Shown piece after piece: positions 1-56,846 of a stretch of DNA of 56,846 bases. How positions within the stretch are numbered: the first letter of the stretch is position 1; every line of letters starts with the position of its first letter. Origin of the DNA: Candidatus Cybelea sp. (GTDB lineage Bacteria; Vulcanimicrobiota; Vulcanimicrobiia; Vulcanimicrobiales; Vulcanimicrobiaceae); assembly GCA_036489315.1 (NCBI GenBank), contig DASXFZ010000008.1, positions 1-56,846 of the forward strand. The letters run 5' to 3'. The notes beneath the pieces were generated by a model. It saw nothing but the letters and a program-made list of their open reading frames with translations. It searched no databases and had not been told where the DNA came from. The position numbers were made by a program, and so were the translations under genes.

Positions 1-106
1 CGCTCTTGGGACGACGCGCGAAACGCTCCAGTTGTTCTCGCTCGTCGCGCGTAAGATTGAGGTCTCGCTTGGGTCGGCCACGAACGGTTTGCCTGGATTT
101 CCTCAC
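1..106 (-). CDS. IS630 family transposase, N-terminal fragment (partial)
   Basis: About 35 codons are visible, starting at a GTG at 106-104 that directly follows an in-frame TAA. The product begins MRKSRQTVRGRPKRDLNLT and continues into RDEREQLERFARRPKS, the typical start of the helix-turn-helix DNA-binding region of IS630 transposases (RPK...LT..ER..LE...RR). The DDE catalytic domain would lie outside the window. The missing part should be about 300 residues if the element has the usual family length. Whether this copy is intact cannot be judged. Confidence 0.85.
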   Translation of the reverse strand, partial: MRKSRQTVRGRPKRDLNLTRDEREQLERFARRPKS

Positions 107-139
107 TTATCCAGTATACCAAAAGTCTCGTGTTATTGC

Positions 140-164
140 AACGAACTTATAACTCACAACACTA
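140..164 (-). repeat. IS630 terminal inverted repeat (transposase 5' side)
   Basis: Read inward on the minus strand this 25-mer starts TAGTGTTGTGAGTTA and ends AAGTTCGTT. It matches the 25-mer at 56708-56732, read inward on the plus strand, at 23 of 25 positions; positions 7 and 16 differ. The outermost TA is the presumed target duplication. This marks the exact IS boundary at 164. Confidence 0.85.
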
Positions 165-1256
165 CTGTCTGGAGCGCGGGCTGTACGTGACGCCTTCCAC
201 TCCATTGAAGGCGGAGAGGCCGTTGTTAAAGCTGTACCAATAGCTAAACGTGCCCTGGTGGTATTTGTAGACGTCGATCTGTCCGTTGATCACGTCTGCT
301 GCGGCGAAGGTCATCGACTGCTTGTTGAGGTGGCCGAAGACCGCGTTCCCCTGCAGCGTGTACGGGCCGCTGACGACGGTACACGCCGGATTGCATCCCG
401 AGTAGACCGTTGCCGTGCCAAAGATGCTGTCGAGCGAAACGATGTTGCCCTTGTTGTCGATGTCGAGTCCACCGAAGGAGCCGTTCTGATAGCCGGTTGC
501 CGTCTGCCCGGAGCCCGTGCAGCCCGCAAACCACGTCAACGTCGGATTGCCGCTCCCGTCGATGGCTGAGGCCCAGCAATCGCCGCTGCCTTTCTTCATC
601 ACCACGCTCGAGACGGCGAACATGTTCGGATTGCTGAGGTTTGCGCTGCAGCCGCCGGAGAGCGTGCAGACCGAGATGCTGCCGGCACCAAAGAAGTCGA
701 AGACGTTAGCGACGGCGATCCTACCGCTGACCGCGTTTGCGGCTGAGGCGTCGACCGGCTCGCCGTAAGTGTCGTTGATCGTTCCCAGCGAGGGTCCGCA
801 TTCGCCGCGGCCTTTGAATATTTGAACCGTTGCGGTCCCGCCGTCGGGCTCGATGATGTCGCCTTGATCGTCCGAGGAGATGCCTTGCGGCAGACTCACG
901 CCGCCGATCGTGCAGGCCGGCGGAGCATTCCCGGTGTTCTTATTTGCGTACTCGAGCAGCTCGCTCGTCAGAAGCTGACCGACGTAAAAGCCGCCGGCGC
1001 CGGCCCCGCCGCCACCGCCACCCTTTTTGCTCAGCGGAACGCCGTGCAGCGGCATCTCGTGATTGGGGCGCATCGAATCGGGGATGAGCGTGGCCCGCCG
1101 CGACCAGTGCGCTCGAAGATGCCCCTGCGCGTCGTGGGTGATTGCAGAGCTGACGCCCGTATCGGCCGCCGGAGTCGTCGAGGAGGGGCCTCCCGAACAC
1201 GCTGCTAAGAGGGCGGCTGTGGCGATCGTGCCGATCGCGCAGGGTAGTGAACGCAT
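162..1256 (-). CDS. Secreted lipoprotein, beta-propeller-like, stop codon at IS junction
   Basis: The 364-residue product starts with a clear lipoprotein signal peptide (MRSLPCAIGTIATAALLAAC, lipobox LAAC), so it should be a lipid-anchored envelope protein. A glycine-rich linker (residues 79-90) follows. The mature part has short repeating segments such as GLDIDNKGNIVSLD and GISSDDQGDIIEPD that resemble NHL/SMP-30 propeller blades, and several cysteines. No enzymatic motif was seen. Its TAG stop (164-162) is made of the TA at the IS edge plus the first base of the insertion sequence, so the C-terminus may be cut short. Similar propeller lipoproteins occur at 12337, 35327 and 52813. Function unknown. 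Confidence 0.75.
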   Translation of the reverse strand: MRSLPCAIGTIATAALLAACSGGPSSTTPAADTGVSSAITHDAQGHLRAHWSRRATLIPDSMRPNHEMPLHGVPLSKKGGGGGGAGAGGFYVGQLLTSELLEYANKNTGNAPPACTIGGVSLPQGISSDDQGDIIEPDGGTATVQIFKGRGECGPSLGTINDTYGEPVDASAANAVSGRIAVANVFDFFGAGSISVCTLSGGCSANLSNPNMFAVSSVVMKKGSGDCWASAIDGSGNPTLTWFAGCTGSGQTATGYQNGSFGGLDIDNKGNIVSLDSIFGTATVYSGCNPACTVVSGPYTLQGNAVFGHLNKQSMTFAAADVINGQIDVYKYHQGTFSYWYSFNNGLSAFNGVEGVTYSPRSRQ

Positions 1257-1370
1257 AGCTAAATGACTCTCTTTCCAAAGAAGAAGCTATTGGGGCGGCC
1301 TCCGGTTGTGGCGGGTTGGAAACCGCCCCAATCCGTTAACGAAATCGAGAGCCTGGCTGTTCCGTCCGGG

Positions 1371-2036
1371 TTAGGTGCTTGGAATGATCCCGATCGCGCG
1401 CGCCGCGACGATAATAATTGTAACCAACGAGACCGAACTTTGAACTACCATTAGACCCTTGACTCGCGACGTTAAGGGCATTGCTTCTGTAGGACTAAAG
1501 GCTGTCGCCGTGGTGAATCCGAGGAATAAATAGTCCATAAATACCGGTTTCCAGCCGGCGGGAGCGCGCGCCGAGGCGTAGGCCGGGAAATCGAAATCGG
1601 CCGGCTCGTCCGAACCGCTCGCGCGGGCATCGGGGCCGCCGCGGTCGAGCGCCCAGTAAAGCAGCGAAAAGACCAGTACGTTGGCCGACCAGATGGCCAG
1701 CGAGGTGAGGATCAACGAGGTCGGTTCGACGCTGCCGGAATCGAAGAGAACGTCTTGCACGACGTCGGCGAGATTGGCCGCGTTTAAAACCATCGCGGCG
1801 ACGATGCAGAGCGTCATTGCGTTCCACTCGAGTCGCCTGCGACGCTGGTTCTTTACGTAATACGTTGCGATCAATAAGACGATCAACAGTGCGCCGATCG
1901 CGGTAACGGCGCCACGCGGCGCCAGCCGGTAGCGGCCTTGCAGCGTGATGTCGAGTGCTCCAAAACAGAGCACCGCCACGATGGCGCCGATTCGCGAGCC
2001 GCGTTTTACGTCGAGCATACTCGCATGGTACGCCAT
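1371..2036 (-). CDS. Integral membrane protein with ion-channel-like C-terminal hairpin
   Basis: The protein has about 221 residues from the ATG at 2036; alternative starts are 2018 and 2087, and none has a good ribosome site. Hydrophobic segments lie near the start (IGAIVAVLCFGALDI), at AVTAIGALLIVLLIATYYV, at LCIVAAMVLNAANLADVV, around LAIWSANVLVFSLLYWALD, and at the C-terminus (SVSLVTIIIVAARAIGII). The last part, YLFLGFTTATAFSPTEAMPL, followed by a helix ending in AAR, has the layout of a two-helix potassium-channel pore, but the TVGYG filter is replaced. This is a recurrent family usually annotated only as a membrane protein. The role is not established. Confidence 0.7.
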   Translation of the reverse strand: MAYHASMLDVKRGSRIGAIVAVLCFGALDITLQGRYRLAPRGAVTAIGALLIVLLIATYYVKNQRRRRLEWNAMTLCIVAAMVLNAANLADVVQDVLFDSGSVEPTSLILTSLAIWSANVLVFSLLYWALDRGGPDARASGSDEPADFDFPAYASARAPAGWKPVFMDYLFLGFTTATAFSPTEAMPLTSRVKGLMVVQSSVSLVTIIIVAARAIGIIPST

Positions 2037-2331
2037 GCGGCCGCTATTTCTGCTTTCCGGGCAGGTGTTTTTGCGGCTGCGACGCATCGTCGCACCGGTT
2101 CTTCGTTCCCGACGGGTTAATCCAAAACTCGTCCTGCCACACGCCGGACCGGATGCTGACGAGTTTTCCCGAAATCGCCTTTGCCGGCGGTAATACCGAA
2201 ACGGTGAAGAAAGGCGAGGCCCGGGCCCTCACTTCAATCGAGAACGCCACCGCCGCCCTAAGTGACCTCGCGCCTGTCGCCGTGAGTGGAGGCTCTGCAA
2301 CCCACCCACGCACGGCCCCGGTTAAGGCGGC
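2037..2331. other. Intergenic stretch without a convincing gene
   Basis: This gap separates two divergent genes and should hold both promoters. A plus-strand reading frame (1955-2335) and a long minus-strand frame (2044-3213) cross it, but neither resembles a known protein. No confident promoter, riboswitch or hairpin was recognised. Confidence 0.5.
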
Positions 2332-4308
2332 ATGAGCGTCGCTGCCGAAAATCACATCGCGCCCGTCGAAACCCGTGAAGAGCTGCTCTACTTGCTGACG
2401 CGCGCGTCGGAGCTGGAGCACGACCTGGCATGCTCCTACTTGTATGCCGGATATTCCATTAAGATGCGTCCGGACGAAGGCGGCATTACCTACGAGGAGC
2501 TGTTGGCGATTCGCGGCTGGAAGCAGAAGATCGCGCACGTCGCGGTCGAGGAGATGCTCCACCTTGCGCAGGTTTCTAACCTTCTGACGGCGGCCGGCGG
2601 CGCGCCCCATTTCGGACGCGCGAACTTTCCCCTTGCGCCGACCGCGTTTCCGTTCGGAATCGAAATTACGCTCGAACCCCTTTCCCACGAGCTGATCGAG
2701 CGCTTCATGTGCTACGAGATGCCGGCCGACGAGGCGATTCCGGTGCATCTCCGTCCGCTCTGCGACGACATCCGCCGCCGCACGACGGCACAGATCGATC
2801 ACGACGAAATCGTTCGCCAGCAGAACGCGATCGAGCCGTTCGACGTCGACTTCCGCACGATCGGCGAATTCTATAAGAAGATCGAAACGGCGTTCGATAC
2901 GATCAGCCCCGAGCGGCTCTTCATCGGCGATCCTGCCGATCAGGCGCGCCCGGATTATCTCGATCTCCCACGCAAGCTGATCCGCGTGCACGACCGCGCC
3001 TCCGCGCATCGTGCCGTCGAGCGGATCATCGAACAGGGCGAAGCACCGCCGCGCCACCATCCCGACGCGCATTTCTACGTATTCCATTCGATCCACGAGG
3101 AGTACGAGCAGCTCGCGCAGCGCGCGAAGGCGGAGAACCGCGTCTTCGAGCCCTTCCGCAAGATGCTCGTCAATCCCATCACCCGCATCGCCGGCCCCAA
3201 TGACGGCTTGCACCGCATCACGGATGCCTCGTCACGCGAGCTCGCCGAAATCTTCAACAGCGTCTACGAATTGATGCTGATGATGCTGGCGCGCTTCTTC
3301 GCGCACGGCGGCGAAACCGAAGAACAGTTACGCCTCCTTTCGCGCGGTACGCTGCGAATGATGGCCTCCGGCCTGCGTCCGCTCGGCGAGGCACTCGCAC
3401 GGATGCCGGCCGGCCCTGAGTATCCGGGCATGACCGCGGGGCCGCCCTTCGGCATCACTCAGAACGTGCGCTTGCTATCGCACCGCAAAGCCGCCTGGAT
3501 CTTTTTCCTCGAGCGTCTCTACGATCTCTCGACACGCCTGACGAATCTCGCCACAGAGGCGACGATGCCGCAGCAAGTGCAAGAGGCCGCGGCCGCCCTC
3601 GAATCGGTCGCCGAACACCTCACGCCCTTCATTCCACCGGAATTCGCCCAGGCCGTGCGCGAGGATTGCGACGGCCGCGCCAACCGCACGAGCATCCGCC
3701 CGGAGCTTGACGGTCCGTACATCGTCCGCAACCTTCGCAAGCTCACCAATTCCAAAGGCGAGAGCTTGGACGTGCGGCCGATTCTCGCGCTCTGCCGCTG
3801 CGGCGGCTCGGCGATCAAGCCGTACTGCGACGGCACGCACGCCCGGATCAACTTCTGCAGCAACAAAAAGCCGGATCGAACGCCCGACCATCTCGATACG
3901 TATGAAACCAAAGAACTCACGGTGCTCGACAATCGCGGCACCTGCTCGCACTTCGGCAACTGCACGGAACATCTGCCCGCGGTCTTCCACGTCAAAGGCG
4001 AGCCGTTCGTGACGCCCGAGGGTGCGCCGGCCGAGCAGATCGAGGCGATCGTGAAGCAGTGTCCTTCGGGCGCGCTCGGCTTCATCAAGGAAGGCGTTCG
4101 CTATGAAGGCGAGCCGCGCGAAGCCGAGATCTTCGTGTCGCACAATCAGAGCTACTGGGTTCGCGGCGGCATCGAGCTCGAAGGCGAGCCGCGCAATCAA
4201 GGCGCGTCACTCGAGCACTACGCTCTCTGCCGGTGCGGCCATTCGAAGAACAAACCGTTCTGCGATGGTTCGCACTATTACGCGAATTTCGACGATCCCG
4301 ATAACTAA
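2332..4308 (+). CDS. Ferritin-like / CDGSH / ferredoxin-like / CDGSH fusion protein
   Basis: The protein has 658 residues and starts at the ATG following GGCGGC. Residues about 10-230 resemble the VioB-type ferritin-like (iminophenyl-pyruvate dimer synthase-like) domain: helices with E-x6-Y and EEMLH motifs (LEHDLACSYLYAGYS, AVEEMLHLAQVSNLL). A helical middle region follows. Residues about 486-508 form one CDGSH iron-sulfur site (CRCGGSAIKPYCDGTH). Residues about 535-590 form a divergent 4Fe-4S domain (TCSHFGNCTEH ... CPSGAL). A second CDGSH site closes the protein (CRCGHSKNKPFCDGSH). It is probably cytosolic, since no signal peptide is present. It likely binds a di-iron centre plus three Fe-S clusters and moves electrons or oxidises an unknown substrate. 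It stands alone with no biosynthetic neighbours. Confidence 0.88.
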   Translation: MSVAAENHIAPVETREELLYLLTRASELEHDLACSYLYAGYSIKMRPDEGGITYEELLAIRGWKQKIAHVAVEEMLHLAQVSNLLTAAGGAPHFGRANFPLAPTAFPFGIEITLEPLSHELIERFMCYEMPADEAIPVHLRPLCDDIRRRTTAQIDHDEIVRQQNAIEPFDVDFRTIGEFYKKIETAFDTISPERLFIGDPADQARPDYLDLPRKLIRVHDRASAHRAVERIIEQGEAPPRHHPDAHFYVFHSIHEEYEQLAQRAKAENRVFEPFRKMLVNPITRIAGPNDGLHRITDASSRELAEIFNSVYELMLMMLARFFAHGGETEEQLRLLSRGTLRMMASGLRPLGEALARMPAGPEYPGMTAGPPFGITQNVRLLSHRKAAWIFFLERLYDLSTRLTNLATEATMPQQVQEAAAALESVAEHLTPFIPPEFAQAVREDCDGRANRTSIRPELDGPYIVRNLRKLTNSKGESLDVRPILALCRCGGSAIKPYCDGTHARINFCSNKKPDRTPDHLDTYETKELTVLDNRGTCSHFGNCTEHLPAVFHVKGEPFVTPEGAPAEQIEAIVKQCPSGALGFIKEGVRYEGEPREAEIFVSHNQSYWVRGGIELEGEPRNQGASLEHYALCRCGHSKNKPFCDGSHYYANFDDPDN

Positions 4309-4385
4309 CGCGCGCAAAGGGCCGGCGGACCACCCGAGCAGCGGGAGCGCCGCCATTGACCACCCGATCTGGGTATAGTAAGTAG

Positions 4386-5507
4386 GTGCTCGCCGAATCC
4401 CTCGATCCTGCGCTGGCCGCGCGTGAAGCCGGGCTGCGATATATCGACGACCGAAAACCCGGAATCACGCGGCGTAAGCGCGGGAAGCACTTCGCCTACT
4501 TCCTTCCCGACGGAAAGCCGGTGAGCGACGAAACCGAGCTGCAGCGAATCAAATCACTGGCCGTGCCCCCCGCGTATGGCGACGTTTGGATCTCGCCAAT
4601 CGCCAACGGCCACCTCTAGGCGACCGGACGCGACGCGCGCGGACGCAAACAATACCGCTATCACAAGCGCTTTCGCGAAGTGCGCGATGAAGCGAAGTAC
4701 CGCCGTCTCGTCGCCTTCGGCCACGCGTTGCCGGCGATTCGCAAGGCGGTCGCCGTCGATCTCTCAAGCCCCGGCCTCACGCGGCGAAAAGTGCTCGCTG
4801 CCGTCGTCTCGCTCCTCGACGCCACCGGGCTGCGCGTCGGTAACGAGGAGTACGCCCAGACGAACGACTCATTTGGCCTGACGACGCTGCGCACGCGCCA
4901 CGTGCGCGTTGCCGGTTCGCAAGTGCGTCTGCATTTTCGCGGCAAGACGGGGAAGGAGCAGCGCATCCTGCTCGACGACGCGCGGCTCGCGCGCATTATC
5001 AAGCGGTGCCGCGATCTTCCCGGTGAGGAGCTCTTCAGCTATGTCGAGGAAGACGGCTCGGTCGCGACCGTCAGCTCGGACGACGTCAATGCCTACCTGC
5101 GCGAGATCGCCGGCGACGATTTCTCGGCAAAAGATTTTCGTACGTGGATCGGGACCGTCGAGTGCATCGGCGCGCTCGCCGAGCCGGCCGCGCAGCTCGT
5201 CGATGCAAAAACGAACATCGCCGCCGCTTTAGAGCGTGTCGCCGCGCGCCTCGGCAATACCCCGGCGGTCTGCCGAAAGGCCTACGTTCATCCGGCCGTC
5301 CTTGAAATCTACACGGCGCAGCGAAAGCTGCCGGGGCGAAAGCGCATCGCGAAAGAGAAACGCTCCGCAGACGGTCTCTCGTCTGAGGAGCGCTTCTCTC
5401 TGCGGTTCGTCGAAGGATGGGAGAAGAAGGGCGAGCCGCTCGATCAGACGCTAAAACGCTCGCTCAAAGCGGCTCGCCGTCAGGGTCAGACGGCCGTTTC
5501 GAAGTGA
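4386..5507 (+). pseudogene. DNA topoisomerase IB (eukaryotic/poxvirus type) with in-frame amber stop
   Basis: Reading from the GTG at 4386, one uninterrupted frame except for TAG at 4617-4619 encodes a bacterial topoisomerase IB of about 373 residues. The codons around the stop read NGHL-stop-ATGRDARGRKQYRYH, where the family normally has glutamine (NGHLQATGRDARGRKQYRYH), so a single CAG to TAG change explains it. The catalytic part after the stop is complete: Arg in TGLRVGNEE, Lys in FRGKTGKEQ, Arg in AKDFRTWIGT, Asn in LGNTPAVCR and the tyrosine nucleophile in KAYVHP, with Asn and Tyr nine residues apart. A GTG at 4680 could restart the catalytic half. It is a recent pseudogene, an amber-suppressed gene, a split gene, or a sequencing error. 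Its end overlaps the convergent hemerythrin gene by 22 bases. Confidence 0.85.
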
Positions 5508-5971
5508 AGCGACTTGCGGAAGGTACGCACGGCCTCTGCGAGCTCTTCGACCTTCCGGGGATCACCGATCTCCAGCAGCCGCGGAAACGCTTTGTTCTCT
5601 TCCTCGTCGATGTGAGCAAGCACCGCCTCTTGGAACTTCTGAGCTTTCACGCCGAACTGCGAGACGTCGCCGGCTTTGAGCAGGGCGTCGAGCTCAAACG
5701 CGAGGACGTCCGCGTCGGCGGTTTCGTGGTAGAGGTGCTGCGATTCTTGTTTGCTGTCGGCAATTTTGTTGATCGCCGGATAGACTAAGTTCTCTTCGGT
5801 CGCGTTGTGGATCGTGAGAACTCCAACCAGCTGTTCGAATACGCGTTTGCGCTCTTGGGGCCCCTCCCCCGTCAGCTCCGTCAGCAGGCTCTTGATCACC
5901 TGATGATCGTTGCGAAGGATTTCGACTGCGTCGTCGCCGCGTACGGGTAGAAGTGTCGTGTCGATCTGCAT
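5486..5971 (-). CDS. Hemerythrin HHE-domain protein
   Basis: This 161-residue protein has the hemerythrin cation-binding pattern. Likely di-iron ligands are His in LRNDHQVI (about residue 23), His and Glu in TIHNATEENL (about 54-58), His in QHLYHET (about 80-84), and His with acidic residues in LAHIDEEENKAF (about 120-124). Members bind O2, NO or iron in the cytosol or act as sensors. The start codon shares one base with the stop of the upstream glycerate kinase gene (TAATG), which indicates translational coupling and an operon. The 3' end overlaps the convergent topoisomerase gene. Confidence 0.88.
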   Translation of the reverse strand: MQIDTTLLPVRGDDAVEILRNDHQVIKSLLTELTGEGPQERKRVFEQLVGVLTIHNATEENLVYPAINKIADSKQESQHLYHETADADVLAFELDALLKAGDVSQFGVKAQKFQEAVLAHIDEEENKAFPRLLEIGDPRKVEELAEAVRTFRKSLHFETAV

Positions 5972-7110
5972 TACGTTGGCATACCCGCACCGCTAGCGGT
6001 CGAAACGGTTGCCTGCGCGGCGGCTTCCAATAACCTCGCGGCCGATCGTATCGACTCCTCGAGCGGCATACCGGCCGGCGAAATCCCGACGACCTCGATG
6101 CCGAGTTGTGCAAGGCGTTGCTTGGCGTCCTTATCCACCGTCCCACCGAACGCAATCGTCGGAACGCTATGCTCGCGGGCGATCTGCGCCACGCCGTAGA
6201 CCGTTTTGCCGTGCAGTGTCTGAAGGTCGATTTTCCCCTCGCCCGTCAAACACAGCGCCGCGCCTTTCAGCAGCTCACCGAGTCCGCACTCACGGGCGAT
6301 GAGGCGAACGCCCGGCAGCAGCTTCGCACCCAGATACGCCACGAGCCCAAAGCCGAGGCCGCCGGCCGCACCCGCGCCCGGGGCATTGCTCTCATCGCGG
6401 CCGAGCGTGCGCGCGCTAACGCAGGCAATGTGCCGCAGCACCTCTTCGAGTTCCTCGATCTGTGCGGGCGTCGCGCCCTTCTGCCCGGCAAAGGTATACG
6501 TGGCGCCATCCGGCCCGTACAGCGGGTTATCGACGTCGACGGCGACCTCGATCGTAGTCTTTCCGATTCGCGGGTCGAGCCCGGCGAGCTCGATCGACTC
6601 GAGGCGCGCGAACTCGAGAATGGCGTCGTCGATCTCTGCGCCGGAGGCCTCGAGAAAACGAACGCCCAGCGCCCGCAGCATTCCGGTGCCGGCGTCGTTG
6701 GTGGCACTTCCGCCGATTCCCATCACGATCCGGTCGGCGCCGCCGTCCAACGCGGCGCGGATCAGCTCGCCGGTTCCAAACGTGGTGGCTTTCGTTGGGT
6801 CGTACTGTGAACGATCGAGCAACCCGAGCCCGGAGGCGCTCGACATCTCGAGGATTGCCGTTTCGCCGGTGCGCGCGTACGCGGCGTCGACAAGCGCACC
6901 GCGCGGGCCGCGCACCCGCGCCACCTTTCGCATTGCGCCGCGCTCCAAGAAGACGTCGACGGTTCCCTCGCCGCCGTCGGCCATCGGGCAGAGCTCGCAG
7001 CGCGCCTGCGGCCGCGCCTTCGAAACACCGCGCTCGATCGCGCGCGCCGCTTCAGTTGCGCTCAAGCTTCCCTTAAACTTATCGGGAGCAATAACGATCG
7101 TATCTTGCAC
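5971..7110 (-). CDS. Glycerate kinase (GlxK/GarK family)
   Basis: The 379-residue protein matches the glycerate 2-kinase family in length and motifs: IVIAPDKFKGSLSA at the N-terminus, CPMADGGEGTVDV, and GIGGSATNDAGTGMLRALG near residue 120-140, followed by GATYTFAGQKGAT and CLTGEGKIDLQTLHGK. It phosphorylates D-glycerate with ATP in the cytosol, feeding 2- or 3-phosphoglycerate into central metabolism from glyoxylate/tartronate pathways. It is the first gene of a minus-strand pair with hemerythrin. It diverges from a glycolate/2-hydroxyacid-type dehydrogenase at 7219, which would suit a shared hydroxyacid route; that link is an inference. Confidence 0.93.
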   Translation of the reverse strand: MQDTIVIAPDKFKGSLSATEAARAIERGVSKARPQARCELCPMADGGEGTVDVFLERGAMRKVARVRGPRGALVDAAYARTGETAILEMSSASGLGLLDRSQYDPTKATTFGTGELIRAALDGGADRIVMGIGGSATNDAGTGMLRALGVRFLEASGAEIDDAILEFARLESIELAGLDPRIGKTTIEVAVDVDNPLYGPDGATYTFAGQKGATPAQIEELEEVLRHIACVSARTLGRDESNAPGAGAAGGLGFGLVAYLGAKLLPGVRLIARECGLGELLKGAALCLTGEGKIDLQTLHGKTVYGVAQIAREHSVPTIAFGGTVDKDAKQRLAQLGIEVVGISPAGMPLEESIRSAARLLEAAAQATVSTASGAGMPT

Positions 7111-7218
7111 CCCGCGGAGATTCTCCGGAACAACTGCGGCACCCTGAGCGTGGGCGCGAAGCGCCGAAGTCGAAGGACGATCGGGGAATTCCCCAACGGG
7201 CGGTATAACGCAATCGGC

Positions 7219-10149
7219 GTGAGCGATGAGGCGCGAAGGTGGGGTGGCGATGCACGAGGGCTTGAGCGAGCGCTTCGCGCCCGCATCTCCGGCGAGGTTC
7301 GCTTCGACGACGGCTCGCGCGCCCTCTACGCAACCGACGCCTCGAATTATCGCCAGGTTCCAATCGGTGTCGTCATCCCGAAAACGGCCGGCGACGTCGC
7401 TGCTGCTTTCGAAGTCGCTCGCCAGTTCGGAGCGCCGATCCTGGCTCGAGGTGGGGGAACCTCACTCGCGGGCCAGTGCTGCAACGTCGCCGTCGTCCTC
7501 GATTTCTCGAAGTACCTGAACCGCGTCATCGAAATCAACCCCAAGGAGAGGTGGGCTCGCGTCGAGCCCGGCATCGTCCTCGACGACCTGCGCGCTGCTG
7601 CCCTGCAGCACGGCCTCACGTTCGGCCCCGATCCGGCGACGCACGCGCAAAATACGCTGGGCGGCATGATCGGCAACAATTCCTGCGGCATGCACGCGCA
7701 GATGGCCGGCAAGGTTGAAGATAACGTCTACGAGCTCGACATCCTCACCTACGACGGCCTCCGCTTAACCGTCGGCGAGACACCGCCTGACGAGCTCGAA
7801 CGTCTCTGCGCGCGCGACGACCGCACCGGCCAGATCTATCGTGGCCTGCGCGAGCTGGCCGATCGCTATGCAGCCGACATCCGCGAGCGATTTCCGAATA
7901 TTCCGCGCCGGGTTTCGGGATATTCGCTCAACGAGCTCCTCCCCGAAAACCACTTCAACGTCGCACGCTCTCTGGTCGGAACCGAGTGCACCTGCGCGAT
8001 CGTCCTTTCGGCGAAAGTCAAGTTGATCGTGAATCCCGACAAGCGCTGCCTGCTCGTCCTGGCGTTCGCAGACGTGTGCGAAGCCGGCGACGCCGTCGCG
8101 CGGGTCAACGCGCACGGACCCATTGCGCTCGAAGGCTTCGACGATCTGCTGCTCGAGTTCATCAAGCGCAAGCGGCTCGACGTCGGCGACGACCGTCTTC
8201 TCCCGGGCATCGCCGAAGCGAAAGGCTGGCTCATCTGCGAGTTCGGCCGCATCGGCGATATGGAGGGAGCGCTCGCAGCCGCCAGCGTCTGCGAAGCCGA
8301 CCTGCGTTCTGCCGGCGCGATCGACAGCAAAATTATCACCGGTGCGCACGATCAAAAGGTCCTCTGGGAGTTCCGCGACGCAGCGCTCCCCGCGACGTCA
8401 AAGGTGCCCGGCTTACCGGATCTCTATCCGGGCTGGGAAGACTCGGCCGTGCCGCCGGAGGCCGTTGGGCGTTATCTGCGCGACTTACGTGCGCTCTTTG
8501 AGAAGTACGGCTACGTCGGCTCGCTCTACGGCCACTTCGGGCAAGGCTGCATCCACGTCAACACGACTTTCGACCTGCATACGGAAGCGGGAGTCGAGGC
8601 TTGGAAAGCCTTTTTGCTGGAAGCGGCGCAACTGATTCGCCGCTACGGCGGTTCGCTCTCGGGCGAACACGGCGACGGCCAGGCGCGGGCTGCACTGCTG
8701 CCGATCATGTACGGTGAACGTGTCGTCGAAGCGTTTCGCGCCTTTAAGCATGTTTGGGATCCGCAAAATCGGATGAATCCCGGCAAGGTCGTCGACGCCT
8801 ACCCGGTCGACGTCGACCTCCGCGAGGGGCCGCCGTACAATCTGCTCGATCCGCCAACGTACTTCAGTTTCGCGCGCAACGATGGCGGGTCGTTCGCCTA
8901 CGCCGCAAACCGCTGCGTCGGCGTTGGAAAATGCCGCAGCCATGAGAGCGGTACGATGTGCCCGTCGTATCGCGTTACCCGCGAGGAGCGCCACGCAACC
9001 CGCGGCCGCGCGCGCCTGCTCTTCGAGATGCTGCGCGGCTCACCATTGACCGGCGGCTGGCGGTCGGAAGAGGTCAAATCGGCGCTCGACCTCTGCCTCG
9101 CGTGCAAGGGCTGCAAACACGATTGTCCCGTCAACGTCGACATGGCGACCTACAAAGCCGAGTTCCTCGCCCACTACTACGAGGGGCGTCTGCGCCCGGT
9201 CTGGGCCTATGCGTTCGGTCTGATTCCGTGGTGGGCGCGCCTGGGCTCGCGCGTCGCGCGGCTCGCGAACTTCGTCACGCAAGCTCCGGTGCTATCGAAC
9301 CTCGCCAAAGGCGCGGTGCGCATGGCGTCGCAGCGACGGATTCCGAGGTTTTCCGAACCCTCGTTCAAAGCTTGGCACCGAAAGAACCGCTCGAATCCGG
9401 TCACGGTCACCGGCGGCAAGCGCGTCATTCTCTGGGTCGATACCTTCAACAACTACTTTCACGCGCCAACGGCGCAACACGCCTTCGAGGTGTTGGAGGA
9501 TGCGGGCTACGAGGTCGTCGTTCCGCTGCAGAATCTTTGTTGCGGGCGGCCGCTCTACGATTATGGAATGCTCGATCGCGCGAAACTCTTTCTGCGGCGC
9601 GTCATCGACGAGCTCCGCCCGGAACTCGAACGCGGCACGCCCATCGTTGGCCTTGAGCCCTCATGCGTAAGCGTCTTCAAAGACGAACTGCTCAACCTCT
9701 TTCCGCAGGATGCCGGCGCCCGGCGCCTGAGCGAAGCGGTGACCCTACTCGGGGAGTTTTTAGCAGCCGACGAGTCGTGGCAAGCGCCAAAGCTGGCCGC
9801 AAAGGCAACCGTGCATGCGCACTGCCATCAAAAGGCAGTCCTCAGCACTGCGGGCGATACGGCCGTCCTCAAGGCGATGGGCGTTAAGGCGGAGTGGCTC
9901 GACGCCGGCTGCTGCGGAATGGCCGGTGCCTTCGGCTTTGAGGCAGGCGAACACTACGAGGTCTCGGTGAAGGCCGGTGAGCTAGTGCTCTTACCGAGCG
10001 TCCGTAAAACGGCATCCGACGACTTAATTATCAGCAATGGATTCTCTTGCCGCGAGCAGATACGTCAGTGCACCGACCGCGAAGCACTCCATCTTGCCGA
10101 CGTCATCTATCTCGCCGCGCAGAGCCGCACGTTACCGTCTCCACTCTGA
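7219..10149 (+). CDS. FAD-linked oxidase / 4Fe-4S / CCG-domain fusion dehydrogenase (D-2-hydroxyglutarate or glycolate oxidase type)
   Basis: The protein has about 976 residues from the GTG at 7219; an upstream start at 7105 would overlap the divergent gene. The N-terminal half is a PCMH-type FAD domain (VIPKTAGDVAAAFEVARQF, ARGGGTSLAGQ, NTLGGMIGNNSCGMHA) plus the FAD-oxidase C-terminal domain (YGHFGQGCIHVN, SGEHGDGQAR). Two ferredoxin-like cysteine clusters follow (CVGVGKCRSHESGTMCPS and CLACKGCKHDCPVN), then two CCG cysteine-rich domains (NLCCGRPLYDYG, HCHQKAV ... GCCGMAGAFGFE). This is the YdiJ-like single-chain architecture that oxidises a D-2-hydroxyacid and passes electrons to the respiratory chain. 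The exact substrate is unknown. The adjacent glycerate kinase suggests C2/C3 hydroxyacid use. Confidence 0.92.
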   Translation: MSDEARRWGGDARGLERALRARISGEVRFDDGSRALYATDASNYRQVPIGVVIPKTAGDVAAAFEVARQFGAPILARGGGTSLAGQCCNVAVVLDFSKYLNRVIEINPKERWARVEPGIVLDDLRAAALQHGLTFGPDPATHAQNTLGGMIGNNSCGMHAQMAGKVEDNVYELDILTYDGLRLTVGETPPDELERLCARDDRTGQIYRGLRELADRYAADIRERFPNIPRRVSGYSLNELLPENHFNVARSLVGTECTCAIVLSAKVKLIVNPDKRCLLVLAFADVCEAGDAVARVNAHGPIALEGFDDLLLEFIKRKRLDVGDDRLLPGIAEAKGWLICEFGRIGDMEGALAAASVCEADLRSAGAIDSKIITGAHDQKVLWEFRDAALPATSKVPGLPDLYPGWEDSAVPPEAVGRYLRDLRALFEKYGYVGSLYGHFGQGCIHVNTTFDLHTEAGVEAWKAFLLEAAQLIRRYGGSLSGEHGDGQARAALLPIMYGERVVEAFRAFKHVWDPQNRMNPGKVVDAYPVDVDLREGPPYNLLDPPTYFSFARNDGGSFAYAANRCVGVGKCRSHESGTMCPSYRVTREERHATRGRARLLFEMLRGSPLTGGWRSEEVKSALDLCLACKGCKHDCPVNVDMATYKAEFLAHYYEGRLRPVWAYAFGLIPWWARLGSRVARLANFVTQAPVLSNLAKGAVRMASQRRIPRFSEPSFKAWHRKNRSNPVTVTGGKRVILWVDTFNNYFHAPTAQHAFEVLEDAGYEVVVPLQNLCCGRPLYDYGMLDRAKLFLRRVIDELRPELERGTPIVGLEPSCVSVFKDELLNLFPQDAGARRLSEAVTLLGEFLAADESWQAPKLAAKATVHAHCHQKAVLSTAGDTAVLKAMGVKAEWLDAGCCGMAGAFGFEAGEHYEVSVKAGELVLLPSVRKTASDDLIISNGFSCREQIRQCTDREALHLADVIYLAAQSRTLPSPL

Positions 10150-10331
10150 ACCGCGCGCTTCATTCTGAGGGGCCGACCCTCACCGTTGCTCCGGCCGCCT
10201 AGTCCCCAATTATTCGCGGATCGGGTCACCAGTATGGAAAGCTTTTCGGAAAAGGTAGGGTTGCTCCCCCATGCTGCCCGCGCCGCCCCGATGGTAGCAT
10301 CTCGTTGAACCGCCTTTACAAAGGAGCGACT

Positions 10332-12086
10332 ATGAGTTTGCAAACCAGGTGCGCCGCGGCAATTGCGGCCGCGATGCTTACGGCCTGCTCGCGCAGCACG
10401 GCACTACCGCCGGGCGCCGGCGGCGCAACGGCCTTTCAGGTTCCCGTAGGGTCTGCCGGCGCGGCCGCCGGTCGACAAGGGGGCCTACGTTTTTCGGTCG
10501 CCCTGCCGCTGCGCGATCAGCAGAAGCTTACGCAACTGCTGGAGGGCTTGCAAGATCCGTCCTCGCCGACGTTTCGCAAGTTCATTTCGCGCCGCGATTT
10601 CTTGCGCAGTTTTGCGCCCAAGCCCGAGGTGCTTGCGGCGGTGGCACGCGAGCTGGCCGGAGCCGGGTTCACGGTTTCGGTTGGCGACCAGGCGGTAACG
10701 GCTGCCGGTACGCAGACGCAAGCCGAACGTTATTTCCGCACGCCGTTACAAATGGTCGGCAGCGGTTCGTCGGAAGCACTCGCTCCGCGAACGCGGCTGA
10801 CGCTCTCGCCGCTGCTCGAGAGCAGCGAAGCGACGATCGTCGGCCTAAACGGTATCCCCCCGATGCGTGTGTTTTCGAAGCTCGCTCGCCCAAACGGCGG
10901 CCTTCGCCCCGATAACATCGAGGGTCCGTACGGGCCCTATTTCGGGACCGACTTGAAACAGGCGTACCAATACCCTAGCTATCTGGATGCGACCGGTGCC
11001 GGAGTCACTATCGGTATCGTGATCGACTCGCCGGTCAGCCAATCGGATATCGAAGAATATTTTCGTGCCGAGGATTCGAAGGTCGCCCCAAGCTTGAAAG
11101 ATGTGAAAATCGACGGCGGAGGTAAATATGGCGGGGACGGTACCGGCGAAGCTACGCTCGACGTTCAGCAATCTGGCGGTATGGCTCCCAGAGCAAATAT
11201 CGTTATCTTCGACACTCCCAGCCTCAGCGATTCCGATATCTACGACGCCTATTCCGCGGTCGTCAAAGACAAGAGCATCGTCGTCGTCAACTCGTCCTTC
11301 GGCGGCTGCGAGCTGGCATTTAAAACCGTCAACGGCCTGAAAGAGCTTAAAGCATACGACGCGATCTTTAAGCAAGGCCTGAGCGAAGGCATCACGTGGG
11401 TGGCGGCCAGCGGCGATCACGCGGCGATGCAATGCGGCTCGAATAATAAAAAAGGCGTGGTCTGGCCGGCCGTCAGCCCTTACGTGCTCGCGGTGGGCGG
11501 CACGAATCTCACGACGTCGTACGCCAAGGGCAGCCCGAACTCGAAGTACCAGCACGAAGACGCCTATGCCGACATCAAGCCGAATAACGGCGGCGACTAT
11601 TGGGGGTCGGGCGGCGGCTACAGCGTGATCTACCCGCGGCCTGCGTATCAGAAAGCGGCCGTCGCAAAGCCGGCGCGCGGGCTTCCCGATGTCTCGGTTC
11701 ACATGGGCGGAGAAGGGTTCAGCTCGGGCGGCCACAGCTGCGAGGCGCAGAAGTGCAACCTGGACGACAGCAGCGATACCGAATATGTCGAGGGCCAATG
11801 GACGGAATCGATCGGCACCTCGGCGGCGTCCCCGGATTTCGTCGGCCTGCTCGCGCTGACCGCGGAACTCGTGAAGGGCAAGCTCGGCCCAGTGAACGCA
11901 GAGCTTTACACGGCTGCCAACAAGCGTAAGGGCTACTATTTCCGCAAAGGCCTCAAAGGCAATAACGGCTATCCGACGACGGCCGCCCTTTGGGATCCGG
12001 TTCTGGGCTTGGGTACGCCGTACGGCGCGCGCGTCGCCGGTGCGAAGTCCGTAGCCGGTGAGCCCACTTCTCCCTCGAATCCTTGA
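10332..12086 (+). CDS. S53 family peptidase (sedolisin/kumamolisin), lipoprotein
   Basis: The ATG at 10332 is chosen because AAAGGAG lies just upstream; it gives 584 residues. The lipoprotein signal ends at LTAC. Residues about 40-190 are the pro-kumamolisin activation domain (LQDPSSPTFRKFISRRDFLRSF). The catalytic domain shows the S53 triad: Glu273 and Asp277 in GEATLDVQ, and Ser497 in GTSAASP. The oxyanion Asp is about residue 362 in AASGDHA. The C-terminal WDPVLGLGTP matches the calcium-site region. It is a secreted, probably surface-anchored, acid-active endopeptidase. It appears monocistronic. Confidence 0.95.
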   Translation: MSLQTRCAAAIAAAMLTACSRSTALPPGAGGATAFQVPVGSAGAAAGRQGGLRFSVALPLRDQQKLTQLLEGLQDPSSPTFRKFISRRDFLRSFAPKPEVLAAVARELAGAGFTVSVGDQAVTAAGTQTQAERYFRTPLQMVGSGSSEALAPRTRLTLSPLLESSEATIVGLNGIPPMRVFSKLARPNGGLRPDNIEGPYGPYFGTDLKQAYQYPSYLDATGAGVTIGIVIDSPVSQSDIEEYFRAEDSKVAPSLKDVKIDGGGKYGGDGTGEATLDVQQSGGMAPRANIVIFDTPSLSDSDIYDAYSAVVKDKSIVVVNSSFGGCELAFKTVNGLKELKAYDAIFKQGLSEGITWVAASGDHAAMQCGSNNKKGVVWPAVSPYVLAVGGTNLTTSYAKGSPNSKYQHEDAYADIKPNNGGDYWGSGGGYSVIYPRPAYQKAAVAKPARGLPDVSVHMGGEGFSSGGHSCEAQKCNLDDSSDTEYVEGQWTESIGTSAASPDFVGLLALTAELVKGKLGPVNAELYTAANKRKGYYFRKGLKGNNGYPTTAALWDPVLGLGTPYGARVAGAKSVAGEPTSPSNP

Positions 12087-12336
12087 GGAAGCTTGGTGCC
12101 GCAAGAATCGTTCCGCTTCAGAATCTCTGTCGGGGGGCCCGCCGTACGATTATGGGATGCGCGAACCCTTGGCTTTGGACGGCTTCGCGTCGCGAGCCGT
12201 CTTGTGCCTAAAACCGGGCCGAAGGTCCCGGGCAAATAGGTCAGGTCCCCGCTGCGCATACTGCTTTCCGACCTAACGGCGGCATGCTGAACCGTGCTAC
12301 CTTGCATACAGGGCCGTTTTGAAAAGGTAGAAACAC
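12087..12336. other. Intergenic region upstream of repeat lipoprotein
   Basis: These 250 bases lie between two same-strand genes. No gene, hairpin or known motif was recognised, apart from a Shine-Dalgarno-like AAAAGG just before 12337. The next gene's promoter probably lies here. Confidence 0.4.
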
Positions 12337-13215
12337 GTGAAGGATTTATCGCCCTTGATGCGCCTCGCTCTTGTTGTGGCGGTGGTTGTAATACTCGTGG
12401 GCTGCGGGTACAACGTTGCACCGACTTCGAGTACCTTCGGAGTTTCGGGTGCGGCGCTGGAGCCCGGACGTAATAACGCCGGCGATACATACAAAATCTA
12501 CGTCGTGAGCCTCTTTACCAAATTTAGAACGTTTAACCCAGAAGGAGAGCGGATAGGTAGAACGTTCAATACAAGGCTTGCATCCGGAGTGACGGTCGAC
12601 AAGCGTGGAAAGATTTACGTCACGATCTCGGCGCCTAACGGGCAAGGATTTCTGAGTACATTCACACCACATGGAAGACCGACTTCGCCCAGCTTAAACA
12701 ACCTGTTCAGACCCACCGGTGTTGCGGTTGATGCGAACGGGAAGATCTACATCGCAAGCGAAGACGGCGTGACCACCTACACGCCCGACGGAAAGCCGAC
12801 GAATCCTACGATCCCGGTTGCTGCCCGGGCGGTCGCGGTCGACAAGAACGGTAAAATCTACGTCGCGACTCAGGGCGGCATCGGCACCTACACGCCCGAC
12901 GGAAAGCCGACGAAACCTACGATCCCAGGCTCTGCCGTTGCCGTTGCCGTAGACAAGAACGGCAAGATCTACGTCGCGGGGGGCAGTGTGAGGACCTATA
13001 CCCCCAATGGAAAGCAGACCACTCCGACGATTACCGCCGGGCTGGACGATCCTGTCAGTATAGCCGTAGACCCGAATGGAAAGATCTTTGTCGTGAACTT
13101 TGGTACCTACCTCGGCGGTCCTTTTTCGGTGACTAGCTATACGGCCAATGGAGAGCAGACTACTCCAACACTTTCAAACGGCCTCACCGATCCGGTCGGC
13201 ATTGCTATCCACTAA
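12337..13215 (+). CDS. Lipoprotein of tandem propeller-type repeats
   Basis: The product has 292 residues from the GTG at 12337, preceded by AAAAGG. The signal peptide carries the lipobox LVGC. The mature protein is built of repeats of about 35-40 residues with the core VDKNGKIYVA followed by TYTPDGKPT; at least five copies lie between residues about 85 and 285 (VDKRGKIYVT, VDANGKIYIA, VDKNGKIYVA twice, VDPNGKIFVV). This is an NHL/SMP-30-like beta-propeller pattern. The repeats are also alike at DNA level, which suggests recent internal duplication. Probably an extracellular binding or structural lipoprotein; ligand unknown. Confidence 0.8.
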   Translation: MKDLSPLMRLALVVAVVVILVGCGYNVAPTSSTFGVSGAALEPGRNNAGDTYKIYVVSLFTKFRTFNPEGERIGRTFNTRLASGVTVDKRGKIYVTISAPNGQGFLSTFTPHGRPTSPSLNNLFRPTGVAVDANGKIYIASEDGVTTYTPDGKPTNPTIPVAARAVAVDKNGKIYVATQGGIGTYTPDGKPTKPTIPGSAVAVAVDKNGKIYVAGGSVRTYTPNGKQTTPTITAGLDDPVSIAVDPNGKIFVVNFGTYLGGPFSVTSYTANGEQTTPTLSNGLTDPVGIAIH

Positions 13216-13543
13216 ATCGGTCGCTATCGGCTGACCGCTGCAGCGCCGTTACCGTTAGGGTCGGGCTGAGAGCCAAAGCAACGTCGTTCCCGGCGCACCG
13301 ATCCGTGGCTGCGATTCTCCGCATCCCGTCAGCGTTGCCGTGGCTACGAAGCCGCTCAGCGCACCTGCGTGAAGGCCACGGCGCCCGGTATTCCTTTGGT
13401 TTAGCTTGAGTGAACCTCGGCAGGCTTCGCGCGGCGTTGCGGCAGCATTTTCAGCTCGTTTTCAGAGATGCTGTGCGGTCCTCGGGGCGGATGGGCGGGG
13501 CAGACGCAGGGCAAACGAAAGCGAACCCTTGAAGGGAGCACGA
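13216..13543. other. Intergenic stretch of 328 bases
   Basis: No gene was recognised. A plus-strand frame from 13406 runs into the GNAT gene, but its first 46 codons do not look like a protein domain. The GNAT ribosome site (GAAGGGAGCACG) lies at the end of this stretch. No clear terminator follows the preceding gene. Confidence 0.45.
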
Positions 13544-13990
13544 ATGACCCCGGAATTCAGCAGTAATGCAGGATGCACTTTTGATCTGCTCTCCCCAACG
13601 GACGCTCAATGCCTTAGCGAAAGAATCGTTGAGTTCAACTCGTCGCGGGTTCCATTTACGCAGCCGGCGCCTTTCACGCCTATTGCTTACGGCTTTAAGA
13701 ACGATCGCGGAGATGTGCTGGGCGGAATTACGGCGACCGTGTACTGCTGGCGAGTCTTATGCATCGATGTATTGTGGGTGAACGAAGAGTATCGAGGAAA
13801 GGGGTTGGGTTCCAAGCTTTTGGAGGCGGTGGAAAACGAAGCGAGACGGATGGGCTGCGCATTGGCTCACCTCGACACGTTCGACTTTCAAGCGAAGCGT
13901 TTTTATTTGAAGCACGGATACGAAATCTTTGGTGAGTTAGGCGACTGCCCGCCCGGCCATAAGAGATTCTTTTTCAAGAAAGTCATCTGA
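13544..13990 (+). CDS. GNAT family N-acetyltransferase
   Basis: The protein has 148 residues from the ATG at 13544, chosen because of the GAAGGGAGC sequence just upstream. It has a compact GNAT fold: strand IDVLWVNEEYRGKGLGSKLL contains the acetyl-CoA loop (RGKGLG), followed by VENEARRMGC, HLDTFDFQAKRFYLKHGYE and a C-terminal FFFKKV strand. Members transfer an acetyl group to an amine of a small molecule or protein in the cytosol. The substrate cannot be told from the sequence. The gene stands alone. Confidence 0.9.
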   Translation: MTPEFSSNAGCTFDLLSPTDAQCLSERIVEFNSSRVPFTQPAPFTPIAYGFKNDRGDVLGGITATVYCWRVLCIDVLWVNEEYRGKGLGSKLLEAVENEARRMGCALAHLDTFDFQAKRFYLKHGYEIFGELGDCPPGHKRFFFKKVI

Positions 13991-14044
13991 AGCGACGCTT
14001 CGGTGCGCTTCCGTTAACGGTTTCTTCAGGCATTCGGCGCTAGC

Positions 14045-14072
14045 GCGTTTAGGTCAAAAGGACCTTGAACGC
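14045..14072 (+). terminator. Hairpin downstream of GNAT gene
   Basis: GCGTT-T-AGGTC, loop AAAAG, GACCT-TG-AACGC forms two 5-bp stem segments separated by a small internal bulge. There is no U-rich tail, so it is a possible but weak terminator. Confidence 0.3.
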
Positions 14073-14182
14073 ACCCTGCACGCAGAGTAGGCTGCCAGTA
14101 CGGGACCCTGACGTCAGTCAGCGGTCAACAAGAATTCGGCAGTATACCAACTTTTTTGTAGGCTTAGCCAGAGGAGGCTGAC

Positions 14183-17100
14183 GTGGCGCACGTCATCTAT
14201 AACGGAAACGGTTCGGACGGCGGTCAGGTCCCCGTCGATTCTAACACCTACGCTGCGGGCAACAACGTCAACGTTGCCGGTAACGATTCAACCACTGCTC
14301 CACACGAGCAAAACGATTCCAATAACAACCCCGAGAACATCGTCACCGGCAATCTCTCGCGGAGCGGCGCCGTGTTTCTCTATTGGAACACGGCGCCGGA
14401 CGGCAGCGGGACGAACCACGGGTCGCCGGCCGACTCGAAGTTCAATTTTCCAAATCAGACGACGGATCTGACGCTCTATGCGGTCTGGGGCGTGACGACC
14501 GGTCTCACAAATGGCGGAGTCACAACACACTACGCATTCTTTTACGACGAGAACCTCGGCGGCCCCGGCGGCATCGAACCCGCGCGCACCAACTCGGTGA
14601 TCGGCGTCTGCGAATCCGACTTCGCTTGGCTGCAGGCGCAGTTCGCCGGCGTGGACATCACGAAGGCGATGACGCTGCCGATCCCGACCCACGTCACTGC
14701 CGTCGGCGGCGGCGCGAGTTGGGGTCCGCCGCTCACGCTCAAGCCCGGCAGCGGCGACGCAAACTCCATTCGCCCGCTTATCGTGGCTGAGGTCTCCGAG
14801 ATGTTGATGTTGGCTCAGCACAAGGGCTGGGGTTTTTCCAGCGGCGTCGGCGACGAGGAGAGCTGTGGCGAGGGCCTGTCGCTCTTCTTAACGGTGCAGT
14901 TCCAGCTCTCCCACGGGCTGAGCGGGCTCTTCAATACCGGCAGTCCGGTAAGCTGGCTCGACAGCTCGCTCCCTTCCGGAAACCCTGCTTCCACCGAGTT
15001 CGACGGAACGACGCATTACGGAGCGCGCAAGGACTACGTCAACTCCACCTTGCCGTTTCCCGGCAACGGCCCGGGTACCGGATGCTCGTTGCTTTTTATC
15101 TACTACCTCTTCCATCAGCTCGGATTCTCGATCCCAAGCATCATTGCCGCCGCACCAGGTCTCGACTCGAGCGGCAACCCGATCGACGGAGCGTGCCTGC
15201 GCGGAGTCTATCAAAACCTAACCGGCGACGCGTCCGATCCATTTCCGTACTTCGCAAGCGTATTAGCCGCAGCGTTTCCGCCGGATCAGGCCGCCTCCAT
15301 TCCCGGGCCGAACACCGACGATCCGTGGCCCCTTGGGGTACTGAGTTTCGTCGGCTCGAAGAACACGTGGGGACAAGACGAGATCCTCGACATCATCAAT
15401 CACGGAGGAGCCTACCCCGACGGGCTCTACATGGCGCTGGACGGTTTCAGCCGTAACATCGTCGGTGCAACGCTGCCGTCAGCCCCATCGATCGCATTCG
15501 GCGGCACCACCGCAGCGCGTTCGACCCAGCTTCCGAACATTTACTTCCAGAGCAGCAATCCCAAGGTCCCGCAACAGATCGTCTTCGCCTATGACGTCAA
15601 GTTCGCAAAACCGCTCGGCACCTTCCCATCGAGCGGCGAGACGCCGGCGGCGGTTACGTCGTCGATCACCGTACTCGGCAAGTCGCTCTCGGCGTCGACC
15701 GAGTTCTTTTTCCTGGCCGGCGCGGACCCGTACTTCACGAACGTCATTGCGGACCCGTCGGACCCGACAAAGCTCACGGTGCCTTGGCTCAGCGAAGACC
15801 TGCGCGTCTTCACCGCCACGCCGGGCGCGTCACAGTTTCCCGTACCCGGCGGGCCGAAGTTTGTCGAAAACAGTGCCGGTCTGGGCGATTTCGATGTCGA
15901 TGGTGCGTATACGTACGTTCAAGCGCTCTTGCAGCACCTCAATCAGAACTACGGCGATCCCGGCGGCGTCGATCCGTTCTTGCCCGGCAGCAACGTCATC
16001 CCACAGCAACAGGGCGAGTTCACCGGCGACTCGTCGGTAACGCCGTTCTCCTTCGCGAACTTTGCCTTTCACAACAACTACAGCTTCGCGATCGCCCGAG
16101 TCCGCCTGAAAGGATCGCAAGGTTCGGGGGGCGCGGCGGCCGGCGTTAAGGTGTTCTTCCGGCTCTGGGGGACGCAGACCGCCGACACGCAGTGGGACCC
16201 CTCGTCGACCTATCTGAGCAACAACGACGGGAGCGGCGACCCGCTCTGGCCGCTGGCGCCCTCCGACAATCACACGATCCCGTTCTTTGCGACGAGCGCG
16301 CAGCCGAATTTTGCCGCGTCGAACGATCCCGAGTTCAAAACCGGCGGTTTCACGAATACTGGAGCCAACAACCTAACGATCACGATCGAGCAAAGCGATG
16401 CTCAGTGGGCGTACTTCGGGTGCTTCCTCAACGTCAACGACGCCAACGCCAAGGTTAACAATGTGCCGATCCCTGACGCGCTCCCCGGGACCCATCACTG
16501 TTTGGTAGCCCAGATCGCGTACAACAACGCGCCGATCCGAACGGTGGGCAGCAGCGTGCCGACTCCGGAGAGCAGCGATCAGTTGGCCCAGCGCAACCTT
16601 CAGGTCACGACCTCGGATAACCCGGGGCCGGCCGACGCGCACCGCGTACCGCAGACCTTCGATGTAAGGCCAAGCGGCGCGCCGCCCACGAGCGGACCGC
16701 TGGCCGGGCGGCCAGACGAACTCATGATCGTGTGGGGCGACGTTCCACCCGGTTCCACCGCGCGCATCTACTGGCCGCAAGTCTCGAGCGCCGAGGTGAT
16801 TGCGCTCGCCTCTTGGATGTACGGCGTGCACCCCCTGGCCGCCGCCGATCCGCACACGATCGAAGTCAAGACCTTCAACGGTGCGACGTACGTACCGGTA
16901 CCGCAAGGAACGGGCCCGGGATTCGCCGGGCTGTTTACGATCGATCTGCCGCAAACGGTGAAGACCGGTCAGGAATTCAATATCGTCGTGCGGCGTATCG
17001 GTAAACGTTTGCGTCGCGCCGCGCCGCCTCCACCTCCGCAGGAGCCTAAAATCGCCCTCGCCCGGCGAAAAGCGGCCGGCCGTAACATCGACCTCCCGGA

Positions 17101-17638
17101 GCAGATCGTGCCGCAAGCGCAGAGTTTGCAGCGCGATGTCTATCGAGAAAGCCTGGAGTACGAACGCTACATTGTCGGCTCATTTCAAGTGAAGATCCCC
17201 GTCTCCACCAGCGAGAAGATGCTGCCGGCTGAGGAGACAACGCTGGCCATCCTCAAGGCGCGGCTCGAGGCCATGCCCAAAACGGATCGCTGGTATCCGG
17301 TCCTGCTCCGCTACATCGGCCAGATCAGCCAGCGCGTACAAGGGCTGGGCGGCGACCCGCACAGCATCCCGCCGTCGCTTGGTGGTTACCGTCCCGATCA
17401 GCCGTCGGGCAGCCAAACCTGTGAAGAGTTCACCGGCAAGGTCTGCGAGGTTGAGTTCAACTGCTTCGGTGATTTCGTCGGCTTCGTGCTCAAGGATTGC
17501 TGCGAACGCCGCGTCTTCGAATGCCGCGAGCGAGACCTCGGCGAGCTGGTTCTCCGCGCGCTCAAGGAGCGGCTTAGCGTAACGGTTGCCGTCGCCGGCA
17601 AGGAGCGCAAACTTGTGCGCCTGATCGTTACGAGATAA
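14183..17638 (+). CDS. Large uncharacterised protein with N-terminal InlB/Listeria-Bacteroides repeat
   Basis: The 1151-residue product starts at GTG after GAGGAGGC. Residues 1-105 match one Listeria-Bacteroides (Flg_new) repeat: NGNG..GG.VP, LYWNTAPDGSGT and LTLYAVWG. No signal peptide or membrane span is visible. Residues about 190-380 have a layout like a gluzincin peptidase (helix AEVSEMLMLAQHKGWG, then GEGLSLFL and LFIYYLFHQLGFSI), but the HExxH motif is absent. Residues about 620-950 are beta-rich and contain CLVAQIAYNNAPI and SDQLAQRNLQV. The basic, proline-rich linker (RLRRAAPPPPPQEPK) leads to a helical C-terminal part with a six-cysteine cluster (17421-17550). Function unknown; it precedes a multicopper oxidase gene. 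Confidence 0.8.
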   Translation: MAHVIYNGNGSDGGQVPVDSNTYAAGNNVNVAGNDSTTAPHEQNDSNNNPENIVTGNLSRSGAVFLYWNTAPDGSGTNHGSPADSKFNFPNQTTDLTLYAVWGVTTGLTNGGVTTHYAFFYDENLGGPGGIEPARTNSVIGVCESDFAWLQAQFAGVDITKAMTLPIPTHVTAVGGGASWGPPLTLKPGSGDANSIRPLIVAEVSEMLMLAQHKGWGFSSGVGDEESCGEGLSLFLTVQFQLSHGLSGLFNTGSPVSWLDSSLPSGNPASTEFDGTTHYGARKDYVNSTLPFPGNGPGTGCSLLFIYYLFHQLGFSIPSIIAAAPGLDSSGNPIDGACLRGVYQNLTGDASDPFPYFASVLAAAFPPDQAASIPGPNTDDPWPLGVLSFVGSKNTWGQDEILDIINHGGAYPDGLYMALDGFSRNIVGATLPSAPSIAFGGTTAARSTQLPNIYFQSSNPKVPQQIVFAYDVKFAKPLGTFPSSGETPAAVTSSITVLGKSLSASTEFFFLAGADPYFTNVIADPSDPTKLTVPWLSEDLRVFTATPGASQFPVPGGPKFVENSAGLGDFDVDGAYTYVQALLQHLNQNYGDPGGVDPFLPGSNVIPQQQGEFTGDSSVTPFSFANFAFHNNYSFAIARVRLKGSQGSGGAAAGVKVFFRLWGTQTADTQWDPSSTYLSNNDGSGDPLWPLAPSDNHTIPFFATSAQPNFAASNDPEFKTGGFTNTGANNLTITIEQSDAQWAYFGCFLNVNDANAKVNNVPIPDALPGTHHCLVAQIAYNNAPIRTVGSSVPTPESSDQLAQRNLQVTTSDNPGPADAHRVPQTFDVRPSGAPPTSGPLAGRPDELMIVWGDVPPGSTARIYWPQVSSAEVIALASWMYGVHPLAAADPHTIEVKTFNGATYVPVPQGTGPGFAGLFTIDLPQTVKTGQEFNIVVRRIGKRLRRAAPPPPPQEPKIALARRKAAGRNIDLPEQIVPQAQSLQRDVYRESLEYERYIVGSFQVKIPVSTSEKMLPAEETTLAILKARLEAMPKTDRWYPVLLRYIGQISQRVQGLGGDPHSIPPSLGGYRPDQPSGSQTCEEFTGKVCEVEFNCFGDFVGFVLKDCCERRVFECRERDLGELVLRALKERLSVTVAVAGKERKLVRLIVTR

Positions 17639-17754
17639 GCGGGCGTTGCCGAAAAAACGCCAAATGAGGCTGGGCTGCCCGCGCTTCTTTTCAGAGTTAT
17701 GAAGGAAGCGCGGGCCCGTTTGCGCACTCTCCTACCTACGGAGGGTTTGGAGCC

Positions 17755-18900
17755 ATGCGCACTCTTTGTGTCAGCGTCTTCTTTTTGTTAGTCGTACTGG
17801 TGGGCAGTACGAGCGTCGAACGCGCCGTCGGTCAGGTGCGAACCTACTACATTGCCGCCGACGAGGTGACGTGGAACTACGCGCCGGCCGGCATCGACGA
17901 GGTTACCGGCAAGCCGCTCGACGCGATGGAGCGCCCGTACGCGGTGCAAGACTCGCACCACATCGGCAGCAGCTACCGCAAGGCGATCTATCGGGAATAT
18001 ACCGACGCCACGTTCACGACGCAAAAGCAGCGTCCGGCCGGCGATGCGTATCTCGGCTTTGTCGGGCCGATCATCCACGCCGAAGTCGGCGACACGATTC
18101 ACGTCGTCTTCAAGAACAACGCCTCGCGCCCGTACAGCATTCACCCGCACGGCGTCTTCTACGAGAAGAACGCTGAAGGCATGGCATACAACGACGGCAG
18201 CTCGTCGACCGACAAAATGAGCGGCGCGGTCGCGCCGGGCCGGACGTACACCTACGTGTGGCAGGTTCCCGAACGCGCCGGGCCCGGTCCCAACGACCCG
18301 AGTTCAATCGTTTGGCTCTACCACTCGCACGTCAACGAGCAGAAGGACGTCGATAGCGGTTTAGTCGGTGCGATCGTCGTGACCGCGCGCGGCATGGCCA
18401 AACCGGACGGCACGCCCAAGGACGTCGATCGCGAAGTCGTAGCGGTCTACCACATCGTCAACGAAAATCAGAGCTGGTACTTCATGAATAACGTCGCGAC
18501 GTACACGCCGAAACTAAAGAAACCGCAGCGAGCCGAGTCGATCCCGCTCGACTCCAACGGGGCCTTCACCCTCAACGGCAGCGGCTTCGTCGACGGCAAC
18601 TTCAAGTTTTCGATCAACGGCTACATCTATGCAAACGGCCCGAAGATCACGATGAAGCAGGGCGAGCGCGTGCGCTGGTACGTGGTCGACATCGGCAACG
18701 GCTTCGATTTCCACACGCCGCACTGGCACGGCAACACCGTGCTATGGAATAAGCAGAGAACCGACGTGCTCGCGTTGATGCCCGCGCAGATGCTGACCGT
18801 CGACATGGTTCCCGACGATCCCGGGACCTGGCTCTTCCACTGTCACGTCGCCGACCACATGGACGGCGGCATGAGCGCCTTCTATCAGGTAATTCCGTAA
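17755..18900 (+). CDS. Two-domain multicopper oxidase (exported)
   Basis: The 381-residue protein has a signal peptide (MRTLCVSVFFLLVVLVGSTS) and two cupredoxin domains. Copper motifs are HPHGVF (His about 130), YHSH in domain 1, HTPHWHGN in domain 2 (about 319-325), and the C-terminal HCHVADHMDGGM, where Cys363, His368 and Met373 would form the type 1 site. Domain 1 lacks the type 1 cysteine, so this is a small-laccase or ceruloplasmin-like two-domain oxidase that should work as a trimer. It oxidises a phenolic or metal substrate (for example Fe(II) or Mn(II)) in the periplasm or outside. The start has GGAGGG-type sequence upstream. Confidence 0.92.
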   Translation: MRTLCVSVFFLLVVLVGSTSVERAVGQVRTYYIAADEVTWNYAPAGIDEVTGKPLDAMERPYAVQDSHHIGSSYRKAIYREYTDATFTTQKQRPAGDAYLGFVGPIIHAEVGDTIHVVFKNNASRPYSIHPHGVFYEKNAEGMAYNDGSSSTDKMSGAVAPGRTYTYVWQVPERAGPGPNDPSSIVWLYHSHVNEQKDVDSGLVGAIVVTARGMAKPDGTPKDVDREVVAVYHIVNENQSWYFMNNVATYTPKLKKPQRAESIPLDSNGAFTLNGSGFVDGNFKFSINGYIYANGPKITMKQGERVRWYVVDIGNGFDFHTPHWHGNTVLWNKQRTDVLALMPAQMLTVDMVPDDPGTWLFHCHVADHMDGGMSAFYQVIP

Positions 18901-19148
18901 GTCGGCGGCTCGACGGCTTCGCGCGTCAGACGCACGAGTTCGGAGGCGAGTCTCTCGAGCGCATCCGGACGAGGCCGCGGCACTTTCTTTTCGCGGCAGG
19001 TTAGGACGACGAGCATTCGCGCATCGGGCATGCTGATCGGACGTTTGCGGCGAGCGTAGGCCGTCGCGATCTCGCGCAAAGGCATCCAGACGCTTTCGGC
19101 GAGCGTTGTCAACGCGCCAAAACGCGGCTGACGGCGCTTAAAGCGGCG
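18885..19148 (-). CDS. Small hypothetical protein
   Basis: This 87-residue frame (ATG at 19148) overlaps the end of the upstream exported-protein gene by 11 bases and the convergent oxidase gene by 16. The product is basic, with MLVVLTCREKKVPRPRPDALERLASELVRL near the C-terminus. It resembles no family I recognise. The overlap with the preceding gene suggests translational coupling, but it could be a non-coding frame. Confidence 0.35.
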   Translation of the reverse strand, partial: RRFKRRQPRFGALTTLAESVWMPLREIATAYARRKRPISMPDARMLVVLTCREKKVPRPRPDALERLASELVRLTREAVEPPTYGIT

Positions 19149-19743
19149 CATTGAACGCATAGTTCTTGAAGGCCGCATCGGCCGAAAGCGAGAGGTGTGG
19201 TTCATCGATATCGGCGGTGAGCGTCTGCGGCAGCAGAAACCCGTTTACCATCGCCGGCGTGATCTTCATGTGAATGCGTGTCCCGTTCGTGTAGTTGGCC
19301 TCTATCGTGCGCGTGCAGGCCTGTGGGCCTAGTCCCACAGTCGCGTCTTGCAGGGTTGGGTCGTCGATTGCGTGCAGCGAGTACATCGTCATGCCGTCGT
19401 GGGTTCCGGCGACTGCGTAGGTATAGTGTTGCGGCCATAAGAGCGGATCGATCATCGAAAGATCCATGCCGCTCGGTGGTTTAGGAATGAACCAAGGCGT
19501 CTTCGTAAAGGAGACCTTATAACTTTGCCCAGGGGTGTACTCGCCGGTTCCTGACATGTTAAAACGCAGCCACGGAAAATGGTGCATGCGCATGGCGACG
19601 TCCATGTCGAAGGTATAACCGGGCGGTACGTTCTCCGGCTCGAGCGCGATCGGCGCCGGCGTTGCCGCAGCCGCCCGCGCACAAGGGCACAGGAGTCCGG
19701 CAAGAGCAAGTCCTGCGGAGAACTTCCGAGCCGCCCAACTCAT
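19138..19743 (-). CDS. Exported protein of unknown function
   Basis: The product has 201 residues from the ATG at 19743; a TTG at 19764 is less likely. The N-terminus is a signal peptide (ARKFSAGLALAGLLCPCARA, cleavage near AAAA). The mature domain is beta-rich (YTFDMDVAMRMHHFPWLRFN, GEYTPGQSYKVSF, THDGMTMYSLHAI, GTRIHMKITPAMVNGFLLPQTL). The layout recalls LolA/LppX-type lipid-binding half-barrels. No catalytic motif was seen. It diverges from the gene at 19796 and may be co-transcribed with the small frame downstream. Confidence 0.7.
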   Translation of the reverse strand: MSWAARKFSAGLALAGLLCPCARAAAATPAPIALEPENVPPGYTFDMDVAMRMHHFPWLRFNMSGTGEYTPGQSYKVSFTKTPWFIPKPPSGMDLSMIDPLLWPQHYTYAVAGTHDGMTMYSLHAIDDPTLQDATVGLGPQACTRTIEANYTNGTRIHMKITPAMVNGFLLPQTLTADIDEPHLSLSADAAFKNYAFNAPL

Positions 19744-19795
19744 ACCAGCGAGTGTACCCCCCAAGGATTAAAATTCCACAAACGAACGGAGCCTC

Positions 19796-20296
19796 ATGCC
19801 AACAACGAGAGTGCCGCTGCCGACTCTGCTTTCGTACGCGCTGGTCGCCTTTACGATCGAGTTCGATAACGAGGCGGAGCGCCGCGCTGCTCACCGCAGC
19901 TCGCGGCATGGCGGCAACCGCAAGAGCCCCTGGCTCGTCTCGCTGGCGATGTATTCCAACTGTATGCGCTTGGTCGACCAGCAGGGGATATCCGCCGCCG
20001 ACCTCGTCCGCGGCGCACGCACGGCCCCGCATCTTTCGGGAATGCAGCGCTGGGGTTACCTCGTCGTCGATCCCGCTACGAAGCACGTTCGCGCAACGTC
20101 GGCCGGGATGCGGGCCCGTGCCGTTTGGAAGCCGCTCTTTGCAACCGTCGAAGCGCGCTGGGCGCAGCGCTTCGGTCAAGAGCTGCTTGGCGAACTTCGC
20201 AGGGCGTTGGTCGACGCGATAGCCCAGCTCGAAATCCCTCGACTCCGGGCCCTTTTGGCGCGGCTTCGATTCATCGCTATTTCACAACGATGTTGA
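19796..20296 (+). CDS. Winged-helix (MarR-like) protein
   Basis: The 166-residue product resembles a family of MarR-type winged-helix proteins. It has an N-terminal helix (LLSYALVAFTIEFDNEAE), then SPWLVSLAMYSNCMRLVD, a helix-turn-helix-like segment (GISAADLVRGARTAPHLSGM), a wing (QRWGYLVVDPATKHVRATSAGMRAR) and a long C-terminal helix (PLFATVEARWAQRFGQELLGEL). It is likely a cytosolic regulator; whether it binds DNA is not shown. It has a purine-rich CGGAG site before the ATG. The 3' end overlaps the convergent YceI gene by 20 bases. Confidence 0.75.
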   Translation: MPTTRVPLPTLLSYALVAFTIEFDNEAERRAAHRSSRHGGNRKSPWLVSLAMYSNCMRLVDQQGISAADLVRGARTAPHLSGMQRWGYLVVDPATKHVRATSAGMRARAVWKPLFATVEARWAQRFGQELLGELRRALVDAIAQLEIPRLRALLARLRFIAISQRC

Positions 20297-20819
20297 GCGT
20301 AACGTCGGCGCTGTTGCCGATCGTCGGATCGAGTTGCGTGCGCGCCATGCCAAACGCGTGGCGGTCGATCTCCCCTTCCGCGCGGTATGCGGGTTGCGCC
20401 GCCGTTCCGGTCGCCGTGACGTTGAGTTGTTCGGGTTGAGTGACGCCGTGGATCGTCAGGTTGCCGTCCATCTCGAACGTCGTCAGCGTCTTGGGCACGA
20501 TGCGGGTGCTGACGAACGTCCAGTTCGGAAACTTCGACGAGTCGAAGAAATCCGGCGACATCAGCGAGCGGTCGCGATCGGGCGCGTCGGTTTTGATGCG
20601 AGTCGCATCGAGCACCGCGGTCGCGCTCACGGGGATGATTGAGCCGGTGTCGAGCGTAACGCTGCCGCGCAGGATCGGCACCGTGCCCACGACCCGCTCG
20701 ACCCAGATGTGCGCGACGCTGAACTGCGCGCTCGACTTGGCCGTATCGATCTCGCGACCCACCGGGGCCGCGCCAACGAGAGCCGCCGAGAGAAGAAGCG
20801 CGCAAAGATAGTTTCTCAT
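20277..20819 (-). CDS. YceI family periplasmic protein
   Basis: The 180-residue protein has a signal peptide (MRNYLCALLLSAALVGAAP) and the YceI lipocalin-like fold: SSAQFSVAHIWVERVVGTV, GSVTLDTG, SLMSPDFFDSSKFPNWTFVS, GNLTIHGVTQP and EGEIDRHAFGMA are characteristic. YceI proteins bind long polyisoprenoid or amphiphilic molecules in the periplasm. The gene follows the heme-barrel gene with only one base between stop and start, so the two form an operon. Length is normal for the family. Confidence 0.93.
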   Translation of the reverse strand: MRNYLCALLLSAALVGAAPVGREIDTAKSSAQFSVAHIWVERVVGTVPILRGSVTLDTGSIIPVSATAVLDATRIKTDAPDRDRSLMSPDFFDSSKFPNWTFVSTRIVPKTLTTFEMDGNLTIHGVTQPEQLNVTATGTAAQPAYRAEGEIDRHAFGMARTQLDPTIGNSADVTLNIVVK

Positions 20820-20820
20820 C

Positions 20821-21954
20821 TCAATATGCCACCGTGAACTGAATATTCATAGTATTGCTGGTACTCGGCGAGGTCGAAAGCACGTCTTCGATCGTCAAGC
20901 GCGTGTTCTCCGTCGGTCCGTATCCAGCGAGGATCACGCCGTCGCGCGTAAAGCCGTTGGTCGGATCGTTCGTTCCCTCGTACCGCGCCTCGAGGAAGAG
21001 CCGGTCGTTAAACGCGTAGCGCAGTTGTTCGAACCCACCGCTCATGTGGCATCCTCCGACGAGCGTGCCGACGGTGGGCGGATCGGTTGCGCAGTTCGAG
21101 TCGTTGCCCTCGATCAGCACGGCTTCGCTCGAGAAGCGCGTCCATTGTCCGTACGTAAAGCCGAACAGCGTGCGATTGAAACGATCAAACGGCCCCAACG
21201 GCGTGGGGCGCAGACCGTCATAGTTCAGGACGCTCAGCGTAAACGGGCCCATCGCGTCCTGAAGGTACACTTCTGTATCGGTGCCCGTTGGCGCGAGCCC
21301 GCTCTGCCGGTCGTAACCCGGCCCCGCGAAGAGCTGCAGATTTAGGCCGTGCAGCGCGTCGCCGACGGAGACCCTCGCGCCCAGCTTCGTATCGAAGAAG
21401 GTGAACGGATTCGGGCCCACGGTCTGCTCGTACGGCGTATAACTTTGATATGTGTCGCGAAAAGTCTCCGGATCGACGGGCAGCGGCAGCGTGAACTGTC
21501 CGCCTTGTACGAGCACCGGAATCTTTGCGTTCCAGGGATTGGCGCGATCGCTGATCCACGCGTCGCGCAGCAGCCCGGGTTCGCCGCCGTCGACGAGGTA
21601 CTGCTCGACGAAATAGTTCGCGCGCGAGCCGATCGTCGCCGACGAAAACGCCTCGACCTCGTCGACGATCGCCTTCGGCAGGCCGGCGCCGTCGGGGCCC
21701 TCGCCCTGGTTCTCGCTCGAGTCGACGAAGTTCACTTTCAGCGAAAGCGGGATCGCCCGGCCCGACGAGACGCCGGGAAAGCGCTCGCCATTGGCTAGAA
21801 ACGCCGCGCCGAACTCGTTGAGATGCGGAAGGACGCTATGGCACTTTTCGCACGTCACGCCGTACTGGTGCGCAAAGAGCGGTATGGCTTCTGCGGCGGA
21901 CGGAAAGCCCGCGATCAGCGCGGGTATAAGCAAGGCAACCGGCCACTTAAGCAT
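20821..21954 (-). CDS. Outer-membrane beta-barrel-like protein with N-terminal heme c motif
   Basis: The 377-residue product has a signal peptide (MLKWPVALLIPALIAGFPSAAEA), then a single c-type heme motif in GVTCEKCHSVLPHLNEFG, just after the cleavage site. The rest is rich in amphipathic strands (FFDTKLGARVSVGDAL, RLFLEARYEG, NTRLTIEDVL) and ends with an aromatic residue (IQFTVAY), as in outer-membrane barrels. It resembles conserved proteins from Acidobacteria-like diderms that begin FARKYGTSCATCH. A role in electron transfer across the outer membrane or in oxygen-linked respiration is an inference. It is first in an operon with YceI, and a metal-box-like palindrome lies just upstream. Confidence 0.82.
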   Translation of the reverse strand: MLKWPVALLIPALIAGFPSAAEAIPLFAHQYGVTCEKCHSVLPHLNEFGAAFLANGERFPGVSSGRAIPLSLKVNFVDSSENQGEGPDGAGLPKAIVDEVEAFSSATIGSRANYFVEQYLVDGGEPGLLRDAWISDRANPWNAKIPVLVQGGQFTLPLPVDPETFRDTYQSYTPYEQTVGPNPFTFFDTKLGARVSVGDALHGLNLQLFAGPGYDRQSGLAPTGTDTEVYLQDAMGPFTLSVLNYDGLRPTPLGPFDRFNRTLFGFTYGQWTRFSSEAVLIEGNDSNCATDPPTVGTLVGGCHMSGGFEQLRYAFNDRLFLEARYEGTNDPTNGFTRDGVILAGYGPTENTRLTIEDVLSTSPSTSNTMNIQFTVAY

Positions 21955-21968
21955 GCCTCACTTGATAC

Positions 21969-21982
21969 TTAGGCAAACCTAA
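21969..21982 (-). promoter_or_regulatory. Metal-regulator-like palindrome upstream of heme-barrel gene
   Basis: TTAGGCAAACCTAA is a perfect 5-bp inverted repeat (TTAGG/CCTAA) around four bases, 14 bases before the start codon. DtxR/IdeR/MntR-type iron or manganese regulators use TTAGG...CCTAA half-sites, though DtxR sites have a longer centre. Related TTAGG- and CCTAA-like pieces occur nearby (CCTAAATCC, GGCCTAAG). Function is inferred from pattern only. Confidence 0.45.
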
Positions 21983-22035
21983 ATCACCTGCTGGCCCTTC
22001 CTAAATCCTCTGCTTGGGTGGCCTAAGAGCGCGGA

Positions 22036-22050
22036 CCGCCTTTTAGGCGG
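22036..22050 (+). other. Small hairpin in the leader of the DMT gene
   Basis: CCGCC-TTTTA-GGCGG is a perfect 5-bp stem with a 5-base loop, 25 bases before the ATG at 22076. It may be part of the 5' leader of the membrane protein gene or of the divergent control region. No known riboswitch matches it. Confidence 0.3.
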
Positions 22051-22075
22051 CGGCCTCTCCGGGAACCAAGCGCCC

Positions 22076-22432
22076 ATGCCTGCATTCCTTGCCCGGTATC
22101 CCGTTATCGCGACCGTGATCTTGTTGACGTTCTCGAATCTCTTCATGACCATCGCCTGGTACGGGCACTTGAAGAACACGAAAAGCCCGCTCGTTCTCGC
22201 GATTGCAGCGAGCTGGGGTATTGCATTGCTCGAATACTGCTTTCAGGTTCCGGCGAATCGAATCGGTTACGGCGCCCTGACGCTGACTCAGTTGAAGATA
22301 CTGCAGGAGGTAGTCACGCTGATCGTCTTTACCGTCTTCGCGATCGTCGTTTTCGGCCAGATCCCGAAGTGGAACTACGCCGTCAGCTACCTGTTCATCA
22401 TCGGCGCAGTATACTTCGCGTTTAAGGGCTAG
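22076..22432 (+). CDS. DMT family protein (DUF486)
   Basis: The product has 118 residues with four hydrophobic segments: VIATVILLTFSNLFMTIAWYG, LVLAIAASWGIALLEYCFQVPA, LKILQEVVTLIVFTVFAIVVF and YAVSYLFIIGAVYFAFKG. The segment EYCFQVPANRIGYGALTLTQLKILQE is the DUF486 signature. These are small inner-membrane proteins of the drug/metabolite transporter fold, with transport role unproven. The gene diverges from the heme-barrel operon, and the shared 120-base region holds the metal-box-like palindrome. Confidence 0.92.
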   Translation: MPAFLARYPVIATVILLTFSNLFMTIAWYGHLKNTKSPLVLAIAASWGIALLEYCFQVPANRIGYGALTLTQLKILQEVVTLIVFTVFAIVVFGQIPKWNYAVSYLFIIGAVYFAFKG

Positions 22433-22517
22433 CTTGGCCGCGCGGCTCTTTTTTGCGCGACGGGCGCGCCCGGCAAAGCAAGAGGAGGCTCCCCCTAGGG
22501 CGGCATAGTGCGAGTCA

Positions 22518-23873
22518 ATGAATCGTCTTTATTCAGCACGCCTTGCGGTGCTGCTGGCGTTCACATTCCCGCTCGCGGCATGCTCGGGCGGCCTCCCGTA
22601 CATGCAAAACGGCAACCCGCTGCACCACCTCACCGGAACAGGTGCCGGCAAGATTACCCACGTCGTCTACATCGTGCAAGAGAACCGCAGCTTCGACGAC
22701 CTGTTCCACGGTTATCCGGGTGCCGATACCGTCGACAGCGGCGCCATCTCCACCGGTGAGAAGATCAAGCTGCGCCCGGTGCCGCTGAGCGATCAGTACG
22801 TGATCGACCACTCGGCCGACGCGATGTTCGCCGCCTGCAACGCGCCCAAGGGCGAACTGCCGGGCACGCACTGCCGGATGAATGGCTTCAACAACGAAGA
22901 GAGTTTCGGCGGTCCATTTCTTTACCCGGAGTACGCCTACGTGCCTCGCAGAGACTCGCAGCCCTACTTCGATATGGCGCACGAAGGCGTTTTGGCCGAC
23001 CGGATGTTCCAATCGCAGCTTGATGAGAGCTTCGTCGCGCACCAGTACATCATCGCCGCGCAGGCCGCCTGGAGCGTCGACCTGCCCTACAGCAAGTGGG
23101 GCTGCGGCGGCGGCCGTTATAACAAGGTTGCGACGATCACGATCGATCGCAACCCCAACGGGACGCCGCAGCCGCCCTGTTTCGAATATCAGACGCTCGG
23201 CGACGAGCTCGATGCTGCGCACCTCTCGTGGCGCTTCTACGCGAGCAGTTACGGCAGTGAGTCGAGCGGAAGCGGCGGAGTCTGGTCGAGTTATCAGGCC
23301 GTCGCACACATCTATCGCGGCCCCGATTGGAAGAAGAACGTCATCTCCCCGAACTGGAAATTCCTCACCGACGTTCGCGCCGGCAAGCTCGCGAACTTTA
23401 CCTGGATAACGCCGGTCTGCGACGACTCCGACCACGTAAACTGCCCCGGCGGCTACGGGCCGTCGTGGGTCGCAGCGTTGGTGAACGCCGTCGGTCAGAG
23501 TAAATTCTGGAACTCTACCGCGATCTTCATTCAGTGGGACGACTGGGGCGGCTTGTACGATCACGTCGCGCCCGCCCACCTCGATCGCGACAGTTTGGGC
23601 TTTCGTGTTCCGCTGATCGTGATGTCGCCGTACGCCAAACAGGGCTTCGTGTCGCACGTGCCCTACGAAACCGCGAGCGTCTTGCGCTTCGCCGAGGATC
23701 TTTACGGCCTTGGGCAGCTCGCTCCGGCCGATCGGCGCGCAGCCTCTCCGGCCGCCGACTGCTTTGATTTCAACGCCAGCCCGCGCAAATTCGTGAAGAT
23801 TGCGGCGCCATTGCCGCCGAAGTTCTTCATGGATCGGTCGGGCGACACCGATTTCGCACCCGATTACGAATAA
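22518..23873 (+). CDS. Phosphoesterase family lipoprotein (acid phosphatase / phospholipase C-like)
   Basis: The product has 451 residues with a lipoprotein signal (LLAFTFPLAAC). It belongs to the PF04185-type phosphoesterases: HVVYIVQENRSFDDLFHGYPG at about residue 50 gives the metal-binding Glu-Asn, and WDDWGGLYDHVAP at about residue 340 is the second conserved block. FRVPLIVMSPYAKQGFVSH also matches the family. It should hydrolyse phosphate esters (acid phosphatase or phospholipase C) at the cell surface. A paralogue is at 27853-29187 on the other strand. The next gene starts 13 bases after its stop. Confidence 0.92.
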   Translation: MNRLYSARLAVLLAFTFPLAACSGGLPYMQNGNPLHHLTGTGAGKITHVVYIVQENRSFDDLFHGYPGADTVDSGAISTGEKIKLRPVPLSDQYVIDHSADAMFAACNAPKGELPGTHCRMNGFNNEESFGGPFLYPEYAYVPRRDSQPYFDMAHEGVLADRMFQSQLDESFVAHQYIIAAQAAWSVDLPYSKWGCGGGRYNKVATITIDRNPNGTPQPPCFEYQTLGDELDAAHLSWRFYASSYGSESSGSGGVWSSYQAVAHIYRGPDWKKNVISPNWKFLTDVRAGKLANFTWITPVCDDSDHVNCPGGYGPSWVAALVNAVGQSKFWNSTAIFIQWDDWGGLYDHVAPAHLDRDSLGFRVPLIVMSPYAKQGFVSHVPYETASVLRFAEDLYGLGQLAPADRRAASPAADCFDFNASPRKFVKIAAPLPPKFFMDRSGDTDFAPDYE

Positions 23874-23886
23874 GAATGGAGGTCCC

Positions 23887-25443
23887 GTGCTTCGCTACTT
23901 CAGGAACTCTGCGTCTCTCTTAGCCGCGGCGACGCTCGCCGCCGCCGCGTCCGGGTGCTCCGGCAGCCAATCGATGCTGCCCGGCGCAGGGACGCAATTG
24001 CTCGGCGCGCTCGGCGCGAGCCGCTCGGCGCAGTTCGCGTTGGTCAGGAGTCAGCCGCCGGCGCCGATGATGATCGGCTTTTTGATGACCGACGGTTCGG
24101 TTCTCACTCAAGATATCTATGGCAGCAACTGGTATCGCTACGCACCCGATTCGAAGGGCAGCTATACCGACGGAACCTGGTCGCAGCTCGCGTCGCTGCA
24201 AGCCGGGTACGGGCCTTCGGCGTACGCCTCGCAGGTGCTCGCCGACGGCCGCCTGATGATCAGCGGCGGCGAATACAACAATCCGAGCAACGGGTATCCG
24301 CTGCAGTTGACCGATCTCGGTGCGGTCTACGACCCGGTGAAGAACACCTGGACGCCGCTGGGCCATCCGCACCGCTGGCAGTGGATCGGCGACTCACCTT
24401 CGACCATTTTGCCCGATGGGCGCGTCATGATGGGCGACAAGCTTCATCACTGGGATGCGTTCCTCGATCCCAAGACGCTGAAGTGGTCGCAGGCCAGCGA
24501 CGCCGGCAAGGCCGACTTCAACTCCGAGGAAGGCTGGACGCTTTTGCCCGACGGGACGATCCTCACCGCCGACGTGAAGAACGCTCCGCACTCTGAGATC
24601 TACAATCCGGCGACCGGCCATTGGAGGAGTGCCGGCTCGACGGTCGTCGATCTGCGCTCTCCGGGCGAGCCGGGCTGTGTGAAGTACGGGCCGAAGCCAA
24701 AAGACTGCTATCGCCCGCCGGGCGAGATCGGTCCGGCGATTCTGCGCCCCGACGGCACCGTCTTCGCAACCGGCGCGGGTACGGGACCGAGCGGCTACGG
24801 CACCGGGCACACCGCAATTTACGGCACAAAGAACGGTACGTGGGCCGCAGGCCCTGATTTTCCCAACAACGACAACGCCGGCGATTCGTACGCGATGCTC
24901 GAGCCCAGCGGAAACGTTTTGGTGTTGAGCATCCACTACATTCTCTACGAGTACAATGGTAAGAGCTTTGCGCAGGTCGGCACCGCCGCGGGGCCGCCCG
25001 TGCTGTTGCCGACGGGACAGGTGCTGATGCTCGGCTCGAGCGGAGTCGTGCTCTACACCCCCAAGGGCAAGCCGCAAGCCGGCTGGGCGCCCACGATCTC
25101 AAACGCGCCCGCCAGCATCACGCCCGGCAAAACGTATAAGATCACGGGAACGCAGTTTAATGGCCTCTCGCAAGCAGTTGCGTTCGGCGACGAAGAGCAG
25201 AACGCGACCGGTTATCCGCTGGTGCGCATAACAAATGACGGCAGCGGCAAGATCTACTATGCTCGCACGCACGACCACAGCACGATGGGCGTCGCGACCG
25301 GGTCGAAGAGAGTCTGGACCTACTTCGACGTGCCGAAGAAGATCGCGAGCGGGAAGAGCACGCTCGTGGTCGTCGCCAACGGCATTGCCTCGAAACCGGT
25401 CAGCGTTACCGTGGGGGCCGAGGCTCGGCGAAAAGCGCTATAG
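23887..25443 (+). CDS. Kelch/galactose-oxidase-like propeller lipoprotein
   Basis: The GTG at 23887 is chosen because GGAGG lies just before it; it gives 518 residues. The lipobox is SGC at about residue 24. The propeller shows repeated strands VLADGRLMISGGEY, ILPDGRVMMGDK, LLPDGTILTADV, LRPDGTVFATGAG, LEPSGNVLVLSIH and LLPTGQVLMLGSS. The C-terminal Ig-like domain (APTISNAPASITPGKTYKIT ... YYARTHDHSTMGVA) resembles the cap domain of galactose oxidase. The copper ligands typical of true galactose oxidase were not identified. It is probably co-transcribed with the phosphoesterase. Likely a surface binding or enzyme-like protein; substrate unknown. Confidence 0.85.
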   Translation: MLRYFRNSASLLAAATLAAAASGCSGSQSMLPGAGTQLLGALGASRSAQFALVRSQPPAPMMIGFLMTDGSVLTQDIYGSNWYRYAPDSKGSYTDGTWSQLASLQAGYGPSAYASQVLADGRLMISGGEYNNPSNGYPLQLTDLGAVYDPVKNTWTPLGHPHRWQWIGDSPSTILPDGRVMMGDKLHHWDAFLDPKTLKWSQASDAGKADFNSEEGWTLLPDGTILTADVKNAPHSEIYNPATGHWRSAGSTVVDLRSPGEPGCVKYGPKPKDCYRPPGEIGPAILRPDGTVFATGAGTGPSGYGTGHTAIYGTKNGTWAAGPDFPNNDNAGDSYAMLEPSGNVLVLSIHYILYEYNGKSFAQVGTAAGPPVLLPTGQVLMLGSSGVVLYTPKGKPQAGWAPTISNAPASITPGKTYKITGTQFNGLSQAVAFGDEEQNATGYPLVRITNDGSGKIYYARTHDHSTMGVATGSKRVWTYFDVPKKIASGKSTLVVVANGIASKPVSVTVGAEARRKAL

Positions 25444-25454
25444 CCTCGCACCGG

Positions 25455-25853
25455 CTACACGCCCCAGGTTTCCCCCGAACCCGCTTCGGTGGTGCCGGGG
25501 CGTGTGAGCCGGTCGCACTTCGCGGCGAAAATAAAGTCGCTCTCGGTCAAGCCGCCGATCTTGTGCGTCCACACTTCGACGCCCAGGCGCCCCCACGCCA
25601 CCCGCAGATCGGGATGGTGCTGTTGCTCTTCGGCCATCTCGCCGACGCGCACCGCCGCGGCCATCGCTTCGGCAAAGTCCTTGAAACGGTAGGTTCGCGT
25701 CAGGACCTTCACGCGTAGATGCTTGGGATCGTCGCGCTCGACGACCTGCCACCCCGCGTCGATCTGGGCGAGAAGCGGCGCAATCTGCGCATCGTCCAAG
25801 GGTGGAACTCCACCTCGGCACGGCACACAAACCTTCGCAGCAAGTTCGGTCAT
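25455..25853 (-). CDS. 4a-hydroxytetrahydrobiopterin dehydratase (PCD/PhhB)
   Basis: The 132-residue protein contains the pterin carbinolamine dehydratase signature EEQQHHPDLRVAWGRLGVEVWTH near residue 76, preceded by YRFKDFAEAMAAAVRVGEMA. Two histidines and the following Pro-Asp are the conserved catalytic block. It dehydrates 4a-hydroxytetrahydrobiopterin during pterin recycling. It is longer than the usual 95-110 residues, with extra residues at both ends (N-terminal VCVPCRGGVPP). It is close to and in the same direction as CrcB, but with 13 bases between. Confidence 0.93.
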   Translation of the reverse strand: MTELAAKVCVPCRGGVPPLDDAQIAPLLAQIDAGWQVVERDDPKHLRVKVLTRTYRFKDFAEAMAAAVRVGEMAEEQQHHPDLRVAWGRLGVEVWTHKIGGLTESDFIFAAKCDRLTRPGTTEAGSGETWGV

Positions 25854-25866
25854 ACGATCCTCCGCT

Positions 25867-26265
25867 TCATGCTGGGCGACTCACCAGGCGTGCGGCGACG
25901 ATGCCCAAGTAGCATGCCAGTACGCCGAGGATGACGCTGCCGAGCGCGTACGCGAGGCTCAGGCGCCACTCGCGTTCGCTGCCGAGCGTCAACGCCTCGT
26001 ACGCGAAGCTCGAGAACGTCGTGTAGCCGCCGAGCAATCCCGCCGTTAACGCGACGCCGAGCAGCGGATGGAACCCGAGCGCGCGCGTCTGAACGAGCAC
26101 GGCGACGACACCGATACAAAACGATCCGCTGACGTTAATGAAGAGCGTGCCGAGCGGAAATCCCGGACCGAAGCGCGCGAGGAAGAAGAGTCCGACGGCA
26201 TAGCGGCAGATCCCGCCGAGTCCCGCACCGAGGCCGACCGCAAGAAAAGGAAGGATGCCTCTCAT
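25867..26265 (-). CDS. crcB: Fluoride exporter CrcB/FluC
   Basis: The product has 132 residues with four transmembrane segments (FLAVGLGAGLGGICRYAVGL, LGTLFINVSGSFCIGVVAVL, GLLGGYTTFSSFAYEAL, LAYALGSVILGVLACYLGIV). The motifs GAGLGGICRY, GTLFINVSGSF and GGYTTFSSF are the Fluc signature, including the Na+ and fluoride-lining region. It forms dual-topology dimers that export fluoride across the inner membrane. Its start overlaps the end of the DUF190 gene by 4 bases (ATGA). No fluoride riboswitch was recognised upstream of the pair. Confidence 0.95.
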   Translation of the reverse strand: MRGILPFLAVGLGAGLGGICRYAVGLFFLARFGPGFPLGTLFINVSGSFCIGVVAVLVQTRALGFHPLLGVALTAGLLGGYTTFSSFAYEALTLGSEREWRLSLAYALGSVILGVLACYLGIVAARLVSRPA

Positions 26266-26609
26266 CGCCTCTTCGGCTCGCCCGCGCGATAGGCGATAAT
26301 CTCGACGGTTTCCAGCGTAACCAGCCCCTCTTTGACCATCTCGTCCAGCGTCGGCAGAAAAGCGGCGATGTGCTCCTGCGTATCGACGATTTCGACGAGC
26401 ACCGGCAGGTCCGAGGAGAAATCGATAACGCGCGCCGCGTGCACGACCGAGTGACCGCCGTACCCTTCGATTCCCTTGAAGACGGTTGCGCCGCCCATTC
26501 CCGCTTTGCGCGCCGCTTCGACGATCGCGGTGTAGAGCGGCTGATAGCCCCACCGGTCGCTCTCGCCAACGAAGATACGCAGCAGCTTCCCGGTGCCCTC
26601 ACTCTTCAC
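26262..26609 (-). CDS. DUF190 domain protein, partner of CrcB
   Basis: The 115-residue protein matches DUF190: LLRIFVGESDRWGYQPLYTAIVEAARKAGMGGATVFKGIEGYGGHSVVH is typical, followed by LPVLVEIVDTQEHIAAFLPTLDEMVKEGLV. The fold is PII-like (ferredoxin-like), so a regulatory or nucleotide-binding role next to the fluoride channel is plausible but inferred. It overlaps crcB by 4 bases, so the two are translationally coupled. This pairing is common in other bacteria. Confidence 0.93.
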   Translation of the reverse strand: MKSEGTGKLLRIFVGESDRWGYQPLYTAIVEAARKAGMGGATVFKGIEGYGGHSVVHAARVIDFSSDLPVLVEIVDTQEHIAAFLPTLDEMVKEGLVTLETVEIIAYRAGEPKRR

Positions 26610-26621
26610 TCGGACAAGCTC

Positions 26622-27392
26622 CTAGAGTCTCCGAATGACGGCGGCGATCTCCTGTGCGATCGCCTCGGGCCGCTCTATGATTGCGTAGTGGCCGCAATTG
26701 CGCAGAAGCACGAACCGCGCGTTCGGAAGTAGCGCTGCGACTTTTCGTTCGTATATCTCCGGAGTATCGTGCTCGGGCGCGATGACGACGGCGGGCGCCG
26801 AAATCTTTTGTGTCTCTTCGGCAAAATCGGCGTTCGTCCACGACTCAAAGCTCTCGAGCGCGGCGTCAGGGTCGCCGCGCTCCGCGGCTTCGCAGAGGCG
26901 TTCGAACTCATCGGCTTCGGGCGTGTTGTGAAACGTGCGCGTCAGCCACTTGCGCGCGGCTTCACGATCCCGGACGGTTGCGCGAAGATGATTCGCGCCC
27001 TTCTCGGAGAAGCCGGCGCCGCTTGCTGGAACGGGCGCGACGAGTACCAGCGCCGCAACGAGCTCCGGCGCGTCGATTGCTAAACGCATCGCAACCATCG
27101 CACCCATCGAATGTCCCACGACGACGACGGGGCCGGGATCTTCAAGCCGCTCAACGATCTCGCGCAAGTCGGCGGCGAATCGTTCGACGGTAAACGGCCC
27201 AGGAATATCACGCAGCTCGCCGCTGCCGCGCAAGTCTACGTCGACGGCGCGTGCGTCGGGCCCGAGGGCGGCGATAACGCCGCCCCAGACCGAGCGATCG
27301 GCTTGCCAGCCGTGGACGAATAAAACGGTCAGTTCAGGCTCGTAGCGACGGGTACCGGACGGCCTTCGTCCAGGTCGAGCACGTCGAACCAC
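26622..27392 (-). CDS. Alpha/beta hydrolase
   Basis: The start is a GTG at 27392, giving about 256 residues; the overlapping longer frame back to 27551 is not protein-like before that. The hydrolase fold is clear: LTVLFVHGWQADRSVWGG (oxyanion HG), DLRGSGELRDI, VVGHSMGAMVAMRLA (nucleophile Ser), VVIAPEHDTPEIYERKV (acid), and NCGHYAIIERPEAIAQEI (His). Catalytic triad is complete. Substrate unknown. It overlaps the end of the upstream DUF5069 gene by 64 bases, unusual for such a fold, so the true start could be later. Confidence 0.85.
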   Translation of the reverse strand: MVRRARPGRRPSGTRRYEPELTVLFVHGWQADRSVWGGVIAALGPDARAVDVDLRGSGELRDIPGPFTVERFAADLREIVERLEDPGPVVVVGHSMGAMVAMRLAIDAPELVAALVLVAPVPASGAGFSEKGANHLRATVRDREAARKWLTRTFHNTPEADEFERLCEAAERGDPDAALESFESWTNADFAEETQKISAPAVVIAPEHDTPEIYERKVAALLPNARFVLLRNCGHYAIIERPEAIAQEIAAVIRRL

Positions 27393-27775
27393 GTGACGAT
27401 CTCTTTTCGCCCCGGCGCAACTTGCTCGCGCAGGTTGTCGAAGTACTCCGCCGAGTGCGAACCTGGCTCGGGATGCCAATGCATCCGGTCGTTGTTGAAT
27501 CGTTCGATCTCTTGGGCGGTCTTTTTTGAGAGGAACTGCGCCTGCACCCAATCCGCGATCGCGTCGTCGGTTTGTAGCTCCTTGACTTTGCTCGCGAACT
27601 CGGGCCCGGTCGTTCCCAGAAACTCAAAGAGCGGCTTGTCGTGCGGGCAGTCGTAATCGTAGTCGCCGAGGTGCCCCTCGTTATAGGCCTTGGCCTTGTC
27701 GATGACGCGCTTGAGCGAGACGAGCCCGATCAGCCTGTCCTTGGCGCTGCGCGGCTTTTCAATTGTTAAGTCCAT
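27329..27775 (-). CDS. DUF5069 domain protein
   Basis: The 148-residue protein from the ATG at 27775, preceded by GAGGAGAAC, matches DUF5069: LGDYDYDCPHDKPLFEFLG and the YPGRKE-like VAPGRKEIVTWFDVLDLDEG are recognisable. The region PRSAKDRLIGLVSLKRVIDKAKAYNEG precedes it. The function of DUF5069 is not known. It is cytosolic. It is followed by the overlapping alpha/beta hydrolase, indicating an operon. Confidence 0.88.
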   Translation of the reverse strand: MDLTIEKPRSAKDRLIGLVSLKRVIDKAKAYNEGHLGDYDYDCPHDKPLFEFLGTTGPEFASKVKELQTDDAIADWVQAQFLSKKTAQEIERFNNDRMHWHPEPGSHSAEYFDNLREQVAPGRKEIVTWFDVLDLDEGRPVPVATSLN

Positions 27776-27852
27776 GTTCTCCTCATACCAGGGTGTGTAT
27801 GGCTCTAATCCACTCGGCCTGCCGCCGGGTTGCGAAAGCTGCCGCTGGGCTG

Positions 27853-29187
27853 CTATTCGTAGTCCGGGGCTTGCCCGTCGTCGCCTTGATTCAGGAAGAA
27901 CTTGAGCCCCTTGGGCGATCTGATCGGCACGAACTTGCGTGGCGCTTGAGTAAAATCGAGCGTGTCGGCGGCGGGCGAGTGGGCGCGCCGGTCGGCGGCG
28001 GCGAGCGATGGCAATCCAAAGAGGTCCTCGGCGAACTTCAGCACGCCGGCCGTCTCGTATTGGACGTGCGAGACGTAGTCGTGCTTCGCGTAGGGCGAGA
28101 TCACCATCAGCGGAACGCGGAATCCGAGGCTGTCGTAGTCGCGATAAGGCGGAGGCACCGGATCGTAAAGGCCGCCCCAATCGTCCCACTGGACGAAAAT
28201 GACCGTTGAGTTCCAGAACTTGCTCTCGCCCACGGCGTTGACGACGGTTGCAACCCACGACGGGCCATATCCGCCGCCGCAGGCAACGTGGTCGGAATCC
28301 GGACAGAGCGGCGTAATCCAGCTAAACGCCGCGAGCTTCCCACTGCCGACGTCGGTGAGAAAGCGCTTCTGCGGCGTGATAACGTCTTTCTTCCAGTCCG
28401 GGCCGTTGTAGATGTGGTCGATGGCCTGGTAGCCCGACCACAGGCCGCTCGTCGGATAGTTGAACGTGCTCGTGTAGAAGCGCCACGAAAGCCCCGCATT
28501 GTCGAGTTCATCGCCGAGCGTCGTGTAATTGAAGCACGGCGTTTGCACGGGACCCATCCCGCGCTTGCGGGTGATCGTCTGCACCTTGTCGCCCGGTCCG
28601 CCGGGGCATCCCCACGGACCGGCGGGAATATTAACGCTCGATTTCGCCTGCGCCGCGATGATGTATTGGTGCGCCACGAAACTCTCGTCTAGCTGGGAAG
28701 CGAACATCCGGTCCGCCAGCACCCATTCGTGCGCCATGTCGAAGTACGGCTTCGACTCGTTGTGGTCGATGTAGACGTACTGCGGATTCGCGGGCGCGCC
28801 GTACGACGCAACCTCGCGATCGAAGCCGTTCATTCTGCAGTGGGTTCCGGGAAGGTCGCCGGCCGGCGCGTTGCACGCCTCGAACATTGCTCCGGCCGAG
28901 TGATCGATGTCGTACAGCCTCTTGAGGCTTATCGGTTGGAGCACGACGGTCTTGCCGCGCGAGTTCTTTCCGCGCGAAACGGTATACGCGTTCGGAAACC
29001 CCTCGAACATTCCATTGAAGCTGCGGTTCTCTTGTATGACGTAGACGACGTGCTCGATCTTGCCGGCGCCGGTGCCTGCAAGTGCGCGCATGGCCGTATC
29101 GCCCCGCATGTACGGTGGCGAAGCGGACGTACCGAGAGAACATGCCGCGAGCGCGGCAACAAATACAAGCGCGAAAAAAGGTTTCAT
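27853..29187 (-). CDS. Phosphoesterase family lipoprotein (paralogue of 22518-23873)
   Basis: The ATG at 29187 gives 444 residues; a longer frame upstream (to 29313) is made of repeat sequence. The signal peptide ends at LAAC. Conserved blocks are HVVYVIQENRSFNGMFEGFP and WDDWGGLYDPVPP, and FRVPLMVISPYAKHDYVSH. The DHV seen in the paralogue is DPV here, so the metal-site region differs at one position. It should hydrolyse phosphate esters at the cell surface. A dispersed repeat sits directly upstream of the start. Confidence 0.92.
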   Translation of the reverse strand: MKPFFALVFVAALAACSLGTSASPPYMRGDTAMRALAGTGAGKIEHVVYVIQENRSFNGMFEGFPNAYTVSRGKNSRGKTVVLQPISLKRLYDIDHSAGAMFEACNAPAGDLPGTHCRMNGFDREVASYGAPANPQYVYIDHNESKPYFDMAHEWVLADRMFASQLDESFVAHQYIIAAQAKSSVNIPAGPWGCPGGPGDKVQTITRKRGMGPVQTPCFNYTTLGDELDNAGLSWRFYTSTFNYPTSGLWSGYQAIDHIYNGPDWKKDVITPQKRFLTDVGSGKLAAFSWITPLCPDSDHVACGGGYGPSWVATVVNAVGESKFWNSTVIFVQWDDWGGLYDPVPPPYRDYDSLGFRVPLMVISPYAKHDYVSHVQYETAGVLKFAEDLFGLPSLAAADRRAHSPAADTLDFTQAPRKFVPIRSPKGLKFFLNQGDDGQAPDYE

Positions 29188-29193
29188 TATAGC

Positions 29194-29259
29194 GTCATCC
29201 TGAGCTCGAGCCGCGTCATCCTGAGCATGTCGAAGGGTTGTCGAAGGATTGTCGAAGGA
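29194..29259 (+). repeat. Dispersed repeat cluster (CCTGAGC...GTCGAAGG type)
   Basis: Two copies of GTCATCCTGAGC start at 29194 and 29215, the second followed by ATGTCGAAGG and two further GTCGAAGG units (to 29259). Related units occur at 32731-32755, 33786-33829, 41257-41323 and, shortened, at 56695-56709. Such short repeats are common between genes in many bacteria. Their origin (small mobile elements, fold-back units) is not resolved here. Confidence 0.75.
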
Positions 29260-29328
29260 CAACGTAAACCCTGTCGGCGTTGTCGGCCTAAGAGTCATCC
29301 CAGAGTACAGCAACTGAGGTATACGAGT

Positions 29329-30123
29329 GTGATTGCATTACAACTGCGTCCGGCGCTTCGCCGCGCGGGCACGGTGATCGCCATTGCCGCCGTCGCGGCC
29401 TGCGGAGGGAGAGCCCACCAGGCGCCGCCGGCTTCCTTGCCGACCGTCTCCCAGGTCCAGCAGCGTTTCGTCGACGCGATCGGCGGCCCGGCGGCGATCC
29501 TGCAGCCCCGATCGATGACGATCCGCGGCACGAACACGATCTATGCAGCGCATGGCAGGCAAATCCACGCCGGGATCGTGCTCTATCTCGCCGACTTCAA
29601 ACGTCTCGAGATCGTCACGGTCCCCCGCCTCGGCCGGTATCTCTCGGGTTACGACGGCAAGATCGCCTGGTCGATCGGTGCGCACTCGGCCCCGCAGGTA
29701 ATTCGCGGTCATAACGCAGTCTCGATCCGGCGCGATGCCGACATGTACTATTTCGCCCACATACCGAAGTACTTCAAGTCGATGAAGGTCGTCGGCGTCG
29801 AATCGTTTGCCGGCCGTTCCTGTTACCGCGTTCGCGGCATTACCCTCTGGGGAAACGAGAACAATCAGTACTACGACGTGAAGAGCGGCCTGCTCACCGG
29901 GTACCGCTTTCATCAGTGGGTGGACGGTACTCCCGAGATCGCCGAATCCCGCCAGGTCTTTGAGCGCTATCGTCGTTTCGGAAAGCTCTCGCTCGCAACC
30001 CGCGAAACCGATTTTAAAGACGACAAGCTCGTCGGCGTCGGCCGGATTACGTCGGTAACGTACGACAACGTGAATCCGCACGTATTCACGCCGCCGGCCG
30101 CGGTCCGCGCGTTGGCTCGCTAA
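29329..30123 (+). CDS. Lipoprotein of unknown function (LolA/outer-membrane-lipoprotein-carrier-like fold suspected)
   Basis: The GTG at 29329 gives 264 residues; the lipobox is AVAAC. The mature part begins with VSQVQQRFVDAIGGPAA, then beta-rich segments (RSMTIRGTNTIYA, VLYLADFKRLEIV, SYDGKIAWSIGAH-like, SFAGRSCYRVRGITLWG, NNQYYDVKSGLLTGYRFHQWV, FKDDKLVGVGRITSVTYDNVNP). The order of strands recalls LolA or DUF-type lipid-binding proteins that end with a PPAAVRAL segment. No catalytic residue set is evident. The next gene (beta-lactamase) begins on the base after its stop codon, so the two are probably one transcript. Confidence 0.8.
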   Translation: MIALQLRPALRRAGTVIAIAAVAACGGRAHQAPPASLPTVSQVQQRFVDAIGGPAAILQPRSMTIRGTNTIYAAHGRQIHAGIVLYLADFKRLEIVTVPRLGRYLSGYDGKIAWSIGAHSAPQVIRGHNAVSIRRDADMYYFAHIPKYFKSMKVVGVESFAGRSCYRVRGITLWGNENNQYYDVKSGLLTGYRFHQWVDGTPEIAESRQVFERYRRFGKLSLATRETDFKDDKLVGVGRITSVTYDNVNPHVFTPPAAVRALAR

Positions 30124-31005
30124 GTGCGGCGCATTTCATTCCTGCGCGCTTCCGGGGGCGCGCTCGCGGCACTGACGAACGCAACGCTGCCGCAGCTCGC
30201 CGCGGCGCAGAACAACGACGAACCGCCGTTCGCGCAGCTGGAGCAACGGTATGGCGGTCGACTTGGGGTCTCGGCGATCGATACCCAAACGGGCCGCGCC
30301 GCAGCCTATCGCGAGAACGAGCGCTTTCCGATGTGCAGCACGTTTAAGTTCTTCCTCGTCGCCGACGTGCTTTCGCACGTCGAAGCCGGAACGATAAAAA
30401 CCGGCCAGTGGGTGCGCTACGGCCCCAGCGATCTGCTCGGATACGCGCCGGTAACCCGCGCTCACGTCGCCCAGGGCGGCATGACCGTAGATGCGCTCTG
30501 CGCAGCGGCAATCGAGCTCAGCGACAACACCGCCGCAAATCTCTTGCTCTCGCTCGTCGGTGGACCGGCCGGGGCTACCGCCTACGTGCGCGGCCTCGGC
30601 GACGAGGTTACGCGGCTGGATCGCCGCGAGCCCGATCTCAACAGCGCGATTCCCGGCGACCCGCGCGATACCACGTCGCCGCTTGCGATGCGCGGGCTGA
30701 TGAACGCCATCTTATTCGGTGCGTCGCTGAACGTAACGAGTGTCAGCCAGCTCGTCGGGTGGATGCTCAAGTGCCAAACCGGCCTCGACCGCTTGCGGGC
30801 GGGGCTGCCGAAATCGTGGAAGATCGGCGACAAGAGCGGCAATGGCCGTAACGAAGCGACCAACGATATCGCGGTCGCGTGGCCACCGCGGCTTAAACCC
30901 CTGTTGATTACGACGTACTACGTCGGTTCGAAGGCCTCCTCAGAAGAGCTTACGGCGGTCTTTCGAAGCGTCGCCGAGTACATCGCACGCGCTCTCACGA
31001 CGTAG
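30124..31005 (+). CDS. Class A beta-lactamase
   Basis: The 293-residue protein (GTG start) carries all class A motifs: Ser72-Thr-Phe-Lys75 in MCSTFKF, Ser133-Asp134-Asn135 in ELSDNTAAN, Glu169-Pro-Asp-Leu-Asn173 in RREPDLNSA, and Lys237-Ser-Gly in GDKSGNG. The N-terminus MRRISFLRASGGALAAL looks like a twin-arginine signal. The residue before the catalytic Ser is Cys, as in some carbapenemases, but the partner Cys is not obvious after KSG. It hydrolyses beta-lactams in the periplasm; spectrum is not predictable. It abuts the lipoprotein gene upstream without a gap. Confidence 0.95.
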   Translation: MRRISFLRASGGALAALTNATLPQLAAAQNNDEPPFAQLEQRYGGRLGVSAIDTQTGRAAAYRENERFPMCSTFKFFLVADVLSHVEAGTIKTGQWVRYGPSDLLGYAPVTRAHVAQGGMTVDALCAAAIELSDNTAANLLLSLVGGPAGATAYVRGLGDEVTRLDRREPDLNSAIPGDPRDTTSPLAMRGLMNAILFGASLNVTSVSQLVGWMLKCQTGLDRLRAGLPKSWKIGDKSGNGRNEATNDIAVAWPPRLKPLLITTYYVGSKASSEELTAVFRSVAEYIARALTT

Positions 31006-31582
31006 CCGAGCACGATCGTACCGATCGTGGCTTGATCGCTTGGTCGGAGAGACGCTTCGTCCAGCAATCCCCCAGCAGCGAGCAATAGCAGAGCGCGATG
31101 TTGACGCGATGAAAGTTTGCCAGGATGGGGCCCGTGAGGAACTTTCCCTCGACCCGCAGGAGCTCGAGCTTTTGACCCGCCGGCAAGACGTCACCGGGCT
31201 GGATCGTGCTCGCGGTCATATCGTTGTTGCCGTGTTCGTGAAATTTGTGTTCGGCGGCCGCGGCTTCGTCGCGTTCGGGCTGGAGAGCGCGGCCGACGGC
31301 CGGGACGACGTTTGGTCCCGACCGCTGGTCGATGACTTTGCCGTCCCGCGTCACGGTCGCGGTGATGATGAGCGCTGGACCGATGCCCGGATTGTCGACG
31401 TCCAGCTCAAAGAACTTCCCGGTGGAGCTCGAGGTGATGAAGGTTAGATAAGGCCAAACGGTCGCGCTGAACTGCTTGCGGATCACGTAGGTCTGGTAGG
31501 CCGACGAGGCGGCTGCCACGCCGCTGATCAGGAGGGCTCCCAGCGCTACGAGAAGGTCGAAACGGAATCGCTTTTCGTCCAC
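30995..31582 (-). CDS. Membrane-anchored protein of unknown function
   Basis: The GTG at 31582, preceded by GAAGG, gives 195 residues. One transmembrane segment (LVALGALLISGVAAASSAYQTYV) lies near residues 9-31. The rest (RKQFSATVWPYLTFITSS, FFELDVDNPGIGPALI, GKVIDQRSGPNVV, IQPGDVLPAGQKLELLRV) is soluble and beta-rich, probably periplasmic. The pattern of an N-terminal anchor plus VWPYL occurs in conserved proteins of no known function. It overlaps the beta-lactamase end by 11 bases, convergent. Confidence 0.75.
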   Translation of the reverse strand: MDEKRFRFDLLVALGALLISGVAAASSAYQTYVIRKQFSATVWPYLTFITSSSTGKFFELDVDNPGIGPALIITATVTRDGKVIDQRSGPNVVPAVGRALQPERDEAAAAEHKFHEHGNNDMTASTIQPGDVLPAGQKLELLRVEGKFLTGPILANFHRVNIALCYCSLLGDCWTKRLSDQAIKPRSVRSCSATS

Positions 31583-31701
31583 GGCGGCAACCTTCGGGCC
31601 GCCCGCCCGGGGTGCCCGCAAAAAAATGCGCACCCATGTCGAAACGGAAGCCCTCCGTTCGACGCATAGGTAAGTAGCAAATCCACCAAAGGAGATTTTC
31701 A

Positions 31702-32112
31702 ATGAGATTCGTGGTCCTAGTGAAGGCAAGCAAAGACAGCGAGGCGGGCGTCCTTCCGTCGGCCGAGCTCCTCAACGAGATGGGCAAGTTCAACGAGCAG
31801 CTGGTCAAAGACGGCGTGATGCTCGCCGGCGAGGGCCTGAGGCCCTCATCGGAAGGCAAGCGGCTGCGCTTCGACGGCGGGCGGACGACGGTCATCGACG
31901 GGCCATTCGCCGAAACGAAGGAGCTGGTCGCCGGCTTCTGGATCGTTCAGGGTAAGTCGAAGGAAGAGATCGTCGAGCGCTTCACGCACGCACCGTTCTC
32001 CAACGGCGAGAGCCTCGAGATCCGGCCGTTCTACGAACTCGAGGACTTCGGTGAGAACATCACCCCCGAGATCGCCGCGCGTCAAGAGCGCCTTGCGGAG
32101 CAAATGAAGTGA
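31702..32112 (+). CDS. YciI/DGPF domain protein
   Basis: The 136-residue protein has a YCII-type ferredoxin-like fold: MRFVVLVKASKDSEAGVLPS, GEGLRPSSEGKRLRF, and the diagnostic VIDGPFAETKELVAGFWIVQG block (DGPF). A helical C-terminal tail (ENITPEIAARQERLAEQM) follows. The conserved His/Asp of enzyme-type YciI were not identified. The gene overlaps a second DGPF gene by 4 bases (GTGA) and both precede an ECF42-type sigma factor, the linkage typical of that sigma group. Confidence 0.93.
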   Translation: MRFVVLVKASKDSEAGVLPSAELLNEMGKFNEQLVKDGVMLAGEGLRPSSEGKRLRFDGGRTTVIDGPFAETKELVAGFWIVQGKSKEEIVERFTHAPFSNGESLEIRPFYELEDFGENITPEIAARQERLAEQMK

Positions 32113-32453
32113 AGGTCCTCTCGATCGTTACCATCGACCGCACCAACGGTCACCCGCATAACGACCCCACGCTTCCGCAGCGCATGGGCACGCTGATCCA
32201 AGAGATGCGCACGAAAGGGGCGCTGGTCGACACCGGCGGACGCGACACCGATATGCTCGAGCTCTCGATCGCGCGCAAGAACGGCCAAACGAGCGTCACC
32301 GATGGGCCGTTTGCCGAATCGAAGGAAGTCGTCGGCGGCTTCGCTCTCATGGACGTAAAGGATCGCGATGACGCGATCGCCTGGACGAAGCGCTTCCTCG
32401 GCGTCCTCGGCACCGGGACGTGCTACCTTCACGAGGTTTCGCCGACGCCATAG
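32109..32453 (+). CDS. YciI/DGPF domain protein (second copy)
   Basis: The 114-residue protein starts with GTG inside the preceding stop codon. It has the same fold: VLSIVTIDRTNGHP, ELSIARKNGQTSVTDGPFAESKEVVGGFALMDV and a C-terminal helix segment (DAIAWTKRFLGVLG). It is clearly related to its neighbour, but without the extra C-terminal tail. It ends in TAG, sharing its last base with the GTG of the sigma factor, so translation of the three genes is coupled. Function of DGPF proteins with such sigma factors is unresolved. Confidence 0.93.
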   Translation: MKVLSIVTIDRTNGHPHNDPTLPQRMGTLIQEMRTKGALVDTGGRDTDMLELSIARKNGQTSVTDGPFAESKEVVGGFALMDVKDRDDAIAWTKRFLGVLGTGTCYLHEVSPTP

Positions 32454-33724
32454 TGAGCAGCGGCGACCCTCGCGGCACGCTCGCGGCTATTTGGCGGATC
32501 GAATCGCCAAAGCTGATCGCGAGCCTCTCGCGGATGCTGCGCGACGTCGGACGAGCGGAAGATCTGGCGCAGGATGCCTTCGTTGCGGCGCTCTCGCAGT
32601 GGCCCGGCGAAGGCATCCCGCGCAATCCGGGCGCGTGGCTGATGACCACCGCGAAACGCCGTGCGATCGATCAGATTCGCCGTGACAAAACGCTGCACGT
32701 CGACTCCGATGCCACCTCGAGCCCCTCCGGTGTCACCCTGAGCTTGTCGAAGGGTGCAGTGGAACCCGACTTCGCCGACTCCTACGAGGAAATCGATGAT
32801 GACATGCTGCGTTTGATGTTCGTCGCCTGCCATCCGGTGGTTTCGAAGGAAGCGCACGTCGCGCTGACGCTCAAATTGGTCGGCGGCTTGACGACTGCCG
32901 AGATCGCGCGTGCCTTTCTCGTTCCCGAACCCACGATCGCACAGCGCATAGTACGCGCGAAGCGCACGCTTTTTGAAGCGCGCGTTCCCTTCGAGGTACC
33001 CTCCGGACCCGAACGATTGGTGCGCCTGGCGTCGATTCTTGAAACGATCTATCTAATTTTCAACGAAGGCTATGCCGCCACGGCGGGGGACGACGTCTTG
33101 CGTCCAGAGCTCGTCGAAGATGCCCTTCGGCTCGGGCGCATGCTCGCGGCGCTGGTGCCGAACGAAAGCGAAGTGTTGGGACTCGTCGCGCTGATGGAGA
33201 TACAAGCCTCGCGCATGGGCGCTCGCGTCGGGCCTTCCGGCGAGCCCATTCTCTTGCTCGACCAAGATCGCAGCCGCTGGAATCGGCTGCTGATTAGCCG
33301 CGGCCGCAACGCGCTTGCCAAAGCTCAGGAACTTGGCACGTCGCTTGGACCGTACGCGTTGCAATCGGCGATCGCGGCCTGCCATGCTCGTGCCGCCACA
33401 CCCGAGGAAACGGATTGGGAGCGCATTGCGGCTCTCTACGATGCGTTAGGCCAGCTGACGCCGACGCCGGTCGTCGAGCTCAACCGCGCGGTCGCCGTAG
33501 GTATGGCATTCGGCCCGCAAGCCGGCCTCGAAATCGCCAACGCGCTTCTCGATCAGCCGTCGCTGCGCAACTACCATCTGCTGCCGGCCGTTCGCGCCGA
33601 TCTGCTCTTCAAACTGGGGCGATTGAGCGAAGCACGTTCGGAATTCGAGCGCGCCGCCGCACTCGCGCGCAACTCGCGCGACCGCACGCTGCTCCTAGCT
33701 CGCGCCTCTGAGTGTCACCCTTAG
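32453..33724 (+). CDS. ECF42-type RNA polymerase sigma factor with C-terminal TPR-like extension
   Basis: The GTG at 32453 gives 423 residues. Residues about 1-75 are sigma region 2 (LSRMLRDVGRAEDLAQDAFVAAL, GAWLMTTAKRRAIDQIRRDK), and residues about 120-180 are region 4 (LTLKLVGGLTTAEIARAFLVPEPTIAQRIVRAK). The large C-terminal part (FNEGYAATAG, LLLDQDRSRWNR, YALQSAIAACHA, VELNRAVAVGMAFG) is the helical extension typical of ECF42. These sigma factors pair with DGPF proteins, as here; the two genes directly upstream are both DGPF. A dispersed repeat lies inside the linker (32731-32755) and adds the residues VTLSLSKG. The stop codon sits in a 25-bp tandem repeat. Confidence 0.92.
   Translation: MSSGDPRGTLAAIWRIESPKLIASLSRMLRDVGRAEDLAQDAFVAALSQWPGEGIPRNPGAWLMTTAKRRAIDQIRRDKTLHVDSDATSSPSGVTLSLSKGAVEPDFADSYEEIDDDMLRLMFVACHPVVSKEAHVALTLKLVGGLTTAEIARAFLVPEPTIAQRIVRAKRTLFEARVPFEVPSGPERLVRLASILETIYLIFNEGYAATAGDDVLRPELVEDALRLGRMLAALVPNESEVLGLVALMEIQASRMGARVGPSGEPILLLDQDRSRWNRLLISRGRNALAKAQELGTSLGPYALQSAIAACHARAATPEETDWERIAALYDALGQLTPTPVVELNRAVAVGMAFGPQAGLEIANALLDQPSLRNYHLLPAVRADLLFKLGRLSEARSEFERAAALARNSRDRTLLLARASECHP
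32731..32755 (+). repeat. Dispersed repeat unit inside the sigma factor gene
   Basis: This in-frame copy of the CCTGAGCTTGTCGAAGG repeat (with TGTCAC in front and GT behind) encodes VTLSLSKG between sigma regions 2 and 4. The reading frame stays open. Other copies in the window lie between genes. Confidence 0.8.
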
Positions 33725-33777
33725 CGGAGCTAACGCGTGTCCCACTTAGCGGAGATAACGCGTGCCCTACTTAGCAG
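33720..33777 (+). repeat. 25-bp tandem repeat, 2.3 copies
   Basis: Units begin at 33720, 33745 and 33770 with CTTAGCGGAG; the first two differ at two or three positions in the 25-base unit (CTAACGCG / ATAACGCG). The third is cut after CTTAGCAG. The first unit overlaps the sigma factor stop codon. No function is evident. Confidence 0.75.
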
Positions 33778-33785
33778 TGGTTCGT

Positions 33786-33829
33786 GTCGTCCTGAGCTTG
33801 TCGAAGGATTGTCGAAGGATTGTCGAAAG
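33786..33829 (+). repeat. Dispersed repeat cluster upstream of aspartic peptidase
   Basis: GTCGTCCTGAGCTTGTCGAAGG is followed by two more TTGTCGAAG units. It is the same repeat family as at 29194 and 32731. It lies in the gap before the GTG at 33874 and probably contributes no coding sequence. Confidence 0.75.
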
Positions 33830-33873
33830 ACGGGTGTGGGTGTCGTGCGGAGCGAAGCCGAAATACGAGACGC

Positions 33874-34734
33874 GTGACTGCACGCTTGAAAAAAGAACTT
33901 GCGCTGTTAGCTCTGGCCGCGCTGATTCCGCTGCGCGCGGCGGCACAGACAGTCGTCCCCTTCACCTTGAGCGGCGGCCTGGTGACGGTAAAGGCAACCG
34001 CGAAGGGCTTGCCGCTGACGATGATCGTCGATCTCGGTGCCGGCGTCGACGTCCTGTCGTCGACGGCCGCACGAACGCTCGGCGTCATCGCCACTCGCCG
34101 TTACACCAACTGGCGGATGGAAGGCGAACGCGTCGACGCCGATATCGGAACGCTGCCCACGCTCTCCTTGCGAACGCTACAGATTTCCAGCGCGCCGGCC
34201 ATCATTTGGAGCGGACTCGACGGCAGCGGCATTGACGGCCTAATCTCCGCGACCGCCTTTCGCAGCCAGCCGGTTACGTTCGACTATGCCTCGCAGCAGC
34301 TGATTCTCGAAGATGAGGCGTCGTTCGCAAAGCGCACGCGCTCGGCCTCGAAGGTTCCGATCGAACTTGCCGACGATCGCGACATTTCACTCGGGATCTT
34401 TGCCTGGTTCGATTTTGGGCGAGGCCAGCGCGGCCTCTGCGAAATCGATACCGGTTCGCAGGGACTCTTCCTCGACAGACGCTTCGCGTCAAAGCTCGGG
34501 GTCAACCTTGACGATTCGCGGCTCAAGCGCGTGCAGGGGCCCGCGGGGGAGCGTATTATCGCGACGATCCCACGGGTCGCTCTTGCCGGCGCGCCAACCT
34601 CCACGATCGAAACGCCGAAGGCCTTATTTACGAATCTGACCTACGACTGCAACGTCGGCAACGAGTTCTGGCGCGGACGGGCCTTCACGCTCGACATCTC
34701 GAACCGCGCGCTCTACCTAGGAGGGCCTTCATGA
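33874..34734 (+). CDS. Exported retropepsin-like aspartic peptidase homologue, first motif DLG
   Basis: The GTG at 33874 gives 286 residues with a signal peptide (LALLALAALIPLRAAAQ). It has two aspartic-peptidase-like halves. The first motif reads IVDLGAGVDVLSS (DLG instead of DTG/DSG) near residue 48, and the second reads CEIDTGSQGLFLD (canonical DTG) near residue 190. Both motifs are followed by hydrophobic segments typical of the fold (IDGLISATAF; CNVGNEFW). The altered first motif may reduce or change activity. It precedes and overlaps by 4 bases a small exported protein. It is likely periplasmic. Confidence 0.82.
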   Translation: MTARLKKELALLALAALIPLRAAAQTVVPFTLSGGLVTVKATAKGLPLTMIVDLGAGVDVLSSTAARTLGVIATRRYTNWRMEGERVDADIGTLPTLSLRTLQISSAPAIIWSGLDGSGIDGLISATAFRSQPVTFDYASQQLILEDEASFAKRTRSASKVPIELADDRDISLGIFAWFDFGRGQRGLCEIDTGSQGLFLDRRFASKLGVNLDDSRLKRVQGPAGERIIATIPRVALAGAPTSTIETPKALFTNLTYDCNVGNEFWRGRAFTLDISNRALYLGGPS

Positions 34735-35306
34735 AACGCTTCGCCGCGGCGGCTTGCGCAGCCGTCGTTCTCGCCGCAATTTCGCCGGGTAGCGCCGCGA
34801 CGCCCGAGCCGTCGCTCGTCACGTCGACGGCCTACGACAATCACCACGGCTTCGACTTCCTTTTCGGCACCTGGACGACGCACTATCGTATCCTGCGCAA
34901 GCGTCTTGCGCACGACAACGTCTGGTACGACTGCTACGGGACGTCGACCATCCGCCCGTTCTGGAACGGCAGCGCGAACCTCGAGGACGGCGACCTGCGC
35001 TGCCCGCCGCCCCGCGGTTACACTCACGGAATGACGCTGCGTCTCTACGATGCCGCAACGCATCAGTGGTCGCTTTACTGGGGCACGACGAAGATTGGGC
35101 TCGCGCTCCCGCAGCAGGTCGGCCACTTCGATCCCAACGGAGTTGGCCAGTTCTACGCCGACGATACGTGGCACGGCACGCCGGTAATCGTTCGTTTCAA
35201 GTGGTGGCTAAAGAGCGGCGACCACCCTCGCTTCGAACAAGCCTTTTCTACCGACCGCGGCCGCACCTGGGAAACAAACTGGACCACCGACTACACCCGA
35301 AAATAA
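34731..35306 (+). CDS. Exported DUF1579-like protein
   Basis: The 191-residue product has a signal peptide (MKRFAAAACAAVVLAAISPGSA). The mature part starts with HHGFDFLFGTWTTHYRIL, then YDCYGTSTIRPFWNGSANLED, MTLRLYDAATHQWSLYWG, GVGQFYADDTWHG and FEQAFSTDRGRTWETNW. The FDFxxGxW opening and beta-strand order recall lipocalin-like DUF1579 proteins that bind a small hydrophobic ligand. The ATGA overlap couples it to the aspartic peptidase homologue. Ligand unknown. Confidence 0.8.
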   Translation: MKRFAAAACAAVVLAAISPGSAATPEPSLVTSTAYDNHHGFDFLFGTWTTHYRILRKRLAHDNVWYDCYGTSTIRPFWNGSANLEDGDLRCPPPRGYTHGMTLRLYDAATHQWSLYWGTTKIGLALPQQVGHFDPNGVGQFYADDTWHGTPVIVRFKWWLKSGDHPRFEQAFSTDRGRTWETNWTTDYTRK

Positions 35307-35326
35307 CGACACGCACGGACCTCGCT

Positions 35327-36289
35327 TTATTTCGCGGGGCTTAACGCCACCCCAAGAACACCGCCGGTGATTCCATCGGTGATTCGAACGGTCGGCTGCG
35401 TCGCCCCTGGGGGAAAAACGACGACGTTGCCGTTCGCGCCTGCATATTCATCGCCGACGAAGAGCGTGCCGTCCGCTCCATAGGCGAGTGCCGTTGGGGT
35501 CGTCACACCGCTGGTGAGGGCCATGCGCTCCTTCTTGTAAGGCGGCGGATAGAAGCGGACGCTGTTGAGCTCGGCGTCGGCCACGACGATGTCGTTGTGG
35601 GCATCGAGCTTGAGATCTTCGAGAAACGCGCCCGTATTGAGGTCGTTCAGCGGCAGAACCTTACTTTTATTCGCGGCTTTCGGAAACTCGATGACCGACG
35701 ACTGCGAACCGTAGATCTGCGCGAGGAAAAGGTGCCCCGCAGCATCTTTGGCAAGGCCGTGCGGAACGTACACGCCCGCGGTTAAAATCGTCGATGGGCT
35801 CGTCTTTCCCCGCGGGAAGACCGCGATTCCGCCTTCGATCTGCCCCTTCACACCCGCGACCGAAACGTACATCGTGCCTTTAGAGTCGACCATTCCTCCG
35901 AACGGCAAGTCGATTCCGTTGGTATAAGACCGGACCAGCTTGTACGTGCGGGGTGCGTACTCCGTAACCGAGCTCGTATACGTCATATCGTTGCCGACGA
36001 AGACGTCGCCCTTTGCGTCCGTCCAAATGGCGCCTGGATTCGCCAGCCCTTTAGTGATCTTGCCGATCATCGTCGGGTTCTTCGAATACGCATCGTACAG
36101 CGCCACGTAGCTCGCATAGGTCCCATTATTAACGAGCACGTAGAGAGTCTGCCGCGGCGGCTTCGCGTCTCGCGCTCGTGCGGCAGAAGACGCCGCCTGC
36201 GGCACGACGCCCTGCGGGCTGGTGCCCAAGCCCGAGCAGCCCGCGATTAGGATTACCGTTCCTAACGAAAGGGAAGTCAGTCGCATCAT
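35327..36289 (-). CDS. Propeller-type lipoprotein
   Basis: The 320-residue protein has a lipoprotein signal (SLGTVILIAGC). The mature part has six-bladed propeller-like repeats: GAIWTDAKGDVFVGND, GGMVDSKGTMYVSV, GLAKDAAGHLFLAQI, DLKLDAHNDIVVADA and ALAYGADGTLFVGDE, ending with GVALSPAK. The repeats fit NHL/SMP-30-like blades. No catalytic metal site was identified. It ends only 20 bases from the convergent DUF1579-like gene. Probably surface anchored. Confidence 0.8.
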   Translation of the reverse strand: MMRLTSLSLGTVILIAGCSGLGTSPQGVVPQAASSAARARDAKPPRQTLYVLVNNGTYASYVALYDAYSKNPTMIGKITKGLANPGAIWTDAKGDVFVGNDMTYTSSVTEYAPRTYKLVRSYTNGIDLPFGGMVDSKGTMYVSVAGVKGQIEGGIAVFPRGKTSPSTILTAGVYVPHGLAKDAAGHLFLAQIYGSQSSVIEFPKAANKSKVLPLNDLNTGAFLEDLKLDAHNDIVVADAELNSVRFYPPPYKKERMALTSGVTTPTALAYGADGTLFVGDEYAGANGNVVVFPPGATQPTVRITDGITGGVLGVALSPAK

Positions 36290-36358
36290 GCTTCGCGACT
36301 TGGAATACCGATGAGCGACCTCCTCCCCGCCTTTATGCGTGTGGTTGCTCGGTTTACT

Positions 36359-36793
36359 CTAGGGGTTGTCCGCGATCTGCTTTAGGAACGCATCCATGGT
36401 GCGCGCAGCGAGTCTTCGACCCACGACGTTATCGAAAAAAAGCCCGAAAAGACCGCCCGGCGGCTCATACGAACCGTCGAGCACGACCTCCGTTTTCTTG
36501 CCGCTGGGCCGCACCGTAAGCGTGGCACCAAATGCGGGGAAGCCGCGCCAGGCCGGACGCCACGCAAATGCTACACCCTCGCGATGCGGAGCAATGCTGA
36601 GCCAGTCGAACAACAGGTAGTATCGAATCTCGACACTCGCGGTTGATGAGCCCAAAGCCTTTACCTGGAGTTTTGGGTGTTGCGAGAAGAAGTCTTGGAG
36701 TCGATCGATCACTACATCCTGAGGCGCACGGATCCGGACCGTGCGGACTATTCGGGCCACCTGTGGATATTTGTCTAGGGACGCTAAAACCAC
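36359..36793 (-). CDS. SRPBCC (polyketide cyclase/START-like) family protein
   Basis: The 144-residue protein starts at GTG after GTGAGGG. The START-like fold is seen in VRTVRIRAPQDVVIDRLQDFF, the curved strands VEIRYYLLFDWLSI, ATLTVRPSGKKTEVVLDGSYEP, and the long C-terminal helix VVGRRLAARTMDAFLKQIAD. These small proteins bind hydrophobic ligands or act as cyclases. No specific ligand is visible. It is cytosolic. Confidence 0.8.
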   Translation of the reverse strand: MVLASLDKYPQVARIVRTVRIRAPQDVVIDRLQDFFSQHPKLQVKALGSSTASVEIRYYLLFDWLSIAPHREGVAFAWRPAWRGFPAFGATLTVRPSGKKTEVVLDGSYEPPGGLFGLFFDNVVGRRLAARTMDAFLKQIADNP

Positions 36794-36884
36794 CCCTCAC
36801 GTTTGGCCATATCGTGGTCGCGCGGTCTAGGTCGGGCTGCACTCACTCAGGATATGAGCCGCGCGCAGCGTTCGAGTTCCCTCT

Positions 36885-37763
36885 TCAGTGCTCCGGCGCT
36901 GGAGTGGGAACGGGATCATGAAGGCGCGCAGTTGGTGTGAGGCCGAGCCGCCCTCGACGCGCGTCGAACGTGAGGATGAAGCGGCGCAGAATCTCCATGC
37001 CCACCGCCGGCGGATTGCCCGAGGGCCCCCAGACGTTCGTTATAGCGTACGGACCGATCTGCACGCTCGCGAAGACGCCGGAATAATCCACGTACGGAGT
37101 CCCGAGCCCGACGCCCTGTGTGCTCTTCCGTCGCGTCGGCGACTGCCGCACGAGGTCGTCGCTGACTGCATCGTCGGATCCTGTGTCGACCCGCACCCGG
37201 TGCGTCGCCGCGACACCGTTGGGAAGTGTAAGTCTCAGGTTGATGAAGAAGCGATCGTTCGTGACGATCAGCGGAATCGTCGCACCAGCCGGACCGCTCG
37301 CCACCGGCGTGCCGCGGCAAAACGCGATCGTCTTCGCGTTCGGGTCGATGCGCACGACGTATTCTTTGAAGAAATCTGCTCCCACGAGGCCGTCGATGCG
37401 CCGGCTCGTCCCAGTGTGGCTGAGATCGAGAACCCACGGGTCGGCGACGTGAACGCTCGCAGTACCGGCCCGCAACTCGAGCGGCAACGTGTGAAGCAGC
37501 TCCGCGCTGCCGCGTCCCACGCCCGACATGCGCGCCGGTTTGATCAGCGGTAAGCCGAGGCGCTTAGCCGCCGCGAGGTCGATGACCGAATGGCGCGCGC
37601 CGGTATCGACGTCGAACCATAGCTGCGAGCCGTCGACGAAGACCGGGATGTTAATAAGCCGGTCGTCGGGCCGATAAACGATGCTATCGCAAGGCACGGC
37701 CGCCGCCTCCGGAACGCTCCAAGCGAGGAGAAGGAGACATGCCGCCGCGGCCGCTTGACGCAT
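36885..37763 (-). CDS. Exported retropepsin/pepsin-like aspartic peptidase
   Basis: The ATG at 37763 gives 292 residues; a further ATG at 37787 would cover the operator. The signal peptide is AAAACLLLLAWSVPEAAA. Two DTG motifs are seen: FDVDTGARHSVIDLAAAKRLGLP (near residue 52) and VRVDTGSDDAVSDDLV (near residue 190). DGLVGADFFKEY follows the first and VGMEILRRFILTFD the second, as in aspartic peptidases with two lobes. Unlike the homologue at 33874, both active-site motifs are intact. It diverges from a GntR regulator with a palindrome between the starts, so it is probably regulated by it. Confidence 0.88.
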   Translation of the reverse strand: MRQAAAAACLLLLAWSVPEAAAVPCDSIVYRPDDRLINIPVFVDGSQLWFDVDTGARHSVIDLAAAKRLGLPLIKPARMSGVGRGSAELLHTLPLELRAGTASVHVADPWVLDLSHTGTSRRIDGLVGADFFKEYVVRIDPNAKTIAFCRGTPVASGPAGATIPLIVTNDRFFINLRLTLPNGVAATHRVRVDTGSDDAVSDDLVRQSPTRRKSTQGVGLGTPYVDYSGVFASVQIGPYAITNVWGPSGNPPAVGMEILRRFILTFDARRGRLGLTPTARLHDPVPTPAPEH

Positions 37764-37765
37764 AG

Positions 37766-37781
37766 TGTAAACATGTATACA
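37766..37781. promoter_or_regulatory. GntR-type palindromic operator candidate
   Basis: TGTAAACATGTATACA is a near-perfect 16-base palindrome (one mismatched pair). It lies between the divergent aspartic peptidase and GntR genes, eight bases upstream of the GntR start. TGTA...TACA half-sites resemble GntR operators. Binding was not shown. Confidence 0.6.
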
Positions 37782-37789
37782 ATCCATGA

Positions 37790-38419
37790 ATGCCCACTGT
37801 CAACGGGGGCGCGCCGATTCGTGGAACCGCCGATCAGATCGCCGAGCGAGTGCGCTCCGATATCGAATCGGGCGAGTTCCCCCCCGGATCCGCCCTCAAC
37901 CAGATGGAGCTGGCCGAGCGTTTTGGCTTGAGCCGCATTCCGATCCGTGAAGCGCTGCGCGGGCTCGAGGCGGAAGGCTATCTGGTCTACCGGCCCAATA
38001 AAGGCGCGGTCGTTTCGCCGCGGCCCAACGGCAGCGAACTGCGCGAGGTCGTCGAGATTCGCGAGTGCTTGGAAGAGCGCATCATGCGGCACGCAGTCGC
38101 AGCACTGGGCGATGCCGTTCTCGCGCGCGCCGGCGAGGCGTTAAAAGCGATGAATCGTGCGGCCGGCGAAGCCGAAGTGCGCGGCGCCCACGAGCATTTT
38201 CATAAGATGCTGTTCGATGCTGCCGGCCGCCCACGAATGGCGCGAATTATCGGCGAGTGGCGTTTTCACTATCATCTCGAAAAGCAAAAGGCGTTCATCC
38301 GCGCCTCGCGCGAGGTTCACGCGAGACTGCTCGATCGCTGTGCGGCAGGCGATGTCGAGGGCGTCGCCGCGTGCGTGCGCGATGAGTACGAGATCATTCG
38401 CGGTACGCTCGGCGGCTAA
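37790..38419 (+). CDS. GntR family transcriptional regulator (FCD type)
   Basis: The 209-residue protein has an N-terminal winged helix (IAERVRSDIESGEFPPGSAL, LAERFGLSRIPIREALRGLEAEGYLVYRPNKGAVV) and a C-terminal all-helical FCD domain (EVVEIRECLEERIMRHAVAAL, HEHFHKMLFDAAGRP, HYHLEKQ, REVHARLLDRC). Conserved histidines and Asp could bind a metal and an organic acid effector. It likely represses itself and the divergent peptidase gene via the palindrome at 37766. It ends near a 12-bp hairpin. Confidence 0.94.
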   Translation: MPTVNGGAPIRGTADQIAERVRSDIESGEFPPGSALNQMELAERFGLSRIPIREALRGLEAEGYLVYRPNKGAVVSPRPNGSELREVVEIRECLEERIMRHAVAALGDAVLARAGEALKAMNRAAGEAEVRGAHEHFHKMLFDAAGRPRMARIIGEWRFHYHLEKQKAFIRASREVHARLLDRCAAGDVEGVAACVRDEYEIIRGTLGG

Positions 38420-38447
38420 CCGTAATCCGAGGCCCAACGCAAAGGCG

Positions 38448-38487
38448 CCCGCGAAGCCGTGACGGCCCGTGCTTTCGGCTTCGCGGG
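38448..38487. terminator. Bidirectional terminator-like hairpin
   Basis: CCCGCGAAGCCG (38448-38459) pairs perfectly with CGGCTTCGCGGG (38476-38487) around a 16-base loop. It sits between convergent genes. A TTTT run follows on the plus side. This stem is strong enough to be a terminator in both directions. Confidence 0.7.
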
Positions 38488-38500
38488 ACCCCGGTTTTAC

Positions 38501-39355
38501 CTAGTTGAGAGAGACCTCCCGGGCGGCGACCGGCGCGCCGAAGAAGGTGAGCAGGTCGGCGTTGACGCGATCCTTCATCGTCGAACAGAGCCCGTGCGGT
38601 GCACCCTTGTACACTTCCAAACGCGCATTGGGGATTAGTTTCAGTGAGAGTGGCGCCGAGTCGGCGAACGGAACGATCTGATCGTCGTCACCGTGAATGA
38701 GCAGCGTCGGCACGTCGATCTTTTTGAGATCCTCGGTGAAGTCGGTCTCCGAAAACGCTTTGATGCAGTCGTAGCAAGCTTTGAGGCCGGCCAGCATTCC
38801 CTGCATCCAGAACGAGTCGCGCAGCCCCTGCGAGACTTTCGCGCCTTCGCGATTCGCACCGTAGAACGGCGCGCTCAAGTCTTTAAAGAACTGCGAGCGA
38901 TCGGCTTGCACCGAGGCGCGGAGCTGGTCGAAGGCTTCCATCGGTAATCCGCCGGGGTTCGTATCGCTCTTGAGCATGATCGGCGGAACCGCGCCGATCA
39001 GAACGGCCTTTGAGACTCGGCTGGTTCCGTGCCGGCCAATATAGCGCGCGACCTCGCCGCCGCCCGTTGAATGGCCGACGTGAATGAAGTCGGGCAGATC
39101 GAGCGTGCGTACGAGTTCGTCGACGTCATCGGCGAAGGTATCCATGTCGTTGCCATTCCAGGGCTGGCTCGAACGGCCGTTTCCCCGGCGATCGTGCGCG
39201 ATGCAGCGAAACCCTCGTGCCGCCAGGAAGAGCATTTGATCCTCCCAGGCGTCGGCATCGAGCGGCCAGCCGTGGCTAAATAATACGGGCTGTCCCGTGC
39301 CCCAGTCTTTGTAGTAGAGCTCGGTTCCGTCACGGAGCGTCAGATATGCCATCAT
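38501..39355 (-). CDS. Alpha/beta hydrolase (non-heme haloperoxidase/arylesterase type)
   Basis: The product has 284 residues, starting after AAGAGGTAC. It matches the chloroperoxidase-like subfamily: [63 protein letters not shown] (nucleophile Ser), [13 protein letters not shown] (acid) and APHGLCST (His). Length and motifs are normal. It hydrolyses esters or makes peracids; physiological substrate unknown. It is the last of three hydrolase genes in the same direction with 25 bases of spacing. Confidence 0.94.
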
Positions 39356-39380
39356 GTACCTCTTTCTTTCACATCTTTGG

Positions 39381-40223
39381 TTAGGTAAGGATCGCTTCGC
39401 TGTACGGCGAGGATGCCGTCGGTGAAAGCCCCCACTCGAGCGCGTAATCGGCGACGGCTTCCCAGCCCAGGACGGCGCCGGTGAAGTGTGGGCGTCCGGG
39501 AAACTCTTTGAACGCGGTCATCGACGGCGATTCCGCGATGAGATCCCAGGTTTTGCGGGTGTAGTCGGCCGGAACCAAGTGATCCTCGCCGCCGGCGATC
39601 AGCAGAATCGGCGGCCGGTCGGCCTTGACGTCGATGCGCGCCGGCGAATGCGGCGCGAAGTTTTCGAACGCGCCCTCGAACAGCACCCGATCCGCGCAAG
39701 CAATCGCGTAGCGGTCGTAGAGCTTCTTGCTCTCATCATCGGTGAGCGTATTGGTGAAGGCGTACTGGAATTGTTCGGGCGTCAGCATCGTTGCCTTTGC
39801 GATGTTGAAAGGATTGGCCAGCACGGGAGCGGAGCCCTTGAGCGTCGAGAAAGGCAGCTCCAGGACGCCTGCCGGGGCGGTCGGATCGACGCCGACGATC
39901 GCGCTGCCGAGGCCGCGGTAGGCAAGCAGCTGTGCGAAGAGGCCGCCGAATGAATGGCCCATAATGATCGGCGGCTCCTCGAGTTTGCGAACGAACGCGT
40001 CGAGATAATCGACGATGTTTTCGATGCTCTGCTGCGTGAGCGGTGTGGGATCGGCGCGCAGCTCTTCAACGGTCTTGTCGAGGCCGGGCCAGCCCGGAGT
40101 GAAGACCGTAAAACCCCGCGCGCGGTAACGCTCCGTCCAGTTCTCCCAGCTCTGCCAGTTCAGGAACAGGCCGTGGATGAGCACGATCGGGCGCGTGGCG
40201 TTGGTTGTAGTATCGTTTGTCAT
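39381..40223 (-). CDS. Alpha/beta hydrolase
   Basis: The 280-residue protein has an AGGAG site upstream. Motifs are [51 protein letters not shown] (nucleophile Ser), [16 protein letters not shown] (acid) and [11 protein letters not shown] (His). The lid region is helical ([21 protein letters not shown]). No signal peptide. Substrate unknown. It is the middle of three hydrolase genes; the first one is frameshifted. Confidence 0.92.
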
Positions 40224-40246
40224 TGTCGTAGGACTCCTAAATGTTG

Positions 40247-41169
40247 CTAGTGAGACTCCAGAAATTTTGTGAGCGCTGCGATCGTCTGCTGCGGATTCTC
40301 TTCCATCAGCCAGTGACCCGTATTCTTGAGAACGATGACGGTAACGTTCTGCGCGACCGTGCGCGCTTGCGCGGCGAGCGCGACGCCATTGCCTTTATCG
40401 CCGCCGATCGAGAGAACGGGCATTCGCAGCTTCGTTGCGGCTAGTCGTGCGAAGTCGACGGCGGTCTGCGGAAAGGAATCGAAGTAGGCCCAACCGGCCG
40501 CCATGCGCCCGGGCCTGGAGTAGGCTGCGATGTACATGCTGCGGTCGCCAGGCGAGAGCGAATGGTTGGGATCGGCGCAAAATCGTTCCAGTAATAGTCG
40601 AAGTACGTTCGTTCGCGGCCGCTTACAAGCGCGAGCGGCGTCGAACCGTGAAAGCGGAAGTGCCAAAGATTGGGACTGTCGTAGATCGCGCGCCAGCCGG
40701 TAACGCCGGGTAAGAAGGCGTCCATCAGCGCGAGCCGCTGCACTTCGTGAGGGTACGTTGCGGCATACGCATAAGCGACCATCAGGCCGATGTCGTGGCC
40801 CACGACGCTGACCCGCTGGTATCCCAACGCCCGCACGGCATCGCGAACGTGTCGCGCGGCGTTGCTCATGTTCGACCCGCCCGCCGGAATCGCCGAATTG
40901 CCGATTCCCGGAAGATCCGGCGCAATCACGGTAAAGTGCTGCGCAAGCGCGGCCGCGAGCGGCTTCCACATACGAGAATCTTCGGCGTAACCGTGAATCA
41001 GCACGACCGCAGGGCCGTGTCCACCCGTCGTCACGCTTACGGCAGCGCCGTCGACGTTGATGCTGTGAGTTGTGTAGCCTGGACCAAAATCGACTGGAAA
41101 GGCTCGGGCGGCCTGCGGAGACAATAGGGCAGAGACCAAAGTTATCACAGTGAGTGCCGTTTGCTTCAT
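40247..41169 (-). pseudogene. Exported epoxide-hydrolase-like alpha/beta hydrolase with a frameshift
   Basis: The ATG at 41169 opens a frame with a signal peptide (LTVITLVSALLSPQAARA) and hydrolase motifs VVLIHGYAEDSRMWKPL, PDLPGIGNSAIPAGG and SVVGHDIGLMVAYAYA (Asp nucleophile as in epoxide hydrolases). It breaks after YFDYYWNDFA at about 40571-40582. The rest continues in another frame: ADPNHSLSPGDRSMYIAAY, MPVLSIGGDKGNGVA and LKNTGHWLMEENP (catalytic His). One base missing from GCGCC would join them into about 306 residues. Everything else is intact, so the lesion is recent or a sequence error. It leads the three-gene hydrolase row. Confidence 0.85.
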
Positions 41170-41255
41170 AGGACCACGATAACGCACGGAGCCCGCCGGC
41201 GATAGTGGTCCGAGCTACACAAATGCTCACGCATTTCTTCTAGCACTCAATTCTG

Positions 41256-41323
41256 ATGTCACCCTGAGCCGCCGCATGTCACCCCGAGCTTGTCAAAGGG
41301 CAGTCGAAGGTTGAAGGGTGACA
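41256..41323 (+). repeat. Dispersed repeat with inverted ends
   Basis: It contains TGTCACCCTGAGCC, TGTCACCCCGAGC, TTGTCAAAGG and CAGTCGAAGG. TGTCACCCT (41257-41265) pairs with AGGGTGACA (41315-41323), so the unit could fold back on itself. It is of the same family as the other CCTGAGC repeats and lies between the hydrolase row and the VOC gene. Confidence 0.75.
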
Positions 41324-41355
41324 CAACGTGACCAAACGAGTTATGCTGCGAGAGC

Positions 41356-42198
41356 ATGTTCGCAGTATTGACTTTACTACTCGCTGTCGCGTCGCCGGTC
41401 GTCTCAGTCGGCTCACAGTACGACTCCGCGCACGTTTACGTCGCACCCGCGGATCTCGATCGGTTTGTTTCGAGCTTCACGGCTACGTTTGGAGGTTCGG
41501 CATCAAAGAGGATCGCCTTGACGGTGACGCCGACGCCGAGCCGAACCTGCTGGCGCTTTATTACTTCACCGGTTGGCGCACTCTCGGTCTTTGGCTTTCT
41601 CACGCCTATTCCGTATCCGTTCGGAAGCGAGCGAACCGGCTGGCTCGTTACCGGCATGGATACCGCGGTCGCCGCCGCAGAAGCGGCCGGAGCCGCGGTC
41701 GTCGTGCAGCCGTTTCCCGATCCCGTCGGCCGCGACACGATCGTCGACTTTCCCGGCGGCTTACGCACGCAGCTCTATTGGCACTTCAAAGCGCCGCACT
41801 TCGCCCACCTGGCAAGCATTCCCGATAATCGTTTCTACGTTGCTCCGGCAAGCGCTGATGCGCTCGTGCGATCGCTGCTCGCCTTCAGCCACGGCTCGCT
41901 GACAAGCGACGACCGCACGGCGCCCGGCACTGAAGTCGGCTCGCCCGGCGAGACGTACCGCCGTATCCGCCTCACCTCCCCATTTGGTAACTTCGTCTTG
42001 CTCGCGACTAGCGGGCAGCTGGCGTATCCCTACGGCCGTGAAACAATGGGCTACCGCGTAAAAGACCTCGACGCCGCGTTGCGAAAGGCCGAGGCTGCCG
42101 GCGCCGCCGTCCTCGTCGCGGCGCATCCGTTCGACGGGGGCCGCGAGGCGATGCTTCGGTTCCCCGGCGGGTACATCGTCGAGGTACACGCCTCATGA
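41356..42198 (+). CDS. Exported double VOC (glyoxalase-like) protein
   Basis: The 280-residue product has a signal peptide (LTLLLAVASPVVSVGS) and two VOC halves. The first (YDSAHVYVAPADLDRFVSSF ... TGMDTAVAAAEAAGAAVVVQP ... VDFPGGLRTQLYWH) is followed by the second (NRFYVAPASADALVRSLLAF ... VKDLDAALRKAEAAGAAVLVA ... LRFPGGYIVEVHAS). The repeated GAAV-DFPGG pattern shows internal duplication. Metal ligands are not complete. It is probably periplasmic. Its stop overlaps the following oxidoreductase start by 4 bases (ATGA). Confidence 0.85.
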   Translation: MFAVLTLLLAVASPVVSVGSQYDSAHVYVAPADLDRFVSSFTATFGGSASKRIALTVTPTPSRTCWRFITSPVGALSVFGFLTPIPYPFGSERTGWLVTGMDTAVAAAEAAGAAVVVQPFPDPVGRDTIVDFPGGLRTQLYWHFKAPHFAHLASIPDNRFYVAPASADALVRSLLAFSHGSLTSDDRTAPGTEVGSPGETYRRIRLTSPFGNFVLLATSGQLAYPYGRETMGYRVKDLDAALRKAEAAGAAVLVAAHPFDGGREAMLRFPGGYIVEVHAS

Positions 42199-43094
42199 AG
42201 GCAATCGTCATCCACAACTTCGGCGGCATCGACGAGATGCACCTCGAGGAGGTGCCGGTTCCGCAAGCCGGTCCCGATCAAGTGCTCGTGCGCGTTCGTG
42301 CGGCGGGCGTTGGACCGTGGGACGCGCTGGTTCGCACCGGCCGCAGTGGCGCAGTTGAAGCGTTACCGCTCACGCTCGGCTCCGACATCGCCGGCACCGT
42401 AGAAGGCACGGGCGAAGAGATCTTTGGCCTGACGAATCCTTCGTTTACCGGCGGCTACGCAGAATACGCGGTTGCCTCAAAAGAATCGATCGCAAACAAA
42501 CCCGCCTCGCTCACGTTCGTCGAGGCCGCCTCAGCGCCGGTGGTGGCCGTCACGGCGTGGCAGATGCTTTTCGACCGTGCAGTGGTCGAGCGCGGACAGA
42601 CGGTGCTCGTCCAGGGAGCGGCCGGTAATGTTGGTGCGTACGCCGTTCAGCTGGCGCACTGGGCAGGCGCGCGCGTCGTCGCGGTCGCCGACGGCAGAGA
42701 CGCCGGCTATCTCCGCGAGCTCGGCGCCGAAAAGACGATCGATTATCATACCCAGCGCTTCGAAGACGAGGTCGCCGAGGTCGACGCCGTCATCGATACT
42801 GTCGGCGGAGAGACGCAGCGGCGATCGTTGGCCGTCCTCCGGCGCGGGGGCGCACTCGTCTCGAGCGTTTCGCGGCCGCGGGCCGAGCTAGTGCAGCAGT
42901 ACGGCGTCCGCGGCGACTACTTTATCGTCGAGGTAAGACGCCCGCAGCTGGAACGGATCGCTCGGCTTTTCGACGAGGGCGAATTAAAAGCCGATGTCGG
43001 CGTCGTCCTCTCGCTCACAGATGCACGGACCGCGCACGAGATGCTCGCCGGCACGGTTGCGCACCCACGCGGAAAGATCATCCTAAAGCCGTAG
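42195..43094 (+). CDS. NADP-dependent quinone oxidoreductase/zinc-independent alcohol dehydrogenase
   Basis: The 299-residue protein belongs to the MDR family: MKAIVIHNFGGIDEMHLEEVPVPQAGP, DVLVRTGRSG-type region (GPWDALVRTG), TLGSDIAGTVEGTG, SAPVVAVTAWQMLFD and the cofactor loop VLVQGAAGNVGAYAVQLAHWAGARVVAV. No structural zinc cysteine cluster is present, so it is of the quinone oxidoreductase type. It reduces a quinone or enone with NADPH in the cytosol. It is translationally coupled to the VOC protein, although that one is exported. Confidence 0.94.
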   Translation: MKAIVIHNFGGIDEMHLEEVPVPQAGPDQVLVRVRAAGVGPWDALVRTGRSGAVEALPLTLGSDIAGTVEGTGEEIFGLTNPSFTGGYAEYAVASKESIANKPASLTFVEAASAPVVAVTAWQMLFDRAVVERGQTVLVQGAAGNVGAYAVQLAHWAGARVVAVADGRDAGYLRELGAEKTIDYHTQRFEDEVAEVDAVIDTVGGETQRRSLAVLRRGGALVSSVSRPRAELVQQYGVRGDYFIVEVRRPQLERIARLFDEGELKADVGVVLSLTDARTAHEMLAGTVAHPRGKIILKP

Positions 43095-43155
43095 CTCGCG
43101 CGACGTGTACCGCCGCCGATGCCGAGGCGATATCCCGCCTTGGAGCGCCAGTCGG

Positions 43156-45417
43156 TTAGCGCGGTGCGAGCAGAAGAACCGCCGCCGTATCTCGCGTCAC
43201 GGCCGCGCGGCTAAACGGGAGCGCTTCGAGGGCGCCTTTCACCCAGTCGCGCGAGAGATCGGTGTAGTGGCCCGAGCCGGGCTCCCCCGACTCGCCGCTC
43301 GGAATCGCGATCCCGCCGCGATCCCAATCGCCGACGTCCCACACGGCGCGGAAGCCCTGCGCGAAACCGGGCTCTTGAAGGTGTATCGTATACTCATCTC
43401 CTTCGCCCGGCAGCCACACGCCGTTGAGGAAGTCAAAGTTCATCGGCGAGAGCGGGTGTTCGATGCGCAGGCGGCCGGCCTCGCGCCAATCGCGATGTTC
43501 GTCGAAGGCAAAGCGTAAGGCGCCGCCGACGTCTTGGCCCAGCTCGAAGGGCGCGCCGGCGGAGTCGCGCAGCTCGTCCAAACGCGCGCCCAGCGCCGAA
43601 TCGTCATCGAAAAGTTCCAGCCGGAGCGTATGTTCGAGCGCGGCCGCTTCGGAGTTTGGCGAATAGCGCCCGTTCCAGCGTTCGAGCAGCGCCAGCGCGT
43701 CGCGGTCGCTCGGCTCGTCAGGGCGCCTGCGCGCCAGGCGCACGACGTCGCGCGCGATTTCCAGATCGATCGGCGAGAGCGTATCGAGTTGGATGCGCGC
43801 GAAGTACGCCGCGTCGTACCGGCGGCGTTGGTGCATCAGCTGCGCGATGCGATAGGCGCGGTACGGCGGCTCGAATTGCGCGGAGAGACGATACGGATAG
43901 CCGGCGCGATACGCCTTGTTGTTTGCCGATAGGAAAATTGCATTGCGCGACGCCGCGCGCTGCGGCAGCCGCACGAACGGCACCGGCGCGTACGCGCGGC
44001 GAAAGTCGCGCGCCTTGTGCACGTAACGTCCCCAGGCCGGATCGTCGGGAACCAGGCCCGCAACGTGCCAGGCTACCCGTCCGCTGCGATCGGCGAGGAG
44101 AAAGTTTTGCGGCGATCCGCGGTACTGCGCCAGCGCCCGCAGCCCCTCGCCGATAGTCCGCGCGCGATCGAGCGCGAAGACGGTAGCAATCGTCGACTGT
44201 CGCTGCGAATAGATCGGCCAGCGGACGAGCGCGATCTCCGAAGGATCGTTCTCGTTCGGCACCGAGAATTCGCCGGAGGTTCGGTAGTATGGCACGTGCA
44301 CGTCCTGCGCGAAGCGGACGCCGAACCGCTCCGTAACCCAAAATGACTTGTTGAGATGCCCCGCCTCAAAGACGCTCGTCGTCGCCATCTCGCCGTTGGT
44401 CGAGGCCCACGCCAGGCTCTCGTTATGCCCGAGCACGATCCCGGGAAATCCGGGAATCGTTGCCCCCGCGGCGTGCACTTGCGGCGACTGCAGGTCGACG
44501 AGATACCAAATTCCCGGAATCGTGAGGTCGAGATGCGGATCGTTGGCGAGCAGTGCCCGCCTATCGCTGCTGCGCGCCGCGCCGGCCGCCCACGCGTTGC
44601 TGCCGATCGCGCGGTGCTGGGGTCGCGCCGCAAGCGTCGACATCTCGCACTCGCGTGGCACAGGGCGCGCGCCTCTGTCGTCGCGTCTACCGTCGATCGT
44701 CACGTCGTACCGTGCATCGGAGAGCGGAAAGGTCGCAGCAAAACAGCTCGGGTCGCGATGCCGCCAGACCGCGTCGCGCGCAAAGACGGCGTGCCACGGA
44801 TCGGCAAGCTCGAGCGAGGCAACGAGCGAAACGGCGAGCGAGTCCTTCGGGGTCCACGGATCCGGATGGTAGAGTAGAATACGAAATTCAATTGGAAGTG
44901 GCTGCGCCCCGGCCGCCGCATTGACGCCGTCGCTGAAGGCCGCGAGCGCCGCCCGATCGCGCGGTGACATGGCCCGCAGTTGTCGTGCCGCGATCGCGCT
45001 GATGTCGACCGCGCGCTGCATACGGTCGTAGAGCAGCGCTTTCGCGCCGAGGATCTCCGCGAGCCGGCCGTAGGCATACCGGCGTGTCAGATCGAGTTGG
45101 AAAAGCCGGTCCGATCCCTCGACATAGCCTTCGGCAAAGTAGAGATCGTGTTCGTTACGGGCCCGGATATGCGGAATATCGCGCCGGTCGCGGACGACCG
45201 TGACCGTAGCCCACAACCCTCCCGCCACGATGCGGCCGTGGGTTGTCGCCGTGTTATGCAGGCCAATCGCCAGATTCACACCGTAGGCGAAGAGCAGCGT
45301 CGCAGCGCAGACGGCGAAGGCGAGGGCGTGGCGCCGCAGCGTGCGGCCGAGCGCGCCGATCAACGCCGGGTCGGCGGTTTGTGCGAGCCTCGGGTCGGGC
45401 CGTTCGAAAAACCCCAC
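43156..45417 (-). CDS. Penicillin acylase family (Ntn) hydrolase
   Basis: The 753-residue precursor starts at GTG and has an N-terminal membrane segment (HALAFAVCAATLLFAYGVNLAIGL). The alpha-chain has VRDRRDIPHIRARNEHDLYFAEGYVEGSDRLFQLDL. The self-cleavage site is in AIGSNAWAAG with Ser273 as the new N-terminal nucleophile. The beta-chain has LLANDPHLDLTIPGIWYL, PGFPGIVLGHNESLAWASTN and the C-terminal YTDLSRDWV-like end. Members hydrolyse amides (penicillins, acyl-homoserine lactones, lipids) in the periplasm. It stands alone. Substrate unknown. Confidence 0.93.
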   Translation of the reverse strand: MGFFERPDPRLAQTADPALIGALGRTLRRHALAFAVCAATLLFAYGVNLAIGLHNTATTHGRIVAGGLWATVTVVRDRRDIPHIRARNEHDLYFAEGYVEGSDRLFQLDLTRRYAYGRLAEILGAKALLYDRMQRAVDISAIAARQLRAMSPRDRAALAAFSDGVNAAAGAQPLPIEFRILLYHPDPWTPKDSLAVSLVASLELADPWHAVFARDAVWRHRDPSCFAATFPLSDARYDVTIDGRRDDRGARPVPRECEMSTLAARPQHRAIGSNAWAAGAARSSDRRALLANDPHLDLTIPGIWYLVDLQSPQVHAAGATIPGFPGIVLGHNESLAWASTNGEMATTSVFEAGHLNKSFWVTERFGVRFAQDVHVPYYRTSGEFSVPNENDPSEIALVRWPIYSQRQSTIATVFALDRARTIGEGLRALAQYRGSPQNFLLADRSGRVAWHVAGLVPDDPAWGRYVHKARDFRRAYAPVPFVRLPQRAASRNAIFLSANNKAYRAGYPYRLSAQFEPPYRAYRIAQLMHQRRRYDAAYFARIQLDTLSPIDLEIARDVVRLARRRPDEPSDRDALALLERWNGRYSPNSEAAALEHTLRLELFDDDSALGARLDELRDSAGAPFELGQDVGGALRFAFDEHRDWREAGRLRIEHPLSPMNFDFLNGVWLPGEGDEYTIHLQEPGFAQGFRAVWDVGDWDRGGIAIPSGESGEPGSGHYTDLSRDWVKGALEALPFSRAAVTRDTAAVLLLAPR

Positions 45418-45517
45418 GGCGAGTATTTCAGCGTCTCGGGCCGTGGCCCCGTGACGCGCTGATCTTGAGCTTGTTTAAGGGACAGGCTCGCTTCGCGGTT
45501 ACGCGAACGAGGCGGCC

Positions 45518-46690
45518 ATGAGCAGATTTTCAATCGCTGCCTTGGCAGCGGCCTTCGTTGTATGTCTTTTTCCGCACCCCGCCGGCAGCGCGAGCGCGGC
45601 GCCATCGGTAAACAGCGCATCGGTCCAGGCCGCGATCGTCGCGGCGGTCGAAAAGGATCGCAAGCTCTTCGGCGGCAAGACGCCGGTGCCGGGACTCCTA
45701 ATTGGCGTGTGGGACAGTCAAGGGAACGCTTACGTGCATGGCTTCGGCTACGCCGATGTCGCGACGAAGCGGACGATGTCGGCCGCCGACCACTTTCGCA
45801 TCGGCAGCAACACGAAAACATTCGTCGTCGGCGTACTTTTGCAGTTGGTCGACGAAGGCAAGCTGAGCCTCGACGATCCTCTGTCTCGCTTTTCGCTCGG
45901 CGTGACGGTTCCCAACGCGCAAAACATCACCGTCCGCGAGCTTTGCGACATGCGCAGCGGCCTCTTTGAGGCTTACAGCACGCCCCAAGTCAACAAGGTG
46001 AACTTCAAGGTAGGCACGACCTACGACCCGCGCACGTTCATCCGCTGGGCCGTCGAGCAGAAGCCGTACTTCGCGCCGAACAAAGGCTATAAATACAGCA
46101 ACACCAACTATCTGCTGCTCGGGCTGATCGTCGAATCGCTCACGCACGATACGGTCGGCGACCAGATCACCAAGCGGATCATCCAGCCCTTCGGCCTCAC
46201 GCACACGAGCTATCCGACGGATGAAGCGATGCCCGACCCGTGGGCCCACGGCTACGCCCTCGATAAACAGAAGAACTGGGAAGACGTCAGCAACACGGTT
46301 CCCGTTTCGCTGATGGGCGCGGCTGGCTGCATGATTTCGGATATGGCCGATATCCGCACCTGGATCATCGCGTACGTAACCGGCAAAGTCAGCAAACCCG
46401 CGACCTACAAACAGCTGATGAACGCGATTCCGACCGGCGACGGCAACCTTTCGTTCGGGCTCGCGCTCGGCGAGAGCGCTGGGTGGTACGGCTACACCGG
46501 CGGCTTACCAGGGTACAACACCGCCGACTACTACTTTCCCGCCAATCGCACGTTCGTCGTGGCGTGGGTGCCGCTCCAGTCCGATAAGCCGCAGCCGGGC
46601 GTCGCCAACACGATCTTTCACGATATCGCCAAGGTCATGACGCCGAACAACGTCCCCTTCCAAATGACCGCGGGGAAATCCGGGCTGTAG
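45518..46690 (+). CDS. Serine hydrolase of the beta-lactamase/DD-peptidase fold (class C-like)
   Basis: The 390-residue protein has a signal peptide (MSRFSIAALAAAFVVCLFPH). Motif SxxK is IGSNTKTFVVG near residue 93 (Ser-Asn-Thr-Lys), YxN is YKYSNTNYLL near residue 193, and the KTG-like segment is YTGGLPGYNT near residue 330. It resembles D-Ala-D-Ala carboxypeptidases and esterase-type class C relatives. It is exported and works in the envelope. A paralogue is at 50525-51727. Its 3' end overlaps the convergent sigma factor gene. Confidence 0.92.
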   Translation: MSRFSIAALAAAFVVCLFPHPAGSASAAPSVNSASVQAAIVAAVEKDRKLFGGKTPVPGLLIGVWDSQGNAYVHGFGYADVATKRTMSAADHFRIGSNTKTFVVGVLLQLVDEGKLSLDDPLSRFSLGVTVPNAQNITVRELCDMRSGLFEAYSTPQVNKVNFKVGTTYDPRTFIRWAVEQKPYFAPNKGYKYSNTNYLLLGLIVESLTHDTVGDQITKRIIQPFGLTHTSYPTDEAMPDPWAHGYALDKQKNWEDVSNTVPVSLMGAAGCMISDMADIRTWIIAYVTGKVSKPATYKQLMNAIPTGDGNLSFGLALGESAGWYGYTGGLPGYNTADYYFPANRTFVVAWVPLQSDKPQPGVANTIFHDIAKVMTPNNVPFQMTAGKSGL

Positions 46691-47570
46691 TAGGACTCGC
46701 GGTAACCCCTCTGAATTTTTCCGGATTCCGCACGACGTACATCGCGGCAACCAGCCCATCGACGATCTCCAAAGCGATGACGTCCTGCATCCCGTCCTTG
46801 TTGAAAGTGAGGATGCCCGGCAGGCCGTTGAGCATCACGAGCTCCGTCCGCAGGATCTGCCGCCAGCCCTTCTCTTTCAAGCCGAAGAGCAGACGGGTCA
46901 CGCGCTCGCGTCCGACCAGCGGAGCCGCAGCCGCCGGAACCTTACCGCCTCCGTCGCTGGTGAAGACGACGTCCTCGGTGAGCAGCTGCGCGAGCAGCGC
47001 CGGATCGTCGTTTTGCAGCGCTGCGAGAAACGCGTCGCGCACGCGCCGCAGCTCGGCAGGATCGGTGCGTGAGTGGCGGCTCGAATCGCGCACGTGCTCG
47101 CGGGCACGCGACGCAAGTTTGCGCACCGCCGGCTCGGCCCGCCCCAGCGTCGACGCTACTTCGTCGAACGGCACGTCGAGCACGTCGTGCAGCAGAAACG
47201 CCGCCCGTTCGAGCGGCGCCAGACGTTCGAGTGCCAGCAGCAGCGCGAATGAAATGTCGTCGGCCATCGTCGCCGCCGCCTCGGGATTCTCGTTACCCTC
47301 GGAAATGACCGGTTCCGGAAGCCACGGGCCAACGTAAACCTCCCGCTTCGCGCGCGCCGAGCGCAGACGGTCGAGGCAGAGGCGCGTAACGATCGTCCGC
47401 GCGAGCGCGTGCTCGTCCTCGACCTGCGTCGAGTCGAGCGCTGCGCTCCAGCGCAAGTACGCATCCTGCGCGACGTCCTCGGCCTCGCCGTACTCGCCCA
47501 GCATCCGGTACGCGTGTCGCACGAGTTCCGGGCGCAGGGTCTCGAAGCGCTCGGCGCGCTGGTCGATCAT
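46635..47570 (-). CDS. ECF41-type sigma factor with SnoaL-like C-terminal domain
   Basis: The ATG at 47570 gives 311 residues. Region 2 is PELVRHAYRMLGEYGEAEDVAQDAYLRW, and region 4 is LLHDVLDVPFDEVASTLGRAEPAVRKLASRARE. A SnoaL-like C-terminal domain follows (LRRVRDAFLAALQNDDPALLAQLLTEDVVFTSDGGGKVPAAA). The YVGPWLPEP and DGGGK motifs are typical of ECF41, whose C-terminal domain regulates activity. The start overlaps the stop of the CMD-like gene upstream (ATGA), the usual linkage for this group. The last 20 residues overlap the convergent hydrolase gene by 56 bases. Confidence 0.93.
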   Translation of the reverse strand: MIDQRAERFETLRPELVRHAYRMLGEYGEAEDVAQDAYLRWSAALDSTQVEDEHALARTIVTRLCLDRLRSARAKREVYVGPWLPEPVISEGNENPEAAATMADDISFALLLALERLAPLERAAFLLHDVLDVPFDEVASTLGRAEPAVRKLASRAREHVRDSSRHSRTDPAELRRVRDAFLAALQNDDPALLAQLLTEDVVFTSDGGGKVPAAAAPLVGRERVTRLLFGLKEKGWRQILRTELVMLNGLPGILTFNKDGMQDVIALEIVDGLVAAMYVVRNPEKFRGVTASPTTARISPRSFGRGRCSAS

Positions 47571-48112
47571 GCGTACTGCGGATGCGGCAGCGGAACGGTT
47601 TCGGTGCCGATCTTGACGCGCACGCACGCGTGCCCGTGACCGATGGCGTATTTGAACGCCGGATACGATTGCGCGCCGACGATACCATACGCGAGCGAGA
47701 CGAGGCCTGCCCGGCCCCAGCGCTTCAGTATCTCGGCGCGCGCTTCCTCACCCGTACCATCGCGTGCGATCGTGCTCAGAGCCAGCTCGATGCCGAGCAG
47801 CGCTTCCTTTGAACAGTTAGCGTAGTCACGCTCTAGGATTGCCCGAATCAGCTCGGGCTTGATCTCCTTTTCGGCCATCTTCACTCCGAGCTGCAGACAC
47901 GGCCCGCAGTCCGCAGCCTTGCCCGCTGTCAGCGCTGCGGCGTACCACGCGTCGGCCGGCACTTTGCGGTAGCTTCCCAGTCTCTGGAGCGCCTGCATCG
48001 GCATTACCGCTCCCACGCCGGCTTCGTCCACGATCTCCGCCATATACCCGGTGTCGTAGTCCCACTTGCGCCCGAACGACTCCAGCTGTTTCTTGACCAA
48101 CCACTTGAACAT
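47567..48112 (-). CDS. Carboxymuconolactone decarboxylase/AhpD-like protein
   Basis: The 181-residue product has a strong AGGAGG site. The AhpD-like core contains AWYAAALTAGKAADCGPCLQLGVKMAE, with a CxxC redox pair near residues 69-72, and LIRAILERDYANCSKEALLGIELA. It could be a thiol peroxidase-type or decarboxylase-like protein. ECF41 sigma factors are commonly linked to a CMD-family gene, and the 4-base overlap couples them here. It lies just downstream of the exonuclease gene but transcribes separately or with it. Confidence 0.9.
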   Translation of the reverse strand: MFKWLVKKQLESFGRKWDYDTGYMAEIVDEAGVGAVMPMQALQRLGSYRKVPADAWYAAALTAGKAADCGPCLQLGVKMAEKEIKPELIRAILERDYANCSKEALLGIELALSTIARDGTGEEARAEILKRWGRAGLVSLAYGIVGAQSYPAFKYAIGHGHACVRVKIGTETVPLPHPQYA

Positions 48113-48188
48113 GTATCTGTTCCTCCTACCCCTAGACGGGGATCCCCGCCGAATTGTGACCTCTGCAGGCAGCGGGCGGGTGAGGCAG

Positions 48189-49022
48189 TTAGCGGGCGCG
48201 AGCTCGCGCGGCCTTCGTAACGCGCGCAAGCAGATCGGCGGCGTCGAGTCGCTCGCACACCGCGGGAAATTCGGCGGAAGGTCCGCGCCACTCCAACTCG
48301 TCCACGTTCGTGAAGAGCTTTGCGTCGCTCCGAAGGGTTGCCAGTCCCTTGAATAGCACCGCGAGAGCGCGGCGGTCACCGAGCTCTTGCGGCGGGAAGA
48401 GCTCGATCGCGCCAAAACGTGTCAGCAGCGCCGCCGCGCCCTTCGGTCCGATACCCGCGATGCCGGGAAAGCCATCGGCGGCATCGCCGACGAGCGCAAG
48501 ATAATCCGGTATCAGCTCGGGATCTACCCCAAACTTTGCGCGGACGCCGTCAGCGTTGCGGACGGCTTTGCTCCTGCGGTCGACCTGCACGATGCGATCC
48601 CCGCGGACGCATTGCGCAAGATCTTTGTCCGGCGTCCAAATGCAAACTTTCTCTACACGAGAGTCCTGCGAGGCGATTGCGGCCGCGGAGGCCAGCGCAT
48701 CATCGGCCTCGAGCTCGATCATCGCCCAAACGGCAATACCCATGGCGCGCAGCGCGTCCTCGAGCGGCTCGAACTGCGCCGAAAGCTGGGGATCGACTCC
48801 ATCTCCGGTTTTGTACCCGCTCCAAAGCTCGTTGCGGAAGGATTCGATCACATGATCGGTGGCAACGCCTACGTGTGTAGCACCCTCGACGATCATTTGC
48901 TGCACGGTGTTGAGTACTCCGACAACCGCTCCGAATCGCCGCTGCTTCCCATCGGTGAAGCGACGCAATCCGTAAAAGTGGCGGAAGAGCTCGTAGGTTC
49001 CGTCGATCAGATGAACGATCAC
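48189..49022 (-). CDS. 5'-3' exonuclease (PolA N-terminal-type)
   Basis: The GTG at 49022 gives 277 residues. The first Asp is in IVHLIDGTYELFRHFYG. VATDHVIESFRNELWSGYKTG, MIELEADDALASAAA (acidic cluster) and WTPDKDLAQCV follow, and the helix-3-turn-helix is YLALVGDAADGFPGIAGIGPKGAAALLTRFG. It is a stand-alone flap/5' nuclease, used for removing RNA primers or repair. The region before the GTG has no protein features. It is transcribed away from the HATPase gene at 49123. Confidence 0.92.
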   Translation of the reverse strand: MIVHLIDGTYELFRHFYGLRRFTDGKQRRFGAVVGVLNTVQQMIVEGATHVGVATDHVIESFRNELWSGYKTGDGVDPQLSAQFEPLEDALRAMGIAVWAMIELEADDALASAAAIASQDSRVEKVCIWTPDKDLAQCVRGDRIVQVDRRSKAVRNADGVRAKFGVDPELIPDYLALVGDAADGFPGIAGIGPKGAAALLTRFGAIELFPPQELGDRRALAVLFKGLATLRSDAKLFTNVDELEWRGPSAEFPAVCERLDAADLLARVTKAARARAR

Positions 49023-49122
49023 GCTCGAATGAGGTTCGGCTGCGCAATGGCAGCGCCCCTTGTCTACCCGTCGAGCGGAGCCTTTGTTCGCTTTGTTTGG
49101 GTGCCCTGCGAATGTGGGATGA

Positions 49123-49530
49123 GTGAGCATGTGCGGCTCGGGGCTGCTGTGGAGCTACAATGCGCAGAGCGCACGTGAAGCGCTCGCCCAAAGACCGCGC
49201 TTCCTCGCGGCCGTTCGCGGCCACACCGGTTGGAGCTTAGACGATCTGGCTGCCAAGGTGATCTTCACGGAGCTGATCGGGAACGTTGTTCGTCACGCAC
49301 CGGGAGCCGTAGATGTTAGGCTGCGGTGCGACGGACGGAGCGTGCTTCTTGACGTTTCCGATTGCGGATCCGGGTTTAGACTGACGCCACGCCTGCCGCC
49401 GGCACTCGCCGAACATGGCCGCGGCCTGTTCCTCGTCGCGCAATTTGCCACCAGAATGTCGGTTGAGGCGAACCCAAACGGGGGCGCGAAAGTCATCGCC
49501 GAGCTTCCCAGGGCGCGGCGTTGGGTTTAA
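49123..49530 (+). CDS. Anti-sigma-type ATP-binding protein (HATPase_c, RsbW/SpoIIAB-like)
   Basis: The 135-residue protein (GTG at 49123; ATG at 49129 possible) has a GHKL fold: FTELIGNVVRHAPGAVDVRL (N-box), LLDVSDCGSGFRLTPR (G1 box) and HGRGLFLVAQFATRMSVEAN (G2 box). Such proteins are ATP-dependent anti-sigma or signalling kinases. No partner anti-anti-sigma or sigma factor gene lies adjacent, so it may act from a distance. A similar role in stress or light sensing is possible. Start uncertain. Confidence 0.88.
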   Translation: MSMCGSGLLWSYNAQSAREALAQRPRFLAAVRGHTGWSLDDLAAKVIFTELIGNVVRHAPGAVDVRLRCDGRSVLLDVSDCGSGFRLTPRLPPALAEHGRGLFLVAQFATRMSVEANPNGGAKVIAELPRARRWV

Positions 49531-49633
49531 AACCCCCGTCGAGAAATTAACCATGCTCTCAAGCCCTTAGCGCGGATGCGAGTAGGGGATCGGCCCAAGC
49601 CCATCCCCTTTCGCTGGTTCGGAAAATCCTCGA

Positions 49634-50176
49634 TCAGCGGATGTTTTCCGCGCTAACCTCGCCGGCATAGTCGACGTCGCGAGATCCGAGCGCCTTGCGT
49701 ACCTCGGCGCGATGTTCTTTCGTTTTCGGGCGAACGGCGACGAGAATGCCGCCCTCGCGCAGGCCCTTCTCATAGTCCTTCGCGCGTTTCTCGCCGATAC
49801 CGACGCCGATGAGTCCGCCGACGATGCCGCCGCCCGCCGCGCCGGCTCCCAATCCGGCTAGCGCCGCCGCTAAAGGCCCCACAACCAACGGCGTGGCCAA
49901 TCCGCCCGTGCCGGCGATTGCTGCTACGCTGCCGGTTGCCGTAAGCCCGGCCACGATTGCGCCGAGGACGCCTCCGATAGTGGCCCCGGCGGCAATACCT
50001 TCGCTGCCTTTCGCATTGACGACCGCGGAAAACGCCTTCTCGCGCGTTTTGTCGTCCATCATCACGCTGATCTCATCGCGGCCGTACCCGAGTCCGTGCA
50101 GCCGGTCTACCGCCGCGCCGGCCGGCTCTCGATCGTAGTATATTTCGGATTCGAATTCATCGTTTGAATCGTACAT
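49634..50176 (-). CDS. General stress protein 17M-like/glycine-zipper protein
   Basis: The 180-residue protein has an N-terminal domain (REPAGAAVDRLHGLGYGRDEISVMMDDKT) resembling heat-induced stress protein YflT/17M. A glycine/alanine-rich hydrophobic middle (GVLGAIVAGLTATGSVAAIAG; GAGAAGGGIVGGLIGVGIGE) follows, and a basic C-terminal domain (KDYEKGLREGGILVAVRPKTKE, RKALGSRDVDYAGEVSAENI). It is associated with stress responses and may associate with membranes. It is transcribed towards the convergent ATPase gene. Confidence 0.85.
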   Translation of the reverse strand: MYDSNDEFESEIYYDREPAGAAVDRLHGLGYGRDEISVMMDDKTREKAFSAVVNAKGSEGIAAGATIGGVLGAIVAGLTATGSVAAIAGTGGLATPLVVGPLAAALAGLGAGAAGGGIVGGLIGVGIGEKRAKDYEKGLREGGILVAVRPKTKEHRAEVRKALGSRDVDYAGEVSAENIR

Positions 50177-50297
50177 GGAGCCCTCTCTTTCGAGGCGCTT
50201 TCTACCCTTCGTACTGCACGATAAAACGAAGCATCGTCGTGGTTAGAAACGTCGATTTTGCGGTAGCGCGATCGAAAAAGGCGCTCCCGAACCCGAT

Positions 50298-50438
50298 TTA
50301 ATTGCGGTGCAGACCACAGTCGGGTTCGCGGCCCGAAGTCACGAGCAACGCGCGACCGCAGTAGCGGCAGAAAGCGAACTCCGCTTCGCCCCCGGGGAGG
50401 TCCTCCGGCCGCACGTACTCGTTTGGGTCAAAATCCAT
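50298..50438 (-). CDS. 46-residue zinc-ribbon-like protein
   Basis: The ATG at 50438 reads through 46 codons to TAA at 50298. The product has CRYCGRALLVTSGREPDCGLH, a CxxC ... CxxH pattern fitting a zinc ribbon. The N-terminal half is acidic (MDFDPNEYVRPEDLPGGEAE). Codon use fits its neighbours. It is probably a small cytosolic metal-binding protein. No Shine-Dalgarno is obvious, so confidence is moderate. Confidence 0.6.
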   Translation of the reverse strand: MDFDPNEYVRPEDLPGGEAEFAFCRYCGRALLVTSGREPDCGLHRN

Positions 50439-50524
50439 AAGAGGTTAGGGTATCACGGCTGTCAAGCCAATGTGAGGAGCACGAAGCCGCCCGGCGCGGG
50501 ATTCATCTAGGTTTTCGCCAACGC

Positions 50525-51727
50525 ATGCCGCCTATGCTACGTACAATTGCCCTTGCGCTCGCGACGCTGTTGCTCGCTGCGCCGGCCTCGGCGGCGAGCC
50601 CATCCACGGCAACGCTCAAAGCCGCGCTTGCGCGCGACGTCGATCAATATCTCGCGACGCGCTCGAAGATCGAACATCTCTCGGCGATCTCGCTCAGCGT
50701 CAGCCTCAAGGGATCGAGCGATTACATCAACGTCACGGCCGGACGAATGCAGTACGGCGGCGGCGATCCGATCACGCCCGACAACATTTTTCAGATCGGC
50801 AGCAACACAAAAGCCTTTACCTCGGTCGCGATTCTGCAGCTCGAGGCCGAAGGAAAGTTGAACATCGATCAGCCGCTTGGAAAGTGGCTTCCGCAGTATC
50901 CCGCCTGGAAGAACGTCACAATCCGCCGGCTGCTCAGCATGACCAGCGGCATCCCGAGCTACGATAACGTCGATGAGATGCTTGCCGCCTATGCGAAGAC
51001 TCCCAAGCGCCACTTCACGGTCCCCGAGCTGATCGCGTACGCCTACCCGACCAATGCGAAAGCGCCGAAACCGACCACCGGATACTCGTACTCGAATACG
51101 AACTATCTGCTCGCCGAGCTAATCGTTGAAAAAGCATCGGGCGATACGTTCCCGAACCAGCTGGATAAGCGCTTTTTCCACGGCGGCCCCAATTTGAACA
51201 ACACCTTTTACGCGCCTAGCCAGTACCCGGCCGACGTATTAGCGCGCCTGCCTGCCGGCTACTTCGTGAACACCGATCCCGATAACAAGCCGCTCTTTCC
51301 GCTGCTGGGAACCAACGTGAGCCTCGACAGCCTCTCGTGGATGCAAGGCGCCGGCGGAATCTCCGCGACGATGCAAGACCTTGCGCGCTGGGCGCGCGAC
51401 CTCTATACCGGCCCGGTGCTCGCACCAAAGCAGCGCGCCGAAATGGAGAGCCTCGTCTCGACGAAGACGGGCAAGCCGCTCGCCAAAGTCTCCGCCGACG
51501 ATCCGCGCGGTTTCGGTCTGGGCGTCGCGCAGATGATGCTCCCGGATATCGGCCCGATCTGGTTCTACGAAGGCGAGAGCCTCGGCTTCCGCACCGTGCA
51601 CTTCTACGACCCGGCAACCGGCGTCATCGCCACGTTCTCGTTCAATAGCCGCCCGCCGGCGAAGGAAGACGGTGCCGGAAAGCTCGCGAGCGCGATCTTC
51701 AAGACGCTCAAGAGCGCCGGAATCTAA
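50525..51727 (+). CDS. Serine hydrolase of the beta-lactamase/DD-peptidase fold (paralogue of 45518)
   Basis: The 400-residue protein has a signal peptide (MLRTIALALATLLLAAPASAA). SxxK is in FQIGSNTKAFTSVAILQLEAEGKL near residue 100, and YxN is in YSYSNTNYLLAEL near residue 195. The C-terminal FYEGESLGFRT replaces the KTG-like site. It resembles the class C-like family at 45518 in order and length. It is exported. The physiological substrate (peptidoglycan, ester, peptide) is unknown. Confidence 0.9.
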   Translation: MPPMLRTIALALATLLLAAPASAASPSTATLKAALARDVDQYLATRSKIEHLSAISLSVSLKGSSDYINVTAGRMQYGGGDPITPDNIFQIGSNTKAFTSVAILQLEAEGKLNIDQPLGKWLPQYPAWKNVTIRRLLSMTSGIPSYDNVDEMLAAYAKTPKRHFTVPELIAYAYPTNAKAPKPTTGYSYSNTNYLLAELIVEKASGDTFPNQLDKRFFHGGPNLNNTFYAPSQYPADVLARLPAGYFVNTDPDNKPLFPLLGTNVSLDSLSWMQGAGGISATMQDLARWARDLYTGPVLAPKQRAEMESLVSTKTGKPLAKVSADDPRGFGLGVAQMMLPDIGPIWFYEGESLGFRTVHFYDPATGVIATFSFNSRPPAKEDGAGKLASAIFKTLKSAGI

Positions 51728-51768
51728 GAGCGCGTACCGGTCGAGAAATAACGCGCCGCTGTAAAGAG

Positions 51769-52566
51769 CTACACTTGGTGAGCAACGTTATGCCGGGTTA
51801 GGAACCCGTCGATGAAGCCCGCCGTCTGCGCGAACGTCAACCCGTCGTACCGGCAGCTGCCCTGAGTAGATGTTTCGCACGTCCCGGCTTGGAGGACGAT
51901 CCCGACGACGCGGCCGTCGGCTGCGTAAAGTGCACTTCCGCTGGCCCCGTACCAAGCGCCTTTATCGACTAGAAGAAAGCGCTGGTGATTCTCCCAGAAA
52001 TACCCTGCCACAATGCCGACCGAGGTAATTGGATGCACGTTGTTGAGAGCGAAACTCGTAAATGCGACGGCAGTCCCCTCCGGCTTCGTCTCTATGTCGA
52101 ACGCAACGGTCTCCAAGGGCGTGTGGATCGCAGGATCGCTGAACGGATTGGCGACGAGGTGGCAGACGGCGATGTCGAGGCCTGCGTCCTGATCGCAGGA
52201 CGAGATCCGATACCACTTCGCGTCGACGGTCTCGTCGGTAAAAGACCATGCAGAGCGCGGCACATAAATTGCCGGAATACACCCGCCAAGGGCGGCGACC
52301 ACATGCTGCGCAGTTACTATATCGCCGCGGCGGTTGACGAAGAAGCCGCTCCCGTTTATATTCAGGATGCCGATTTTGCCCGCAACGTCCGTGGCGCACG
52401 CGATCGGAACGGAGGCTCGAGCCATTCTGTCGATGGCCGCATATGGGAACAGCCCTTCTTCGCTTGCCGTTGGAGCCGGGTTGGCCGAAGCCCGCGTTCC
52501 GCCACAGGCCGATACACTGTCGAGGAGCGCAAGGAATAAGAGGGCCATAATCGATCGCTTAGCCAT
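51769..52566 (-). CDS. Trypsin-like serine peptidase lipoprotein
   Basis: The 265-residue protein has a lipoprotein signal (LLFLALLDSVSAC). It has the chymotrypsin fold with the catalytic triad His in DIVTAQHVVAAL, Asp in DAGLDIAVCHL and Ser in YGASGSALYAADG. Cysteines (SIC, GC, SSC, DC, TC, SC) suggest disulphide bonds. It has no PDZ domain, unlike DegP. It is anchored in the envelope. A convergent hydrolase ends 41 bases before its stop. Confidence 0.9.
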   Translation of the reverse strand: MAKRSIMALLFLALLDSVSACGGTRASANPAPTASEEGLFPYAAIDRMARASVPIACATDVAGKIGILNINGSGFFVNRRGDIVTAQHVVAALGGCIPAIYVPRSAWSFTDETVDAKWYRISSCDQDAGLDIAVCHLVANPFSDPAIHTPLETVAFDIETKPEGTAVAFTSFALNNVHPITSVGIVAGYFWENHQRFLLVDKGAWYGASGSALYAADGRVVGIVLQAGTCETSTQGSCRYDGLTFAQTAGFIDGFLTRHNVAHQV

Positions 52567-52812
52567 TTCTCTTCTCCGCTAATTGCAGGGCGTCGTGTGG
52601 TGCGATCCTTTGGGCGGCCAAGGACAGCCTCCTACCCATGCACGGAGCTTCGCCGATCCTGCATTCTTAATGCGAACGGCGACCCCGCTGCGCGTACGGG
52701 GCGGATGAAAAGACTCGATTATCCGGTCGCGGAGCGGCAAGCCGGAAGGTGATCTTACCGGCGGAGCCCAAGTGGGGAGCCGGAGATTTCAACCGTGCAA
52801 GGAGTACTGTAG
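52567..52812. other. Intergenic region of 246 bases
   Basis: This divergent region between the peptidase and propeller lipoprotein genes likely holds both promoters. No known regulatory motif, RNA gene or repeat was recognised. Confidence 0.4.
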
Positions 52813-53736
52813 ATGAATGGTTTTGGCTTTAGCCAACGCGCGTTAATCATTTTTACCGCAGGTGCTTTGCTGGCCGGCTGCGGCCAAATGCAACCACCGG
52901 CGAGCGCCCCTCAAGGGGAGCCGAACGGCTTCAACGGGTCGTCCTGGGTTCGTGCCAATGCCAAGACCGGCTCGCTTCTGTACGTCTCCGACGGAAGCAC
53001 GTCCGTTTACGTCTATAGTTATCCGCAACTCAAGTTGACGAGTACGCTTAAGGGATTCTCGCAACCGCTGGGCGAGTGTGTAAATAAAAACGGTGACGTC
53101 TGGATCGCAAACTTCGGTGCCCAAGAGATGGACGAGTACGCGCACGGGAGCACGAAACGGATGGCGACGCTCAAGACCGATACCGATCACACGCCGTACG
53201 GTTGTTCGGTTAACCCGAAAACCAACGATCTCGCTGTCTCAACGTGGCGCGGAGGCTCGGGGCCGGGCTACCTTTCGATCTACAAGCAGTCTAAGGGCAC
53301 TCCGAAGACGTACTCCGATTCGGCATTCGTCTACGCGCTTTTTCCCGGCTACGACGGTAAGGGGAATGTGTTTCTCGACGGCCTCGCGACCGGCAGCGCT
53401 TTCCGTTACGCCGAACTTCCCAGCGGCAAGACCAAGCTCGTCGCGGTGTCGCTTAAGCAAAGTATCGGGTACCCCGGCGAGGTCCAGTTCGATGGAAAAT
53501 ACGTCACGGTCGGCGACCAGACCGCACGTGCGATCTATCGGACGACGGGCGGAAAGGTCGATGGAAAGACCACGCTTGGCGGCTCGGGGACGCTCTACGG
53601 CTATTTCATTGCCGGTAAGACGGTCTTCGGGGTCGACACGTACGGTTTGGGCGTCTACAACTATCCTGGCGGCGGATCGCCGACGAACTCGGTATCGATC
53701 GCCCATCCCTCCGATGTCGTGCTAAGCGCTAAATAG
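52813..53736 (+). CDS. Propeller-type lipoprotein
   Basis: The 307-residue protein has a lipoprotein signal (LIIFTAGALLAGC). Repeats such as GSLLYVSDGSTSVYVYSY, GECVNKNGDVWIANF, GCSVNPKTNDLAVSTW, GYDGKGNVFLDGL and VQFDGKYVTVGD fit a beta-propeller of the NHL type. No catalytic site is visible. It is a relative in style to the lipoproteins at 162, 12337 and 35327. It is followed closely by a frameshifted exported gene. Function unknown. Confidence 0.8.
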   Translation: MNGFGFSQRALIIFTAGALLAGCGQMQPPASAPQGEPNGFNGSSWVRANAKTGSLLYVSDGSTSVYVYSYPQLKLTSTLKGFSQPLGECVNKNGDVWIANFGAQEMDEYAHGSTKRMATLKTDTDHTPYGCSVNPKTNDLAVSTWRGGSGPGYLSIYKQSKGTPKTYSDSAFVYALFPGYDGKGNVFLDGLATGSAFRYAELPSGKTKLVAVSLKQSIGYPGEVQFDGKYVTVGDQTARAIYRTTGGKVDGKTTLGGSGTLYGYFIAGKTVFGVDTYGLGVYNYPGGGSPTNSVSIAHPSDVVLSAK

Positions 53737-53772
53737 TCGTCGCCGCTGCCGTTGCGCACGAGCCGCCATCAC

Positions 53773-54497
53773 GTGAAGCGTTCTGCCTTAACCGCACTCG
53801 TCGCGGGGGGCGCCCTGACGGCCGTACTCGCCATCGCGCACGCCCGGGCGGCGACCGCGTATACCGCGCCCGATATCCAAACGACGACCCGCGACCACAT
53901 GCAGATGACCTTGCACGGCCCACAGCAGCCCGGCGATTCGGCACGCGCCGATGCGATCGTGGCGGCGGCGCGTAAGGTGATGGCGCAGTATCCGACGGTC
54001 GAGGCGGCGGAGAATGCCGGTTTCAAGAAGTTTCTCCCGAAGATCCCGCTGCCGATCGAGCACTACACGAACCGCTCCTATGCGGTCGAAGCGTACATCG
54101 GTGAGTTTGACCCGATGCATCCGACATCGCTAATCTTCAAGCGGAGCGGCGACACGCTGCAGATCGTCGGCGTGATGTACACGGCCTCAAACTCCGCCGA
54201 TCGCGAAGTCCTTGATTCGCGCGTGCCGTTGAGCTACGGAACGTGGCATCGCCACGTCGATTTCTGCAAGGCGCCGGCGGGGACGCCGCTTGCCGAGCGC
54301 GCATGGGTCCCGGCGCGCGCTTCGGCTTCAAAGGCTCGATCGAAGCAAAAGACGCCTGCACGAAGGCGGGCGGCACGTTCATTCCGGTCGTTTTCGGTTG
54401 GATGGTACACGTTTGGCCGAACGAAAAGACCCGCGCGGGAATCTGGGCCGTGGACGCTCACGACAGCATGAGCATGAGCGTCCACGACAATATGTAG
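53773..54497 (+). pseudogene. Exported protein of unknown function with a frameshift
   Basis: The GTG at 53773 opens a frame with a signal peptide (LTALVAGGALTAVLAIAHARA). The mature domain has ARADAIVAAARKVMAQYPTVEAAENAGF, MYTASNSADREVLDSRVPLSYGTWHRHVDFCKAP. The frame changes after LAERA near 54290-54305. The continuation, MGPGARFGFKGSIEAKDACTKAGGTFIPVVFGWMVHVWPNEKT, ends at TAG 54495-54497. One missing base would join them. The conserved-looking GWMVHVWPNE shows the second part is real. It could be decay, an error, or frameshifting. The role is unknown; the neighbours are a lipoprotein and an unusual membrane protein. Confidence 0.75.
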
Positions 54498-54612
54498 CTT
54501 AGGGAGCGACTGAAAGCCCGAGCGGTCCGTCGAGTCCTGTCTTCGACCCGCCGATCGAGGTCGCCGAACCGCGTTCGCCAGGACTTAGCATCCGGCTTCA
54601 AAAGGCCGCTGC

Positions 54613-55242
54613 GTGAGCGATCGCTACGTCTGGCTCGCGCTCTTTTTGCTCGGCTGTTATCACGGCCTCAACCCAGGTATGGGCTGGCTCTTCGCGGTCG
54701 CGCTCGGTTTTCAGGAGAAGCGCGCGAGCGCCGTCCTTCGGGCAATCGTGCCGCTGACGCTCGGGCACGTTGTCTCGGTCGCCAGCATCGTCGTGGTCGC
54801 AACCTTCGCTGACGCGGAGTTCCCGCACAACGCCGTGCACTACACGGCCGCCGCGGTTCTCATCGGTTTCGGCGTCTACCGGCTCGTTCGCGCTCGCCAT
54901 ATCCGCTGGGTCGGCATGCGCGTCGGATTCTGGGGGCTCGTTCTCTGGGGATTCTTGATGTCGAGCGCGCACGGCGCCGGTTTGATGCTGCTGCCGTTCG
55001 TGACGTCCGCGCACGCGAGCGCGCCCTCGATGCCGATGCCCGGCGTGGCGCACGGGCCGTACGCCGTCGCCTGGCTGATGGTGGCCGTGCATACGCTTGG
55101 GTACCTGCTGACGACGACGGGGGTGGCGCTGCTTGTCTATACGAAGGTTGGGGTCCGGTTTTTGCGCGTCGGCTGGCTTAACTTGGATCTCGTTTGGGCG
55201 ATTGCGCTGATCCTGACCGGCCTCATCGCTCTCCTGACCTAA
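54613..55242 (+). CDS. Polytopic membrane protein (nickel/cobalt transporter-like)
   Basis: The 209-residue product starts at GTG. It has six hydrophobic stretches (WLALFLLGCYHGLNPGMGWLFAVAL, HVVSVASIVVVATF, VHYTAAAVLIGFGVYRLV, VGFWGLVLWGFLMSSAHGAGLMLLPF, AVAWLMVAVHTLGYLLTTTGVALLV, LVWAIALILTGLIALL). The HGLNPG motif recalls NicO/RcnA-type metal exporters (HALxPGH), and more histidines lie in the C-terminal half (SAHGAG, HTLGY). The family is known only as membrane protein. It precedes the methanethiol oxidase gene by 42 bases and may be transcribed with it. Confidence 0.78.
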   Translation: MSDRYVWLALFLLGCYHGLNPGMGWLFAVALGFQEKRASAVLRAIVPLTLGHVVSVASIVVVATFADAEFPHNAVHYTAAAVLIGFGVYRLVRARHIRWVGMRVGFWGLVLWGFLMSSAHGAGLMLLPFVTSAHASAPSMPMPGVAHGPYAVAWLMVAVHTLGYLLTTTGVALLVYTKVGVRFLRVGWLNLDLVWAIALILTGLIALLT

Positions 55243-55284
55243 ATTAAAAAAGGAGACCTAGGTCAACAAAACGGAGTAGCCCGC

Positions 55285-56679
55285 ATGCAGCTCAAGCCAG
55301 ACCCCACCTTTTACGCCTCCCCGAAGGACGCCATGAAAGCACCGCCCGAGGCGCTCGCCTACGTGGCCCTGCTGAGCGCGACCGGCAACGGCGTGCCCGA
55401 TCGGCTTGCCGTCGTCGATACCGATCCGTCCTCGCCCCGATACGCAACCGAAGTCGGCGGCGTGGACCTTCCGAACACCGGCGACGAGCTGCATCACTTC
55501 GGATGGAACGCGTGCAGTGCCGCGCTCTGTCCGTTCGCACCGCATCCGCACGTCGAGCGGCGTTACCTGATCGTGCCGGGCCTGCGCTCCTCGCGCATCT
55601 ACGTCATCGATACGAAGCCGAACCCGGCGCAACCGCGCATCACCAAAATCATCGAGCCCGAAGAAATCATCGCAAAGGCCGGTTACACGCGCCCGCACAC
55701 GGTGCACTGCGGCCCCGACGCGATCTACGTCAGTGCACTCGGCAACGCCGAGGGCGACGGCCCGGGCGGTATCTTCAAGCTCGATTGCGATACCTTCGAC
55801 GTAATCGGCCCGTGGGAAGTCGATCGCGGCCCGCAGTATCTCGCGTACGATTTCTGGTGGCACCTCACGCACGACGCGCTGATCAGCAGCGAATGGGGCA
55901 CGCCGAAGATGCTTGAGAATGGTCTCAACGCGGAGATGCTGCTGGCCGGCAAATACGGCCATCAGCTCCACTTCTGGGATCTGCGCACGCGTAAGCACAA
56001 GCAGAGCATCGATCTCGGACCCGAGCAGCAGATGGTGCTCGAGCTGCGGCCGTCGCACGATCCGGCGAACACCTATGGATTCGCCGGCGTCGTCGTCTCA
56101 CTCAAAGACTTGTCGAGCTCGATCTGGCTTTGGCATCGCAAAAACGGCGAGTGGGCCGCGCAGAAGGTAATCGAGATTCCGGCGGAACCGGCCGATCCCG
56201 CGCAGCTGCCCGACCTGCTCAAAGGCTTCTCGGCGGTGCCGCCGCTGCTGAGCGATATTGATCTGTCCGTCGACGACCGCTACCTTTATGCTTCGTGCTG
56301 GGGAACCGGCGAGATGCGCCAGTACGACGTCAGCGATCCCTTCCATCCCGAGCTCGTCGGCTCGGTGCACATCGGCGGCATCGCTCGCCGCGCGCCGCAC
56401 CCCGCAAAACCCGATAAAGCCCTCGCGGGCGGCCCGCAGATGGTCGAGGTCAGCCGCGACGGCAAGCGCGTCTACTTCACCAACTCGCTCTATCGCGCGT
56501 GGGACGATCAGTTTTATCCCGACGGCGTGAAGAGCTGGATGGTGAAACTCGACGTTGCGGGCGACGGTGTGATGAGCTTCGATAAGAAGTTCTACTTTGA
56601 GTCGGCAGACGCGCATCGCGTACATCAAGTCCGCCTTGCGGGCGGCGACGCTTCGTCGGACTCATACTGCTACTCTTAG
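55285..56679 (+). CDS. Selenium-binding protein / methanethiol oxidase
   Basis: The 464-residue protein matches the SBP56/SELENBP1 family in length: MQLKPDPTFYASPKDAMKAPPE at the start, DELHHFGWNACSAA (conserved Cys region), RSSRIYVIDTKPNP, RPHTVHCGPDAIYVSALG, DRGPQYLAYDFWWH, LSVDDRYLYASCWGTGEMRQYDVSDP and GGPQMVEVSRDGKRVYFTNSLY. It is a copper-dependent beta-propeller enzyme oxidising methanethiol to formaldehyde, sulfide and peroxide. There is no signal peptide. It is the last gene before the right-hand IS. The membrane protein upstream may handle its metal or product, but this is inferred. Confidence 0.93.
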   Translation: MQLKPDPTFYASPKDAMKAPPEALAYVALLSATGNGVPDRLAVVDTDPSSPRYATEVGGVDLPNTGDELHHFGWNACSAALCPFAPHPHVERRYLIVPGLRSSRIYVIDTKPNPAQPRITKIIEPEEIIAKAGYTRPHTVHCGPDAIYVSALGNAEGDGPGGIFKLDCDTFDVIGPWEVDRGPQYLAYDFWWHLTHDALISSEWGTPKMLENGLNAEMLLAGKYGHQLHFWDLRTRKHKQSIDLGPEQQMVLELRPSHDPANTYGFAGVVVSLKDLSSSIWLWHRKNGEWAAQKVIEIPAEPADPAQLPDLLKGFSAVPPLLSDIDLSVDDRYLYASCWGTGEMRQYDVSDPFHPELVGSVHIGGIARRAPHPAKPDKALAGGPQMVEVSRDGKRVYFTNSLYRAWDDQFYPDGVKSWMVKLDVAGDGVMSFDKKFYFESADAHRVHQVRLAGGDASSDSYCYS

Positions 56680-56694
56680 GCTAGTCGAAGAAAA

Positions 56695-56709
56695 TGTCAT
56701 CCTGAGCTA
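56695..56709 (+). repeat. Truncated dispersed repeat at the IS junction
   Basis: TGTCATCCTGAGCTA is the start of the CCTGAGC repeat family and ends at the IS terminal TA. It suggests the insertion sequence landed in or beside a copy of the repeat. Confidence 0.65.
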
Positions 56710-56846
56710 GTGTAGTGAGTTAGAAGTTCGTTCGCAAACCTTTACCACTTTATCCAGGATCATGTCGGCGGTAGCGGTCCACACGAACGGTTTGGGGTTC
56801 TTGTTACGTTGTCGGACGTAGGCGGGGATTTCCCGCTCGAGTTGCG
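56707..56846 (-). CDS. IS630 family transposase, C-terminal fragment (partial)
   Basis: The last 45 codons of a minus-strand transposase are visible. They read LEREIPAYVRQRNKNPKPF and continue into VWTATADMILDKVVKVCERTS-NSLH, the typical C-terminus of IS630 transposases. The stop codon TAG (56709-56707) is formed by the TA at the IS edge plus one flanking base. The rest lies past the right edge. Orientation matches the N-terminal fragment at the left edge. Confidence 0.88.
   Translation of the reverse strand, partial: QLEREIPAYVRQRNKNPKPFVWTATADMILDKVVKVCERTSNSLH
56708..56732 (+). repeat. IS630 terminal inverted repeat (transposase 3' side)
   Basis: Read inward on the plus strand this 25-mer begins TAGTGTAGTGAGTTAG and ends AAGTTCGTT. 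It matches the left-edge repeat (140-164, reverse complement) at 23 of 25 positions. It lies inside the coding sequence for the transposase C-terminus. It marks the left boundary of this IS copy. Confidence 0.85.
56708..56846 (-). mobile_element. IS630-type insertion sequence, terminal part cut by window edge
   Basis: This is the 3' end of an IS630-like element in minus orientation: the terminal repeat plus the transposase C-terminus. It starts 28 bases after the stop of the methanethiol oxidase gene. It may be a second copy of the left-edge element or the other half of the same one. Confidence 0.85.

Follow-up and report, generated by a model that had tools for sequence, protein, structure and literature searches.

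What kind of protein is encoded at positions 14183-17638 of the window, the stretch of 56,846 nucleotides of Candidatus Cybelea sp. DNA analysed here, and where does it act? A preliminary description of this locus reported an architecture that it did not recognise, and suggested that the protein acts at the cell surface together with the multicopper oxidase encoded by the next gene. We found that, indeed, neither half of the protein matches a family in Pfam, NCBIfam, PHROGs or PADLOC, or a PDB sequence; our comparisons indicate, moreover, that the halves are two separate, undescribed protein families, and that the protein is a fusion of them and not a single architecture. The anatomy of the protein is secure, while its mechanism is what we infer.

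The gene and the parts of its product

The open reading frame is a real gene, on the plus strand, encoding 1151 residues as originally reported. The Shine-Dalgarno sequence AGAGGAGG precedes its GTG start codon, a Nocardioides MAG (L012) carries a full-length homologue that is 60% identical, and the differences between the two genes fall mostly on the third codon position (0.27/0.25/0.51 per codon position). The gene is present as a single copy in its own genome. An in-frame stop lies 5 codons 5' of the start, and no upstream signal peptide has been overlooked, because the open frame comprises only 1156 codons. The features of the locus are as follows.

14183..17638, + strand: whole gene, 1151 aa, GTG start (ORF, Shine-Dalgarno, full-length homologue L012)
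14183..14491, + strand: single, sub-threshold InlB-like (Listeria-Bacteroides) repeat, residues 1-103 (PF09479, 17.5 bits; common to L012 only)
14480..15340, + strand: AExxE/GExxS domain, putatively pseudo-peptidase-like in fold, residues 100-386 (independent family, 24 members compared)
14786..14803, + strand: AEVSEM, residues 202-207, where HExxH would stand (family alignment)
14867..14881, + strand: GEGLS, residues 229-233 (family alignment)
15341..17635, + strand: shared C-terminal module (core), residues 387-1151 (14 proteins with unrelated heads; alignment A1)
16991..17152, + strand: basic proline-rich linker, residues ~937-990 (sequence; alignment A1)
17162..17362, + strand: conserved segment, residues ~994-1060, second half predicted helical (alignment A1; pLDDT ~45-63)
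17408..17635, + strand: predicted OB-fold, residues 1076-1151, with Cys 1080, 1088, 1094, 1106, 1107 and 1114 (pLDDT 52-81; Z 9.4 to 8bwv)
17755..18900, + strand: multicopper oxidase with signal peptide (PF07731/PF07732; missing at other loci)

Sequence searches of PDB, Pfam, NCBIfam, phages and IMG/VR gave no result for the two families, and the window protein had no match in PHROGs or PADLOC up to E 0.1. The InlB-type repeat said to open the protein is plausible, although it was not returned by the Pfam or NCBIfam scans and its match to PF09479 at 14309-14485 reaches 17.5 bits (E 0.012), where the cut-off is 27. It resembles InlB B-repeats in its YNGNG...FxYWNTxxDGSGT...LTLYAVWG run, and differs from them in being one copy with an insertion; among the homologues, only L012 has it too.

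A rare C-terminal module behind different heads

A search with the whole protein against 149 genomes of the phylum matched residues 386-1147 in five genomes, the genome of origin included, and residues 103-385 alone in two. When the C-terminal module was aligned and the alignment (A1) was used for profile searches, the module was found in 5 of the 149 genomes of its own phylum, in 5 of 347 genomes around a Terriglobia MAG (L013) and in 3 of 396 around the Nocardioides MAG, one of these three being a 59-position fragment; it also occurs on a Paraburkholderia plasmid, and Paraburkholderia sprentiae WSM5005 is a cultured carrier. The module is thus rare and patchy in occurrence. In total, the 765 residues corresponding to 387-1151 were seen in 14 proteins, joined to N-terminal parts of at least seven kinds. 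The AExxE domain heads the window protein, L012 and L041; a LodA domain heads L017 (PF17990, E 4e-52); and the Pfam and NCBIfam scans named BNR repeats in L013 and L016 and kelch repeats in L018 and L043. L045 has a galactose-oxidase-like head that matches GlxA (NF052501) with 138 bits, below cut-off. Weaker assignments are a tyrosinase-like head in L044 (E 0.003, below cut-off), and a ThuA-like head in L015 (E 0.04), to which L014 is homologous. L021 has an HExxE peptidase-like head, recognised by eye from its HEIAE motif. The same scans named no family for the head of L042.

L013 and L016 share 56% identity in their BNR heads and 41% in their cores, and the core tree places L016 next to the HExxE-headed L021 (98/97) and L013 beside the clade of the window protein (100/100). 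Because the relatedness of the BNR heads disagrees with that of the cores, the simplest reading of these comparisons is that heads have been swapped behind a common core. Large fusions of LodA to other domains have already been described, and the module is not among the LodA-fused domains in the part of PMC4417212 used here. While LodA/GoxA quinoprotein oxidases (PF17990, PF18417) share with our system the LodA domain that heads the module in L017, the window protein has no such domain; similarly, GlxA/galactose-oxidase-like radical copper oxidases resemble the heads of L018, L043 and L045 (kelch, GO-like_E_set, GlxA), and the head of the window protein is a different one. A stand-alone Kelch protein that lacks the module is encoded in the window at 23800-25443 (+), about 6 kb away from the gene studied here; its identity to the L018 and L043 heads is 31-34%.

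The AlphaFold model of the module, built from an alignment of 3 sequences (the window protein, L012 and L013), has a pLDDT of 32.9, and only its last ~75 residues are usable. A beta-rich centre, as proposed earlier, is plausible only; PAD-like structural matches to core residues 415-627 (Z ~7) were set aside, as the pLDDT of the model is mostly <50 there. The basic proline-rich linker is directly visible in the sequence and variable among homologues. The C-terminal 76 residues look like an OB-fold in the model: they are predicted as a beta-beta-beta-alpha-beta barrel, and their best structural match is the OB-fold chain 8bwv (rmsd 2.1 Å over 69 residues, 14% identity). Since this fold is common, no function follows from the match, and the toxin B-subunits that appear among the OB-fold matches share a common fold and nothing more. 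The six cysteines reported for this region are present between residues 1080 and 1114. Five of their positions recur in L041 (TGKVC...DCFGDF...DCC...HC), not in the nearest homologue L012, and many other module proteins have a His-rich stretch directly before the OB-like domain instead of cysteines, features that could mean metal binding. The OB-like tail domain also occurs alone, after a very His-rich N-terminus, in a 126-aa protein (L067, G124:C145, 9066-9446, minus strand) that has no signal peptide; a contractile sheath gene lies ~44 kb away on the same contig.

Where the module proteins act

The lack of a secretion signal extends well beyond the window protein. Its first 60-70 residues contain no hydrophobic stretch, and signal peptides were found neither in the 14 module proteins nor in 18 further proteins related to the head domain, so that homologues with a normal signal peptide, which would have spoken against the preliminary description, were not encountered in this set. 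We tentatively favour a modular, signal-peptide-less protein that would be released by a non-classical route, act extracellularly or at the cell surface, and carry a binding head. The 765-residue module would then be a common scaffold, perhaps a carrier or an anchor, to which evolution adds different heads. All 14 module proteins have a composition like that of the signal-peptide proteins of the same genomes (P 0.62-1.00) in a small classifier (leave-one-out accuracy 87%) trained on 63 neighbour proteins, of which 20 had a signal peptide and 43 had none, as judged from hydrophobicity alone. This secreted-like composition is suggestive only of an extracellular location. Several kinds of head, namely BNR, kelch/GlxA-like, tyrosinase-like and LodA, come from families that are generally regarded as extracellular. 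The LodA relative GoxA, which has a Tat signal, was found in culture supernatant (PMC3948610).

Several points count against extracellular action. Proteins without signal peptides are cytoplasmic by default, composition is weak evidence, no export system was identified, and the genome of origin has no contractile sheath. The all-against-all comparison of neighbourhoods gave no conserved export neighbour, and the literature on Eremiobacterota secretion yielded nothing relevant. It is conceivable, if rather unlikely, that these are cytoplasmic proteins in which the module serves as an intracellular scaffold or storage device and the heads work inside, release occurring by lysis only. The absence of signal peptides and membrane segments from the 14 core homologues and the 18 other head relatives agrees with a cytoplasmic location, as does the free-standing, His-rich tail relative of 126 residues, whereas the secreted-like composition of all 14 proteins and the usually extracellular families of several heads, GoxA among their relatives, argue against it.

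A head family without HExxH

The head of the window protein belongs to a family that profile searches extend to Acidobacteriota-side genomes, Bradyrhizobium plasmids, its own phylum and one more Nocardioides-side genome. In an alignment of 24 members, HExxH is absent from all, the window protein (AEVSEM) included. Position 202 is A in 17 members, S in five, and N or M otherwise; E203 is kept in 23 of the 24 and E206 in every one, giving ExxE in 23. G229 and S233 are invariant, and position 230 is E in 23 and D in one, so that G[ED]xxS is found throughout. AEVSEM at the place of HExxH was thus correctly noted and is conserved as the AExxE motif of the family, and the alignment indicates that losing both histidines is a family rule rather than the decay of one enzyme. 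GEGLS is likewise present and conserved; contrary to the earlier proposal that it replaces the third-ligand motif, however, the putative third-ligand glutamate is retained as E230, its equivalence to the gluzincin ligand in an EG(L/F)xxY-like motif being a question of structure. Lacking the two zinc-binding histidines of HExxH, the head cannot act as a classical zinc peptidase. Small signal-peptide-less AExxE/GExxS proteins also occur in up to 6 copies per genome within a single distant family of the phylum (L076-L085, in G007 and G008).

By eye, the layout of the head would fit descent from Peptidase MA-like gluzincins (PF13485, Peptidase_MA_2): the apparent succession of a strand, a helix, the active-site helix, an EGLxxY-like motif and later helices with FxxYL...G resembles theirs, and the third-motif glutamate is kept. 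The two differ in the HExxH histidines, missing in 24 of 24 members, and at the profile level, where the head family, compared by hhalign with a single genuine Peptidase_MA_2 protein, scored no better than shuffles. Neither hhalign against the HExxE head of L021 nor searches of Pfam and PDB sequences gave a match to the family, the AlphaFold model of the N-terminal part has a mean pLDDT of 30.5 from an alignment of 2 sequences, and the literature on pseudo-gluzincins held nothing relevant. That a peptidase fold of the head is no more than putative counts against our preferred reading of the protein.

In our preferred reading of a protein with a binding head, the AExxE/GExxS domain would bind a ligand instead of cleaving it, and this ligand might be a protein, a peptide or, via the three conserved acids, another metal. 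It is improbable that the head is instead a functional metallo-enzyme of a novel type, in which ExxE and the glutamate of GExxS bind a non-zinc metal for catalysis. Across distant lineages, nearly all members retain the three acids, more than a purely structural role would demand, but no homologous enzyme was found, the usual ligand places are without histidine, and no tool that we used predicted metal binding. A more far-reaching proposal, in which the module is a universal carrier for an undescribed, signal-peptide-independent route across several phyla and the AExxE head a new class of binding domain, or of metal site built from acids alone without histidines, strikes us as equally improbable.

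Contractile injection and the neighbouring oxidase

A contractile sheath is present in 5 of the 12 genomes with the module, and in one of them (G122:C84, 19966-44451; L017, L065, L066) a cluster resembling a contractile injection system lies on the same contig as the gene for the LodA-headed protein and stops ~2 kb away from it. Module proteins might on this basis travel as cargo in extracellular contractile injection systems, with the module as the loading part and the heads as payloads. This we regard as very unlikely: PF04984, the one sheath family searched, has no match in the genome of origin, which is 95% complete, and the sheath is also missing from six other carriers (G042, G107, G149, G150, G367 and G482), so that contractile injection was rejected as a general route; inspection by eye revealed no contractile genes around the other homologues.

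The next gene 3' does encode a two-domain multicopper oxidase with a signal peptide, on the same strand, after a 116-bp gap within which no terminator was called, but the suggestion that the two proteins form a functional pair at the cell surface has hardly any probability left, as no such oxidase lies near any other homologue fetched, the nearest (L012) included. In some Bradyrhizobium operons, genes for LodA-like proteins, tyrosinases and multicopper oxidases are found together (PMC4417212); such enzymes can travel together, but this lends no support to the pair in the window. The only recurring neighbour in the all-against-all comparison was a BNR/Vps10-like gene, found close to the module gene at two of the three loci with an AExxE head (L012, 4744-5832; L041, 10734-11936) and not seen in the window. 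Elsewhere in the window, at 2332-4308 (+), lies a gene for a 658-aa protein without signal peptide that combines ferritin-like (PF12902), divergent 4Fe-4S (PF06902) and CDGSH iron-sulfur (PF09360) domains.

Implications

If the module takes proteins out of the cell, it would represent a secretion route of uncultured soil bacteria that signal-peptide predictors miss, and it would be a portable tag. Even without a role in export, our analysis defines two protein families new to Pfam and NCBIfam. In one of them, the head family, both HExxH histidines have been lost lineage-wide while the acids were kept, which would make it a clear example on which to test how a peptidase-like domain becomes a binding domain.
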